Source: Gammaproteobacteria bacterium
GTDB taxonomy: Bacteria; Pseudomonadota; Gammaproteobacteria; SZUA-229
NCBI GenBank assembly: GCA_029882355.1
Contig: JAOUKV010000024.1
Span: forward strand, 1-48,653
Direction: 5' to 3'
Length of the DNA stretch: 48,653 nucleotides
Part shown: positions 1 to 48,653 of the stretch, in pieces
Layout of the letters: every line of letters begins with the position of its first letter
Position numbering within the stretch: position 1 is the stretch's first letter
Notes under the pieces: model-generated
Database searches by the model: none
Told to the model about the DNA's origin: nothing
What the model saw: the letters and a program-made list of their open reading frames with translations, nothing else
Made by a program: the position numbers and the translations under genes

Positions 1-180
1 GATAGTTATATGGGTGTTATTCAGGTGTTTGATAGCAACCATCGTTTCAGTCACGTACTTGGGGAAAAGGGTAATCCAGAAATATTTTCAACGCCTTCTG
101 GTATTTTTGTCGACAATAATCAACGATTGTATGTTGCAGAAATGTTGAGTAACCGGGTTTCGGTATATCAATTGAGATAG
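1..180 (+). CDS. C-terminal fragment of an NHL-repeat beta-propeller protein
   Basis: The window opens inside this gene; 59 residues and the TAG stop are visible. The visible part reads as two propeller blades: GVIQVFDSNHRF, then TPSGIFVDNNQRLYVAEMLS followed by NRVSVYQ. The pattern P-x-G-I-x-V-D-x-x-x-x-LYVAE...NRV is the NHL repeat signature. The stop lies 3 bases before the start of the multihaem cytochrome gene, so the two are very probably co-transcribed. NHL proteins are common partners of large multihaem cytochromes in bacteria with extracytoplasmic electron transfer. The N-terminus, signal peptide and total repeat number lie outside the window. Confidence 0.8.
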   Translation, partial: DSYMGVIQVFDSNHRFSHVLGEKGNPEIFSTPSGIFVDNNQRLYVAEMLSNRVSVYQLR

Positions 181-183
181 CGC

Positions 184-2532
184 ATGATGATTACGTTGTC
201 AAAAACAATAATTCATACAAAGACCGTTCGTCTTATCAGTCTTATCGGCATAATATTATTTTCGCCATTCAGCATTGATCAGGCATCGGCAGCACGTGCT
301 GGGGGTGAGGAAAGAGAGTGTGCCACCTGTCATATCATGTGGTTGAAGGATTTTAAACGTAAAGATATTAAGACGCTTATTCCATATGATCCCAAACCCG
401 TAGAAGTTACCGGTAAACAGGATGTGGTTAGTACAGAAAAGATGTGTTTCTCATGTCACGATGGCTTTGTGCTGGATTCACGCACGCAATGGAAAAAGGG
501 CAAACATGGTCACCCGGTGGGCATGAAGCCTTCCAGTAAAATAAAAATTCCAACTGCTGAAAATAAAACGGTTTTTCCACTTAATGAGGAAGGCAAAGTC
601 TATTGTGGTACCTGTCACACAGCCCATGGTGTAAGTTGGAGTGAGAGAGAGTCGCCAGTTTTTATGCGTGTTAGAAATACAGATTCCGGCTTATGTCTGG
701 CCTGTCATCTGGATAAGGGTACAGGTTCGGCTGAAGGTAATCATCCCGTTTTTAAAAAACTGGACGGGTCTTTGCCAGCCATATTAAAGATAAGGGGCGC
801 ACAATCGGGTAGTGACAATACGGTTATTTGCCAAACATGTCATGTTGCACATGGCGGGGAAACACGTAATTCTCATCTGGTTATGAAACCGGGAAAGGAT
901 AGTCTCTGCGAAACCTGTCATAAGGACAAAAAAACAGTTGCTGACAGTAATCACGATTTGCGTAAGTCTAATCCAGAGGCCGAAAATAAAAATGGTAATA
1001 CTGCGCAGGAATCGGGAGTATGTAGTGCCTGTCATGTACCACATGGCGGCAGTGGTTCGGTATTATGGGCAAGAAAACGTATGCCAGATGTTGACGCAAC
1101 AGCATCTGCTTGTTTGAGCTGTCACAGAAAGGATGGTGCTGGTGAAAAGAAGCTGCTAACAAAACATAATCATCCTGTTGGGGTGCCAATCAACCGTACA
1201 GGGATAAATGTTGAGAATGGGCAATGGAATATTCAGTCCTCTTTATACGACCCCGCAACACCATTCGTAGCTTTGCCGCTTTATGATAAAAATGGTGATC
1301 GAGTTAGTCATGATGGCAGCGTGGGTTGTGGCAGTTGTCATGATCCGCATATGAAGTCTGCGATACCTTTTGATAAAAAGGCAAAAGAAAAAGACCAGGC
1401 GGGTAAAACAAATTTTTTAAGAATTCCTAAAAGTGAAGGCAGTGCATTGTGTATTAACTGCCATATAAAGAAAAAGGCTATTTTACTTTCGAAGCATAAT
1501 CCAGAAGTCTATCAGTCAGAAGAAGTGTCAGACAGTGAGAAATTAAAATCCAACAATGATATATGCGCAACCTGTCATAAAGTACATCACGCCGAAACCT
1601 CACCGTTATGGTCAAGAAAACAGGGACCTGGAAAAGCCGCTGTAGAAAGTTTGTGTAGTGACTGTCATCGCAAAGAGGGTGTAGCAGAAAAGAAATTAAC
1701 GGGTAAGCATAGCCATCCACTCGGTAAATTGGCCAATGGGATGAGCAAATCTGGATTACCTTTATTCGGCAAGGACGAAGCCAAAGAAGGAAGCAATGTT
1801 GATTGTGCAACGTGTCATGATTTACATCAATGGGACCCGAACAATCCACTGAGTGAGGAAGGTTCTATATTAGAAGTCGAAGGCAACTCAACCAATAGTT
1901 TTTTGAGAGTGACCGCCATCAATGGTAAATTGTGCGCCGATTGCCATCGAAATAAAGACCTAATACTTGGTACAGAACATGATCTCAATGTTACGGCGCC
2001 AGAAACGATGAATCTGCAAGGAAAAAAAGTCGACGAGTCCGGTGTTTGTGGTCAGTGCCATCAGGTTCATAATGCATCAGGTGACCCTTATTTATGGGCG
2101 AGAAATATAGGTAATGATGATCTCGTGATAAATGGGTTATGTAAAAGTTGCCATGCTGACAACAAACCCGGGGAACAAAAACAACCACGTAACAATAAAC
2201 ACCCAAAAGATGCAAAAGTCTGGAGTCAGGAATTACGTACACGTTATGGGATGAAGGTGGATACAGCATTGCCTGTATATAACGAAAATAGCAAAACTAG
2301 TTCTATGGGGGGAGTGGCATGTCCTACGTGTCATGATGCACATAAATGGTGGACAGGAAAAGATGAAAAGGGGGCAGGAAAAAATACTGAAGGTGATGTT
2401 ACCAACAGTTTTCTTCGTGCCGAACATTCTTCCAATATAGTATGCGCAGATTGTCATGGAAAAGATGCATTATTTCGTTACAAGTACTTTCATAGTCCCA
2501 CTTCACACAAGAAGTACTGGTTTTCTCGATAA
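184..2532 (+). CDS. secreted multihaem c-type cytochrome with 18 CXXCH motifs
   Basis: This 782-residue protein has a signal peptide (basic start, hydrophobic core at about residues 16-30, likely cleavage after ASA near residue 36) and then 18 CXXCH haem-binding motifs spread to the C-terminus. Many occur as C-x-x-C-H-x-x-H-G or C-x-x-C-H-x-x-H, the doubled-CXXCH layout of cytochrome c3/nrfE-like multihaem families. Segments around the motifs recur (VCSACHVPHGG, VCGQCHQVH, ICATCHKVH), so the protein probably grew by internal duplication. It should be exported through Sec, receive haem in the periplasm and act as a periplasmic or cell-surface electron conduit. No beta-barrel partner is visible nearby. 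The ATG at 184 has no strong ribosome site, consistent with translational coupling to the NHL gene. Donor and acceptor cannot be read from sequence. Confidence 0.85.
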   Translation: MMITLSKTIIHTKTVRLISLIGIILFSPFSIDQASAARAGGEERECATCHIMWLKDFKRKDIKTLIPYDPKPVEVTGKQDVVSTEKMCFSCHDGFVLDSRTQWKKGKHGHPVGMKPSSKIKIPTAENKTVFPLNEEGKVYCGTCHTAHGVSWSERESPVFMRVRNTDSGLCLACHLDKGTGSAEGNHPVFKKLDGSLPAILKIRGAQSGSDNTVICQTCHVAHGGETRNSHLVMKPGKDSLCETCHKDKKTVADSNHDLRKSNPEAENKNGNTAQESGVCSACHVPHGGSGSVLWARKRMPDVDATASACLSCHRKDGAGEKKLLTKHNHPVGVPINRTGINVENGQWNIQSSLYDPATPFVALPLYDKNGDRVSHDGSVGCGSCHDPHMKSAIPFDKKAKEKDQAGKTNFLRIPKSEGSALCINCHIKKKAILLSKHNPEVYQSEEVSDSEKLKSNNDICATCHKVHHAETSPLWSRKQGPGKAAVESLCSDCHRKEGVAEKKLTGKHSHPLGKLANGMSKSGLPLFGKDEAKEGSNVDCATCHDLHQWDPNNPLSEEGSILEVEGNSTNSFLRVTAINGKLCADCHRNKDLILGTEHDLNVTAPETMNLQGKKVDESGVCGQCHQVHNASGDPYLWARNIGNDDLVINGLCKSCHADNKPGEQKQPRNNKHPKDAKVWSQELRTRYGMKVDTALPVYNENSKTSSMGGVACPTCHDAHKWWTGKDEKGAGKNTEGDVTNSFLRAEHSSNIVCADCHGKDALFRYKYFHSPTSHKKYWFSR

Positions 2533-2673
2533 TAGATGTTGCTCTGTACTAGCTCAACTTAGGCTTTAATATCAGTATTTGCTGATTATGTGATTAATGC
2601 TTTTATAGGGTATTGTTACGACTGTGAGTATGCAGAATGCTCATGGAAGTTAAAATTAATAGTAGCGCATGAT

Positions 2674-2703
2674 ACGGCAGTCTTTATGACTGCCGTTTTT
2701 TTT
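2674..2703 (+). terminator. Rho-independent terminator after the cytochrome gene
   Basis: A perfect 9-bp stem (ACGGCAGTC / GACTGCCGT) with a TTTAT loop is followed by eight T residues. It lies about 140 bases after the cytochrome stop and points in that direction. The stretch 2533-2780 otherwise holds no gene that I can support. Confidence 0.85.
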
Positions 2704-2780
2704 GCCATAAATAAAATTCTGATGGACTCGTATTGCCCAAAATCAGTAATCAATCATAAAGCGACCTCAAGTCAAACGAA

Positions 2781-3404
2781 CTATAATTCCGCCAGTAAAG
2801 CTTTGCATTCGTTAAGATATTTTTTTCTACCCAGCAAAATATGCCAGCGTGAGCCACCACACTGTCGCCAAAGAACAGCTGCACGAATGCCAGCAAGTAA
2901 TAGAGCACGAACTTTGTTGGCGTTGCTTTCGTTGCTGAGGTAGGTGCGTTCGCCCTGTACTACTATTTTTGGTTGCAGTGTGCTGATGGTATCTTTATAC
3001 AGGCCGCCAATTTTGGCGAATACGTTTTCGTGCATAAGGCTGAAAAAGTCCAGTGATTTTTGTATCTCTTCTAATCCTTTGCTGATCTGGTCAAGCATTT
3101 CAGGGTTGGCTGAAAGTTTCTTTTCTAATGCGATCATTGAGATAGCGTATTGAGTGACTTCAAGATTGCGACCATTTTTTAGTGCGCCAGCTTGTTCACA
3201 GAGTACGCGCAAGCCGCTGCTCACACCAGCAAGATTACCAAACACATTTTCTGTTTTATCGACATCAAAACGAAATAGTGACTCTATGCTGGCTTCGATA
3301 ATGGCGCTGTTGGCCATGCCTTTGGTTGCAATTTGCTCAACCAGTGATGCCGCCTGAAAGACACCGGCCAGTGCAATAGTTTGTTCGCGTTTTGTGTGTT
3401 GCAT
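2781..3404 (-). CDS. hflD: high frequency lysogenization protein HflD homologue
   Basis: A 207-residue protein starting MQHTKREQTIALAGVFQAA, close to the family length (about 213 in E. coli). It is alpha-helical, with no signal peptide or membrane segment. HflD is a peripheral inner-membrane protein first known because it modulates lambda CII and lysogeny frequency; its housekeeping role is not settled. The ATG at 3404 is preferred over an upstream in-frame ATG at 3467, because that one lies inside mnmA and adds non-conserved residues. The order nudJ-mnmA-hflD is conserved in Gammaproteobacteria and supports the call. Confidence 0.9.
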   Translation of the reverse strand: MQHTKREQTIALAGVFQAASLVEQIATKGMANSAIIEASIESLFRFDVDKTENVFGNLAGVSSGLRVLCEQAGALKNGRNLEVTQYAISMIALEKKLSANPEMLDQISKGLEEIQKSLDFFSLMHENVFAKIGGLYKDTISTLQPKIVVQGERTYLSNESNANKVRALLLAGIRAAVLWRQCGGSRWHILLGRKKYLNECKALLAEL

Positions 3405-3424
3405 ATTGTTTATGTATTTTGTTG

Positions 3425-4519
3425 TTAGTTGTTGTACATGGTTTCGATGACACCGCCACCAAGACAAATTTCATCCTGATAAAAAACCACGGATTGGCCA
3501 GGTGTGATTGCGCGTTGAGCTTCGTTAAAACTGACTTTGAAATGGTCGTCGCCAATTTGTTCAACGGTGCATTTTTGGTCAGGTTGGCGATAACGGTTTT
3601 TTGCCGTGCAGTTCATTGGGAATGTCATTGATTCAGGATCAACCCAGTCCAGTTGTTTGCATTCCAGAGTGTTGTGCAGCATGCGTGGGTGGTTGTGTCC
3701 CTGGCCGACGATGAGGATGTTGTTGGCCAGATCCTTATCCACCACAAACCAGGCTTCTTCTTCGGCGTTTTGTCGTCCGCCAATACCCAGGCCTTTACGT
3801 TGACCCATGGTGTAATACATCAGCCCGCTGTGTCTGCCGATGGTTTCACCTTCGGTGGTTTTGATGTCACCGGGTTTAGCGGGTAAATATTGTTTCAAAA
3901 ATGTGTCGAAACGACGTTCACCTATGAAACAAATGCCGGTACTGTCTTTTTTGTTGAAAGTAGTCAGGCCACGCTGCTCAGCGAGTTCGCGTATTTTTTC
4001 TTTTTGATATTCGCCGACAGGAAATAAAGTATGACTGAGTTGATGCTGGTTGAGCGTGTAAAGAAAATAACTCTGATCTTTATTGTTGTCCAGTCCGCGT
4101 AATAACTGTGCTTTGCCATCGACAGTTGCGGTACGTGCATAATGACCCGTGGCGATTTTGTCTGCGCCAAGATCGAGTGCGTGATCTAGAAAGGCGCGGA
4201 ATTTAATTTCTTTGTTGCATAAAATATCAGGGTTAGGTGTGCGGCCTGCGCTGTATTCATCGAGGAAATGTTTAAAGACTCGATCCCAGTATTCGGTGGC
4301 GAAGTTGATGCTGTGTAATTTGATGCCAAGGTCATCACAGACGGATTGTGCATCGGCCAGGTCTTCTGCCGCCGCGCAGTATTCTGCATCGTCGTCCTCT
4401 TCCCAGTTTTTCATGAAAAGGCCTTCGACCTGGTAACCCTGTTCGAGTAATAATAGTGCCGCAACGGATGAGTCTACGCCGCCGGAAATACCGACGATGA
4501 TTTTTTCTTTGTTACTCAT
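3425..4519 (-). CDS. mnmA: tRNA-specific 2-thiouridylase MnmA
   Basis: MnmA puts sulfur on C2 of uridine 34 in the anticodons of tRNA Lys, Glu and Gln, using ATP and persulfide delivered by the Tus relay. This 364-residue protein has the PP-loop SGGVDSS at residues 12-18, the first catalytic cysteine in [12 protein letters not shown] (Cys101) and the second in [11 protein letters not shown] (Cys197). GHYART and QSYFLYTL are further conserved family motifs. The length matches the family (368 in E. coli). Its ATG overlaps the nudJ stop (ATGA), so translation is coupled. hflD follows 20 bases after the stop. Confidence 0.97.
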
Positions 4520-4968
4520 TTTTCGTAATCAACAGTTGAAAGTATATCCAGGGGATAACGTTGACCCGCAAGATAGTCATCGATGTTTTGTAAAACCATG
4601 GGGCTGCGTAGTTTTTTGTTTTTTTGTAATTCATCTTTACTCATCCACAAAGCACGCAATATACCATCGTCCAGTGCTTGACCTGTCCGATGGTCGCTGC
4701 AGCTACCGCAAAAAGCAAAACGCAAAAAAGTACGTTGAGTATTGGGTTGTGGCCACAGATAAATACCGATTAAGGCTTCTGGTGTGAATAACCAGGCGGT
4801 CTCTTCGCGAACTTCGCGAATCACGGCATCGATCAGGCTTTCATCGGGGTCGAGATGTCCTGCGGGCTGGTTATAAACTATTTCTCCACCGGCTTCTTCT
4901 TCGACCATGAGAAATTTACCGTCTTTTTCAACGATGGCGGCAACGGTAGCGTGGGGTTTCCAGATCAT
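4516..4968 (-). CDS. nudJ: NUDIX hydrolase, NudJ family
   Basis: A 150-residue NUDIX protein. The Nudix box is complete: Gly37, Glu43 and REVREE at residues 51-56, with [20 protein letters not shown] matching G-x5-E-x7-R-E-U-x-E-E. These residues coordinate the metal that cleaves nucleoside di- or triphosphate substrates; E. coli NudJ is a phosphatase acting on thiamine pyrophosphates and nucleotides. Position directly before mnmA, as in E. coli, supports the NudJ assignment over other NUDIX subfamilies. Both ends overlap neighbours through ATGA, so the gene sits inside a coupled operon. Confidence 0.9.
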
Positions 4969-5480
4969 GGTCGTTTTTTTAGATTGCTTTTACGACGTTT
5001 CTTTACATGATGACGCCAGATGTATGTGATGCCGAAATAACCTGTAATGCTGCTGAAAATTGCAAGTGCCAGACATCCAGTGAGAAATGGTTTCCAGATG
5101 ATCGACAATTCGCTCATTAGCCAATCCATGCTGAGTTCCATGCTGAAAGGCATTTCCGGTACACCGATTATCCAGGTTCCCACCACATAAGCGAAATAGA
5201 ACATCGGTGGCATGGTGACGGGGTTGGTGATCCATACCAGTGCAACCGACATGGGCAAGTTGGCGCGCAGTAAAATAGCGCCGCCGGCGGCTAATACCAT
5301 CTGAAAAGGCACCGGCCACCAGGCAAAAAATAATCCAACCAGAAATGCGTTAGCAATGGAACGACGGTTCATATGCCAGAGGTTTGGGTCGTGTAACAGG
5401 GTGCCGAACATGCTCAGTACTTTGTGGTTTTTGAGTTCATGCGGGTCGGGCATGAACCTTTTCAGGAATTTACGCGGCAT
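4965..5480 (-). CDS. DUF2062 inner-membrane protein
   Basis: A 171-residue protein of the DUF2062 family. It has a charged, proline-containing start (MPRKFLKRFMPDPHELKNHK), the typical RRSIANAFLVGLFFAWWPVP segment, then VALVWITNPVTMPPMFYFAY and a last hydrophobic stretch near residues 135-155, suggesting three to four membrane segments. The molecular function of the family is unknown. It is the first gene of the minus-strand group DUF2062-nudJ-mnmA-hflD, overlapping nudJ by ATGA. It diverges from comEC across a short region holding a perfect FNR-type palindrome. Confidence 0.85.
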   Translation of the reverse strand: MPRKFLKRFMPDPHELKNHKVLSMFGTLLHDPNLWHMNRRSIANAFLVGLFFAWWPVPFQMVLAAGGAILLRANLPMSVALVWITNPVTMPPMFYFAYVVGTWIIGVPEMPFSMELSMDWLMSELSIIWKPFLTGCLALAIFSSITGYFGITYIWRHHVKKRRKSNLKKRP

Positions 5481-5564
5481 AGATTGTGTGCTACAAATTA
5501 AAAGATGTTAGATTATCATCATTGCAGTGCCTATGGGCAAACGCTATATGTTATGGACTTGATT

Positions 5565-5578
5565 TTGATATAAATCAA
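5565..5578. promoter_or_regulatory. perfect FNR/Anr-type box between DUF2062 and comEC
   Basis: The sequence TTGATATAAATCAA matches the FNR consensus TTGAT-N4-ATCAA at all ten fixed positions. Its centre (5571.5) is 91 bases upstream of the DUF2062 start. A class II position (-41.5) on the minus strand would put the transcript start near 5530, leaving a leader of about 50 bases. Towards comEC the box overlaps a possible -10 (TATAAA, 5569-5574), which would suit repression. Direction of control is inference; no fnr/anr gene lies in the window. Confidence 0.6.
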
Positions 5579-5613
5579 AGAGGGGAAAATGGAGGTTTTA
5601 CAGGGAATGTTTG

Positions 5614-7947
5614 ATGCTACTTAAAGCGCTGTCTTTTCTGGCCGGTGTCATGCTAATCCAGCAGCTGGCCGAAATTCCTGATTTTTCTATTTTAATAGCA
5701 GCTTTGCCTGTTATTTTCCTGCTCTCTTTCTCATGCTGGTGGTTTCGTGATAAAAAATTTAGCTGGCTGTTTGAGCTGGTTATTTTTATTTTTTTGGGAG
5801 CCTGCTGGATAAGCTTCCATGCCAGTAATTATCTGGATCATAAACTGCCTGAAAATCTGGCGGGGCAGGAGTTTCTGATTGAAGGTGTAATTCAGGGTAT
5901 CCCCATGGAAGATGACCATGTTCAGCGTTTTATGCTGGCGGTGAGTCAGTTTGAAATTGAGGATAAGAGCATCGTATTACCGGAATATTTGCGTCTTAGC
6001 TGGTATTACGGCCCACCCGTGAATGCCGGAGAACACTGGCGTTTGCGGGTTCGTCTGAAGCCGCCGCATGGCTTCATGAATCCCGGTGGCTTTGATTATG
6101 AAGGCTGGTTGTATCAGCAAAATATCCATGCCACAGGTTATATTCGAAAAAGTGATGACAATAGAAAATTGGCGGATGCCAGTGTCTTCTCCCTGGACGC
6201 GTTGCGACAGCGAATCAGTGCCGATATTCAGCTAATCCTCAAGGACGAAGAGCAGGTGGGCCTGATCACGGCACTGGCGGTGGGGGATCGTTCACCTATC
6301 AGTGATAAACATTGGGATACACTGATTCGCACTGGCACCAATCATCTCATGGCCATCTCCGGCCTGCATATTGGTTTGGCGGCGGCCTTTGGTTTCTGGA
6401 TAGTACGCCGTCTTGTTCCAATAGCATTGATGAAATATATCCCCGCGCAGCAATTCGCTATGTCTGCCGGGCTGGGCGTTGCTGTTGTTTATGCCTTGCT
6501 GGCAGGCCTGTCGATTCCAACTCAGCGTGCTTTATTGATGCTGGCCAGTTTTGTGCTGATGCTGTTACTCAAACGTAACTTCAAATCAGTCAACATCATG
6601 GCGACGGCCTTGTTTGCCATTATTTTGTGGGATCCTGTTTCAGTACTCTCAGTCGGGTTCTGGTTTTCATTTCTTGCCGTATCGGTCATTTTGTATGTAT
6701 TTTCGGGTCGTCTGAGTAACGGTCAGGGCTGGTCTGTTCGTATCAGGCAGTGGGGATGGATGCAGTTCTCTATTGCACTGGCGTTGTTCCCTTTCTCGCT
6801 GCTGTTATTCCAGCAAACATCGTTGATTTCACCGCTGGCGAATTTGATTCTGGTGCCTTATGTGAGCTTTCTGGTTGTGCCTCTGGTGCTGTTGGCGTTA
6901 TTGCTAATGCCGTTATCTTCGCTTATTTCCGGGTATTTATTGATTACTGCCAATAAGCTATTAGCATTAATTTGGCCTGTTATCGAGGCTTTATCGATGC
7001 ACCCCTGGGCCTATTGGATTAAAGCCGCGCCGGATTGGCCGATGCTGCTGCTGGCTTTGATTGGAGTCGCCTTATTGCTCGCCCCTAAAGGTTTCCCGGC
7101 ACGCTGGCTGGGCGGGGTGATGTTGTTGCCTATTATCATGAATACTGCTGACAGACCTGCTGCTGGCGATTTCGAGATGGCGCATCTTGATGTGGGGCAG
7201 GGGCTTTCGGTGGTCATAAGAACCCGTAATCATGCTCTGGTGTTTGATGCCGGAAATAAGTTTGGCTCACGACTCGATGCTGGTAAGGCTGTGGTGATTC
7301 CATTTTTACGTCATTGGTCGGTTGATCAGCTGGATCAGTTGGTCATTAGCCATGGTGATGCAGATCATATCGGAGGTGCGCAGGCGATTGTGAATGTATA
7401 TCCCGACGTTGAAGTGGTCGGGCAGGATCTTGAGCCGATAGTCGCTAAAAATAAACGTGCCTGTTTTAGGGAGGATTCCTGGCAGTGGGATGGTGTCGAT
7501 TTCGAGTTTCTTCATCCGCAAGACCGAGTCTATTCACGCAGGAACAACCATGCCTGCGTTCTGAAGGTATCAACCGGTGATAGTCGCTTACTGATCACAT
7601 CTGATATTGAGACTGAAGTAGAAAGGCAATTGATCAAAAGCTATGGCGATGAGTTACAGGCACAGGTGTTGGTGGTGCCTCATCATGGCAGCAAGACCTC
7701 CTCAACTAAGGCATTTATTGAAGCTGTAAAGCCGCTGATAGCCTTATTGCCTGTGGGCTACAGGAATCGTTATCATCATCCAAAACAGGGGGTAGTTGAG
7801 CGTTACCGCGATATTGGTGCATCGGTGTATTACAGCGGCCATGTGGGTGCGGTGACAGTGTTATTCAATGCTGATAATGCGCCCGTAGTCGTTGATGAAT
7901 ATCGTCAAAACCAACGAAAATACTGGAATCATATAATTACGGACTAA
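5614..7947 (+). CDS. comEC: DNA internalization-related competence protein ComEC/Rec2
   Basis: A large inner-membrane protein (777 residues from the ATG at 5614; a TTG directly before it at 5611 could also initiate). It has the three expected parts: an N-terminal DUF4131-type region with membrane segments and an OB-like domain, the Competence domain beginning near AISGLHIGL (about residue 247), and a C-terminal metallo-beta-lactamase-like domain with LDVGQGLSVVIRT and SHGDADHIGG near residue 580. ComEC forms the channel that takes single-stranded DNA across the inner membrane in natural transformation. AGGGA lies 7 bases before the ATG. It heads the group comEC-exbB-exbD-msbA-lpxK, a common gammaproteobacterial arrangement. 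Confidence 0.93.
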   Translation: MLLKALSFLAGVMLIQQLAEIPDFSILIAALPVIFLLSFSCWWFRDKKFSWLFELVIFIFLGACWISFHASNYLDHKLPENLAGQEFLIEGVIQGIPMEDDHVQRFMLAVSQFEIEDKSIVLPEYLRLSWYYGPPVNAGEHWRLRVRLKPPHGFMNPGGFDYEGWLYQQNIHATGYIRKSDDNRKLADASVFSLDALRQRISADIQLILKDEEQVGLITALAVGDRSPISDKHWDTLIRTGTNHLMAISGLHIGLAAAFGFWIVRRLVPIALMKYIPAQQFAMSAGLGVAVVYALLAGLSIPTQRALLMLASFVLMLLLKRNFKSVNIMATALFAIILWDPVSVLSVGFWFSFLAVSVILYVFSGRLSNGQGWSVRIRQWGWMQFSIALALFPFSLLLFQQTSLISPLANLILVPYVSFLVVPLVLLALLLMPLSSLISGYLLITANKLLALIWPVIEALSMHPWAYWIKAAPDWPMLLLALIGVALLLAPKGFPARWLGGVMLLPIIMNTADRPAAGDFEMAHLDVGQGLSVVIRTRNHALVFDAGNKFGSRLDAGKAVVIPFLRHWSVDQLDQLVISHGDADHIGGAQAIVNVYPDVEVVGQDLEPIVAKNKRACFREDSWQWDGVDFEFLHPQDRVYSRRNNHACVLKVSTGDSRLLITSDIETEVERQLIKSYGDELQAQVLVVPHHGSKTSSTKAFIEAVKPLIALLPVGYRNRYHHPKQGVVERYRDIGASVYYSGHVGAVTVLFNADNAPVVVDEYRQNQRKYWNHIITD

Positions 7948-8062
7948 TAGTGATGAATCCTTTAGAGATGGTGGTAAATCAAGTAAGATACGCCCGATAT
8001 AAATGACTTGCAGTATGATTTTTCGTGAGTCTCTAACATTTGTTATATTCGGTAGGTGAATT

Positions 8063-8668
8063 GTGTTTGAAATGGTGAAATCTGGTGGTTGGTTGATGAT
8101 ACCGATCATTTTATGCTCAATGGCCTCTCTAGCCATTATCGCAGAACGTTTCTGGAGTTTACGCATGGATAAGGTGCTGCCAAAGCACCTTGTTGCTACT
8201 GTCTGGAATTCCGTAAAAAATGATACTTTCCAGGCTTCTGACATTGAATTGCTGAGTAAAAAATCGGCACTGGGTAAAATTTTGAGTGCTGGACTGATTA
8301 ATCGTAATCAACCACGTGAACGCATTAAAGAAAGTATTGAAGAACGTGGCCGTGAAGTAGTGCATGAGCTTGAACGCTTTCTTGATATTCTGGGTACTAT
8401 TGCCTCAATTTCTCCCCTGTTGGGCTTGCTTGGTACCGTTGTCGGCATGATTGCTGTATTTGCCACCATTACGACACATGGTGTCGGTGATCCGGGAGCG
8501 CTGGCAGGTGGTATCTCACAGGCCATGGTGACCACAGCGGGTGGTTTATCAGTGGCGATTGTGAGTCTGGTGTTCTATCGTTACTTCCGACGCCGTATTG
8601 ATACTATCGTGGTTGAGATGGAGCGTGAAGCCATCAAAATGGTCGATGTCCTGCATAACAACCGTTAG
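8063..8668 (+). CDS. exbB: MotA/TolQ/ExbB proton channel family protein
   Basis: A 201-residue ExbB-type protein. The start is GTG at 8063, preceded by GGTAGGTG, because family members begin MFE(x)VKxGGW as here (MFEMVKSGGWLMIPI). Three membrane segments are visible: residues 8-28, and the conserved pair around SPLLGLLGTVVGMIAVF and GGISQAMVTTAGGLSVAI. With ExbD it forms the proton-driven stator of a TonB- or Tol-like system. Copies in this position, before msbA-lpxK, are conserved in many Gammaproteobacteria, and no tonB accompanies them here. A dedicated link to lipid A export is not shown. Confidence 0.9.
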   Translation: MFEMVKSGGWLMIPIILCSMASLAIIAERFWSLRMDKVLPKHLVATVWNSVKNDTFQASDIELLSKKSALGKILSAGLINRNQPRERIKESIEERGREVVHELERFLDILGTIASISPLLGLLGTVVGMIAVFATITTHGVGDPGALAGGISQAMVTTAGGLSVAIVSLVFYRYFRRRIDTIVVEMEREAIKMVDVLHNNR

Positions 8669-8685
8669 TTACTGATTAATTAATT

Positions 8686-9105
8686 ATGGATTTACGTCCC
8701 GGTCATAAAAAAGAAGAAGGCATTGAGGTTAACCTCACGCCTCTAATTGATGTGGTTTTTTTGCTGCTGATCTTTTTTATGGTGTCCAGTACATTCGATC
8801 GCCATGCAAAATTAAAAGTTCAGCTGCCACAAGCCGAGGCACAGGCACAACAAAAAGTGGATGATCCTGTAGTTTTATCAATTGATTCAAAAGGTAAATA
8901 TTATATTGATGATCGACAAGTGGTGAATGAACAGCTTGAAACACTTAAAAGTGCTTTGAAAAAAACAGTGGGTGAGCGAACAGATGTGACTTTGTTACTG
9001 CGTGCGGATGGCCGTACTGAACATCAGTCGGTGGTGCGTGCGATGGATGCTGCATCACAATTAGGCTTAACCAAACTTTCTATAGCAACGGTTGAAAACC
9101 AGTAA
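8686..9105 (+). CDS. exbD: ExbD/TolR family biopolymer transport protein
   Basis: A 139-residue protein with a short cytoplasmic start, one membrane helix near residues 19-38 that contains the conserved LTPLIDVVFLLLIFFMV segment (the Asp is the proton-carrying residue), and a periplasmic domain with LLRADGRTEHQSVVRAMDAA. It follows exbB by 17 bases and precedes msbA by 13, so the three are one operon. It couples proton flow to a periplasmic partner, which is not encoded beside it. Confidence 0.92.
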   Translation: MDLRPGHKKEEGIEVNLTPLIDVVFLLLIFFMVSSTFDRHAKLKVQLPQAEAQAQQKVDDPVVLSIDSKGKYYIDDRQVVNEQLETLKSALKKTVGERTDVTLLLRADGRTEHQSVVRAMDAASQLGLTKLSIATVENQ

Positions 9106-9118
9106 TTAACTCTTCTCA

Positions 9119-10894
9119 ATGAATTCTAAAACTAAAGATAAATCTGAGTCTTATCAGTATTACAGACGTCTGCTTTCTCGATCCATGGTTTACTGGAAAG
9201 TCTTTTCTATTGCCATAGTTGGTATGATTCTGGTTGCAGGTACAGATACTGCATTAGCCGCCTATATGAAACCGCTGATGGATGGCAGTTTTGTTGATCG
9301 TGATCCCGAAATTATAAAGCTCTTGCCGTTTGTTCTGATCGGTATTTTTGTGGTGCGCGTATTTGCCATGTTTATTTCAATGTATGGGATGAGCTGGGTA
9401 GGTCGAAGGGTGATCATGGAATTGCGTGATGACATGTTCAGACGCTTATTACGCTTGCCCAAAGGGTACTACGACCAGGCGACAACTGGTCAAATAATGT
9501 CTAAATTTACCTTTGATGTTGAACAGGTTGCTAATGCGTCAACAAAAGTAATTACCATTTTAATACGGGATACTTTTACTATCATTGGTTTGTTGGCATG
9601 GATGATTTATTTGAGCCCACTGTTAGCGTCGTTATTTTTGTTCGCAGGTCCTTTTCTCGTTCTGTTAGTGGCTTTAGTTACAAAAAAATTCCGCAAGGTA
9701 AGTCGTCGTATTCAAGGAAGTATGGGAGACGTTTCCAAGGTTCTTGAGGAATCCATTAAAGGTCAGATTGTGGTCAAGATGTTTGGTGGCCACGATTATG
9801 AAGAGAAACAATTTCATCATATTAATGACGATAATCGTCGTCAGAATATGCGCCTGATTGCAATATTAGCTTTGAGTTCACCGATCTTACGTTTGATCGT
9901 AGGCATTGCTTTAGCCGGGGTGATTTATATTGCCACCAACGAAGATTCGATGGAGATAGTTTCGGTAGGCACATTTACTTCTTACATGGTGGCGATGGCT
10001 ATGCTGTTTGCACCGATAAAACGCCTGGCTGATATTAATGCTGACTTACAGCGAGGTATTGCTGCAGCAGAAAGTGTTTTTAATTTACTTGATATGGTTG
10101 AAGAAAAAGACACGGGAAATTATACCGTGGATCGAGTTAATGGCGATATTGAAGTTAACGATGTTTCATTTCGATATGGGGAAAATGATCGCGTAGCTTT
10201 AAAAAATATCAATTTCACGATAAGTGCTGGTCAAACAATTGCATTTGTTGGGCGTTCAGGTAGTGGTAAAACCACGCTGCTCAATCTGTTGCCGCGCTTC
10301 TATGAAGTTAATGAAGGTACAATAAAGCTTGATGGTCATGAGCTTGGTGAATATGAATTGAATAATCTACGTTCGCAGATTTCTTATGTGGGCCAGGACA
10401 TAGTTTTATTCAATGACACCATTGAACACAATATTGCTTACGGCAGTTTTTTGGATACGGATCATTCGAAAGTCGAAGAAGCTGCCAAATTGGCTTATGC
10501 TGACAAGTTTATTGATGAAATGAACGATGGTTATAACTCTATGGTGGGTGAGCGTGGGGTTATGTTATCAGGTGGTCAGCGTCAAAGAATTGCGATTGCA
10601 CGCGCTTTACTAAAAGATGCACCGGTGTTGATTTTAGATGAAGCTACTTCAGCACTTGATAATGAGTCTGAACGTTATATTCAGGCATCACTGGAAACAT
10701 TGATGAAGAATCGTACTACTTTAGTGATCGCACACCGTCTTTCAACCATTGAGAAAGCAGATGTGATTATTGTTATGGATAATGGTGAAATTGTTGAAAC
10801 TGGAAATCATCAAGATCTGATTGCAAAAAATGGACATTACGCAGCTTTACACCAAATGCAGTTTAAAGAGCCTGAACCTGAAGCAAACGAATAA
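9119..10894 (+). CDS. msbA: lipid A export permease/ATP-binding protein MsbA
   Basis: A 591-residue half-transporter ABC exporter. The N-terminal half has about six membrane helices; the C-terminal ATPase has the Walker A motif GRSGSGKTT near residue 380, the signature LSGGQRQRIAIARAL near 483 and Walker B VLILDEATSALD near 503, followed by the His switch in IAHRLSTIE. MsbA homodimers flip the lipid A-core from the inner to the periplasmic leaflet of the inner membrane. lpxK follows 3 bases later, the standard msbA-lpxK pair, which separates it from other ABC exporters. Confidence 0.95.
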   Translation: MNSKTKDKSESYQYYRRLLSRSMVYWKVFSIAIVGMILVAGTDTALAAYMKPLMDGSFVDRDPEIIKLLPFVLIGIFVVRVFAMFISMYGMSWVGRRVIMELRDDMFRRLLRLPKGYYDQATTGQIMSKFTFDVEQVANASTKVITILIRDTFTIIGLLAWMIYLSPLLASLFLFAGPFLVLLVALVTKKFRKVSRRIQGSMGDVSKVLEESIKGQIVVKMFGGHDYEEKQFHHINDDNRRQNMRLIAILALSSPILRLIVGIALAGVIYIATNEDSMEIVSVGTFTSYMVAMAMLFAPIKRLADINADLQRGIAAAESVFNLLDMVEEKDTGNYTVDRVNGDIEVNDVSFRYGENDRVALKNINFTISAGQTIAFVGRSGSGKTTLLNLLPRFYEVNEGTIKLDGHELGEYELNNLRSQISYVGQDIVLFNDTIEHNIAYGSFLDTDHSKVEEAAKLAYADKFIDEMNDGYNSMVGERGVMLSGGQRQRIAIARALLKDAPVLILDEATSALDNESERYIQASLETLMKNRTTLVIAHRLSTIEKADVIIVMDNGEIVETGNHQDLIAKNGHYAALHQMQFKEPEPEANE

Positions 10895-10897
10895 ACC

Positions 10898-11890
10898 ATG
10901 AAGCGCATCGATGCCTACTGGTACAGTCAAAATCCAATTGCATGGTTATTATTGCCTGTAGCTTCTCTTTATTGCCTGCTGATTCTTATTCGTCAGATTT
11001 TCTACCGTACCGGAATATTTAAAAGCTTTAGATTATCAGTGCCCGTGATTATTGTCGGCAATATTACTGTTGGTGGCACCGGTAAAACACCCTTGTTAAT
11101 CGCCTTATGTGAATTACTTAAATCACAAGGTTATAAGCCGGGTGTTATTAGTCGTGGTTATGGCGGTGATTTTGAAGGTGAATATCTCATTAGAGAAACT
11201 GACAGGGCTGATGTTATAGGTGATGAACCTTGTTTGATTTATGCTCGTACAAATTGTCCCATGGTAGTTGGGCGCAACCGAGTTGCTGCCGCAGAGCTTC
11301 TGCTCACCAGTAGCGACTGTGATGTTATCCTCTCTGATGATGGTTTACAGCATTATCGTTTACAGCGAGATATCGAAATTGCCATTGTTGATAAGGGTCG
11401 TCAATTTGGCAATGGCTTTTGTTTACCTTCAGGGCCGCTTCGTGAACCTGTTGCACGGCTAAGTCAGGTCGATATTGTGGTTGATCATTTCTCAGCAAAA
11501 AGTGCAGATATTCGTGACGATAATTTCTCATTGAAATTTTCTGATGTTGTTAACCTAAATACAAATGAATCAAAGCAATTCGATAGCTTTAAGGGAAAGC
11601 AAGTACATGCTGTTGCGGGTATTGGCCACCCAAAACGCTTCTTTGACCAGCTGCGCAGAACAGGTCTCGAGGTTATTGAGCATGAACAGCCTGATCACCA
11701 TAAATATTCTGTGGATGATTTCTGCTTTAATGATAGTCTGGATATTTTGATGACAGAAAAAGATGCGGTTAAATGTCAGAACTTCTCTGCTGATAATTTC
11801 TGGTATGTGCCGGTTAGTGCTGAGCTATCAAATAGTTTTTGTCAGAAGCTATTGTCTAAATTACGCCAGCATTCAGGTTCTAAAGCATGA
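10898..11890 (+). CDS. lpxK: tetraacyldisaccharide 4'-kinase LpxK
   Basis: LpxK phosphorylates the 4' position of the lipid A disaccharide precursor in the Raetz pathway at the inner membrane. This 330-residue protein has an N-terminal membrane-associating hydrophobic segment (residues 15-32), the Walker A-like GNITVGGTGKTP at about residues 53-64, GVISRGYGG, and the DDGLQHYRLQRD motif. The stop overlaps the start of a small Trm112-like gene (ATGA). Length and motifs are normal for the family. Confidence 0.96.
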   Translation: MKRIDAYWYSQNPIAWLLLPVASLYCLLILIRQIFYRTGIFKSFRLSVPVIIVGNITVGGTGKTPLLIALCELLKSQGYKPGVISRGYGGDFEGEYLIRETDRADVIGDEPCLIYARTNCPMVVGRNRVAAAELLLTSSDCDVILSDDGLQHYRLQRDIEIAIVDKGRQFGNGFCLPSGPLREPVARLSQVDIVVDHFSAKSADIRDDNFSLKFSDVVNLNTNESKQFDSFKGKQVHAVAGIGHPKRFFDQLRRTGLEVIEHEQPDHHKYSVDDFCFNDSLDILMTEKDAVKCQNFSADNFWYVPVSAELSNSFCQKLLSKLRQHSGSKA

Positions 11891-12063
11891 AAAAAAAACT
11901 CATGCAATTACTGGTGTGTCCTGTTTGTAAAGGCAAGCTCGAATATGTAAAGAAAAAAAATGAAATGATATGTCGCCGTGATGGGCTGGCTTACCCAATA
12001 AGGTTGGGTGTGCCGGTTTTACTTGAAGTTGATTCACGAAAAATTGGCTCAACTACAACTTAA
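11887..12063 (+). CDS. Trm112/YcaR family small protein
   Basis: A 58-residue protein starting MKKKLMQLLVCPVCKGKLEY, with CPVC near residues 11-14 and a C-terminal RRDGLAYPIRLGVPVLLE stretch. This is the Trm112p-like (YcaR) pattern LLACPxCKG...LAYPIRDGIPVML. A second metal ligand pair is incomplete: only Cys29 is visible in ICRRDGLAYP. In many Gammaproteobacteria it lies between lpxK and kdsB; here kdsB is absent and rlmKL follows. The ATG overlaps the lpxK stop, and the stop is 28 bases before rlmKL. Trm112 partners in other systems activate methyltransferases; whether this one helps the neighbouring methyltransferase is speculation. Confidence 0.85.
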   Translation: MKKKLMQLLVCPVCKGKLEYVKKKNEMICRRDGLAYPIRLGVPVLLEVDSRKIGSTTT

Positions 12064-12091
12064 TCGTTAATGCCTGGAAAGATAAGAACTC

Positions 12092-14317
12092 ATGCAAACA
12101 TTTAAATTTTTCGCTACATGCCCAAAAGGTGTTGAGGATATGCTCGTTAATGAGTGTGAGCAGCTAGGCCTAAAAGAAATTAAACAGCAGGTAGCAGGCA
12201 TTGCGTTCGAAGGTGGTATTGAGGATGCCTATAAATTATGTTTATGGTCACGTCTTGCCAGCCGTATTTTATTACGCTTATCCAATTTCCCAGCAAAAGA
12301 TTATGATGATTTGTACGAAGGTGTAAAACAGATAGACTGGTTGTCACATTTTACTGTTGATAACGGTTTTGCTATTGACTGTTTTGCTGCACATGATGTG
12401 ATGACCAATAGTCATTTTGCAACATTAAGGATCAAGGATGCGATAGTCGATCGGTTTATGGAAAAGGAAAATGCCCGACCAGATGTTGTTCGCGAGAATC
12501 CAGATATTCGAGTCAATGTCTACATCGGTCAATCTGAAACCATGGTCTATCTGGATCTATCCGGCGCGCCAATGCATCAACGCGGATATCGCCAAAAAAC
12601 TGGGCTTGCACCTTTAAAAGAAAGCCTGGCTGCTGCCATTTTATTACGTAGTAAATGGCCCAAATTCGCTGAGCAAGGTTTGCCTTTGTGCGATCCTATG
12701 TGTGGCAGTGGTACGCTATTGATTGAGGCTGCTTACATAGCCGCAAATATGGCGCCGGGTATTCTAAAAAAACATTATGGTTTTCTCGCCTGGAAACAAC
12801 ATGATGAAGATTGCTGGCAAGGCCTGCTTAACGATGCTAGAAAGGGTGTAAAAGATAAGTCTGTAATGCCTGTTATTGTGGGTTCTGATAATTCAAAAAA
12901 TGTACTGGATGTAGCAAGAGATAATATCGAAGCTGCAGGTTTTTCCGATTGCATTACTTTGTATGAGCAGGATGTTTCAGATGTGATACCTGGCTTACCA
13001 GAAACACCAGGTCTACTGGTGACAAATCCGCCCTATGGACAAAGACTGGGTCAGGTTGAACAATTAAAAAATGTTTATTATCGACTAGGGCAGTCACTTA
13101 AAGACAACTATGCCGGTTGGGATGCGGCGGTGTTTACTTCAAGCCCCGAATTAGCCAGGTTTATTGGGTTAAGATCACATCACAAAAATACTTTATATAA
13201 TGGCGCGCTTAAATGTATTTTGCATCAGTACCATATGCGAGTGTACGATGAAGCTTCTCGTGCCGGTTCCATTACTGAAAACAAACAGGCTGATAATGTA
13301 TCGCCTGGTGATAAAAAGTTAGACAACAAGATCTCCTCTCTCGACGTTCGTCATGAAAGTGCCGATATGTTTGAAAATCGTTTAAAAAAGAATTTCAAGC
13401 ACCTACGAAAATGGGCGAGAAAAAATGATATCAGTTGTTACCGTGTTTATGATGCGGATATCCCGCAGTATTCCATGGCTATTGATATCTACGAAAACTG
13501 GGTACATGTACAGGAATACGCAGCACCAAAAACGATCGATTCAGCCACCGCATTTCACCGAATAAATGCGGCAATCCCCATTCTTGCATCGGTGCTTGAG
13601 ATTGACCCTAATCACGTAGTTTTGAAAACCCGTAAAATCCAGTCTGGCGCAGAGCAATATGAAAAGCAGGATGATAAAAAGCGTTCGCTGGTTGTACACG
13701 AACATGGTTTAAAGTTTAAGGTTAATTTATACGATTATCTCGATACCGGACTATTTCTTGATCATAGAAATGCAAGAAAGCTAATTTATAAATATTCAGA
13801 CGGCCGATCGTTTTTGAATCTGTTTGCTTATACGGGTACAGCAACCGTATATGCGGCAGCGGGTGGGGCGCGTTCAACCACCACGGTTGATATGTCTAAT
13901 ACTTATCTTGAATGGGCGAAGGAAAATTTAAAGCTGAATAAGTTTACTTCTCGAAGTCATCAGTTTATCCAGGCCGATTGTACGCAGTGGTTATGGGACG
14001 CAAGCAGGGCAGGGCATAGCTATCAATTGATATTTTTAGACCCTCCTACTTTTTCTAATTCAAAAAAGATGACGCAAACTTTTGATGTGACACGTGATCA
14101 TGTCGAACTGATTAATCTCACTATGAAGTTACTGGAAGAAGAGGGGATGTTGATTTTTTCCTGTAATGCCAAAAAGTTTAAGCTTGATCTGGCTCAGCTA
14201 ACTGATTATTTTATTCAGGACATTACTGCGCTAACAGTTTCTGAAGACTTTAAGAAAAAGCCCAAGCACAAATGTTGGTGTATCAGTAAGCAGCAAATTG
14301 ACGCACTAAAACTTTAG
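12092..14317 (+). CDS. rlmL: bifunctional 23S rRNA methyltransferase RlmKL
   Basis: A 741-residue fusion of two SAM-dependent enzymes. The N-terminal half has a THUMP domain (about residues 45-155) and the N2-guanine methyltransferase motif TNPPYGQRLG near residue 310 (RlmL activity, G2445). The C-terminal half has LDHRNARKLIYKY, FLNLFAYTGTATVYAA near residue 575 and LDPPTFSNSKKM near 648 (RlmK activity, G2069). Together they modify 23S rRNA in the peptidyl-transferase region. It is slightly longer than E. coli RlmKL (702), mainly through a linker near residues 390-420. The stop is 2 bases from the convergent rsd stop. Confidence 0.95.
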   Translation: MQTFKFFATCPKGVEDMLVNECEQLGLKEIKQQVAGIAFEGGIEDAYKLCLWSRLASRILLRLSNFPAKDYDDLYEGVKQIDWLSHFTVDNGFAIDCFAAHDVMTNSHFATLRIKDAIVDRFMEKENARPDVVRENPDIRVNVYIGQSETMVYLDLSGAPMHQRGYRQKTGLAPLKESLAAAILLRSKWPKFAEQGLPLCDPMCGSGTLLIEAAYIAANMAPGILKKHYGFLAWKQHDEDCWQGLLNDARKGVKDKSVMPVIVGSDNSKNVLDVARDNIEAAGFSDCITLYEQDVSDVIPGLPETPGLLVTNPPYGQRLGQVEQLKNVYYRLGQSLKDNYAGWDAAVFTSSPELARFIGLRSHHKNTLYNGALKCILHQYHMRVYDEASRAGSITENKQADNVSPGDKKLDNKISSLDVRHESADMFENRLKKNFKHLRKWARKNDISCYRVYDADIPQYSMAIDIYENWVHVQEYAAPKTIDSATAFHRINAAIPILASVLEIDPNHVVLKTRKIQSGAEQYEKQDDKKRSLVVHEHGLKFKVNLYDYLDTGLFLDHRNARKLIYKYSDGRSFLNLFAYTGTATVYAAAGGARSTTTVDMSNTYLEWAKENLKLNKFTSRSHQFIQADCTQWLWDASRAGHSYQLIFLDPPTFSNSKKMTQTFDVTRDHVELINLTMKLLEEEGMLIFSCNAKKFKLDLAQLTDYFIQDITALTVSEDFKKKPKHKCWCISKQQIDALKL

Positions 14318-14319
14318 CT

Positions 14320-14814
14320 TTATTGCGCGCTATACGCTAACCTGGGTTTTTGAGTAAGCAGTGTGTTGATGAACCTGTCTTCCAGTTCAATTCTTGTTGC
14401 CAGGTTTTGACCAAGTTCGGAGAGTTGATGAGGGAAGTTTTTCAGGCTATCAAGATTGAGCTCATCTGAAAAGTCGTATAGATCATTAAAATTAATTGCT
14501 GCCTTGGTGGTGTCGATGATTTTATGAAAAACTTCCTCTGAGAGCTCAAGGATTTCATTTCGGCGTTCGATACCATCTTCAATGCGATGATAAATCTCAA
14601 AGTGACCAGTAGCTATATAGTCAACCATGTCCTGACAGAAGTCTTGCAGTAACTCTTTTAATGAATCAACATCATCAGTGTCATAGTCATCGATGTGGCT
14701 GGTAAGGTTGTAATATTGCGACAGCACACTATTGCGCTCTGCGATCAATTGCTTGATCTCTCTTCGTGTGCGTGTACGACGATCAAATTGAGGCTGATAC
14801 TTTGAAATATTCAT
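14320..14814 (-). CDS. rsd: Rsd/AlgQ family anti-sigma-70 regulator
   Basis: A 164-residue helical protein. Conserved Rsd/AlgQ segments are recognisable: DRRTRTRREIKQLIAERNSVL, then YYNL, DFCQDMVDYIATGHFEIY (residues 58-75) and TRIELEDRFI near residue 143, matching E. coli Rsd DFCQSLVDYLSAGHFSIYERI and LEARFVLEDKL. Rsd binds region 4 of the housekeeping sigma factor in stationary phase; AlgQ also affects alginate and siderophore genes in Pseudomonas. It is monocistronic and convergent with rlmKL. Its control region is the AT-rich gap shared with the divergent tolC-like gene. Confidence 0.87.
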   Translation of the reverse strand: MNISKYQPQFDRRTRTRREIKQLIAERNSVLSQYYNLTSHIDDYDTDDVDSLKELLQDFCQDMVDYIATGHFEIYHRIEDGIERRNEILELSEEVFHKIIDTTKAAINFNDLYDFSDELNLDSLKNFPHQLSELGQNLATRIELEDRFINTLLTQKPRLAYSAQ

Positions 14815-15116
14815 TTGATACCCCTCTATTTAGTTATGTCTACAGCTTGTACAGTTGAGAATGATAACTATATTTACCTATTTATTTTTAGTAAATCAAG
14901 TTTATTATTTATTATTTTTTGTAAAAGATCATTTTTGTTTCAAGGATAATTAATGCTATGTATAACTATGGCTTGTAACTCTATGATTATGCGATGATAA
15001 TATCACTTTGAATTGGGCTGTGAAATATGTCTAAGGATGATTAGAATTTGTTAATATGCTGTTTTGTAAAAATCATTTTTACTAACTGTATTAATTTAAT
15101 TCGTTAAATATTTAAT
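14815..15116. other. AT-rich divergent control region between rsd and the efflux operon
   Basis: This 302-base gap has no gene that I can support. It contains a perfect palindrome close to the tolC-like start (listed separately) and a near-copy of that motif at 14921-14938 (GTAAAAGATCATTTTTGT). A weak Fur-like match lies at 14857-14875 (13 of 19 consensus positions). Clear -35/-10 pairs could not be chosen because the whole stretch is AT-rich. Confidence 0.5.
15066..15082. promoter_or_regulatory. candidate operator upstream of the tolC-like gene
   Basis: GTAAAAA-TCA-TTTTTAC is a perfect 7-bp inverted repeat with a 3-base centre, 34 bases before the first ATG of the tolC-like gene. A degenerate copy sits 145 bases upstream at 14921. 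The form and position fit a dimeric repressor site, but no regulator gene is adjacent and AT-rich palindromes can arise by chance. Confidence 0.35.
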
Positions 15117-16613
15117 ATGATGACTTTGGATATGCCACATAAATTGAATAACATGAGCCTTTTTAAATTATTTAGTTATACAGTTTTCTGTACCCTGTGT
15201 ACGACTAGTGTTGCCGAAACGCTGACACCTGAGCAAGTCTTGCAGAAAGTGATTGATCATTACCCTTCTATAAATGTGGCGGCGATTGAGATTGAACGTG
15301 CGCGTCAATCTATCAAGGTGGCCAATAGTCAGACTGGCTGGCAGTTAGACGCCCAGGCAGGTATCGAACGAGCAGTTGGATTGTTTGGAACGCCGAGTGA
15401 TAGCATGGCGTTGGGTGCCGGTATGTCACGAATGCTTGATTCTGGTTCTCACCTTATTTTTGAAGGTGGCGTTAGACGAGAAGATAGTGAAACCGTTTTA
15501 AGTCCTGCCATGGCTAATCCTGCCACTGCTACTAATTTTGGTGTTAGTTACCGTCAGCCATTAGCTCAGAATACGGCATACACAGCATTTCAGGAATCAA
15601 TAACTTCAGCGGAACTTGATCTTGAGGCTGCAATGGCTGAAAGAGATGAACTCTACGATCAGTTAGCACTTAGAGTGCTTGATCTATACTTTTCTGCCTC
15701 CGTATTACAGACAAGAATTGCCAATGTAGATCAGTCGATTGTACGAGCAAAACGTCTTCAGAACTACATCAAAAATAAGACATCACTGGGTGTTACTGAA
15801 GAAAAGGATATTCTTCAGGTCAATGCACAACTAGATGCTCTTATCGCAGAAAAGAAAAATATGAAGACCTCTTGGATGCAGCAGATGATTGCGTTAAATC
15901 GTTTAATGGAACGACCCTGGGACTCCGATATTACGACTACGCATAAAATCAATGTGCAAACAGACGCCTTCGATACTCTATATTTAAAAGCTCAAAAATA
16001 TAGTCCAAAAATTAAATTGATGGGCTCCAGATTGGTTTTGGCAGATAGTGCCATACGTACACGTCGTGATGAGAGAGAGAGTGCGATTGATCTAGTATGG
16101 TTTGCCGGTGGACAAAACTATGCAGGCGATACCGCATCAGGCAATACTTCTGAGACTGAACTGACTGGTGGTCTGCGTCTTGAGTATAAAGGCATGATTG
16201 ATAAAAGTGGTATTGATGCCAAATTGTACCAGGCTCAGCTTGCACGCAGCGCTATCTTGCAAGACAGGAAATTATTGTTGGAAAATTTACAATATGATTT
16301 ATCCAGTCTGTTAGCAGAAATCAAGGCTAACGACTCTGCCCTTGACGCCTACGAGAAAAGCCTGAAAAGCGAAACCATAAAAGTAGATGAAGCTATGCAG
16401 CGATACCGTTCAGGAAGAATTGATACAGATGTGCTGATCAAATTTGAAGACCAGTTATCACTGGCAAAATTATCACTGGAGTTGCAACGAATATCTCTCA
16501 TGAAACGCCATTACAAACTGCAAATAATGCTAGGTAAGCTTTGGGATGAAATTAAAAAACCCGTGTTTCAGGATTTTTTAAAAGGGTCATATAGCGCAGA
16601 GGCTGTTCAATGA
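15117..16613 (+). CDS. TolC family outer-membrane channel protein
   Basis: A 498-residue protein with a signal peptide ending TTSVA-ETLTPEQ and the TolC/OEP pattern of two repeated coiled-coil halves: LTPEQVLQKVIDHYPSI...AAIEIERARQ in the first, and a final heptad-rich stretch LDAYEKSLKSETIKVDEAMQRYRSG with GRIDTDVLIKFEDQLSLAKLSL. It should trimerise into an outer-membrane exit duct. The true start may be the ATG at 15153 (MSLFKLFSYTVF), which gives a cleaner signal peptide; no ribosome site decides this. It overlaps the RND gene by ATGA. Confidence 0.88.
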   Translation: MMTLDMPHKLNNMSLFKLFSYTVFCTLCTTSVAETLTPEQVLQKVIDHYPSINVAAIEIERARQSIKVANSQTGWQLDAQAGIERAVGLFGTPSDSMALGAGMSRMLDSGSHLIFEGGVRREDSETVLSPAMANPATATNFGVSYRQPLAQNTAYTAFQESITSAELDLEAAMAERDELYDQLALRVLDLYFSASVLQTRIANVDQSIVRAKRLQNYIKNKTSLGVTEEKDILQVNAQLDALIAEKKNMKTSWMQQMIALNRLMERPWDSDITTTHKINVQTDAFDTLYLKAQKYSPKIKLMGSRLVLADSAIRTRRDERESAIDLVWFAGGQNYAGDTASGNTSETELTGGLRLEYKGMIDKSGIDAKLYQAQLARSAILQDRKLLLENLQYDLSSLLAEIKANDSALDAYEKSLKSETIKVDEAMQRYRSGRIDTDVLIKFEDQLSLAKLSLELQRISLMKRHYKLQIMLGKLWDEIKKPVFQDFLKGSYSAEAVQ

Positions 16614-19600
16614 AAGCAATTATTCACTTTCTTGTTGTCAGACCACTAATAGTTAACCTGGTCTCGGTTTTCTTATTAATTCTGGGGCTGGTGGTTTCAT
16701 TACAATTTTTACAGATTGAAGCCTTTCCAAATGTAAATCTAGATATTGTTCAAATTGATACGGTTTATCCGGGTGCATCACCTAAAGAAATTGAGCAATT
16801 GGTGGTAACACCTATCGAGCAGGAACTCAAAGCCTTGCATGGTATTGATAAAATGATTTCCATGTCGTTTCCTGGTTCTGCTCGCATCACCATGGAGCTT
16901 GACCCTGATGCGACTAACCGAAGTCGCTTAACCAGTGAAATAAGTATTGCGGTTGATAAAGCTAAACTACCGAGTGATTTACCCAATGATCCTTTTGTTA
17001 CCGAGGTTGATGGTGCCGTTTTTCCGGTAATACGACTAGCTATTTCTGCACCGTTGGATGAGTTGGCGCTCAAGCGATTGGGTGATGACATAAAAGATGA
17101 CTTATTAGCAATAAAAGGCATTGCCAAGGTTGTTGTGCAGGGAGATAGAAAACCTGAATACAGTGTAATGGTTGATCCGGATCGGATGCAGCGGCAACGT
17201 ATTTCGATTGCAGATATATCTTCAGCGATAAAGAGCTGGAATATTAATGCCCCAGGTGGTGATCTTAATACCAGTGAAGGGCAAAGGGCTGTTCGACTGG
17301 TCGGTGAGTTTAGCAGTGTTGAGGATGCCTCTCAGCTAGTGTTAAGAGCAAACGCTGACGGTAATGTGCTTCGCCTTGGTGATGTTGCAACCATTAGTGA
17401 GTCATTGGTTGAACCTTTTACATTACATGATGTAGCGGGTGAGCCGGCTTTGTCTGTGCTTGTATTGAAAAAAGCCAATGCAGATATTATTGATACCGTT
17501 GACCTGATCGAAAGTTATATAGAGACTGTGCCCGGTCGTTATGGTGAAGCTGTTCATATAAAAACCTTTCAGGATTATTCAAGATTTGCCCGGATGCGAT
17601 TAAATGTTTTGACCAATAATGGAATGGTGGGTCTGGTACTGGTTTTTGTTTCATTGTTATTGTTTTTGCGTTTCTCTGTGGCAATGACCACTACCTGGGG
17701 ACTGCCTATTATTTTTATGACTGGCATTACCATTTTATACGCTACGGGTATGACGCTTAATATGATTTCCATGATGGGCTTTATCATGGTGCTGGGTATG
17801 CTGGTTGATGATGCCATTATTATTGGTGAAAATATTACCCATCATATGGAACGCGGACTTAATCCTGTTGAGGCTGCCGTTAAAGGTTCTGTTGAATTAA
17901 TTGGCCCGGTTACAACGACTGTTTTGACGACCATTGCAGCGTTCCTGCCGATGATGTTTATGACGGGTATGATCGGTAAGTTTATTATTGCGATCCCAAT
18001 TGTGGTCATTACATTGTTATCGCTGTCATGGCTTGAGTCGTTCCTGATTCTGCCCAGTCATGTGGCACATGTGACTAATCCTGATAAACACCCACCTGAA
18101 CGTCGCTGGTTGCTGGCGCTTGAAAATGCCTATGCAAAATTACTGGCTAAAGCACTTAGATTCAGGTGGCTAACTGTAGGTATTTCGTTTGCTGTGTTAA
18201 TTGGTGCTATTGTACTGGCAAAAACAAGTTTGTCTTTTCAGTTGTTCCCGCCAGTGGGCGTTGAAGAATTTATTGCTCGTGTTACTGCGCCACCGGGTAC
18301 CAGTCTTGTAGAAATGCGTGAGCATTTACGTTCGGTTGATCGTGATTTGCGAAGCGTGATAAATCCTGAGAATCTGGAAACCACCTTATCCGATGTTGGT
18401 GATGTTTCATTTGATCAGGGCGACCCACTAACTCAACGTGGAAGTCGTTATGGCCAGATCCGTGCTATCTATACTCCGGCATCCAGCCGACAACAACATG
18501 ATGCACTGCTGGATATGAAAGCAGCGGGTGAGTTGCTCAAAAATAACTATCCAAATCTGGATATTTCAATGACTGAGATCCGTCCGGGTCCGCCATTAGG
18601 TCGCGCACTGGAAGCAGAGATTTCCAGTTCAAATGAACAATCCTGTGAAACAGCAGCAACAAGATTGATCGATTTTCTTAAAACTGTTCATGGTGTGACT
18701 ACCATTGATAGTGGTCTTAACAAAGGAGATGATGAATTGCATGTCGTGCTTGATCGTGAGTTAGCCACTTATGCAGGTGTTGATCTTGCGACGGCGGCTT
18801 CGCATGTGCGTGCAGCTGTTGGTGGTCTTGTGGTTTCAAACATCAGGCGTGGTACAGAAGAAATTGATGTCACTATACGCTATCCTGAATCTGAAAATAA
18901 TGAATTCGAGCAGCTAAAGAATGTACTAATACCAAATAAAAAAGAGGGCCTGATTCCACTAAATAAAATTGCAAGATTCGAGCAACATGATGGCTTTACT
19001 ACGATTCGTCACAAGGATGGCATTCGAATTGTTAATGTGGTTGCTGACATTGATTCCACAATTATCACTAGTCGTGAGCTGAATAAATTAGTGATGGATA
19101 AACAGATGGAATGGGTGGGCTCAGTGGCATCTGACCTGAAGGTTAAATACGGTGGTGAAGAAGAAAAAAGTCAGGAATCTTTTGTTAGTTTGTTAGTGGC
19201 ATTTGCTTTCGCCCTGATCGCAATATTTTTTATTCTGGCTATTCAATTCAATAATATGGCCTATCCGCTCATTGTTATGCTGGCCATACCCTTTGGTGCT
19301 ATTGGTATTATTATTAGTTTTTACCTGCACGATCTGTTCTGGAAGCCTATGCCGCTATCATTTTTTTCCAGTTTTGGCATGGTCGCTTTAACCGGTGTAG
19401 TCGTAAACAGCTCTTTGATTCTGTTGGTGTTTATTCAGCGGGCACGTCAGGATGGTATAGAGTTGATTGAGGCTATTATTATGGCTGGTCGTCGTCGTTT
19501 GCGTGCCGTTTTGCTGACGGCAGCAACAACTGTTGTTGGATTGTTACCAACCGCCTATGGCTGGGGTGGCATGGATCATTTTGTGTCACCTATGGCATTA

Positions 19601-19732
19601 GCTTTATCCTGGGGTCTGATGTTTTCTACCGCAGTCACCCTTATTACGATACCTGCTGTCTTGGCGGCTGGGCATGATGTACGTAACGTTGCAAGAAAAT
19701 TATTTGGTAAGAGGATAGAAAATAATGAGTAA
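16610..19732 (+). CDS. RND family efflux transporter permease subunit
   Basis: A 1040-residue inner-membrane pump. The N-terminal helix is followed by FPNVNLDIVQIDTVYPGASP and the EIEQLVVTPIEQEL motif of the hydrophobe/amphiphile RND group. The proton-relay segment GMLVDDAIIIGEN at about residues 396-408 keeps both Asp residues, and the two large periplasmic porter regions and twelve-helix plan fit the family length. RND pumps normally need a periplasmic adaptor as well as TolC; none is encoded between or beside these genes. Substrate is unknown. It overlaps the next small gene by 8 bases. Confidence 0.92.
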   Translation: MKAIIHFLVVRPLIVNLVSVFLLILGLVVSLQFLQIEAFPNVNLDIVQIDTVYPGASPKEIEQLVVTPIEQELKALHGIDKMISMSFPGSARITMELDPDATNRSRLTSEISIAVDKAKLPSDLPNDPFVTEVDGAVFPVIRLAISAPLDELALKRLGDDIKDDLLAIKGIAKVVVQGDRKPEYSVMVDPDRMQRQRISIADISSAIKSWNINAPGGDLNTSEGQRAVRLVGEFSSVEDASQLVLRANADGNVLRLGDVATISESLVEPFTLHDVAGEPALSVLVLKKANADIIDTVDLIESYIETVPGRYGEAVHIKTFQDYSRFARMRLNVLTNNGMVGLVLVFVSLLLFLRFSVAMTTTWGLPIIFMTGITILYATGMTLNMISMMGFIMVLGMLVDDAIIIGENITHHMERGLNPVEAAVKGSVELIGPVTTTVLTTIAAFLPMMFMTGMIGKFIIAIPIVVITLLSLSWLESFLILPSHVAHVTNPDKHPPERRWLLALENAYAKLLAKALRFRWLTVGISFAVLIGAIVLAKTSLSFQLFPPVGVEEFIARVTAPPGTSLVEMREHLRSVDRDLRSVINPENLETTLSDVGDVSFDQGDPLTQRGSRYGQIRAIYTPASSRQQHDALLDMKAAGELLKNNYPNLDISMTEIRPGPPLGRALEAEISSSNEQSCETAATRLIDFLKTVHGVTTIDSGLNKGDDELHVVLDRELATYAGVDLATAASHVRAAVGGLVVSNIRRGTEEIDVTIRYPESENNEFEQLKNVLIPNKKEGLIPLNKIARFEQHDGFTTIRHKDGIRIVNVVADIDSTIITSRELNKLVMDKQMEWVGSVASDLKVKYGGEEEKSQESFVSLLVAFAFALIAIFFILAIQFNNMAYPLIVMLAIPFGAIGIIISFYLHDLFWKPMPLSFFSSFGMVALTGVVVNSSLILLVFIQRARQDGIELIEAIIMAGRRRLRAVLLTAATTVVGLLPTAYGWGGMDHFVSPMALALSWGLMFSTAVTLITIPAVLAAGHDVRNVARKLFGKRIENNE

Positions 19733-20099
19733 TATTATGGCTGTATTAATGAATGGCATTGCTCAGCTTGAATATGATAGAGATAAAGCACTCACTGATT
19801 ATCAGCTCACATATCTTGATGAGATGGATAAAAAAATGGATGAAGGCATAAATATCGATGGTGAAAATATCAGCAAGCCTGATTTGAGTCAGAAAATTCA
19901 ATTTGTCACCGCCAATATGTTGTCAGCAATAAAATCTGACAATGAAGGCATGACTAGTGCTTTGTGTACTTATTTGGCGACTCGATTACCCGATTTAAAA
20001 CAGGTTAAAGTCATAGAGGAGGGCGGTGATATGTCGATTGATATGGTTTTTGATGAGGATTACAAAGGACAGGTCTCAGTTGGTTTTACAAAGCATTGA
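19725..20099 (+). CDS. small acidic protein of unknown function in the RND operon
   Basis: A 124-residue protein that I do not recognise. It is acidic, has no signal peptide and no membrane helix, and reads as helical in the first half (IAQLEYDRDKALTDYQLTYL) and as beta-rich at the end (SIDMVFDEDYKGQVSVGFTK). Its start overlaps the RND stop by 8 bases, so it is translationally coupled to the pump. That makes it a candidate cytoplasmic accessory or regulator of the transporter, on position alone. Confidence 0.7.
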   Translation: MSNIMAVLMNGIAQLEYDRDKALTDYQLTYLDEMDKKMDEGINIDGENISKPDLSQKIQFVTANMLSAIKSDNEGMTSALCTYLATRLPDLKQVKVIEEGGDMSIDMVFDEDYKGQVSVGFTKH

Positions 20100-20203
20100 A
20101 TGATTTCGTTCCCTGATTAATTACCTCATTGTAGCGGAGCTATTTGAATAATGAATTGATGTATCATGTAAATTGCAAATGCTTATTTAAGGATATCTAT
20201 ATC

Positions 20204-20710
20204 ATGATAACGCAAATTATTAAATTCCTTAGAGTTCTGGCTTCAGAAGCAGCGCCCATTCAAATAAGTATGGGTATCGCCCTGGCTATGATTGTCGGGC
20301 TTACCCCCTTACTTAGCTTACATAATTTACTGGTAGTTTTTGTGCTGCTGACTTTTCGCATCAATCTGGCTGCGTTTTTATTGGCTCTGGGTTTATTTTC
20401 TGGTCTGGCTTATCTGCTGGACCCTCTATTCCATAGTTTTGGTGTGACGTTATTGCAGCACGAGTCATTGCATGCGGCATGGACGAGTATGTACAACTCT
20501 ACATTCTGGCGGCTTACACATTTTAATAACACCATTGTAATAGGCAGCCTTGTGTCAACATTATTGGCATTTATTCCGTTTGTTCTGATAACGAACGTTT
20601 TGATCAAGCGTTATCGAACACATGTTTTAGTGTATTTGCAGCGTTCTAAATTAGCTAACTGGTTACAAAGTAGCAAACTAGTCACTCGTTTCACTTCACT
20701 GTCGGAGTAG
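20204..20710 (+). CDS. TIGR03546 family membrane protein
   Basis: A 168-residue inner-membrane protein with four or so hydrophobic segments, beginning MITQIIKFLRVLASEAAPIQ and containing GIALAMIVGLTPLLSLHNLL and LDPLFHSFG. This matches the uncharacterised TIGR03546 family. The ATG at 20204 is chosen over the in-frame TTG at 20144 because AAGGAT lies about 10 bases upstream and the family begins here. It is followed 4 bases later by a TIGR03545 gene; the two are known as a conserved pair limited to bacteria with an outer membrane. Confidence 0.85.
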   Translation: MITQIIKFLRVLASEAAPIQISMGIALAMIVGLTPLLSLHNLLVVFVLLTFRINLAAFLLALGLFSGLAYLLDPLFHSFGVTLLQHESLHAAWTSMYNSTFWRLTHFNNTIVIGSLVSTLLAFIPFVLITNVLIKRYRTHVLVYLQRSKLANWLQSSKLVTRFTSLSE

Positions 20711-20714
20711 GGAT

Positions 20715-22490
20715 ATGAAAAGCATACGTTGGGGTGGTTTGATTACATTTGTTATCACAATGCTGGTATTTGCATCGGCATTATTATTTGCGGGTACTAT
20801 TCTTAAGCCGTTAATGGAATCCAGTTTTACTGCTATGAATGGCGCAAAAGTTGATATTGAAAGCGTCGATGTTAGTTATTCGCCTTTAACACTGGAAATT
20901 AAAAATATCCAGATAGCCGACCAGGAACAGGCGATGGTGAATGCTGTACAGATTGATCAGGTTAAGTTTGCGGCTTCATTCGGCCAACTTTTTTTAGGTA
21001 AGCTTATTATTGATGAAGCATCAATACATGGTATTCGAATCGATACGCCTCGCCATAAGCCGGGATTGATAGTGCAGAGTGATGATGAAGATTTATTAGA
21101 TGCGGTATCCGATGATAGCCTTATATCTATGCCTAAACTAGAAGTGCTTGATGTGAAATCGATTCTTGCATCTAACCCCTTATTGTCTGACAAATTGATA
21201 GATGAACTTGATAAAGATTTTTCAGATACTGAGGTTCAATGGAAAACAATTAGTGAATCGTTACCTGACAAAGAAAAATCAGATGAATACGATACACGAT
21301 TTAATAATATAAAAATAATGGCTAAGGGTGATGCTAAACAAAAAATCACTGCCATAAAAGATGCAAAACAACTCAGTAGTGAGTTAAAGGAAGAGGTGAA
21401 AAAAGTCAAACAGGCGAAGGATCGGTTCGGTACTGATATAAAACGTATTAATGCGGAATTGAAAGTCGTCAAAGCTGCGCCAGCCAAAGATATTGCCATG
21501 CTTAAAAGTAAATACAGTCTGGATAATATGAATGCTGAAAATATTAGTCAGATGATTTTTGGTGAGCAGGTGGCAGGCTATACCGCACTGGCTAAAAAAT
21601 GGTATCGCCGTATAGAACCTTATCTATCGAGTGAGGAAGAAGTCGAAACAGTTGAAGTGGAAAGAAGCAAAGGCAGGGATGTTGTTTTTCATGAATTTCG
21701 TCCCATGCCAGTTGTTTATATCGGTCTGGCATCAATAACCGCTAATTTGCCGCGTGGTCTGTTCGAGGGAACTATAACTGCCATATCATCTGATCAGACC
21801 ATAAAAAAAGAAGCAACACGCTTTAAGTTGCAGGGCGTTTCATTATCTAATAAAGATAGTGAAACGGTGAGTGGTGAATTTAATTATATTGATAAAAATA
21901 ACGGTTTCTCAAAGATAAAATACAGTGTGGTTAAATCGAAGATTGACGATTTTGTTTTATCTCGTAGCGATAAATTACCGCTAACAATGAAACAGGCGGT
22001 TATGGATTTTGATCTCAATGCCAGGTTCCAGCAAGGCTCGTTAAATGGCATGGCAAAAATGAGATTTAAAGAAGTAGCGTTTGATTCAGGTGATACCTCA
22101 TCACTGGTTGCTAACTCGTTTAAAGGTGTGAGTGCCTTTGCTATTGATAGTCGGTTCAACGGCTCAGTGAATAATCTTAGTATTAAAATTGATTCCGATC
22201 TGGATAATCAGTTGAGTCGGCAGCTTAAAAATAAATTGAATCAAGAAAAAAAGAAGTTTGAGGATGAGCTAAAAGTAGAGCTTGATAAAAAGCTAAAATC
22301 ACCAATGGATAAGATAGAGGCTAAAAAAGCCAGGCTTAATTCAGTCAAGAACAAAATAGATGACAGAGAAAAACAGTTACAACAGAAAATTGCTTCATTA
22401 AAAACGACAATTGACTCAGAAAAAACGCAAAAGAAAAAAGAGGCATCAGACAAGTTAAAAAATAAACTTAAGGATAAGTTTGGTTTTTAA
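20715..22490 (+). CDS. TIGR03545 family protein (AsmA-like N-terminus, coiled-coil C-terminus)
   Basis: A 591-residue protein with one N-terminal membrane helix (about residues 7-30) followed by an AsmA-like beta segment (NGAKVDIESVDVSYSPLTLE...GIRIDTPR). The middle and C-terminal parts hold long lysine/glutamate-rich coiled coils (about 190-260 and 505-591). It should be anchored in the inner membrane with most of its mass in the periplasm. AsmA-like proteins act in outer-membrane lipid transport or assembly, so an envelope role is likely, but the TIGR03545 family itself is uncharacterised. Its TAA overlaps the stop codon of the convergent nuclease gene. Confidence 0.85.
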   Translation: MKSIRWGGLITFVITMLVFASALLFAGTILKPLMESSFTAMNGAKVDIESVDVSYSPLTLEIKNIQIADQEQAMVNAVQIDQVKFAASFGQLFLGKLIIDEASIHGIRIDTPRHKPGLIVQSDDEDLLDAVSDDSLISMPKLEVLDVKSILASNPLLSDKLIDELDKDFSDTEVQWKTISESLPDKEKSDEYDTRFNNIKIMAKGDAKQKITAIKDAKQLSSELKEEVKKVKQAKDRFGTDIKRINAELKVVKAAPAKDIAMLKSKYSLDNMNAENISQMIFGEQVAGYTALAKKWYRRIEPYLSSEEEVETVEVERSKGRDVVFHEFRPMPVVYIGLASITANLPRGLFEGTITAISSDQTIKKEATRFKLQGVSLSNKDSETVSGEFNYIDKNNGFSKIKYSVVKSKIDDFVLSRSDKLPLTMKQAVMDFDLNARFQQGSLNGMAKMRFKEVAFDSGDTSSLVANSFKGVSAFAIDSRFNGSVNNLSIKIDSDLDNQLSRQLKNKLNQEKKKFEDELKVELDKKLKSPMDKIEAKKARLNSVKNKIDDREKQLQQKIASLKTTIDSEKTQKKKEASDKLKNKLKDKFGF

Positions 22491-23890
22491 ATTTTAGTTA
22501 AATCTATTTTTTGCCCGTGTACAGCCACGATGACCTCTGCCTTAAATTCTGATTTTAGTGTGTCAGAGAGATTTGTGAGCGCCAGTTCTTCACCATGTAC
22601 CAATACTAACGGTGGTCGATCTGCAAAGTTTGCATACCAGTTTTTAAGGTCGTACTCATCAGCATGTGCAGAAAGACCACCAATGGTATGAATTTTTGCA
22701 TTCACCCGCACAGTCTCGCCCCATAATCGAATATGCTTTGCGCCATCAACCAGGATGCGCCCAAGCGTGCCACGTGCCTGAAACCCGGTAATAACAACAT
22801 GACATTCCTTGCGCCAGATGTTGTGTTTGAAATGTTGTTTAATACGTCCACCGTTACACATACCACTACCGGCAATAATAATTGCACCTGAGCTAATGCG
22901 ATTTAAGGCCATTGACTGATTAGTGGTGTGAGAAATATGAAGATTTGGCAGAATTGATTTTTGTTTGTTTTTTTCCCACAAGGCTGTCATCTCAGGATTG
23001 AATAATTCACTGTGGTGTGTGAAAACATTAGTGGCTTCAATAGCCAGTGGACTATCTAGAAAAATCTGCCAGCGATCAAGCCCCCATTCTTTATAATACT
23101 TGGCAAATAGAAAAAGAATTTCCTGTGTCCTTCCGACCGAAAAAGCTGGGATTAAGATGTTACCGCGACTATTCATTACAGCACTCAGTACATCGGCCAT
23201 TTCAATACGAGTATCATCCCAACTGCGATGACGACGATCACCATAAGTACTTTCCATGATGACCAGATCAGCTTTTTTAATCAGCGCAGGGTCATTCAGT
23301 ATCGGCATATCAGGGCGGCCTAGATCGCCACTGAAGACAATTTTACGTTCAACACCATTCTCTTCTAACCAGAGTTCGATAATTGATGAGCCAAGAATGT
23401 GCCCGGCATTGTTAAGGCGAATAGCAACATTGGGAAATATACGTTCCTGTTGCAGATAGGCCAGACCTCTAAACTGTCTCAGAGCATGTGCAACGTCATC
23501 ATCAGTATATAGAGGTTCAATATCTTTCAAATCTTTTCGGCGACGTTTACGGTTTTCCCATTCAGTTTCCTTCTGATTAAGAAAGGCAGAATCTTTCAGC
23601 ATAATGCGACATAAGTCCTGACAGGCACTATGTGTATAAATAGGTCCTTTGAAACCGGCTTTAACTAACATTGGCAGGCGACCCGAATGATCGATGTGTG
23701 CATGGCTGAGCACCACGGCATCAATTGACCCTGGATCAAAGGGGAAGGGCTGTCTGTTACGGTCCTCATCAGATCTTTGACCCTGTATAAGCCCGCAATC
23801 GAGAAGAATTTTACGTTCACCGACTTTGATGAGATGACAAGAACCTGTCACCTCACCTGCCGCACCGAGAAATTCAATTTGCATTGTCAT
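22487..23890 (-). CDS. MBL-fold RNA-processing nuclease (beta-CASP family)
   Basis: A 467-residue metallo-beta-lactamase fold protein of the YSH1/CPSF73-like group. The metal motif LSHAHIDHSG is at residues 61-70 (His63, His65, Asp67, His68). SGDLGRPD, VIMESTYGDR, the beta-CASP segment IPAFSVGRTQEI, IFLDSPLA, ITGFQARGTLG and the C-terminal GGLSAHADEYDL (RNA-specificity motif) follow in order. Such enzymes are usually RNA endo- or exonucleases, although bacterial members of this subgroup are little studied. Initiation could be at the ATG at 23890 or at the one two codons later. Confidence 0.9.
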   Translation of the reverse strand: MTMQIEFLGAAGEVTGSCHLIKVGERKILLDCGLIQGQRSDEDRNRQPFPFDPGSIDAVVLSHAHIDHSGRLPMLVKAGFKGPIYTHSACQDLCRIMLKDSAFLNQKETEWENRKRRRKDLKDIEPLYTDDDVAHALRQFRGLAYLQQERIFPNVAIRLNNAGHILGSSIIELWLEENGVERKIVFSGDLGRPDMPILNDPALIKKADLVIMESTYGDRRHRSWDDTRIEMADVLSAVMNSRGNILIPAFSVGRTQEILFLFAKYYKEWGLDRWQIFLDSPLAIEATNVFTHHSELFNPEMTALWEKNKQKSILPNLHISHTTNQSMALNRISSGAIIIAGSGMCNGGRIKQHFKHNIWRKECHVVITGFQARGTLGRILVDGAKHIRLWGETVRVNAKIHTIGGLSAHADEYDLKNWYANFADRPPLVLVHGEELALTNLSDTLKSEFKAEVIVAVHGQKIDLTKI

Positions 23891-24040
23891 ATGTTGTCCA
23901 CTTTTGACCAGTGATGTTTCGATTATAAGGGGCCTGACGATGATTTTTACAATAATTATTATGTCACGGTAGCGAGAATTAACGTTATTAATGATTAAAA
24001 CAAAAAATATTGAAATTTATTCAAAAAAAACGGTATTAGC

Positions 24041-24076
24041 AGTAGCTCATAGAGCCATTTTTCTATACAATCTCGC
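24041..24076 (+). promoter_or_regulatory. probable promoter of the tRNA-Val/tRNA-Asp unit
   Basis: A -10-like TATACA lies at 24064-24069, about 20 bases before the mature tRNA-Val, and is followed by the GC-rich ATCTCGCCTTC discriminator usual for stringently controlled tRNA promoters. No convincing -35 hexamer is visible 16-18 bases upstream, so the left limit is nominal. The gap 23891-24087 holds nothing else clear. Confidence 0.4.
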
Positions 24077-24087
24077 CTTCTCTACAA

Positions 24088-24163
24088 GGGTGATTAGCTC
24101 AGCTGGTAGAGCGTCGCCCTTACAAGGCGAATGTCGGGGGTTCGATCCCCTCATCACCCACCA
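24088..24163 (+). tRNA. tRNA-Val (anticodon TAC)
   Basis: A 76-base tRNA that folds into a full cloverleaf. The acceptor GGGTGAT pairs with ATCACCC, the D arm is GCTCAGCTGGTAGAGC, and the anticodon stem TCGCC/GGCGA encloses CTTACAA with anticodon TAC at 24121-24123. The T arm is GGGGG-TTCGATC-CCCTC. The terminal CCA is encoded. Confidence 0.97.
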
Positions 24164-24169
24164 TTTTTA

Positions 24170-24246
24170 GGACCGGTAGTTCAGCTGGTTAGAATGCCGG
24201 CCTGTCACGCCGGAGGTCGCGAGTTCGAGTCTCGTCCGGTCCGCCA
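24170..24246 (+). tRNA. tRNA-Asp (anticodon GTC)
   Basis: A 77-base tRNA only 6 bases after tRNA-Val. The acceptor GGACCGG pairs with CCGGTCC, the anticodon stem CCGGC/GCCGG encloses CTGTCAC with anticodon GTC at 24204-24206, and the T loop is TTCGAGT. The terminal CCA is encoded. A terminator follows within 11 bases, so the two tRNAs form one transcript. Confidence 0.97.
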
Positions 24247-24256
24247 TATAAATAAA

Positions 24257-24290
24257 AAGGCTCCCTGTTTATCAGGGGGCCTTTTTTTTT
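24257..24290 (+). terminator. Rho-independent terminator of the tRNA unit
   Basis: An 11-bp stem with one G-T pair (AAGGCTCCCTG / CAGGGGGCCTT) and a TTTAT loop is followed by nine or more T residues. It ends the tRNA-Val/tRNA-Asp transcript. Confidence 0.92.
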
Positions 24291-24315
24291 GACTGTGTCG
24301 CAGCTTCACTATTCT

Positions 24316-24972
24316 TTATATACTATCAAGGGCTGTAAGAATATCTTCTGGCTCCATACGCGTGGTGTAGTCCTTATTGACATAACAGGCATGTATTGAG
24401 CCATCCTGTTTGATGATGAATGTCGCTGGTAGAGGGAGTCGATAACTGTCGTCACCATTGGCAGCAGCTATATCGATACCCCATTCTTTATAGAGGGGGT
24501 GGAGTTCTTCATAGACAGTCATCACCAGCCCGTATTTATCTGCAACCTTGTTACCGCTATCACTTAGAACTTCGAAAGGAAGCTCGTGCTTTTCAATGGT
24601 CGAGAGAGATGCATCGGGCAGTTCGGGGGATATGCCGATCAGTGAGGCGCCTTTGTTCTCTATCTGTGGAAGAATATCGGATAAAGCTTTGAATTCCAGA
24701 TTGCAGAATGGACACCAGCCACCTCGGTAAAAACTGAGTACCACAGGACCTTGCTTGAGACGTTCAGTCAATCGCGTATCATCTCCACGAACATTGGGTA
24801 GCTCAAAGTCAGGTGCCTGTTCTCCCTTCGTTGGCGCATTAGCACCGGCATCTGATTTCAGTAGCTTCTCAAATGCACCGCCTACAATTTTTTGCGCTTC
24901 TTCAGGAATATTCGAAATAAAATCCTGCAACGCTTTCTGTGTTTGTTCCGAGAGTGTTTTTGTTTCTGACAT
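24316..24972 (-). CDS. peroxiredoxin-like protein (AhpC/TSA family)
   Basis: A 218-residue thioredoxin-fold protein of the AhpC/TSA-like group. The active segment is VLSFYRGGWCPFCNLEFKAL with Cys87 and Cys90, a C-x-x-C form found in the peroxiredoxin-like 2 subgroup, preceded by APDFELPNVRG. The C-terminal half ends with PLPATFIIKQDGSI. It should reduce peroxides or act as a thiol oxidoreductase in the cytoplasm; no signal peptide is visible. The ATG at 24972 is preferred over one four codons upstream because GGGGA lies at the right distance before it. It is monocistronic. Confidence 0.87.
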   Translation of the reverse strand: MSETKTLSEQTQKALQDFISNIPEEAQKIVGGAFEKLLKSDAGANAPTKGEQAPDFELPNVRGDDTRLTERLKQGPVVLSFYRGGWCPFCNLEFKALSDILPQIENKGASLIGISPELPDASLSTIEKHELPFEVLSDSGNKVADKYGLVMTVYEELHPLYKEWGIDIAAANGDDSYRLPLPATFIIKQDGSIHACYVNKDYTTRMEPEDILTALDSI

Positions 24973-25296
24973 TTTATTCCCCATTTATATATTGGTTATT
25001 TTAATCGTGTGTGACAGGTTGGCTGTTATTGCATGCAAAATAGTCATACACCTGTATTACTTTATAGCAGTATATGCAAGACAAGTCAAAATCTTAATTA
25101 TTAGTTAAGATTAATGTGCTCTAATGTGCGAATTATTGATTAGATCAGAAGGATTTCTTCATTTTTCGATGAATCAGGCAAGATTTACCGGCAGTTTCTA
25201 GTATTGGGCTGCCTTTTTAATTACTCCATTTTGTCGTCCTGATGACGGGTATTTCTTGCCGAGAATCAAAGATGAAAATAACAACACGAGAACTTA
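24973..25296. other. divergent intergenic region, peroxiredoxin-like gene / SulP gene
   Basis: This 324-base gap holds no gene that I can support. It contains a palindrome at 25090-25112 (listed separately), a small GAAGGATTTCTTC hairpin at about 25149, and a weak GGCAG...CTGCC stem followed by T residues near 25190-25225 that could be a poor terminator or attenuator ahead of the SulP gene. A 12-codon reading frame at 25272-25310 overlaps the SulP start and is probably chance. Confidence 0.5.
25090..25112. promoter_or_regulatory. candidate regulator-binding palindrome
   Basis: AATCTTAA-N7-TTAAGATT is a perfect 8-bp inverted repeat with a 7-base spacer, 118 bases from the peroxiredoxin-like start and 185 bases from the SulP start. 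The dyad has the shape of a LysR-type or other dimeric regulator site. No regulator gene is adjacent. Confidence 0.4.
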
Positions 25297-27027
25297 ATGA
25301 AAATAACTGAATTTTTTCCTTTTTTGAGCTGGCTACGACTAATTACAGGGGAATCATTTAAAGCTGATTTTATAGCGGGCTTAACAGGTGCGGTCATAGT
25401 TCTACCGCAAGGAGTGGCTTTTGCGATGATCGCAGGCTTGCCTCCAGAGTACGGTCTGTATACGGCAATGGTTACGCCCATTATCGCTGCTTTATTCGGT
25501 TCGTCATTTCATTTGGTATCAGGTCCAACGACAGCTATTTCCATTGTTGTTTTCTCTGCCATTAGCCATCATGCAGAACCGGGCACGGCTGAATTCATAT
25601 CATTAACCCTGACGCTTACATTTCTGGCCGGTGTTTATCAGCTGGCATTTGGATTGGCACGCTTAGGCTCGCTGGTTAACTTTGTTTCACATACCGTAGT
25701 GATAGGTTTTACAGCGGGTGCTGCGATTTTGATTGGCACTAGCCAAATGAAACATATCTTTGGAATTGCTGTTCCTAAGGGTGAGTCATTTCTAAATACC
25801 TGGGCTGACATATATAACGGTATTGGACAGACAAATTTTTATCTTATGATCATTGCTGTAGCCACAATGGTTGCAGCTCTACTGGTAAAGAAACTTAATC
25901 CCAAACTGCCAAATCTTTTAGTGGGCATGGTTGTCGGCAGTGTTATTGCACTAGTACTGAAAGAATATACAGATAGCATTGCGCTCGTCGGGGAAATTCC
26001 AGCACATTTGCCACCATTTTCAAGCCCGGAATTTTCTTTAGAAACTATAAGGATGCTTGCACCGGAAGCATTTGCCGTGGCTTTATTGGGATTGATTGAA
26101 GCCGTTTCTATTAGTCGGGCAGTGGCAACTAAATCACATCAAAGAATTAATGCCAATCAGGAGTTTATCGGTCAGGGCATGTCAAATATGGTGGGCAGCT
26201 TCTTCTCCAGCTATGCAGGCTCAGGCTCGTTTACTCGTTCAGGTATTAACTACGATGCAGGCGCTAAAACTCCGTTGTCAGCAATATTAGCGGCAATCAT
26301 GTTGATGTTCATCGTTTTGCTGATTGCGCCATTAACGGCATACCTGCCCATTGCAGCAATGGGTGGGATTATTTTATTAGTCGCATACAATCTCATTGAT
26401 TTTCATCACATTACGCAAATACTAACATTGAGTAAATCAGAAACATCAATTTTGTTAACGACATTTTTTGCTACCTTATTTCTTGAACTTGAATTTGCAA
26501 TATATTTAGGTGTTTTGTTGTCACTGGTTTTGTTTCTAGCGAAAACATCGACACCAAAAATACCAACATTATCGATCGATGTATCTTATAACGGAGCCAA
26601 AAGAAAATTCTCCAGTGTTCATAAAAAGCCACTTAAACAATGTCCGCAACTAAAAATTATCCGTGTAGATATGTCGATTTACTTTGGTTCGATTAACTAT
26701 ATCAATAAAGTTATTTCTAACATTTCAGAAAAAGAAGGTATTTATAATATATTGATTGTAGCTAGTGGCATCAATTTTATCGATCTTGCTGGTGCAGAAG
26801 TGCTTGTTACTGAGAATAACAGGTTACGGAAAAACAATGGTGGTTTGTATTTTGTTGGTATGAAATCGTCAGTTTATGAATTTGCAGCTAAATCGTGCTT
26901 TGTTAAAAAAATTGGCAGTGATCATTTTTTTGATTCAAAGGCAAGTGCTATCCATAATATATATGCTCGTCTTGATAGTTCAATCTGTAAAAACTGTAAT
27001 GCTAGAATATTTAATGAGTGTGAATAG
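25297..27027 (+). CDS. SulP family inorganic anion transporter with STAS domain
   Basis: A 576-residue transporter. It opens with the SulP signature ADFIAGLTGAVIVLPQGVAFA and AGLPPEYGLYTAMVTPIIAALFGSS, has 10-14 membrane segments to about residue 420, and a C-terminal STAS domain (IIRVDMSIYFGSINYINK, NILIVASGINFIDLAGAE). SulP proteins carry sulfate, bicarbonate or similar anions; the substrate cannot be told from sequence. The last 20 residues end in an unusual cysteine-rich tail (SSICKNCNARIFNECE). It is separate from the second SulP gene at 35460 and not closely similar to it. Confidence 0.9.
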   Translation: MKITEFFPFLSWLRLITGESFKADFIAGLTGAVIVLPQGVAFAMIAGLPPEYGLYTAMVTPIIAALFGSSFHLVSGPTTAISIVVFSAISHHAEPGTAEFISLTLTLTFLAGVYQLAFGLARLGSLVNFVSHTVVIGFTAGAAILIGTSQMKHIFGIAVPKGESFLNTWADIYNGIGQTNFYLMIIAVATMVAALLVKKLNPKLPNLLVGMVVGSVIALVLKEYTDSIALVGEIPAHLPPFSSPEFSLETIRMLAPEAFAVALLGLIEAVSISRAVATKSHQRINANQEFIGQGMSNMVGSFFSSYAGSGSFTRSGINYDAGAKTPLSAILAAIMLMFIVLLIAPLTAYLPIAAMGGIILLVAYNLIDFHHITQILTLSKSETSILLTTFFATLFLELEFAIYLGVLLSLVLFLAKTSTPKIPTLSIDVSYNGAKRKFSSVHKKPLKQCPQLKIIRVDMSIYFGSINYINKVISNISEKEGIYNILIVASGINFIDLAGAEVLVTENNRLRKNNGGLYFVGMKSSVYEFAAKSCFVKKIGSDHFFDSKASAIHNIYARLDSSICKNCNARIFNECE

Positions 27028-27119
27028 CTTGCTGTTTTCATTGTTTAAGCGTGAGCCATGCAGTATCTCAGCTAAGAGAATAAGAAATCCTGGTGTAAAT
27101 AACATTTAATAATTGACCT

Positions 27120-27689
27120 ATGACTAAAATTAAAAGTTGTGTTCGTTGTCAGAAAGACTTTGAATGCAAAGATGATAACATTAAAAATTGTCAGTGTGCA
27201 TTGGTAGAATTGCAACAATACCAGCGTGATAATATATCTAAGCAGTATGATGATTGTCTGTGCGCAAGCTGCCTTGAACAGCTACGCATTGAATACAAGA
27301 TTAATGCTCAAATATCAGTTGATCAATTTATTGATTTATTACTTCGTTCCACTCTATCAGAGCGGCGACCCATAGATGATCATGAATGCCTACAAGGTAT
27401 GGTTAATAATAGCAATTTAATGATTACGGCCTGGGATGGTGAAAAGCTGATTGGAATTGCTCGCTCTATGACAGATTTTCACTATGCATGTTATCTGTCT
27501 GATCTTGCCGTTGATAAGCAATATCAAAATACTGGAGTGGGTAGAAAGTTGCAGCTTGTTACCCAGGATCAGTTAGGAGAAAAATGTAAGTTAATATTAA
27601 TTTCCGCACCCGATGCTAATTCTTATTATGAGCATATTGGCTACACGAATAACCAAAGATGCTGGGTGCTTGATAGTAAGCAAAAATAA
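27120..27689 (+). CDS. fusion of a cysteine-rich CWC-like domain and a GNAT acetyltransferase
   Basis: A 189-residue two-part protein. Residues 1-55 have the pattern of the small Cys-rich CWC family: CVRCQKDFEC (Cys7, 10, 16), NCQCA (Cys24, 26) and CLCASCLEQL (Cys46, 48, 51), eight Cys that could bind zinc. Residues 65-185 are a GNAT domain with a beta strand ITAWDGEKLIGIARS, the strand YLSDLAVDKQYQ and an acetyl-CoA loop QNTGVGRKL near 136-143, ending SYYEHIGYTN. Cys-rich CWC proteins are normally free-standing, about 60-70 residues. The substrate is unknown. The gene follows the SulP gene by 92 bases and converges on regA with 10 bases between stops. Confidence 0.75.
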   Translation: MTKIKSCVRCQKDFECKDDNIKNCQCALVELQQYQRDNISKQYDDCLCASCLEQLRIEYKINAQISVDQFIDLLLRSTLSERRPIDDHECLQGMVNNSNLMITAWDGEKLIGIARSMTDFHYACYLSDLAVDKQYQNTGVGRKLQLVTQDQLGEKCKLILISAPDANSYYEHIGYTNNQRCWVLDSKQK

Positions 27690-27699
27690 GATTGATTTT

Positions 27700-28266
27700 T
27701 TAATTCCTAACCGGGTATTTCGCCAGCTTACGTTGCAGTGTACGACGATGCATATTGAGCCTTCTCGCTGTTTCTGAAATATTGCCTTCGCATTCTGTTA
27801 ATACTTTGTGTATATGTTCCCATTCAACCTGGCCTACAGATAAAGGTTTAGATCTTATCGGTGTTTCTTTGTCACCTTCGGTGCGATAGAAAGCTTCAAC
27901 GATACCATCAGCATCTGCAGGTTTTGCCAGATAGTGTATAGCCCCCAATTTGATTGCTTCAACTGCTGTTGCGATTGACGCATAACCGGTGAGTACCACT
28001 ATGCGTGTATGTTCATCCTGTCGTTTTAATTCACTAACCATTTCAAGGCCAGATTTTCCCGGCATTTTTAAATCAACAACAGCAAATTCTGGTGGTTCTT
28101 TTTTTGCCTGCATAATACCATCATCAACGTTGTGCGCTGTGCTAACGGTATAGCCTCGTTTAGTTAGTGCTTCAGCAAGCACTTCACAGAATACTATGTC
28201 GTCATCGACAATTAGCAAACTGGGCTGGTCGGTCTGACCTTGTTGTATATTTTCGTGCTCGGTCAT
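27700..28266 (-). CDS. regA: RegA/PrrA/ActR family response regulator
   Basis: A 188-residue response regulator. The receiver domain has the acidic pocket DDD (residues 21-23), the phospho-acceptor Asp65 in VVDLKMPGKSG, and Lys115 in YLAKPADAD. The C-terminal Fis-like helix-turn-helix, EGNISETARRLNMHRRTLQRKLAK, is nearly the sequence shared by RegA, PrrA and ActR. These regulators control photosynthesis, respiration, carbon and nitrogen fixation genes in response to redox state. It lies immediately downstream of regB, with no gap. Confidence 0.93.
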   Translation of the reverse strand: MTEHENIQQGQTDQPSLLIVDDDIVFCEVLAEALTKRGYTVSTAHNVDDGIMQAKKEPPEFAVVDLKMPGKSGLEMVSELKRQDEHTRIVVLTGYASIATAVEAIKLGAIHYLAKPADADGIVEAFYRTEGDKETPIRSKPLSVGQVEWEHIHKVLTECEGNISETARRLNMHRRTLQRKLAKYPVRN

Positions 28267-29529
28267 TTAGCTAGATAATTTTATTGTAGATAAAGGAAGA
28301 TTAATTTGGCATTTAACGCCACCGCCTTCGCGGTTGTATATACGAACTTCACCGCCCAGTCGTTCGAGTGTGGTGTAGGTTAGAAACAAGCCTAAGCCCA
28401 TACCGTCCTGTTTGGTGCTCATAATCGTTTCACCCGCCTTCTCTTCAAGCTCAGGTGAGAGGCCATGACCACGATCTGAGACAATCAGTATTAATTCCTG
28501 ATCACTCCATTGTCCCTCAACTTCGACATTGTCAGGTGAGGCATCGGCAGCATTGTTCAAAATATTGAGTAGCGCCTGATCTAATGTTTGATCAACAACA
28601 ATGCTAGGGGCAGGTTGGGAGCCATTAAAATCAGACTGAACAACAACATCGCTACGTGATTGTTGCCAGCGCCCTAAAAGATTTAAAAGATAGTCGTCCA
28701 GTTTTGAGACACTGCCCGACTCTGCGCGAATTCCACCTGATGCAGCCGAGATAGAACCCAGTATTGTTTTGCAACGAGCAACCTGTCCTTGCAGGGTACT
28801 GAGTTTTGATGCTGATAATGGCGTGTCCGGTGTTAAATCTTTGAGCAGGATCGCCATGGTTGAAAGTGGTGTGCCCAGTTCATGCGCAGCACCGGCTGCC
28901 AGGGTTCCGAGTGCCAGTATATGTTCATGCTTCAAGTGTTTTTCACGTAGATCGGCAATCTTTTTGTTTTGACGTTGTACCGTGATCGCCATGCGAGCTG
29001 TAAATCCTGCGACCAATAGTGCACTAAAGATAAAGCCTAGCCACATACCCACAACATGCAGTCTGAATCCATCACCATGCATATTGTGTGTTTCAGGAAA
29101 TGGGATGTAAAAAAACAATAATAGTGAATAACAGCCGATAGTCAAAGCCACCATCACCCAGGCATACCAGCCATATAAGGTGGCGGCGGTTAGTACCAGA
29201 GGTAATAAAAATAATGGCGCGAATGGATTGGTAGAACCGCCAGAGTAATAAAGTAAAGAAGTGAGAACAAATACATCAATGATCAATTGAGCAAACAGCT
29301 CATTATTAGAAACCGGTAATGGTATGCGTAAGCGAACAAGGCTAGCGATGCTGATCGTGAAAGTCAGCGATAAAATAACTGTAATAGGAAATATTGGCAG
29401 TTCGACGTGTAGATAGGTAGTGGTTAACCAGACCGCAACTATGGCACCTAGCAGAACGATTAATCTCAGCCAGATAATACGCCGGACATTGATATTGTTT
29501 CCAGGGGTGTTGAGTTGTTCATTTAACAT
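28267..29529 (-). CDS. regB: RegB/PrrB/ActS family redox-sensing histidine kinase
   Basis: A 420-residue kinase with six membrane helices (about 20-185). The quinone-site heptapeptide GGSTNPF is at residues 97-103. The phospho-acceptor His216 is in GAAHELGTPLSTMA, and the redox-active cysteine is Cys253 in ARCKTIL, as in RegB. The ATPase has DNVEVEGQ, SDRGHGLS and GMGLGLFLT motifs. It should autophosphorylate under reducing conditions and signal to RegA. The ATG has no visible ribosome site, and a TATAAA sits only 9-14 bases upstream, so the mRNA may be leaderless. It diverges from the exbB-tonB operon. Confidence 0.93.
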   Translation of the reverse strand: MLNEQLNTPGNNINVRRIIWLRLIVLLGAIVAVWLTTTYLHVELPIFPITVILSLTFTISIASLVRLRIPLPVSNNELFAQLIIDVFVLTSLLYYSGGSTNPFAPLFLLPLVLTAATLYGWYAWVMVALTIGCYSLLLFFYIPFPETHNMHGDGFRLHVVGMWLGFIFSALLVAGFTARMAITVQRQNKKIADLREKHLKHEHILALGTLAAGAAHELGTPLSTMAILLKDLTPDTPLSASKLSTLQGQVARCKTILGSISAASGGIRAESGSVSKLDDYLLNLLGRWQQSRSDVVVQSDFNGSQPAPSIVVDQTLDQALLNILNNAADASPDNVEVEGQWSDQELILIVSDRGHGLSPELEEKAGETIMSTKQDGMGLGLFLTYTTLERLGGEVRIYNREGGGVKCQINLPLSTIKLSS

Positions 29530-29570
29530 TGCGGTAGTTTATAGCTTTTGTGTTTATTCATAAATGAGCT

Positions 29571-29600
29571 GCGACAATTTGTCGCGCGACACTGTGTCAC
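29571..29600. promoter_or_regulatory. two tandem RegA/PrrA-like binding sites
   Basis: GCGACAATTTGTCGC (29571-29585) is a perfect GCGAC-N5-GTCGC dyad. It is followed without a gap by GCGACACTGTGTCAC (29586-29600), the same dyad with one change. RegA/PrrA sites are described as GCGNC/GNCGC half-sites with variable spacing. The pair lies 42 bases upstream of regB and 83 bases upstream of the divergent exbB start, suggesting autoregulation and joint control of the TonB operon. Confidence 0.6.
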
Positions 29601-29682
29601 ATTTTAGCGTGTGCTTATATTCGATAGGATTAGGTTTCAGCAAGTTACCAATGACACAGTAATATTTTTTGTGATTAAGTTT

Positions 29683-30318
29683 ATGAGTGTACCCGAAATT
29701 TTCAGTAAAGGTGGGCCAGTTGTCTGGATACTACTAGCCTATTCGATAATTGCTTTTGCCATCGTCTTAGAACGTTATCTGCATTTCTTTCGTATTGGCA
29801 GATTACCACAGGCTTTTTCCAGTGATATGGAGCATGCCTCTAAAGTTGAGGATGTGCAATCATTGATCAAAGGCCTACGCGGTCCTGAAGTTGCTGTCCT
29901 TAGGGGCCTGTTACATGCACATAAGCAGGGCGTTCTTGATCTGGTGCGCGTGGCATCACGTATTGGTTCCTGGGAACTACAACGACTGCAAAAGGGTTTT
30001 CGTACACTGAGTATTTTAGGTGATACTGCACCATTGCTAGGCCTGTTTGGCACCATTACCGGCATGATCAAGGCCTTCATGGTGATTGATGAAATGGGCG
30101 GCAAAGTTGATGCGCAGATGCTGGCGGGTGGTATTTGGGAAGCCATGCTGACGACGGGTGTAGGTCTGGCGGTAGCATTGCCCATCCTGTTTTTATTGCA
30201 CTGGTTAGAGGGGCGTGCAGAACGTCATCGTCATGCGATGCAAAATTATGCCTCCATGTTGATTGAGACACTGCCGCATAAAAATACTCTCGCTGTCATT
30301 GAAAACGTTGAGCCATAG
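29683..30318 (+). CDS. exbB: MotA/TolQ/ExbB proton channel family protein, second copy
   Basis: A 211-residue ExbB-type protein beginning MSVPEIFSKGGPVVWILLAYS, the usual family start. An in-frame GTG at 29611 would add 24 non-conserved residues and is rejected. Three membrane segments are visible, including DTAPLLGLFGTITGMIKAF and GGIWEAMLTTGVGLAVALPI. It begins the operon exbB-exbD-tonB-receptor-BNR-thioredoxin and provides the proton channel for that TonB. It differs clearly from the copy at 8063. Confidence 0.9.
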   Translation: MSVPEIFSKGGPVVWILLAYSIIAFAIVLERYLHFFRIGRLPQAFSSDMEHASKVEDVQSLIKGLRGPEVAVLRGLLHAHKQGVLDLVRVASRIGSWELQRLQKGFRTLSILGDTAPLLGLFGTITGMIKAFMVIDEMGGKVDAQMLAGGIWEAMLTTGVGLAVALPILFLLHWLEGRAERHRHAMQNYASMLIETLPHKNTLAVIENVEP

Positions 30319-30332
30319 TAAGGGCTATCACT

Positions 30333-30734
30333 ATGGAATTTGAAGGTCTTACCTCCAGACACAAAACGCCCAACCTGACACCATTAATCGATATTGTGTT
30401 TCTGTTACTGGTTTTTTTCATGTTGACCGCTCACTTTGTTAAAGACCAGTCGCTGGACATAAATTTACCTGAAGCAAATAGTGCCACCAATCTTGAAGAT
30501 CAGGGTGCGCTAGAAATAGTCATTAATGATAATGACGACATATTAATAGACAAAAAAATCATTAAATCTGATGAGCTGGCGGTAGTCTTACAACAATCTT
30601 TGCAAGCTCGATCTAACAAGCAGGTGGTCTTGCACGGTGACAAAAGTTCGAAACTGGACTCAACCGTAAAAGTAATGGATGCGGCACGAAAGGCAGGTGC
30701 CGAATCACTGGATATCATTACAGACCAGCCATGA
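30333..30734 (+). CDS. exbD: ExbD family biopolymer transport protein, second copy
   Basis: A 133-residue protein with the membrane helix LTPLIDIVFLLLVFFMLTAHF near residues 16-36 (the Asp is the proton carrier) and a periplasmic domain with VVLHGDKSSKLDSTVKVMDAARKAG. Its stop overlaps the tonB start (ATGA), so exbD and tonB are translationally coupled. It forms the ExbB-ExbD motor for the adjacent TonB. Confidence 0.92.
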   Translation: MEFEGLTSRHKTPNLTPLIDIVFLLLVFFMLTAHFVKDQSLDINLPEANSATNLEDQGALEIVINDNDDILIDKKIIKSDELAVVLQQSLQARSNKQVVLHGDKSSKLDSTVKVMDAARKAGAESLDIITDQP

Positions 30735-31369
30735 TGCTCAATAACGTCACAGCAGATCAAGGTATTAACATGGGCGCAATAGCGATTTCGGTGTTGCTGC
30801 ACCTGATCTTGTTTGTGCAACTGACAGACACCGCCATGAGTAGTCAGGCACAGGCACCAAATTTTTCTACCCGAATCTCACTGAACTTGATGCAGCCTGC
30901 CAAACAACCGCCTCAACTGGTTAAGGCAGATATGCCACCACCTGAACCGGCACACAAGCCCAAGGCAGAATCAAAGCCAACGAAAAAACCAGAAGTAATC
31001 AAAACAGAATCTCCAGTGATTCCTGAGCTGGCAGTCGCTTCTAAAGTGGCAGAACAAGTTCAACGCGGCCAGGCCAAAGATGCAGCGCCGATTAGGAAAC
31101 ATTATTTAAATAACCTGCTGACCTATATTGAAGGTCATAAATATTATCCACAGTCAGCACGTAGTCGTGGCATCAAAGGCAGTATCGATGTGACTTTTGA
31201 ATTGTTGAATAACGGTGGCATTAATAATTTAAAAGCTAGCGGCGGCCCACTAATTTTACGTAAAGCTGCCGAGCAGGCGATTGCCAGTGCCTTGCCGTTT
31301 CCAGTTCCACCAACAGAAGTTAATTGTCCCTTGCAGGTGAGTTATGCCATGCAGTTTCAATTGAATTAA
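30731..31369 (+). CDS. tonB: TonB family energy transducer
   Basis: A 212-residue TonB. It has one N-terminal membrane helix (GAIAISVLLHLILFVQL) with the conserved His, a proline/lysine-rich periplasmic spacer (about residues 60-100) and a C-terminal TonB domain with YIEGHKYYPQSARSRGIKGS, then VTFELLNNGGINNLKASGG and LPFPVPP. It carries proton-motive energy from ExbBD to the outer-membrane receptor encoded 62 bases downstream. It is slightly short for the family, as expected of a dedicated TonB. Confidence 0.93.
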   Translation: MMLNNVTADQGINMGAIAISVLLHLILFVQLTDTAMSSQAQAPNFSTRISLNLMQPAKQPPQLVKADMPPPEPAHKPKAESKPTKKPEVIKTESPVIPELAVASKVAEQVQRGQAKDAAPIRKHYLNNLLTYIEGHKYYPQSARSRGIKGSIDVTFELLNNGGINNLKASGGPLILRKAAEQAIASALPFPVPPTEVNCPLQVSYAMQFQLN

Positions 31370-31431
31370 TAAGTAATTTTTATAGAGTATTTAACTATTT
31401 GTTTTTTAAAAATAATAATGAGGAATATGAA

Positions 31432-33561
31432 ATGAAATTGATGCCCTTAACCGCAACATTGTCAGCGGTTCTATCACTTGGAACTGTTACTGCGGTCTAT
31501 GCGGAAGAAGCAGCAGTTGAACAGGAAAACCTTGGCGAGATAACAGTCACAGGAACTCGGGAAAAAACGCTCAAAGCAGAAACACCAGCGACTGTTGGTA
31601 CGGTTGATAGCGAAGAAATCGCCAATGTTAAACCTTCACATCCTTCAGAAATTATGAGTCGCATTCCCGGTGTGCATATTAATGTAACAGGCGGTGAAGG
31701 CCATATGACTGCGATTCGACAGCCTTTAAGTACTTCACCTTTATATCTTTATTTAGAAGATGGTATTCCAACACGCTCAACTGGTTTCTTTAATCACAAT
31801 GCTATGTATGAAGTTAATGTACCTCAGGCCGGCGGCATTGAAGTTAATAAGGGTCCCGGTACCGCCTTATATGGAAGTGATGCCATTGGTGGTGTCATCA
31901 ATGTTTTGACTCGTCCATCACCGACGGAGGCTGAAGCTGAAATTAATCTGGAAGGCGGTGCAAACGGCTGGCAGCGCGTTTTGTTAACCGGTGGTAATAG
32001 TAACGATACCGATGGCTTTCGTGCTGATCTTAATTTAACCCACACCGATGGCTGGCGTGATTCCACAGAATATGATCGAGTTGGTGGCATGCTGAGGTGG
32101 GATCACTCACTTGAAAGCGGCGCAACATTAAAAACAGTACTGACCACGTCGAACATCGATCAACAGACCGCAGGCAGCTCACGTCTGTTAGCTGCAGATT
32201 TTTATGATGATCCAACCATCAACTACACGCCGATTTCCTATCGAGAAGTCGAAGCTCTACGTCTTTCTACCGCTTATGAAAAGGAAAGTTCCGATAGTTT
32301 ATTGAGTATCACCCCTTTTTATCGCCACAATCGGATGGAGTACATGCCTAACTGGTCATTTGGTTACGATCCGGCAATCAAGACAACTGAAAGTGATTCA
32401 TTGGGAATGCTGGTCAAGTACCGTATGGACCTAGATGGTGACAGTAGAAGCCGTATTATTGCAGGTGTTGATTTTGACTATACACCGGGTGAACGACTTG
32501 AAAATAATATCGATGCATACAAAACGGGTGCCATCTACACTTCCTATGTTTTAGGTGAAGTCATTTATGACTACGATGTAACCTACGAAGGTATCTCGCC
32601 TTATCTACATTTCGAAACATCACCGACTGATCGTTTACGTCTCAATGCAGGATTGCGTTACGACCATATCGGTTATGACTATACGGATAACATAGCCGCT
32701 GCACCAACTTCATATTCAGTAGATTTTAATGGCAGCATCAGAAACAGAACTAACAATCGTCCAACTGATGCCGTAGTGAATTTTTCACAGCTCAGTCCTA
32801 AGCTGGGCGCGACTTATGTGTTTAGTGATGACCTGAATGGTTTTGCCTCCTATCGTCGTGCTTTCCGTGCGCCATCTGAAGGTCAGTTATTCCGCCCCGG
32901 TTCGAGTGCGGTATCGTTAGATCTTGAAGCGGTTAAGGTCGACAGTTACGAACTTGGTCTACGTGGCAAGGCGAGTAAAAGTTTTGATTACGAAATCTCG
33001 CTTTATCACATGATTAAAAAGGATGATCTGGTTACCTTCATCGATCCTGTTGACACTACCATTCGCTACACTGTGAACGCTGGCGAAACACAGCATCAGG
33101 GAATAGAGCTTGGGTTAAATAATAAACTGACTGAAGAACTTAAACTGGCGTTTAGTTATTCATACGCCAAACACACCTATGCAGATTGGGTACATTCTGG
33201 TAATGATTACACCGATAACGAAATGGCAGTAGCGCCACGTGAAATCATGAATACCCGGTTAAACTGGACACCTTCAATATTGAACGGTGGTAATGCAGAA
33301 CTTGAATGGGAACGTCTGGGTGAATACTGGATGGATAATGACAATACGTATAAATATGGTGGTCATAATCTGCTTAATTTCCGTGCAAAATATAATTTCG
33401 ATAAAAAACTGGAACTATATGGTCGTGTGATGAACCTTGCAGATAAGCTTTATGCGACAAATGCTAGCTACACTCCAGCTGGTTTTGGTCCTGAAAAATT
33501 TGAATATGCACCAGGTATGTCACGCGCTGTTTATGTGGGCGTGAATTACAATTTTTATTAA
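31432..33561 (+). CDS. TonB-dependent outer-membrane receptor
   Basis: A 709-residue receptor. The start at 31432 gives a good signal peptide (cleavage after AVYA, residue 24), and AGGAA lies 6 bases before it. A TonB box LGEITVTGT is at residues 34-42. The plug domain follows, with PSEIMSRIPGVHINVTGG, YLYLEDGIPTRS and GGIEVNKGPGTALYGSDAIG. The 22-strand barrel ends MSRAVYVGVNYNFY with the terminal aromatic. Overall it resembles receptors for metal complexes and vitamin B12 rather than SusC-type glycan receptors; the ligand is not known. It lies directly downstream of its own exbBD-tonB. Confidence 0.92.
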   Translation: MKLMPLTATLSAVLSLGTVTAVYAEEAAVEQENLGEITVTGTREKTLKAETPATVGTVDSEEIANVKPSHPSEIMSRIPGVHINVTGGEGHMTAIRQPLSTSPLYLYLEDGIPTRSTGFFNHNAMYEVNVPQAGGIEVNKGPGTALYGSDAIGGVINVLTRPSPTEAEAEINLEGGANGWQRVLLTGGNSNDTDGFRADLNLTHTDGWRDSTEYDRVGGMLRWDHSLESGATLKTVLTTSNIDQQTAGSSRLLAADFYDDPTINYTPISYREVEALRLSTAYEKESSDSLLSITPFYRHNRMEYMPNWSFGYDPAIKTTESDSLGMLVKYRMDLDGDSRSRIIAGVDFDYTPGERLENNIDAYKTGAIYTSYVLGEVIYDYDVTYEGISPYLHFETSPTDRLRLNAGLRYDHIGYDYTDNIAAAPTSYSVDFNGSIRNRTNNRPTDAVVNFSQLSPKLGATYVFSDDLNGFASYRRAFRAPSEGQLFRPGSSAVSLDLEAVKVDSYELGLRGKASKSFDYEISLYHMIKKDDLVTFIDPVDTTIRYTVNAGETQHQGIELGLNNKLTEELKLAFSYSYAKHTYADWVHSGNDYTDNEMAVAPREIMNTRLNWTPSILNGGNAELEWERLGEYWMDNDNTYKYGGHNLLNFRAKYNFDKKLELYGRVMNLADKLYATNASYTPAGFGPEKFEYAPGMSRAVYVGVNYNFY

Positions 33562-33586
33562 CCGATAATATCAACGAGAATATCAC

Positions 33587-34834
33587 ATGTACAAAGGGGC
33601 ATTACTTAGCCAGATTTTTTTAATGTTATTTGGCTTCATGGTAACAGCTGAAGCGGCGATGAAAGAACATCAGCATCATAATGCTGATATCTCAAATACA
33701 GTCTGCGATAAACAGGGTGTTATGCCATCGCTGAGCTGTGCCAATGCCCCGAGTGCTGTGTTTGATAATAACGGAAGGTTATGGCTTGCCTGGGTATTTG
33801 GTGAACATGTCTACGTCAATTATTCCGATGACAAAGGAAAAACTTACAGTCCGCCTGTAGCGGTTAACACTGTTGCCGAAAATATTTATGCCATGGGTGA
33901 GAATCGCCCTAAAATTGTTGTAACGAACAAAGGGCATATTTATATTTCCTGGACTCAAAAATTATCCAAACGCTTCAGTGGTCATATCCGTTTTAGTCGT
34001 TCGATTGATGGTGGCAAACATTTTTCTGAACCAATTACTGTTAATGATCATCTGGTTGTTACCAGTCATCGGTTCGATGCTATGGCAGTTAATGATCGTG
34101 GTGATATATATCTGGCCTGGCTGGATAAACGTGATCTATTGGCGGCAAAGAAAGCAGGGCAGCCCTACAATGGCGCGGCAGTTTATTATGCAGTTTCTAC
34201 CGATGGTGGAATCACATTTAATACTAATGAAAAAATAATCGATAACAGCTGTCAGTGTTGTCGTGTTGTCATGGCGATTGATAATGATCAACTGCCCGTT
34301 GTTTTATGGCGACATATTTTTGGCGATAATATTCGTGATCATGCCCTGGTTAAATTTGATAGCCAGTTAAAGTCAGGGAAGGTAGTGCGGGTCAGTCATG
34401 ATCAATGGCAGGTCGAAGCCTGTCCGCATCATGGTCCTGATATTTCCATCGCCGATAATGGTAGTTATCATCTCGTCTGGTTCAATAATGCCCCAGAGCG
34501 TCATGGTCTGTTTTATGCGAACACATCAGATCAGGGGAAAAATATTTCAACCGCCATCAATTTTGGTAATTACAATAAACAGGCAGCACATCCCCAGGTA
34601 TTAAGTCAGGGCAAGGCTGTCTTTATAGCGTGGAAAGAATTTGATGGCAAACAGGCAACGTTGCTAACCATGAAATCACCTGATTCAGGCAAGACCTGGT
34701 CAGAGCCGCGAGTCCTGGAAAAAACCACGGGTAATTCAGATCATCCCTTATTGATCAATGATGGCAAGAAAGTTTATGCCGTCTGGCATCGTCGCGGACA
34801 GGATTACCAGTTGTTCCCGCTCAACAATGATTAA
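33587..34834 (+). CDS. secreted BNR/sialidase-like beta-propeller protein with Cys/His motifs
   Basis: A 415-residue exported protein (signal peptide ending TAEA near residue 23) with Asp-box (BNR) repeats: YSDDKGKTYSPP, RSIDGGKHFSEP, VSTDGGITF, TSDQGKNIST and SPDSGKTWSEP. These mark a six-bladed sialidase-type propeller, but the Arg triad of true sialidases is not evident, so the enzyme activity should not be assumed. Possible metal ligands stand out: HQHH at residues 28-31, CQCC at 222-225 and ACPHHGPD around 278-284. It lies 25 bases after the receptor gene and overlaps the thioredoxin gene by 8 bases, so it probably serves the same uptake or maturation process. Confidence 0.8.
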   Translation: MYKGALLSQIFLMLFGFMVTAEAAMKEHQHHNADISNTVCDKQGVMPSLSCANAPSAVFDNNGRLWLAWVFGEHVYVNYSDDKGKTYSPPVAVNTVAENIYAMGENRPKIVVTNKGHIYISWTQKLSKRFSGHIRFSRSIDGGKHFSEPITVNDHLVVTSHRFDAMAVNDRGDIYLAWLDKRDLLAAKKAGQPYNGAAVYYAVSTDGGITFNTNEKIIDNSCQCCRVVMAIDNDQLPVVLWRHIFGDNIRDHALVKFDSQLKSGKVVRVSHDQWQVEACPHHGPDISIADNGSYHLVWFNNAPERHGLFYANTSDQGKNISTAINFGNYNKQAAHPQVLSQGKAVFIAWKEFDGKQATLLTMKSPDSGKTWSEPRVLEKTTGNSDHPLLINDGKKVYAVWHRRGQDYQLFPLNND

Positions 34835-35330
34835 GATCATGTTTCAACGAAGTGTTTTTTTGTGTCTTCTACTGTGCGCCAGTTCTTTAGTCATGGCAGC
34901 GCAAGAAGTAAATATATTCAAAGCCGGAAGCTATGCGCAATTTTTAGAACAACGGAAGAATCAGCCCTTCATGCTGGTGTTCTGGTCGCTGGATTGTCCA
35001 CCCTGTTATAAAGAACTGACAATACTGGCCGAGGAAACCAAAAATCAGCCACAACTTGATCTGGTACTGGTATCAACCGACACCACCGACGACATCAAAG
35101 AAATTCAACAGAAGTTAAATAAGTTTGGTTTTACTCAGGTTGATGCATGGGTATTTCAAAATGAACTGGCGCAGCAACTGCGTTATGAAATTGATCCCAA
35201 CTGGTACGGAGAATTACCCCGCAGTTATTTGTTCGATGCCCGGCATAAGCGGCAATCGATCTCAGGCATTCTAAAACCAGCTGTCTTGCAGCTTTGGGCT
35301 AGCCTGCAGGCTGAAACCAGTAACCAATAA
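34827..35330 (+). CDS. periplasmic thioredoxin-like protein (TlpA type)
   Basis: A 167-residue protein with a signal peptide (MFQRSVFLCLLLCASSLVMA, cleavage near residue 24) and a thioredoxin fold. The redox motif is VFWSLDCPPC (Cys57, Cys60), followed by LDLVLVSTDTTDD and the cis-Pro segment GELPRSYLFDARHK. It overlaps the BNR gene by 8 bases. The role is likely periplasmic thiol reduction, perhaps of the cysteines in the neighbouring BNR protein or its cargo. An alternative start is the ATG at 34839. Confidence 0.85.
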   Translation: MIKIMFQRSVFLCLLLCASSLVMAAQEVNIFKAGSYAQFLEQRKNQPFMLVFWSLDCPPCYKELTILAEETKNQPQLDLVLVSTDTTDDIKEIQQKLNKFGFTQVDAWVFQNELAQQLRYEIDPNWYGELPRSYLFDARHKRQSISGILKPAVLQLWASLQAETSNQ

Positions 35331-35410
35331 ATCAGCAGTTAAAAATCCTCATTTAAATACCGATATTGTCGATTTGAGAACGACTGTCATTTAATAGTCG
35401 AACCAAATTT

Positions 35411-35418
35411 GCTAGAAT
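35411..35418 (+). promoter_or_regulatory. probable extended -10 promoter of the second SulP gene
   Basis: TGCTAGAAT at 35410-35418 is an extended -10 element (TGn plus TAGAAT), about 40 bases before the start codon and followed by a GC-rich discriminator. The -35 is weak (TTTAAT, 35390-35395). A CGACT...AGTCG dyad (35381-35400) overlaps the -35 region. Confidence 0.45.
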
Positions 35419-35459
35419 GCGCCCCCATTCCCACGACGCAATAATCCCCGAGGTTTTTA

Positions 35460-36983
35460 ATGTTTAAGTTAGGCTGTCAAAGTCGAGTATGTTTTCAAAA
35501 TGAAATTCTGTCTGGACTGACGGTTGCTCTGGCACTGGTGCCAGAAGCGGTAGCTTTTGCCTTTGTCGCTGGTGTTGATCCTCTGGTGGGGCTCTATGCC
35601 GCCTTTATGGTGGGTTTACTGGCTTCTATCTTTGGTGGTCGTCCGGGTATGATCTCAGGCGCAACCGGTGCTATGGCGGTGGTCATGGTCGCGCTAGTCG
35701 CACAACACGGTGTTGAATATCTGTTCGCTGCGGTTGTTCTGACGGGGCTGATACAAATTCTTGCTGGAATATTACGACTGGGTAAATACATCCGCATCGT
35801 GCCGCATCCTGTCATGTTGGGTTTTGTGAATGGACTGGCGATTGTCATCTTTCTCGCACAGATTCCCCACTTTCAAATTCCTGGTAGCGGTGGTCAATGG
35901 ATGGCGGGTAACGAGCTAATGATTTTTGCTGGTCTTATAGTATTAACAATGGCCATTATTCATTTTCTGCCAAAACTGACTTCAGCTTTTCCTGCATCAT
36001 TGGCCGCCATTATCGTGGTCTCATTATTGGTGATAGGTCTGGATATGAACACCAAGACGGTCGGTGATTTAGCTTCCATCAAGGGTGGTTTCCCCGTCTT
36101 CCATATTCCTGGCGTGTCATTCAGCATGGAAACATTAAGAATTATTTTCCCCTATGCCATTATTCTTGCTGCGGTGGGTTTGATTGAATCACTATTAACA
36201 ATGACTTTGATTGATGACATCACCGGCACCCGTGGTCGCGGTAATCGTGAATGTATGGGTCAGGGTATCGCTAATACAGTGACTGGTTTTTTCGGTGGCA
36301 TGGGTGGTTGTGCGATGATTGGTCAGAGTATGATCAACGTCAACTCCGGTGGTCATCAACGCCTGTCGGGTATTTCGGCTGCGTTGTTCCTGTTGATGTT
36401 TATCATGTTTGCCTCCGGCCTGATTGAAATGATACCTATGGCTGCACTGGTCGGTGTCATGTTCATCGTCGTTATGGGCACGTTTGAATGGTCCAGTCTT
36501 CGCATCATGGGCAAAATTCCAAAGACCGATGCCTTTGTCCTAATACTGGTATCGGGCGTGACCGTGTTCAGCGACCTTGCCGTTGCTGTTGTCGTTGGTG
36601 TGATCGTCTCAGCCTTATTCTTTGCCTGGGAAAATGCCAGTCATATTCATGTGAAAAGTTATGATGTAGAAAATGGTTCACGTGTTTACGAATTAAATGG
36701 ACCGTTATTTTTCGGCTCAGTGAAAAACTTTCTTGATCTGTTTACACCTGCCGAAGACCCGGACGATGTCATTATCGAATTTCAAAATTCACGCGTCGCG
36801 GATCACTCTGCGATTGAAGCAATTGATAATCTGGCGGAAAAATATATCAAGGCCGGTAAAAAACTGCACCTGCGTCATTTAAGCCCTGAATGTACCGAGC
36901 TATTAACCAAAGCAGGTGATCTGGTTGAAGTTAACATGTTGGAAGATCCGAAATACCATGTTGCGGACGATAAGTTATCTTAA
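35460..36983 (+). CDS. SulP family anion transporter with STAS domain, second copy
   Basis: A 507-residue SulP transporter. It begins with [21 protein letters not shown] and [35 protein letters not shown], has about ten membrane segments, the conserved [20 protein letters not shown] loop, and a C-terminal STAS domain ([19 protein letters not shown]... [12 protein letters not shown]). This subgroup is often annotated as sulfate permease; bicarbonate is also possible. CCGAGG is 4-5 bases before the ATG. It is followed 17 bases later by yaiI. Confidence 0.92.
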
Positions 36984-37000
36984 GTGAGTAAGATAATCGC

Positions 37001-37447
37001 ATGAAAATATGGGTAGACGCCGATGCCTGTCCGGTGGTGATAAAAGAAATTTTATTTAAAGCTGCGACACGCACCGGTGTACTGGTCTCACTGGTTGCTA
37101 ACCAATATATAAAAACACCACCATCACCTAATATCAAATTTATCCAGGTCGGCGCAGGTTTTGATGTCGCCGATAACGAAATAGTCAAACGCCTCGATGC
37201 GGGCGATCTGGTTATTACCAGTGACATCCCCTTAGCCGATGAAGCCATAGAGAAGGGGGCTTATGCACTTAGTTCTCGCGGTGAGCTTTACACCAAAGCC
37301 AATATCAAAGCGCGTTTGAACATGCGTGACTTTATGGAATCGTTGCGTTCAAGTGGCGTTGATACCGGTGGACAGGCAACGTTGAATAATAATGATCGGA
37401 AGGCTTTTGCTGATCAGCTGGATAAGCTATTAACCAAATACGTTTGA
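37001..37447 (+). CDS. yaiI: YaiI/YqxD family protein (DUF188)
   Basis: A 148-residue cytoplasmic protein with the DUF188 signature [18 protein letters not shown], then [33 protein letters not shown] and [11 protein letters not shown]. The family resembles PIN/NYN nucleases in fold, with conserved Asp residues (Asp6, Asp8), but its function is not established. It is close behind the second SulP gene and probably co-transcribed. Confidence 0.93.
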
Positions 37448-37565
37448 AGTATGCCGCAAGCTGAAACGTGGTCACCTTATCTCACTTTTTAGTGATTCAC
37501 GATATGAGCTGGTCTTATACGAATACATTTAAGAATAGTTCTTGCTCTGCTATGGCTTAATCAAT

Positions 37566-37595
37566 AATATAAATACATTCAACGTATTTTATATT
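37566..37595. promoter_or_regulatory. imperfect inverted repeat upstream of the DUF4347 protein gene
   Basis: AATATAAATAC and GTATTTTATATT form an 11-bp inverted repeat with a one-base bulge around ATTCAAC, about 90 bases before the start codon. It could be an operator or a weak hairpin. The rest of the 37448-37683 gap shows no gene. Confidence 0.3.
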
Positions 37596-37683
37596 CTTAT
37601 GCTGAACGGGATGAAAAAACAGTACCTCAATAAGACAAGCTTCAGTGCTGTCTTTAAACATATGCATAAAAGGAAGTATCCAG

Positions 37684-40600
37684 ATGTCTACATCGAATAA
37701 AACCATAAAATCTATTTTTGGTGCACTCGTCCTGACCTCGGCATTATTTGGTGGGGCTGCGTTAGCGCTGGTGAATACAAATATAGCTCACCACCTTGGG
37801 ATTGCTCAAGCGCAAAAAAAATTAGCTGACACAAACCAGATACATGTAAAACAAATCCTCTTTATCGATAGTGCTGTTGCCGAGAGAAAGACGCTGCTTG
37901 ATGGTATTGATCCCAATATTGAGGTGGTTCTGGTCAATAAAAAGAGTGATGGCCTAAAACAGGTGGCTGAAGCACTACGCAGCCGATCAGGCATTGAAGC
38001 ACTTCATATCATCTCTCACGGCCAATCTGGATCGTTACAGCTTGGCTCTTCCAGAATTGATCACTCAAAACTAGAAACTTATGTGAGCGAACTTTCTACC
38101 ATCGGTAAAGCTCTCACAGTCGACGGTGATATTCTTTTTTACGGTTGTAATGTGGCCAATGGTATTGAGGGCATGACTTTTGTTAAAGCTTTGTCTGAGA
38201 TAACAGGTGCCGATATTGCTGCTTCTACAGGGCTTACTGGTTCTCGTGAATTAGAAGGTGACTGGAAGCTTGAAGTCGCAACTGGGGTAATCGAATCTAA
38301 GCTTGCACTCAATCAAATAGCGATGGATGTTTATGCTGATATTCTTGTTGATGTCGTTATTGGCACAGCTGGTCAGCCGGCCTTAACAGAAAGTTTTGCT
38401 GGCTTTGATATAGGTCAGAGTTTTATTGCGACTAAAACGGGCGTGATTAAAGATATTCAGGTAGCTACTGGCATCGGTCCCACAGGCGGTGGCAGTATTA
38501 CGTTAGATATTTATAGTGGGACAACAATAACGGCTCCTAATAAAATACATACCCAGTTTTTTGCAAGCCCATTAGCGGTAACAGCTACAACGTATTCTAG
38601 TTATACCTACAATGTTTTAACGCTGGACGCTAACGTTAATATTAACAACGGCGTTACATACACTTTTGTTTTAAGTCCTGGTCCACTCCTTTCTCTACTT
38701 TATGCTGTCGATGTGTATCCATCTGGAGATTTGTACTCATTTGACCTACTTGGTGGGTTTTCTGGCGGTGCCTTTGATATGATATTTCAGGTCACTCAGG
38801 GAGATCTTCTTGCTAGCGTTCCTGACGCCCCGACCATTGGCATCGCTACAGCAGGTGACGCCCAGGCCAGTGTTGCCTTTACCCCTCCAGCGACTGATGG
38901 TGGCAGTGCCATTTTAAGTTATACAGCGACATCCAGTCCGGGCAATCTTACTAGCTCTGGTTGTGCTGTATCTCCCTGTACAGTGACAGGTTTGAGTAAT
39001 GGCACAGCATACACCTTCACCGTTACCGCCACTAATACTATAGGAACCAGCTCAGCTTCAGCCGCTTCCAACAGTGTAACTCCTAAAGCCAGCCAGACCG
39101 TTAGCTTCACCTCGACTGCGCCTGCCGCCACGGTTGGTGGTGCGACCTACACCCCAACGGCAACCGCCACTTCAGGGTTAACCGTAGCACTCACTGTTGA
39201 CGCCGCCTCAAGCGCCATCTGCACGATCAACACAGGCATCGTCTCATTCAATGCAGCCGGTAGCTGCGTACTCAACGCTAATCAGGCGGGCGATACTAAC
39301 TACAACGCCGCCGTGCAAGTGCAACAAAGTGTCACCGTCGGCAAAGCCAGCCAGACCGTTAGCTTCACCTCGACTGCACCTGCCGCCACGGTTGGTGGTG
39401 CGACCTACACCCCAACGGCAACCGCCACTTCAGGGTTAACCGTAGCACTCACTGTTGACGCCGCCTCAAGCGCCATCTGCACGATCAACACAGGCATCGT
39501 CTCATTCAATGCAGCCGGTAGCTGCGTACTCAACGCTAATCAGGCGGGTGATACTAACTACAACGCCGCCGTTCAAGTGTCACAGACTGTTGCTAGCTCA
39601 GCCGTTGCACCGGATGCACCTAGCATCGGTACGGCCATTGGTGGTAACGCCCAGGCTGGCGTTAGCTTTACCGCTCCGAGCAGTGATGGTGGTAGTACCA
39701 TTACTGGTTACACAGTAACTTCCAGCCCCGCCGGTGGAACGGATAGTAATGCAGGAACAACTGGTTTAAACCACACGATTATTGGACTGAACAACGGTAC
39801 TGCATACACCTTCACTGTGACCGCCACCAATGCATATGGAACTAGTCCGGCTTCTACTGCATCCAACAGCGTTACGCCAGCCACTATTCCTGATGCACCA
39901 TCGGGTGTCACCGCTACAGGTGGATTTGCCCAGGCAACCGTAAGCTTCATCGCTCCCGCAGATAATGGTGGGGATGCAATCATTGGCTACACTGTCACAT
40001 CCAGTCCGGCAGGTGGCATCGATGTAGATGCTGATACCCCTAACCTGACCCATACTATTACTGGTCTGACTGATGGCGTTGCTTATACTTTTACCGTCAC
40101 CGCGACTAATGGCGTTGGTACAGGAGTAGCCTCGGTGGCTTCAAATAGTATCAGTCCAGACTCACCACCGGTAATAACACTGCCTGCTGATATCACCATC
40201 AATGCAGTTGGTCTGCTTTCACCAGTAAGTACTGGCTTGGCGACGGCTTCTGATAGTACCGATGGCTCATTAACGCCAACCTCTAATGCGACAAGCCATT
40301 ATTCGCCAGGTGCACATACTGTTGTCTGGAGTGCCACTGACACGGGTGGAAATACCGCAACCGCCAATCAGACAATTAACGTCACGCCACTAGTTGGTTT
40401 CAGTGGTGATCAAGCTGGACGCGAAGGCGATACCGTCACCTTCAAGGTTATCCTTAATGGTGAAGCTGCAACTTATCCCGTGACGCTGCCTTACACCATC
40501 AGCGGAACAGCGACGAGCATCACTGATCATGATTTGATTGATGGTAGTGTTGATATTCTCGCGGCTAATGTTGAAGCTGTTATCACAGTTAATCTGGTTA

Positions 40601-41805
40601 ATGATGGTGTGGGCGAGGGCGATGAGACGCTCATCGTGACACTAGGTACACCCGTCAATGCGGTTAAAGGCACTGCGGATGTTCATACCCTGGTGATTAC
40701 AGAAAACAATCTGGCACCACAGGTCACGCTCAGTGCTGATCAGGGGAGTGGTAATACTCACTTGATTGCACAGGCCAATGGCAGTGTTATTGTCACCGCC
40801 GCCGTGAGCGATTCAGTCGGCGATGTACATAGCTTTGACTGGACAGCTACCGACAATGCACTAGTCGATACTGATGTCATCGAAGGTACCTTTAGCTTTG
40901 ACCCAACCGGCTTAACGCCGGGGCAGTACACACTGCGTGTTGCCGTCGACGATGGAACCAACACCAGCAACACTGATATCTTGCTGGATGTTGTTGCTAC
41001 CGCACCCGTACTCAGCGCCATCGACACTGATGGCGACGGTGTTGATGATGACATCGAAGGCTTTGCTGATAGTGACGATGACGGCATTGCTGACTATCTG
41101 GATAACAGTGGCTTAGCCAGTAATGTTGCTCTGGAACAAACTGGCATAACTGATCGCTTCCTGATGGAAACTGAACCAGGTTTAACCGCCAGTTTGGGAT
41201 CAGTTGCATTCCGCGCCGGTGTTAATGCCACTGGCGTGACCATGAGCGACATTGAAATACACGCCAATGATGGTGCTGGTGTGACTGCGGATGCAGGAGT
41301 GACTTACAGCGCGGGTCTGTTCGACTTTAATGTTAGCAACTTAGCCACAGCCGGCCAGTCAGTACGCGTTGTACTGGCACAGTTTACAGCCATTCCGGTT
41401 AATGCTGTCTATCGCAAACTGATCGCTGGAAACTGGCAGGACTTTGTGGAAGACACTAACAACAGTCTCGCTTCTGCACCTGGCGAAGCCGGTATCTGTC
41501 CTCCACCAGGTGATGTTGCTTATGTCAGTGGCTTAAACGAAGGAGACTGGTGTGTGCAGTTGACCATTGAAGACGGCGGACTTAACGATGCTGATGGTGT
41601 TGTTAATCAATCCATCTCTGATCCAGGTGGTGTTGTGAATCAACCCATTGTTGACCCAGTTGTTGTAACAGCTACAGATCATACTGAGCCCTATGTCATC
41701 CTGGCCTTTTTCGTTGGTAGTACAAATCCAGTCTGGTTGTTGTTGATTCTTGGACTGTTGCCTTTGCGAAGAAAGCTGCTTGTTGCGAATACGAAAAAAC
41801 ACTGA
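37684..41805 (+). CDS. large multidomain surface protein: DUF4347, FN3 repeats, HYR, Calx-beta, choice-of-anchor U
   Basis: A 1373-residue exported protein. ATG 37684 is preferred over an in-frame one at 37645 because AAGGAAG lies about 9 bases before it and a signal segment (residues 11-30) follows. Domains in order: DUF4347 (about 57-200, with HIISHGQSGSLQLG and ILFYGCNVA); a 150-residue beta region; a first FN3 (about 378-465); two nearly identical 79-residue repeats (467-546, 553-632); two more FN3 domains (641-830); HYR-like (826-905); Calx-beta (902-1010); an acidic calcium-type segment DTDGDGVDDDIEG / DSDDDGIADYLDN near 1112-1140; and a choice-of-anchor U domain with FLMETEPGLT, CPPPGDVAY and LTIEDGGLNDADG. 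The end (NPVWLLLILGLLPLRRK) is a helix plus basic tail like a CTERM sorting signal. It is probably an adhesin or matrix protein. Confidence 0.85.
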   Translation: MSTSNKTIKSIFGALVLTSALFGGAALALVNTNIAHHLGIAQAQKKLADTNQIHVKQILFIDSAVAERKTLLDGIDPNIEVVLVNKKSDGLKQVAEALRSRSGIEALHIISHGQSGSLQLGSSRIDHSKLETYVSELSTIGKALTVDGDILFYGCNVANGIEGMTFVKALSEITGADIAASTGLTGSRELEGDWKLEVATGVIESKLALNQIAMDVYADILVDVVIGTAGQPALTESFAGFDIGQSFIATKTGVIKDIQVATGIGPTGGGSITLDIYSGTTITAPNKIHTQFFASPLAVTATTYSSYTYNVLTLDANVNINNGVTYTFVLSPGPLLSLLYAVDVYPSGDLYSFDLLGGFSGGAFDMIFQVTQGDLLASVPDAPTIGIATAGDAQASVAFTPPATDGGSAILSYTATSSPGNLTSSGCAVSPCTVTGLSNGTAYTFTVTATNTIGTSSASAASNSVTPKASQTVSFTSTAPAATVGGATYTPTATATSGLTVALTVDAASSAICTINTGIVSFNAAGSCVLNANQAGDTNYNAAVQVQQSVTVGKASQTVSFTSTAPAATVGGATYTPTATATSGLTVALTVDAASSAICTINTGIVSFNAAGSCVLNANQAGDTNYNAAVQVSQTVASSAVAPDAPSIGTAIGGNAQAGVSFTAPSSDGGSTITGYTVTSSPAGGTDSNAGTTGLNHTIIGLNNGTAYTFTVTATNAYGTSPASTASNSVTPATIPDAPSGVTATGGFAQATVSFIAPADNGGDAIIGYTVTSSPAGGIDVDADTPNLTHTITGLTDGVAYTFTVTATNGVGTGVASVASNSISPDSPPVITLPADITINAVGLLSPVSTGLATASDSTDGSLTPTSNATSHYSPGAHTVVWSATDTGGNTATANQTINVTPLVGFSGDQAGREGDTVTFKVILNGEAATYPVTLPYTISGTATSITDHDLIDGSVDILAANVEAVITVNLVNDGVGEGDETLIVTLGTPVNAVKGTADVHTLVITENNLAPQVTLSADQGSGNTHLIAQANGSVIVTAAVSDSVGDVHSFDWTATDNALVDTDVIEGTFSFDPTGLTPGQYTLRVAVDDGTNTSNTDILLDVVATAPVLSAIDTDGDGVDDDIEGFADSDDDGIADYLDNSGLASNVALEQTGITDRFLMETEPGLTASLGSVAFRAGVNATGVTMSDIEIHANDGAGVTADAGVTYSAGLFDFNVSNLATAGQSVRVVLAQFTAIPVNAVYRKLIAGNWQDFVEDTNNSLASAPGEAGICPPPGDVAYVSGLNEGDWCVQLTIEDGGLNDADGVVNQSISDPGGVVNQPIVDPVVVTATDHTEPYVILAFFVGSTNPVWLLLILGLLPLRRKLLVANTKKH
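39085..39321 (+). repeat. internal tandem repeat, copy 1 (237 bp)
   Basis: This copy and the next, 258 bases downstream, differ at only about three positions (39120 G/A, a C/T in GCGGGCGAT, and a G/T in GCCGTGCAAG). Each encodes the same 79-residue Ig-like/MBG-type unit, beginning ASQTVSFTSTAPAATVGG. Such identity inside one gene shows recent duplication. Confidence 0.95.
39343..39579 (+). repeat. internal tandem repeat, copy 2 (237 bp)
   Basis: Second copy of the 237-bp unit, separated from the first by 21 bases coding for QQSVTVG. The flanking sequence after each copy diverges at once (CAACAAAG versus TCACAGAC), which marks the repeat limits. Confidence 0.95.
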
Positions 41806-41828
41806 TCAACTGAGATTATTGGCACTAA

Positions 41829-41865
41829 GCAAAGAAGCCCCGTAAAGGGGCTTCTTTGCTTTTGC
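41829..41865. terminator. bidirectional terminator between the surface protein and the APC permease
   Basis: A perfect 13-bp stem (GCAAAGAAGCCCC / GGGGCTTCTTTGC) with a GTAAA loop lies between two convergent genes. T residues follow on the plus strand (GCTTTTGC); the stem itself ends in A/T pairs on both sides, so it can serve both directions. Confidence 0.8.
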
Positions 41866-41909
41866 TAAATTTTCATAATACCTTAGATGTCTAACGTGAG
41901 TGATTGAAC

Positions 41910-43157
41910 TTATAAGATATTCCTGATCACGTTCAGCACTATAAACGTCACCGCCGTAACAAAGCCCAATCTCGGAATCCACACAGAAAACACTCTGACA
42001 CCCTCGGGCTGAGGCTGTTTTTGTTTGATTTTAATCAGTGCCAGATTAACCAGAGCAAACACTATCAGTATAAGAAAACTGGTCATTTCCGCCAGTGTGA
42101 CGATGGGCAGCAATATGGCGAAAAACAATATCAAAGCAGCAACCACCAGGGTGCTGTTGATGGGCGTTCGGGTCGGCGAGTAGATTCTGGAAAACCATAT
42201 CGGTAGCCAACCTCGGTGCCCCATACCATAGAGTAAACGCGAGGCCATAATCAGCTGTATCAAAGCGCCATTGACCACAGCGAATACACCAATCAGGCTG
42301 ATAACCACAGGAGCCTTGCCGGTAGCAGCGATGTACACATCAGCCAGGGGCGCTTCACTCAGTGCTAGCTGTTGTGGCTCGACTAACAGAACAGCAACGA
42401 TGGCGACACCTGCGTACAACAAGGTGGAAATTATCACCGCCAGAAAAATAGCTCGGGGCATATTGCTTTGCGGGTCTTTCACTTCCTCGGCGACGTTGAC
42501 CATATCTTCAAATCCGAGATAGGCATAAAAAGCCAGAAAGGCACCGGCAAAAATACCTATAGATGAAAAGTTAAATGCCAAGTCCGGGATGGCTTCATAA
42601 CTTTGCTGTAGTCGCGGCATCTGCTCAACACCCACCCAGATCACCAGCGACAAACCAATAATCTCCAGCAGTGTTAAAAATGAAGCCACAGCCACCGATT
42701 GTTTAATGCCCCACATTGCCAGCGCAGTCAGTATCACCAGCAGGCTAGAGAGTATGAGCGCTGAAGGTAGATTCTGAATGAGGGGGATATAACTACCGGC
42801 GATGACCTTAAAATAACCGGCGAAAGCGTGAGCGATAGCCGCGGATGACATGATACCCGCCGCCACAATCAATAAGCCCACCACTATCGACAGCCAGCGT
42901 AATTGAAAACCTTCGTATAAATAAACCGATTCACCCGCACTCACCGGATAACGCGCTGATAGCTCGGCATAACTCAGCGCAGAAAATGAAGCGATGATAG
43001 CGGCAATAACAAAGGAGATCGGTGCGTAATAACCGGCTTCACCCGCCACCTTGCCGATCAGGGCATAGATACCCGCACCCAGAATATTGCCCAGACCGTA
43101 AAAGGTGATCAGCGGTAATGTCAGGCTGCGTTTTAATGTAGTTTTACTGTTATGCAT
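41910..43157 (-). CDS. APC family amino acid permease
   Basis: A 415-residue transporter with about twelve membrane segments. The N-terminal signature LTLPLITFYGLGNILGAGIY and ALSYAELSARYPVSAGESVY are characteristic of amino acid-polyamine-organocation permeases; EDMVNVAEEVKDPQSNMPRA is the conserved loop after helix 6. The substrate is not predictable. It is monocistronic, with a terminator downstream and the nrdJ control region upstream. Confidence 0.9.
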   Translation of the reverse strand: MHNSKTTLKRSLTLPLITFYGLGNILGAGIYALIGKVAGEAGYYAPISFVIAAIIASFSALSYAELSARYPVSAGESVYLYEGFQLRWLSIVVGLLIVAAGIMSSAAIAHAFAGYFKVIAGSYIPLIQNLPSALILSSLLVILTALAMWGIKQSVAVASFLTLLEIIGLSLVIWVGVEQMPRLQQSYEAIPDLAFNFSSIGIFAGAFLAFYAYLGFEDMVNVAEEVKDPQSNMPRAIFLAVIISTLLYAGVAIVAVLLVEPQQLALSEAPLADVYIAATGKAPVVISLIGVFAVVNGALIQLIMASRLLYGMGHRGWLPIWFSRIYSPTRTPINSTLVVAALILFFAILLPIVTLAEMTSFLILIVFALVNLALIKIKQKQPQPEGVRVFSVWIPRLGFVTAVTFIVLNVIRNIL

Positions 43158-43281
43158 ATTTCTCAGGTTTCACTCACAAGCTAATCTCATGGTAGCTGAA
43201 AAAAATAAATTTGCGGTATCTATTTGTTTCTATTGGGGCAAATTATCGAGTCCAGGTAAATATGTAATTTCTACTTGGCAC

Positions 43282-43297
43282 ATACAATATCTTGTGT
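43282..43297. promoter_or_regulatory. NrdR box 1 upstream of nrdJ
   Basis: ATACAATATCTTGTGT matches the NrdR-box consensus acaCwAtATatwGtgt at 14 of 16 positions as I recall it. It lies 115 bases before the nrdJ start. NrdR is the ATP/dATP-responsive repressor of ribonucleotide reductase operons. Confidence 0.6.
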
Positions 43298-43312
43298 TAA
43301 TTTATCCGGATA

Positions 43313-43328
43313 GCACTACATGATGATA
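43313..43328. promoter_or_regulatory. degenerate NrdR box 2 upstream of nrdJ
   Basis: GCACTACATGATGATA matches the consensus at only about 9 of 16 positions, but starts exactly 31 bases after box 1, which is the three-helical-turn spacing usual for NrdR box pairs. The spacing is the main support. Confidence 0.4.
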
Positions 43329-43412
43329 ATTAAATGCTAATAAACGTAATTCTTATATAGCTATTTGAATTCAAACTGTATATAGAAAAAATAATAACAA
43401 AGGGAAGCAAAA

Positions 43413-45566
43413 ATGACCGCGCCTAAACTCCACGCCGTACCCAACAATGTAAACGAAGTCCCTTATCAGGATGCATCCCTGGATATCTGGGACACTAAAT
43501 ATCGCCTGAAGACCCGAGACGGCGATCTGGTTGATATGACTCTTGACGATAGCTACGAACGTGTAGCTCGTGCATTATCAGATGTCGAAGCCACGCCCAA
43601 ACTAAAGAAAGAATGGTATGAAAACTTTGTCTGGGCATTACGTCACGGTGCTATCCCTGCCGGTCGTATTATCTCCAATGCCGGTGCACTGGAACACAAA
43701 CCAGCGACTTCGACCATCAACTGCACCGTTTCCGGCACCATTATGGATTCCATGGACGATATCCTCGGTAAGGTGCATGAATCAGGCTTGACCCTGAAAG
43801 CCGGCTGCGGCATTGGCTACGAATTCTCCACGCTACGCCCTAAAGGCGGTTACGTTTCCGGCGCTGGCGCCTATACTTCCGGCCCCATGTCGTTTATGGA
43901 TATCTACGACAAAATGTGTTTCACCGTTTCCTCGGCGGGTGGTCGTCGTGGTGCACAAATGGCGACTTTCGATGTCGGTCATCCTGATGTTTTCGATTTC
44001 ATCAAAGCCAAGCGTGAAGATGGACGTTTACGCCAGTTCAACCTGAGCCTGCTCATCACCACTGCCTTTGTTGAAGCCGTGAAAGCTGACGGCGACTGGC
44101 CGCTGGCTTTCCCGATTACGAATAAAGAATGTGCGCAGGAAAAAATCGATCTCAATGATGCCACGCAAATTATCTGGCGCGACTGGCCGGTTAAAGCCGA
44201 CTACGTGACCAACGATGCAGGCCAGAAAGCCTGCCGCATTACTCGTGTCGTGCCTGCTCGTCGCCTCTGGGACAGCATCATGGCTTCCACCTACGATTAT
44301 GCCGAGCCCGGTTTCATCCTCATCGACAAGGTCAATGAATTTAACAACAACTGGTTCTGTGAAAATATCCGCGCTACCAACCCCTGTGGTGAGCAGCCTT
44401 TACCACCGTACGGTTCGTGTTTATTAGGTTCCATCAACCTGACACGCTTCGTGCTTAACCCGTTCACCAGCAAAGCTGAATTCGACTGGGATAACTACCG
44501 TAAAACTATCCGCATCTTTACCCGTATGCTCGACAACGTGGTTGAAATCAACGGCCTGCCGCTACAACAACAGCGCGACGAAATCACCAGCAAACGTCGT
44601 CACGGCATGGGTTATTTGGGTCTGGGTTCCAGCCTGACCATGATGGGTGTGAAATACGGCGCAGAAGAATCACTGGCATTCACCGAACAGGTGACCAAAG
44701 AACTGGCACTCGAAGGCTGGCGCGCCGGTGTAGAACTGGCCAAAGAAAAAGGCTGCGCACCTGCGCTGGAAAAAGAATTCGAAGTCACTGGCGAAATGAT
44801 CTACAAACGTCCAGAAATGCTCGACGATGGATTCAAAATCGGCGACAAAGTACCCGGTAAAATTTTGCACGCCAAATACAGCCGTTATATGCAGAAAGTC
44901 GCCAAAGAAGACCAGGCGCTGATCGATGAAATGTGTGAAGTCGGCTGTCGCTTCACCCACCACAGCTCAATTGCACCCACCGGCACCATTTCATTATCAC
45001 TGGCCAACAATGCCAGCAACGGTATCGAACCCAGCTTTGCCCATCACTACGCACGCAACATTATTCGTGTAGGCAAAAAGTCCAAAGAAAAAGTCGACGT
45101 GTTCTCATTCGAACTGCTGGCGTATCGTGCCATGGTCAATGCAGAAGCTATGCCTTTCTCAGAAGACGATGAAACGAAATTACCGGACTACTTTATATCC
45201 TCAGAGGAAGTCACACCCAAGCAGCACGTCGATATTCAGGCCGCCGCGCAGAAATGGATCGATTCATCGATTTCAAAAACCGCCAACGTACCCACAGACT
45301 ATCCGTTCGAAGACTTCAAACATATCTACGAATATGCCTACGATATGGACCTGAAAGGTTGCACCACATTCCGCTTCAACCCCGAAGTATTCCAGGGCGT
45401 ACTGGTCCAGGATAAAGACCTGGCCAACACCACCTACCAGTTCACACTGGAAGACGGCACCACCGTTGAATACAAAGGTAACGAAGACATTGAATACGAT
45501 GGCGAGATACACAGCGCCGCTAACTTATTCGACGCACTTAAAGAGGGATATTACGGCAAGTTCTAA
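43413..45566 (+). CDS. nrdJ: adenosylcobalamin-dependent ribonucleotide reductase, catalytic subunit NrdJa
   Basis: A 717-residue class II ribonucleotide reductase that makes deoxyribonucleotides with or without oxygen, using adenosylcobalamin as radical source. The ten-stranded barrel residues are present: redox Cys104 in STINCTVSGT, the N-x-C-x-E active site in NPCGEQPL (Asn323, Cys325, Glu327), and APTGTISL in the substrate region. The chain stops near where single-chain NrdJ would go on to a C-terminal cysteine domain, which is here on the next gene, as in Pseudomonas nrdJa/nrdJb. AAAGGGAAG is a strong ribosome site, and codon use (many C-ending codons) suggests high expression. No B12 riboswitch is visible upstream. 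Confidence 0.93.
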   Translation: MTAPKLHAVPNNVNEVPYQDASLDIWDTKYRLKTRDGDLVDMTLDDSYERVARALSDVEATPKLKKEWYENFVWALRHGAIPAGRIISNAGALEHKPATSTINCTVSGTIMDSMDDILGKVHESGLTLKAGCGIGYEFSTLRPKGGYVSGAGAYTSGPMSFMDIYDKMCFTVSSAGGRRGAQMATFDVGHPDVFDFIKAKREDGRLRQFNLSLLITTAFVEAVKADGDWPLAFPITNKECAQEKIDLNDATQIIWRDWPVKADYVTNDAGQKACRITRVVPARRLWDSIMASTYDYAEPGFILIDKVNEFNNNWFCENIRATNPCGEQPLPPYGSCLLGSINLTRFVLNPFTSKAEFDWDNYRKTIRIFTRMLDNVVEINGLPLQQQRDEITSKRRHGMGYLGLGSSLTMMGVKYGAEESLAFTEQVTKELALEGWRAGVELAKEKGCAPALEKEFEVTGEMIYKRPEMLDDGFKIGDKVPGKILHAKYSRYMQKVAKEDQALIDEMCEVGCRFTHHSSIAPTGTISLSLANNASNGIEPSFAHHYARNIIRVGKKSKEKVDVFSFELLAYRAMVNAEAMPFSEDDETKLPDYFISSEEVTPKQHVDIQAAAQKWIDSSISKTANVPTDYPFEDFKHIYEYAYDMDLKGCTTFRFNPEVFQGVLVQDKDLANTTYQFTLEDGTTVEYKGNEDIEYDGEIHSAANLFDALKEGYYGKF

Positions 45567-45590
45567 GGAACCGCGTAACAGGAAACTATT

Positions 45591-46283
45591 ATGACAAACA
45601 AAATTGCACAAAAAATCGTAGCCTTCAAAGTCCTTAAAGACGAAGAAGAAATCCAGCAAGAAGCCGCACCGGTCGTTCCAGAACGTGAACACATGCATGA
45701 AAATGTAGCGCGACCTGAATTGCTACTAGGTTCAACCTACAAAATAAAAACCCCGCATTCAGAACACGCACTCTACGTCACCATCAACGACGTGGTATTG
45801 AATCAGGGCACCGACCACGAACATCGCCAGCCTTACGAAGTGTTCATCAACTCCAAAAACATGGACCACTTCCAGTGGGTAGTTGCACTAACCAGAGTTA
45901 TCTCCGCCGTATTCCGCAAGGGCGGTGACGTCTGCTTCCTGGTCAAAGAACTGAAATCCGTTTTCGATCCACAGGGCGGTTACTTCAAGAAGGGCGGCAA
46001 GTTCATGCCTTCATTAGTAGCAGAAATTGGCGACGCCATCGAATCGCACATGAAAATGACCGGCTTCTTAAAAGACGACAAGCTGGACGTACACCAGCAA
46101 AAACTGGTCGATGAAAAACGCGCAGAATACGAAGCCAAAATGCAGAGTTGTGATGACAGTGCTGATGAGAAGGGGACGTTTCCTGATGGCGCGCAGATGT
46201 GTCAGAAGTGCCAGACTAAGGCGACTATTTTGATGGACGGGTGTATGACTTGTTTGAATTGTGGGGATAGTAAGTGCGGGTAG
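45591..46283 (+). CDS. ribonucleotide reductase accessory/C-terminal subunit NrdJb
   Basis: A 230-residue protein that corresponds to the split-off C-terminal part of class II RNR (NrdJb of Pseudomonas, about 231 residues). The middle has the TSCPD-like segment YEVFINSKNMDHFQWVVALT and FRKGGDVCFLVKELKS. The last 25 residues hold cysteines in MCQKCQTKATILMDGCMTCLNCG, the redox or zinc-binding tail that regenerates the active-site disulfide of NrdJa. It starts 24 bases after nrdJa. It should form a complex with NrdJa in the cytoplasm. Confidence 0.88.
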   Translation: MTNKIAQKIVAFKVLKDEEEIQQEAAPVVPEREHMHENVARPELLLGSTYKIKTPHSEHALYVTINDVVLNQGTDHEHRQPYEVFINSKNMDHFQWVVALTRVISAVFRKGGDVCFLVKELKSVFDPQGGYFKKGGKFMPSLVAEIGDAIESHMKMTGFLKDDKLDVHQQKLVDEKRAEYEAKMQSCDDSADEKGTFPDGAQMCQKCQTKATILMDGCMTCLNCGDSKCG

Positions 46284-46307
46284 GGGAGAGCATAAACAAA
46301 ATCTTTT

Positions 46308-46346
46308 GTAGGATGTTGGTGTGGTGAGAGCCGCATCGCATCCTAC
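46308..46346. repeat. REP-like inverted repeat
   Basis: GTAGGATG and CATCCTAC bracket a 23-base centre with further partial pairing (GTGGTG/CCGCAT). Elements of this form are common in gammaproteobacterial intergenic regions. Only this one copy is in the window, so its genome-wide repetition is assumed. Confidence 0.5.
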
Positions 46347-46469
46347 GTCACATCATATAAAAGCACAGGGTTATTGGGGAGGGTGCGGAGTTGGATATTT
46401 CACATATCGAAGTTTTCAGAAAAATCGCTGTAGATATCTTTTGTAGGTCGCGCCCCAGTCGTTTTAATG

Positions 46470-46516
46470 ACCGGAATATTGGGATAGACGGAATCCGTCT
46501 ATCTCAATATTCCGGT
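46470..46516. repeat. 47-base near-perfect palindrome next to the first cassette
   Basis: Two 23-base arms (ACCGGAATATTGGGATAGAC... and its complement) surround a single A, with one mismatch that becomes a G-T pair in RNA. The right arm's ATCCGTCTA is repeated directly at 46517-46525. It lies 16 bases before the cassette core site. It could be a hairpin element, a MITE remnant, or part of a divergent recombination site; clear left-hand core bases are missing. Confidence 0.6.
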
Positions 46517-46532
46517 ATCCGTCTAATATACT

Positions 46533-46539
46533 GTTAGGC
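46533..46539 (+). other. integron core site at the start of cassette 1 (GTTAGGC)
   Basis: GTTAGGC fits the GTTRRRY recombination core, with crossover expected between G46533 and T46534. It is the exact complement of GCCTAAC at 47022, the other end of the same cassette, as required for a circularised cassette. Confidence 0.75.
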
Positions 46540-47105
46540 AAAAAAATGAGATTAAAATGATTGACGTATTTCTTTCAAGACCAAACTGGGTTCCAAATCA
46601 TATTGATAAACACTTCAGTAAGTTTTACCCACTACTGACAGAGCTAGGTTTTAATCCACGCACAATCGGAACTAACGTTGCTCCTATATATACTCCATTT
46701 CAAGATGTAGAAAATCTAATGAAAAAATGTCAATGCACAATAGTTCTTGGAATACCTCAAATTTGGGTACATGAAGGAAAAATAAAAGACCAAAAGATAG
46801 ACGAAAACTTTTCATTACCAACTGAATGGAACCAGATAGAAGCAGCAATATCTATTATGCTTAAAAAGCCAACTCTAATGATGCTACATAAGGGTGTTGC
46901 AAAAAGGGGCTTATTTCAACAAGGTGCTGCTAATGTATTTATCCATGAATTTCACTCATTAGGTCATGGGTGGGTAGAAAAAATGAGACCTCAGCTTTTG
47001 GCACTGAAAGAAAGCTTAAATGCCTAACAAATCAATCAAGTTCGCCCACAAAACAACCTGTGGGCTGGGACTCGGCATAAAGCGCCGAGCCCCTTATTTC
47101 AAACG
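46534..47105 (+). mobile_element. integron gene cassette 1
   Basis: A 572-base unit between two crossover points, G/TTAGGC and G/TTAGGGG. It contains one gene reading left to right whose TAA stop falls inside the GCCTAAC core, and ends in its own attC. This is the standard compact cassette layout. Confidence 0.8.
46557..47027 (+). CDS. TIR-like domain protein carried by cassette 1
   Basis: A 156-residue soluble protein. The beginning, IDVFLSRPNWVPNHIDKHFSKF, followed by LTELGFNPRTIG, VENLMKKCQCTIVLGIPQ and LPTEWNQIEAAISIMLKKPTLMML, has the Rossmann-like order of TIR and nucleoside-deoxyribosyltransferase-like domains. Glu95 in NQIEAA takes the place of the catalytic Glu of NAD-cleaving TIRs. 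It occupies the whole protein, with no effector or sensor domain attached. Its base composition is more AT-rich than nrdJ. Possible roles are an NAD-using or signal-making defence enzyme, but assignment is by pattern only. The stop lies in the attC core. Confidence 0.6.
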   Translation: MIDVFLSRPNWVPNHIDKHFSKFYPLLTELGFNPRTIGTNVAPIYTPFQDVENLMKKCQCTIVLGIPQIWVHEGKIKDQKIDENFSLPTEWNQIEAAISIMLKKPTLMMLHKGVAKRGLFQQGAANVFIHEFHSLGHGWVEKMRPQLLALKESLNA

Positions 47106-47112
47106 TTAGGGG
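47022..47112 (+). other. attC recombination site between cassettes 1 and 2
   Basis: The site runs from GCCTAAC (47022-47028) to GTTAGGGG (47105-47112), 91 bases. The left side AACAAATCAATCAAG and the right side CTTATTTCAAACGTTAG are the arrangement seen in ordinary attC sites. The middle holds two short stems (GCCCACA/TGTGGGC and CTCGGC/GCCGAG) instead of one long imperfect stem, which is unusual. Confidence 0.8.
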
Positions 47113-47140
47113 TAAATATTTACATGGATAAGGAATCAAG

Positions 47141-47971
47141 TTGAAATCAATCATACTCGGACTAAAGCGGCATCCACTACGCTTTTTTGCCTCAATATTT
47201 TTAGCCTATAGTGCGTTATGGACCGTAACAGAGTCTATTGCATTCTTTTATCCAGACCTACAACTCAAAGGACTCTATGTCCATCTTGTATTTATTATTG
47301 CGAGTATTGTTATTGGTATAATCCGCGTATATCAGCCCAGAAGGGTATCTATAAAAGTAAACACATCAGATACAACGCTTAATATTTATTATGGAGACAT
47401 TTTTAAACAGGTAGGTTACATAGTTATTTCAGTTAATGAATTCTTTGACAGCGAGTTAGGTGACCCAGTATCAGAACATTCGTTACATGGCATGGTAATA
47501 AAGCAATATTTTGGTGGTCACCCTGAGTCATTCGATTCTGCTATTCAAAAAGATCTAAAAGATCAGTGTTTTGAACAAATTGAGCGTGATCGAGGTAATT
47601 TAAAAAAATACCCCATAGGTACAACTGCAAAAATTATAGCTAATGAGCATAAATTTTTGCTTTTTGCTTTGAGTCACACAAACATAGAGACATTTAAAGC
47701 TAGCTCAGATTTATCTACAATGTTAACGGCTTTGCATGGACTATTCTCTCGTTCTCGTGACTGCACGGGTGGTGAAAAACTAAACATCCCACTCATTGGT
47801 AGTGGAATATCAGGGGTTGGTTTACCTGCTACCCAATTACTACAATTAATCGTGTTAGCAATTATTGATGAAACAAAGAAAAAACAAATATGTAAAGAAA
47901 TCAACTTAGTTATACATGAATCAAGATTTGATGAAGTAGATCTCGAGACCATAAAAAGGCAATGGGTGTAA
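47141..47971 (+). CDS. thsA: membrane-anchored macro-like protein, ThsA of a type II Thoeris system
   Basis: A 276-residue protein. It starts at TTG 47141 with AAGGA 6 bases upstream; the ATG at 47124 is in another frame and stops at once. Two membrane helices occupy about residues 15-36 and 46-64. The rest is a macro-like (DUF6430-type) domain, with VISVNEFFDSELGD (95-108), TAKIIANEHKFLLFALSHTN and the loop IPLIGSGISGVGLPATQLL (216-234). This is the two-helix-plus-macro form of ThsA in type II Thoeris, where the macro domain senses a nucleotide signal made by the TIR partner and the membrane part stops growth of the infected cell. The TIR gene follows 1 base later. Confidence 0.78.
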   Translation: MKSIILGLKRHPLRFFASIFLAYSALWTVTESIAFFYPDLQLKGLYVHLVFIIASIVIGIIRVYQPRRVSIKVNTSDTTLNIYYGDIFKQVGYIVISVNEFFDSELGDPVSEHSLHGMVIKQYFGGHPESFDSAIQKDLKDQCFEQIERDRGNLKKYPIGTTAKIIANEHKFLLFALSHTNIETFKASSDLSTMLTALHGLFSRSRDCTGGEKLNIPLIGSGISGVGLPATQLLQLIVLAIIDETKKKQICKEINLVIHESRFDEVDLETIKRQWV

Positions 47972-47972
47972 A

Positions 47973-48527
47973 ATGGCATATAGAAACGGAACTTACGTAG
48001 CTTTTCATGCAGGCGGCACAACCGATCCCACAAAATCAGATATAAAATATTACAACACATTGAAAATGTGGGATGCTCATAAACATATAGATTTCAAATT
48101 ATGTGACAGTCATGAGAAAACCTCATCTGTGCGCGACTCATCTAGTAAGGAAACCTTAAGAAGAAATCTGGTTACAAGATTAATGAATTCAAAGCAGTTT
48201 TTATTGATTCTTACAAAAACAACAAAGAATGATACAGATTGGGTCCCATTCGAAATTTCATATGCTGTCGACAACTGTGAGCTTCCACTTATTTTAGCGT
48301 ATCCCGATTATAATTCGATTATGGCTCCTGCAGAACTTTCTAGTTATTGGCCATATGCACTTAAAACACGTATCGAGAACGGAAGCGCTAGAGCAATTCA
48401 TATACCATTTAAAAAAGACCCAGTACTAGATGCATTGAGCCAATTTGATGTGGGTAATAAAAAATATCCAACAAACGGTTATGGTTTTTATACACGTGAA
48501 GCACACCAATCCTGGGGGTTAGTATGA
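47973..48527 (+). CDS. thsB: TIR domain protein, ThsB of a type II Thoeris system
   Basis: A 184-residue protein made of one TIR domain of the ThsB/DUF1863-like group. Visible features are GTYVAFHAGG at the first strand, YYNTLKMWDAHKHIDFKLCD, SSVRDSSSKETLRRNLVTRL, the strand KQFLLILTKTT, and DTDWVPFEISYAVDNCELPL, where Glu94 fits the catalytic position. ThsB proteins sense phage infection and convert NAD to a cyclic or histidine-conjugated ADP-ribose signal that activates ThsA. It begins 1 base after the thsA stop and shares its cassette, so the pair moves together. The stop is directly before the CCCCTAAC core. Confidence 0.8.
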   Translation: MAYRNGTYVAFHAGGTTDPTKSDIKYYNTLKMWDAHKHIDFKLCDSHEKTSSVRDSSSKETLRRNLVTRLMNSKQFLLILTKTTKNDTDWVPFEISYAVDNCELPLILAYPDYNSIMAPAELSSYWPYALKTRIENGSARAIHIPFKKDPVLDALSQFDVGNKKYPTNGYGFYTREAHQSWGLV

Positions 48528-48594
48528 CCCCTAACAAGTGGGTCAAGCACGCTTCGCTTGGACGCGCAAACAACGCGGTAAGGTGCAATAAAAG
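48528..48594 (+). other. left part of the attC site of cassette 2
   Basis: CCCCTAAC is followed by AAGTGGGTCAAGCACGC, a usual attC left arm, then TTCGCTTGGACGCGC and AACAACGCGGTAAGG. The right half that should pair with these (for example CCTTACCGCGTT) and the GTTRRRY core do not appear before the window ends. Confidence 0.55.
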
Positions 48595-48600
48595 AATCAA

Positions 48601-48628
48601 GAAATCAGGGGTCAGACTCCTTGATTTC
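48601..48628. repeat. REP-like palindrome at the right edge
   Basis: GAAATCA-GGGGTC-A-GACTCC-T-TGATTTC forms a 13-bp stem with one mismatch and a single bulge, and lies where the second half of the attC site is expected. The GGGGTCAGACTCC core resembles palindromes associated with REP-type transposases. The element, if any, continues beyond the window. Confidence 0.45.
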
Positions 48629-48653
48629 AAGAGAACGCCCACTCAGATCAATG

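Follow-up and report, generated by a model that had tools for sequence, protein, structure and literature searches.

Twin RegA-type palindromes between regB and a divergent TonB-receptor/BNR/TlpA operon as a candidate bidirectional operator

Two abutting palindromes lie between regB and a divergent TonB uptake operon in the window, i.e., the whole stretch of 48,653 nucleotides of gammaproteobacterial DNA analysed here, and raise the question of which protein binds them and which of the two flanking operons they serve. An initial annotation had described two back-to-back RegA/PrrA-like sites at this locus; both are indeed found, at 29571-29600, and the neighbouring genes are confirmed as RegB/RegA family members, ExbB, ExbD, TonB, and a TonB-dependent receptor. 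The region comprises the following features:

27700..28266, minus strand: regA, response regulator with a Fis-type HTH (NCBIfam ActR/PrrA/RegA, E 6.9e-64, 215 bits)
28267..29529, minus strand: regB, redox sensor histidine kinase (NCBIfam ActS/PrrB/RegB, E 7.4e-68, 229 bits)
29538..29543, minus strand: possible regB -10 element, TATAAA, seen by eye between site 1 and the regB ATG and not found by the promoter scan
29571..29585, unstranded: RegA-type site 1, GCGACAATTTGTCGC, regB-proximal, a perfect 15-bp palindrome kept in genus mates
29586..29600, unstranded: RegA-type site 2, GCGACACTGTGTCAC, exbB-proximal, a near-palindrome adjoining site 1 and retained in those genus mates that have the operon
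29594..29621, plus strand: possible exbB sigma-70 promoter, GTGTCA-16-TATATT, weak, its -35 element overlapping site 2
29683..30318, plus strand: exbB/tolQ-like proton channel, first gene of the operon, divergent from regB (Pfam MotA_ExbB; orthologues in genus mates)
30333..30734, plus strand: exbD (Pfam ExbD)
30731..31369, plus strand: tonB (Pfam TonB_C)
31429..33561, plus strand: TonB-dependent receptor (Pfam Plug and beta-barrel)
33587..34834, plus strand: BNR/sialidase-like beta-propeller, probably periplasmic
34827..35330, plus strand: TlpA-like thioredoxin-fold protein with a CPPC motif (Pfam AhpC-TSA), start codon uncertain, the ORF opening at 34758

The favoured reading, to which we give a rough probability of 0.83, is that the 30 bp would constitute one bidirectional RegA operator, dedicated to both regBA autoregulation and redox control of the uptake operon. 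Phosphorylated RegA would bind both abutting dimer sites and, from this twin, would control regB-regA in one direction and exbB-exbD-tonB-receptor-BNR-TlpA in the other, so that the uptake operon would follow the redox signal sensed by RegB.

The two regulators display the features of the RegB/PrrB/ActS and RegA/PrrA/ActR families. RegB comprises (i) the GGXXNPF quinone motif, as GGSTNPF at residue 97, (ii) the HELGTPL H-box at residue 216, and (iii) a cysteine near the H-box, within RCK at residue 252, this cysteine 253 being presumably the equivalent of Cys265. Both GGXXNPF and Cys265 are named in the excerpts of PMC8191878. RegA comprises a receiver and a Fis-type HTH (Pfam Response_reg and HTH_8), the HTH aligning with PrrA 1umq and the response regulator 3rqi, with SETARRLNMHRRTLQR identical to PrrA 1umq over the aligned stretch. 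The scores of 229 bits for RegB and 215 bits for RegA fall below the NCBIfam equivalog cut-offs of 350 (NF033792) and 250 (NF033791), respectively; none of the 80 genomes with a BNR protein considered below (0/80) reaches the RegA cut-off either, although their best RegA matches fall into two clearly separate groups, an upper one of 53/80 scoring at least 172 bits and the others at 90 bits or less.

Site 1 is an odd palindrome in which 7/7 arm pairs match, compared to 6/7 in site 2. On one side, 41 bp separate the sites from the regB ATG, at 29529 on the minus strand; on the other, 82 bp separate them from the likely start codon of exbB, an ATG at 29683. Within each palindrome, the half-sites are about one helical turn apart, a spacing that suits a dimer with a Fis-type HTH, and at a pitch of 15 bp two dimers would come to lie on roughly opposite faces of the DNA; two RegA dimers may bind cooperatively. 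Both sites resemble the inverted-repeat RegA-box pattern GCGNC-N5-GNCGC, site 1 at 15/15 positions and site 2 at 14/15. Site 1 matches the R. capsulatus RegA motif at 15/15 positions and the B. japonicum RegR box at 14/15, site 2 the former at only 12/15 and the latter at 13/15, both motifs being taken as quoted in section 27 of PMC5506826.

It could be argued that such palindromes arise by chance and have no function, since one GCGNC-N5-GNCGC per window is unremarkable: the pattern matches once here and at least once in 36/100 shuffles, and site 1 alone could be chance. The twin is not. GCGAC-N5-GTCGC with at most one mismatch has 3 matches in the window vs 0.70 expected, as many being reached in 3/100 shuffles, and the 30-bp twin pattern with at most two mismatches occurs at a single place in the 2.88-Mb genome and at exactly one place each in 5/6 other genomes of the genus, the reversed pattern having no match in any of the 7. 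As the twin is also much better conserved than its flanks, with conservation extending to other genera, as described below, a fortuitous origin is very improbable. The sixth genus mate, G003, shows no twin at this threshold in a genome-wide scan. In G001, a genome without the TonB operon, the single twin sits at another locus than regB (L198, G001:C15:360-389), before a gene reading as a small 4Fe-4S ferredoxin.

A promoter scan of 351 bases returned 2 promoter-like sites vs 1.0 expected in shuffles; at the position of the possible regB -10 element, the aligned genus mates carry TAGAAT or TAAAAT. Because site 2 overlaps the possible exbB -35 element and site 1 lies just upstream of the possible regB -10 element, RegA control would presumably take the form of activation.

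Conservation of the 30 bases in relatives with the same gene order, the lack of which the initial annotation had named as grounds for refutation, is observed within the genus: in an alignment of five genomes with regB and exbB divergent (the present one, G002, G004, G005, and G006), 27/30 site columns are invariant vs 41/123 columns of the intergenic flanks (p 1e-8 by Fisher's test, with the columns taken as independent). Among the 20 best RegB relatives, the region upstream of regB holds the site in 18/20 at no more than one mismatch and in 16/20 exactly, and the reversed motif in 0/20; a twin at the 15-bp pitch, two mismatches in all being allowed, occurs in 8/20, and at 17 bp in 2 more. The two relatives without a site (L067 and L068) both come from other families of the class. 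The predicted autoregulation of RegA thus gains independent comparative support, regB retaining its upstream site whether or not the TonB operon is present there.

The same data could suggest that the operator serves regB alone, the TonB operon being a bystander in the common intergenic region. Indeed, the site is kept before regB in 13/15 relatives outside the genus, in which no exbB was found divergent from regB, and G001, which has lost exbB to TlpA at this locus, leaving regB opposite the sulfate-permease-type gene that in the window comes after the operon, retains a single degenerate regB-proximal site, GCGGCTAATTGTCAC. On the other hand, G001 shows no exbB-proximal site at up to one mismatch after the loss of the operon (nor any BNR match in its genome), and the motif, partly as a twin, precedes TonB-receptor/BNR operons of other genera, betaproteobacteria included, for which the stretch retrieved contains no regB. 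A role confined to regB is, on balance, improbable. Against the bidirectional reading, the TonB operon is present in the genus mate G003 (89% complete) and RegB has no match there (best E 1e-5); its contig ends inside exbD, so the operon promoter is unreadable there.

The motif also stands before such operons elsewhere. In three genomes of other genera (G028, G017, and G025), the operon lies on a different contig from regB and is preceded by a twin with at most one mismatch per site, and in G030 operon and regB are co-linear on the same contig, and a separate twin accompanies each of them. A BNR profile scan of genome contigs was used to extend the comparison to the 80 best of at least 492 loci, spanning Gallionella, Nitrotoga, Sulfuricella, methanotrophs, two Nitrospirota MAGs, and others, with RegA scored as present at a best match of 172 bits or more and as absent at 90 bits or less. 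Within 3.5 kb before BNR (or to the contig end), the exact site is found in 22/53 genomes with RegA and in 0/27 without, RegA absence being judged mostly in MAGs of unknown completeness, and the reversed motif in 0/80. Before the operon itself, in the 58 testable loci, the site at one mismatch or fewer occurs in 26/42 genomes with RegA vs 1/16 without, counts that are not independent of descent, and the exact site in 21/42 vs 0/16. The RegA control of the divergent TonB operon proposed in the initial annotation is thereby supported on comparative grounds. Since the motif precedes the same operon elsewhere, the assignment of the operon as a target is independent of the shared regB promoter.

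The 22/80 loci dropped include (i) 18 without a large ORF before BNR, (ii) 2 with fewer than 250 bases upstream, and (iii) L111 and L114, in which the operon start is off the contig; among the dropped loci, three with RegA (L136, L153, and L162) carry an exact match before BNR, compared to none of those without RegA. Four loci (L109, L112, L113, and L116) were scored before the first gene of the operon by a rule set post hoc. An earlier form of the comparison, made without the operon-start changes, gave 22/39 vs 1/18 at no more than one mismatch, 19/39 vs 0/18 for the exact site, and 0/57 for the reversed motif. In that form, 20/22 sites in genomes with RegA fall 72 to 110 bp before the receptor start, the site of L140 lying 23 bp inside a guessed start and that of L156 192 bp before a guessed start. 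The sole site-bearing locus without RegA is L119 (GC 0.64). Six loci (L109, L112, L113, L116, L120, and L122) are the same contigs as G006, G025, G017, G030, G021, and G028, already counted, and are therefore not independent; 20/36 loci with RegA bear the site when they are left out.

The pattern is not uniform across lineages. All 14/14 methanotrophs tested that encode RegA have the BNR operon with no site within 400 bp of the receptor; leaving out the methanotrophs, the site precedes the operon in 26/28 genomes with RegA. L118 and L145 have RegA and no site before the operon. Corrected for the BNR tree, the comparison comprises only 5-6 independent pairs, of which 2.8 to 4.3 agree and 0 to 0.1 disagree on average, and the sign test gives a median p of 0.125 to 0.25, not below 0.05. 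Besides G030, three loci have genes of the two systems close together: (i) in L178, a Muproteobacteria MAG, regBA is divergent from the operon with the site between them, its RegA being 71% identical; (ii) in L166, a MAG named Sulfuricella denitrificans that also bears the site, regBA lies about 5 kb from the operon, with a second receptor operon between; and (iii) in L144, a Gallionellaceae MAG, regA comes after the operon, from which a twin separates it. In Sulfuricella sp. T08 (L142), neither RegA nor a site was found.

Could another metal- or redox-sensing regulator bind the palindromes and happen to control regBA as well as the operon for uptake? The poor fit of site 2 to the R. capsulatus motif (12/15) would speak for it. 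Against such a regulator stand the agreement of site 1 with the published RegA (15/15) and RegR (14/15) motifs, the occurrence of the exact site before the operon in 0/16 genomes without RegA, and the presence of sites at nosR and nnrS, nosR representing a gene class bound by RegR. We judge this alternative no more probable, and if anything slightly less so, than a role confined to regB, and take RegA to be the protein that would bind the twin.

The candidate targets nosR and nnrS come from a search of the genome with a loose motif, GYGNCANNNTGNCRC, which occurs at 17 places vs 6 for the reversed pattern. Of these, 15/17 were read, comprising the twin (2 places) and 13 others, those on C54 and C58 being left out; 10/13 non-twin places were discounted as lying inside ORFs, including an exact match in a response-regulator gene (G000:C29:82639). 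The matches outside ORFs or at ORF starts are the twin and three variants. GCGACA-N3-TGACGC occurs between nnrS and a lipoprotein gene as well as at the nosR start. The former variant, GCGACATAGTGACGC, is intergenic (G000:C13:52973; L092, 3974-3988), the lipoprotein gene being followed by thioredoxin-fold and cytochrome-like genes, and the same 15 bp are present twice around that lipoprotein gene in G001. The latter (G000:C50:83513; L093, 4014-4028), with a rubrerythrin gene on its other side, is kept in 3/5 genus mates searched (G002, G004, and G006), a conservation that may be partly coding because the site falls within the first codons of the mechanical ORF; the true nosR start is taken to lie downstream of the site. 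In B. japonicum, RegR binds the nosR promoter, at which a similar putative box is described in the excerpts of PMC4064962, and the nosR sites together with this binding support RegA as the binder. The third variant, GCGACACTGTGACGC (G000:C36:8560; L091, 4061-4075), overlaps the first codons of a mechanical ORF for a protein of 264 residues that has no Pfam hit.

Several known systems resemble the proposed arrangement. Characterised regBA operons are described as autoregulated in the excerpts of PMC5506826. As in the RegA/PrrA/ActR/RegR regulons, the locus comprises RegBA homologues with a PrrA HTH, an operator that fits published motifs, and nosR as a common type of target (excerpts of PMC4064962); it differs in displaying two abutting palindromes at an exact 15-bp pitch, common to a TonB-receptor/BNR/TlpA operon. 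The initial annotation had called the latter an unusual RegA target. Instead, it looks like a recurrent one in beta- and gammaproteobacteria, methanotrophs excepted, and a link between RegA and iron uptake is already in print: according to excerpts of the respective reports, some 40 iron-uptake genes are under RegA repression in R. capsulatus (PMC5359404), and the expression of tonB, a receptor gene, and feo is RegA-dependent in Methylomonas sp. DH-1 (PMC13274454). Thus, RegA alters the expression of TonB-type or iron-transport genes in both organisms, and there is precedent for TonB uptake under RegA control. In DH-1, however, the ChIP data excerpted from PMC13274454 place RegA binding at feo and not at the receptor or tonB promoters, so that the effect on the latter two genes looks indirect, whereas a conserved predicted operator lies in the TonB operon's own promoter region here. 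A TonB-receptor/BNR/TlpA operon with a direct, conserved RegA operator was not found in the excerpts of the open-licence literature searched.

The candidate operator GYGRCA-N3-TGYCRC, in some genomes doubled at 15 bp, is sharp and searchable, and could be used for RegA in uncultured, iron- or nitrogen-cycling beta- and gammaproteobacteria. Its good definition is useful because no RegA motif could be deduced in At. ferrooxidans, as stated in the excerpts of PMC5506826. That the motif is kept before both regB and the operon, even when they are apart, suggests that the redox sensor may control its own genes and a probable metal uptake together. An uncharacterised TonB-receptor/BNR/TlpA uptake operon would in this way be tied to the respiratory redox state, which suggests when the operon is needed, while nosR and nnrS as fellow candidates suggest what it may import.

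Regarding the proteins of the operon, the best solved relatives of the receptor are YncD/PqqU, at about 81 bits. Membership in the CrtA copper family was considered and rejected, the receptor matching the CrtA structure 9RVQ (code taken from PMC12914433) at 35 bits. CrtA-type copper transporters are alike in comprising a TonB-dependent receptor, sometimes with its own ExbBD/TonB, tied to respiration; CrtA operons, in contrast, usually encode PepSY_TM and often CruR, in place of the BNR and TlpA proteins found here (excerpts of PMC12914433). The BNR protein preserves CxCCR and CPHHGP as invariant motifs across 14 aligned sequences and shows only weak sialidase matches among PDB sequences (E of 0.015 or more). 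Its AlphaFold2 model (mean pLDDT 84) resembles sialidases and lectins in Foldseek at 10-15% identity, a likeness that speaks for a propeller and not for any substrate. Members of the BNR family occur in Gallionella, Nitrotoga, and methanotrophs, among others, and no experimental function was found for them.

The TonB-receptor/BNR/TlpA operon is probably a metal importer. Speculatively, the substrate might be copper, possibly in chelated form, destined for respiration at low oxygen or by denitrification; copper is the first guess, in view of the thioredoxin-fold partner with its CPPC motif and of nosR and nnrS as further candidate targets, and iron the second. A broader proposal, which we regard as tentative and somewhat doubtful, is that the receptor/BNR-propeller/TlpA operon forms a core direct RegA target across beta- and gammaproteobacteria, dedicated to the import and delivery of copper or another metal and switched on by the quinone/oxygen sensor RegB at the time when respiratory enzymes with copper, for instance N2O reductase or high-affinity oxidases, are built, the twin palindrome acting as a cooperative switch.

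Further twins mark a second TonB-receptor gene that precedes the BNR operon, lying at its start or upstream of it, in L143 (1722-1751), L129 (1632-1661), L133 (1422-1451), and L166 (2668-2697), the second receptor being confirmed in L143, L133, and L166 and recognised by layout only in L129. In L166 and L143, a NapH-like ferredoxin and a DsbD-like membrane protein are encoded after this gene, and they fit metal handling and do not identify the metal; the second receptor and these genes are possibly the second half of the same uptake system. Finally, two SulP-type permease genes, at 25297-27027 and 35460-36983 of the window, flank the regBA/TonB region on both sides.
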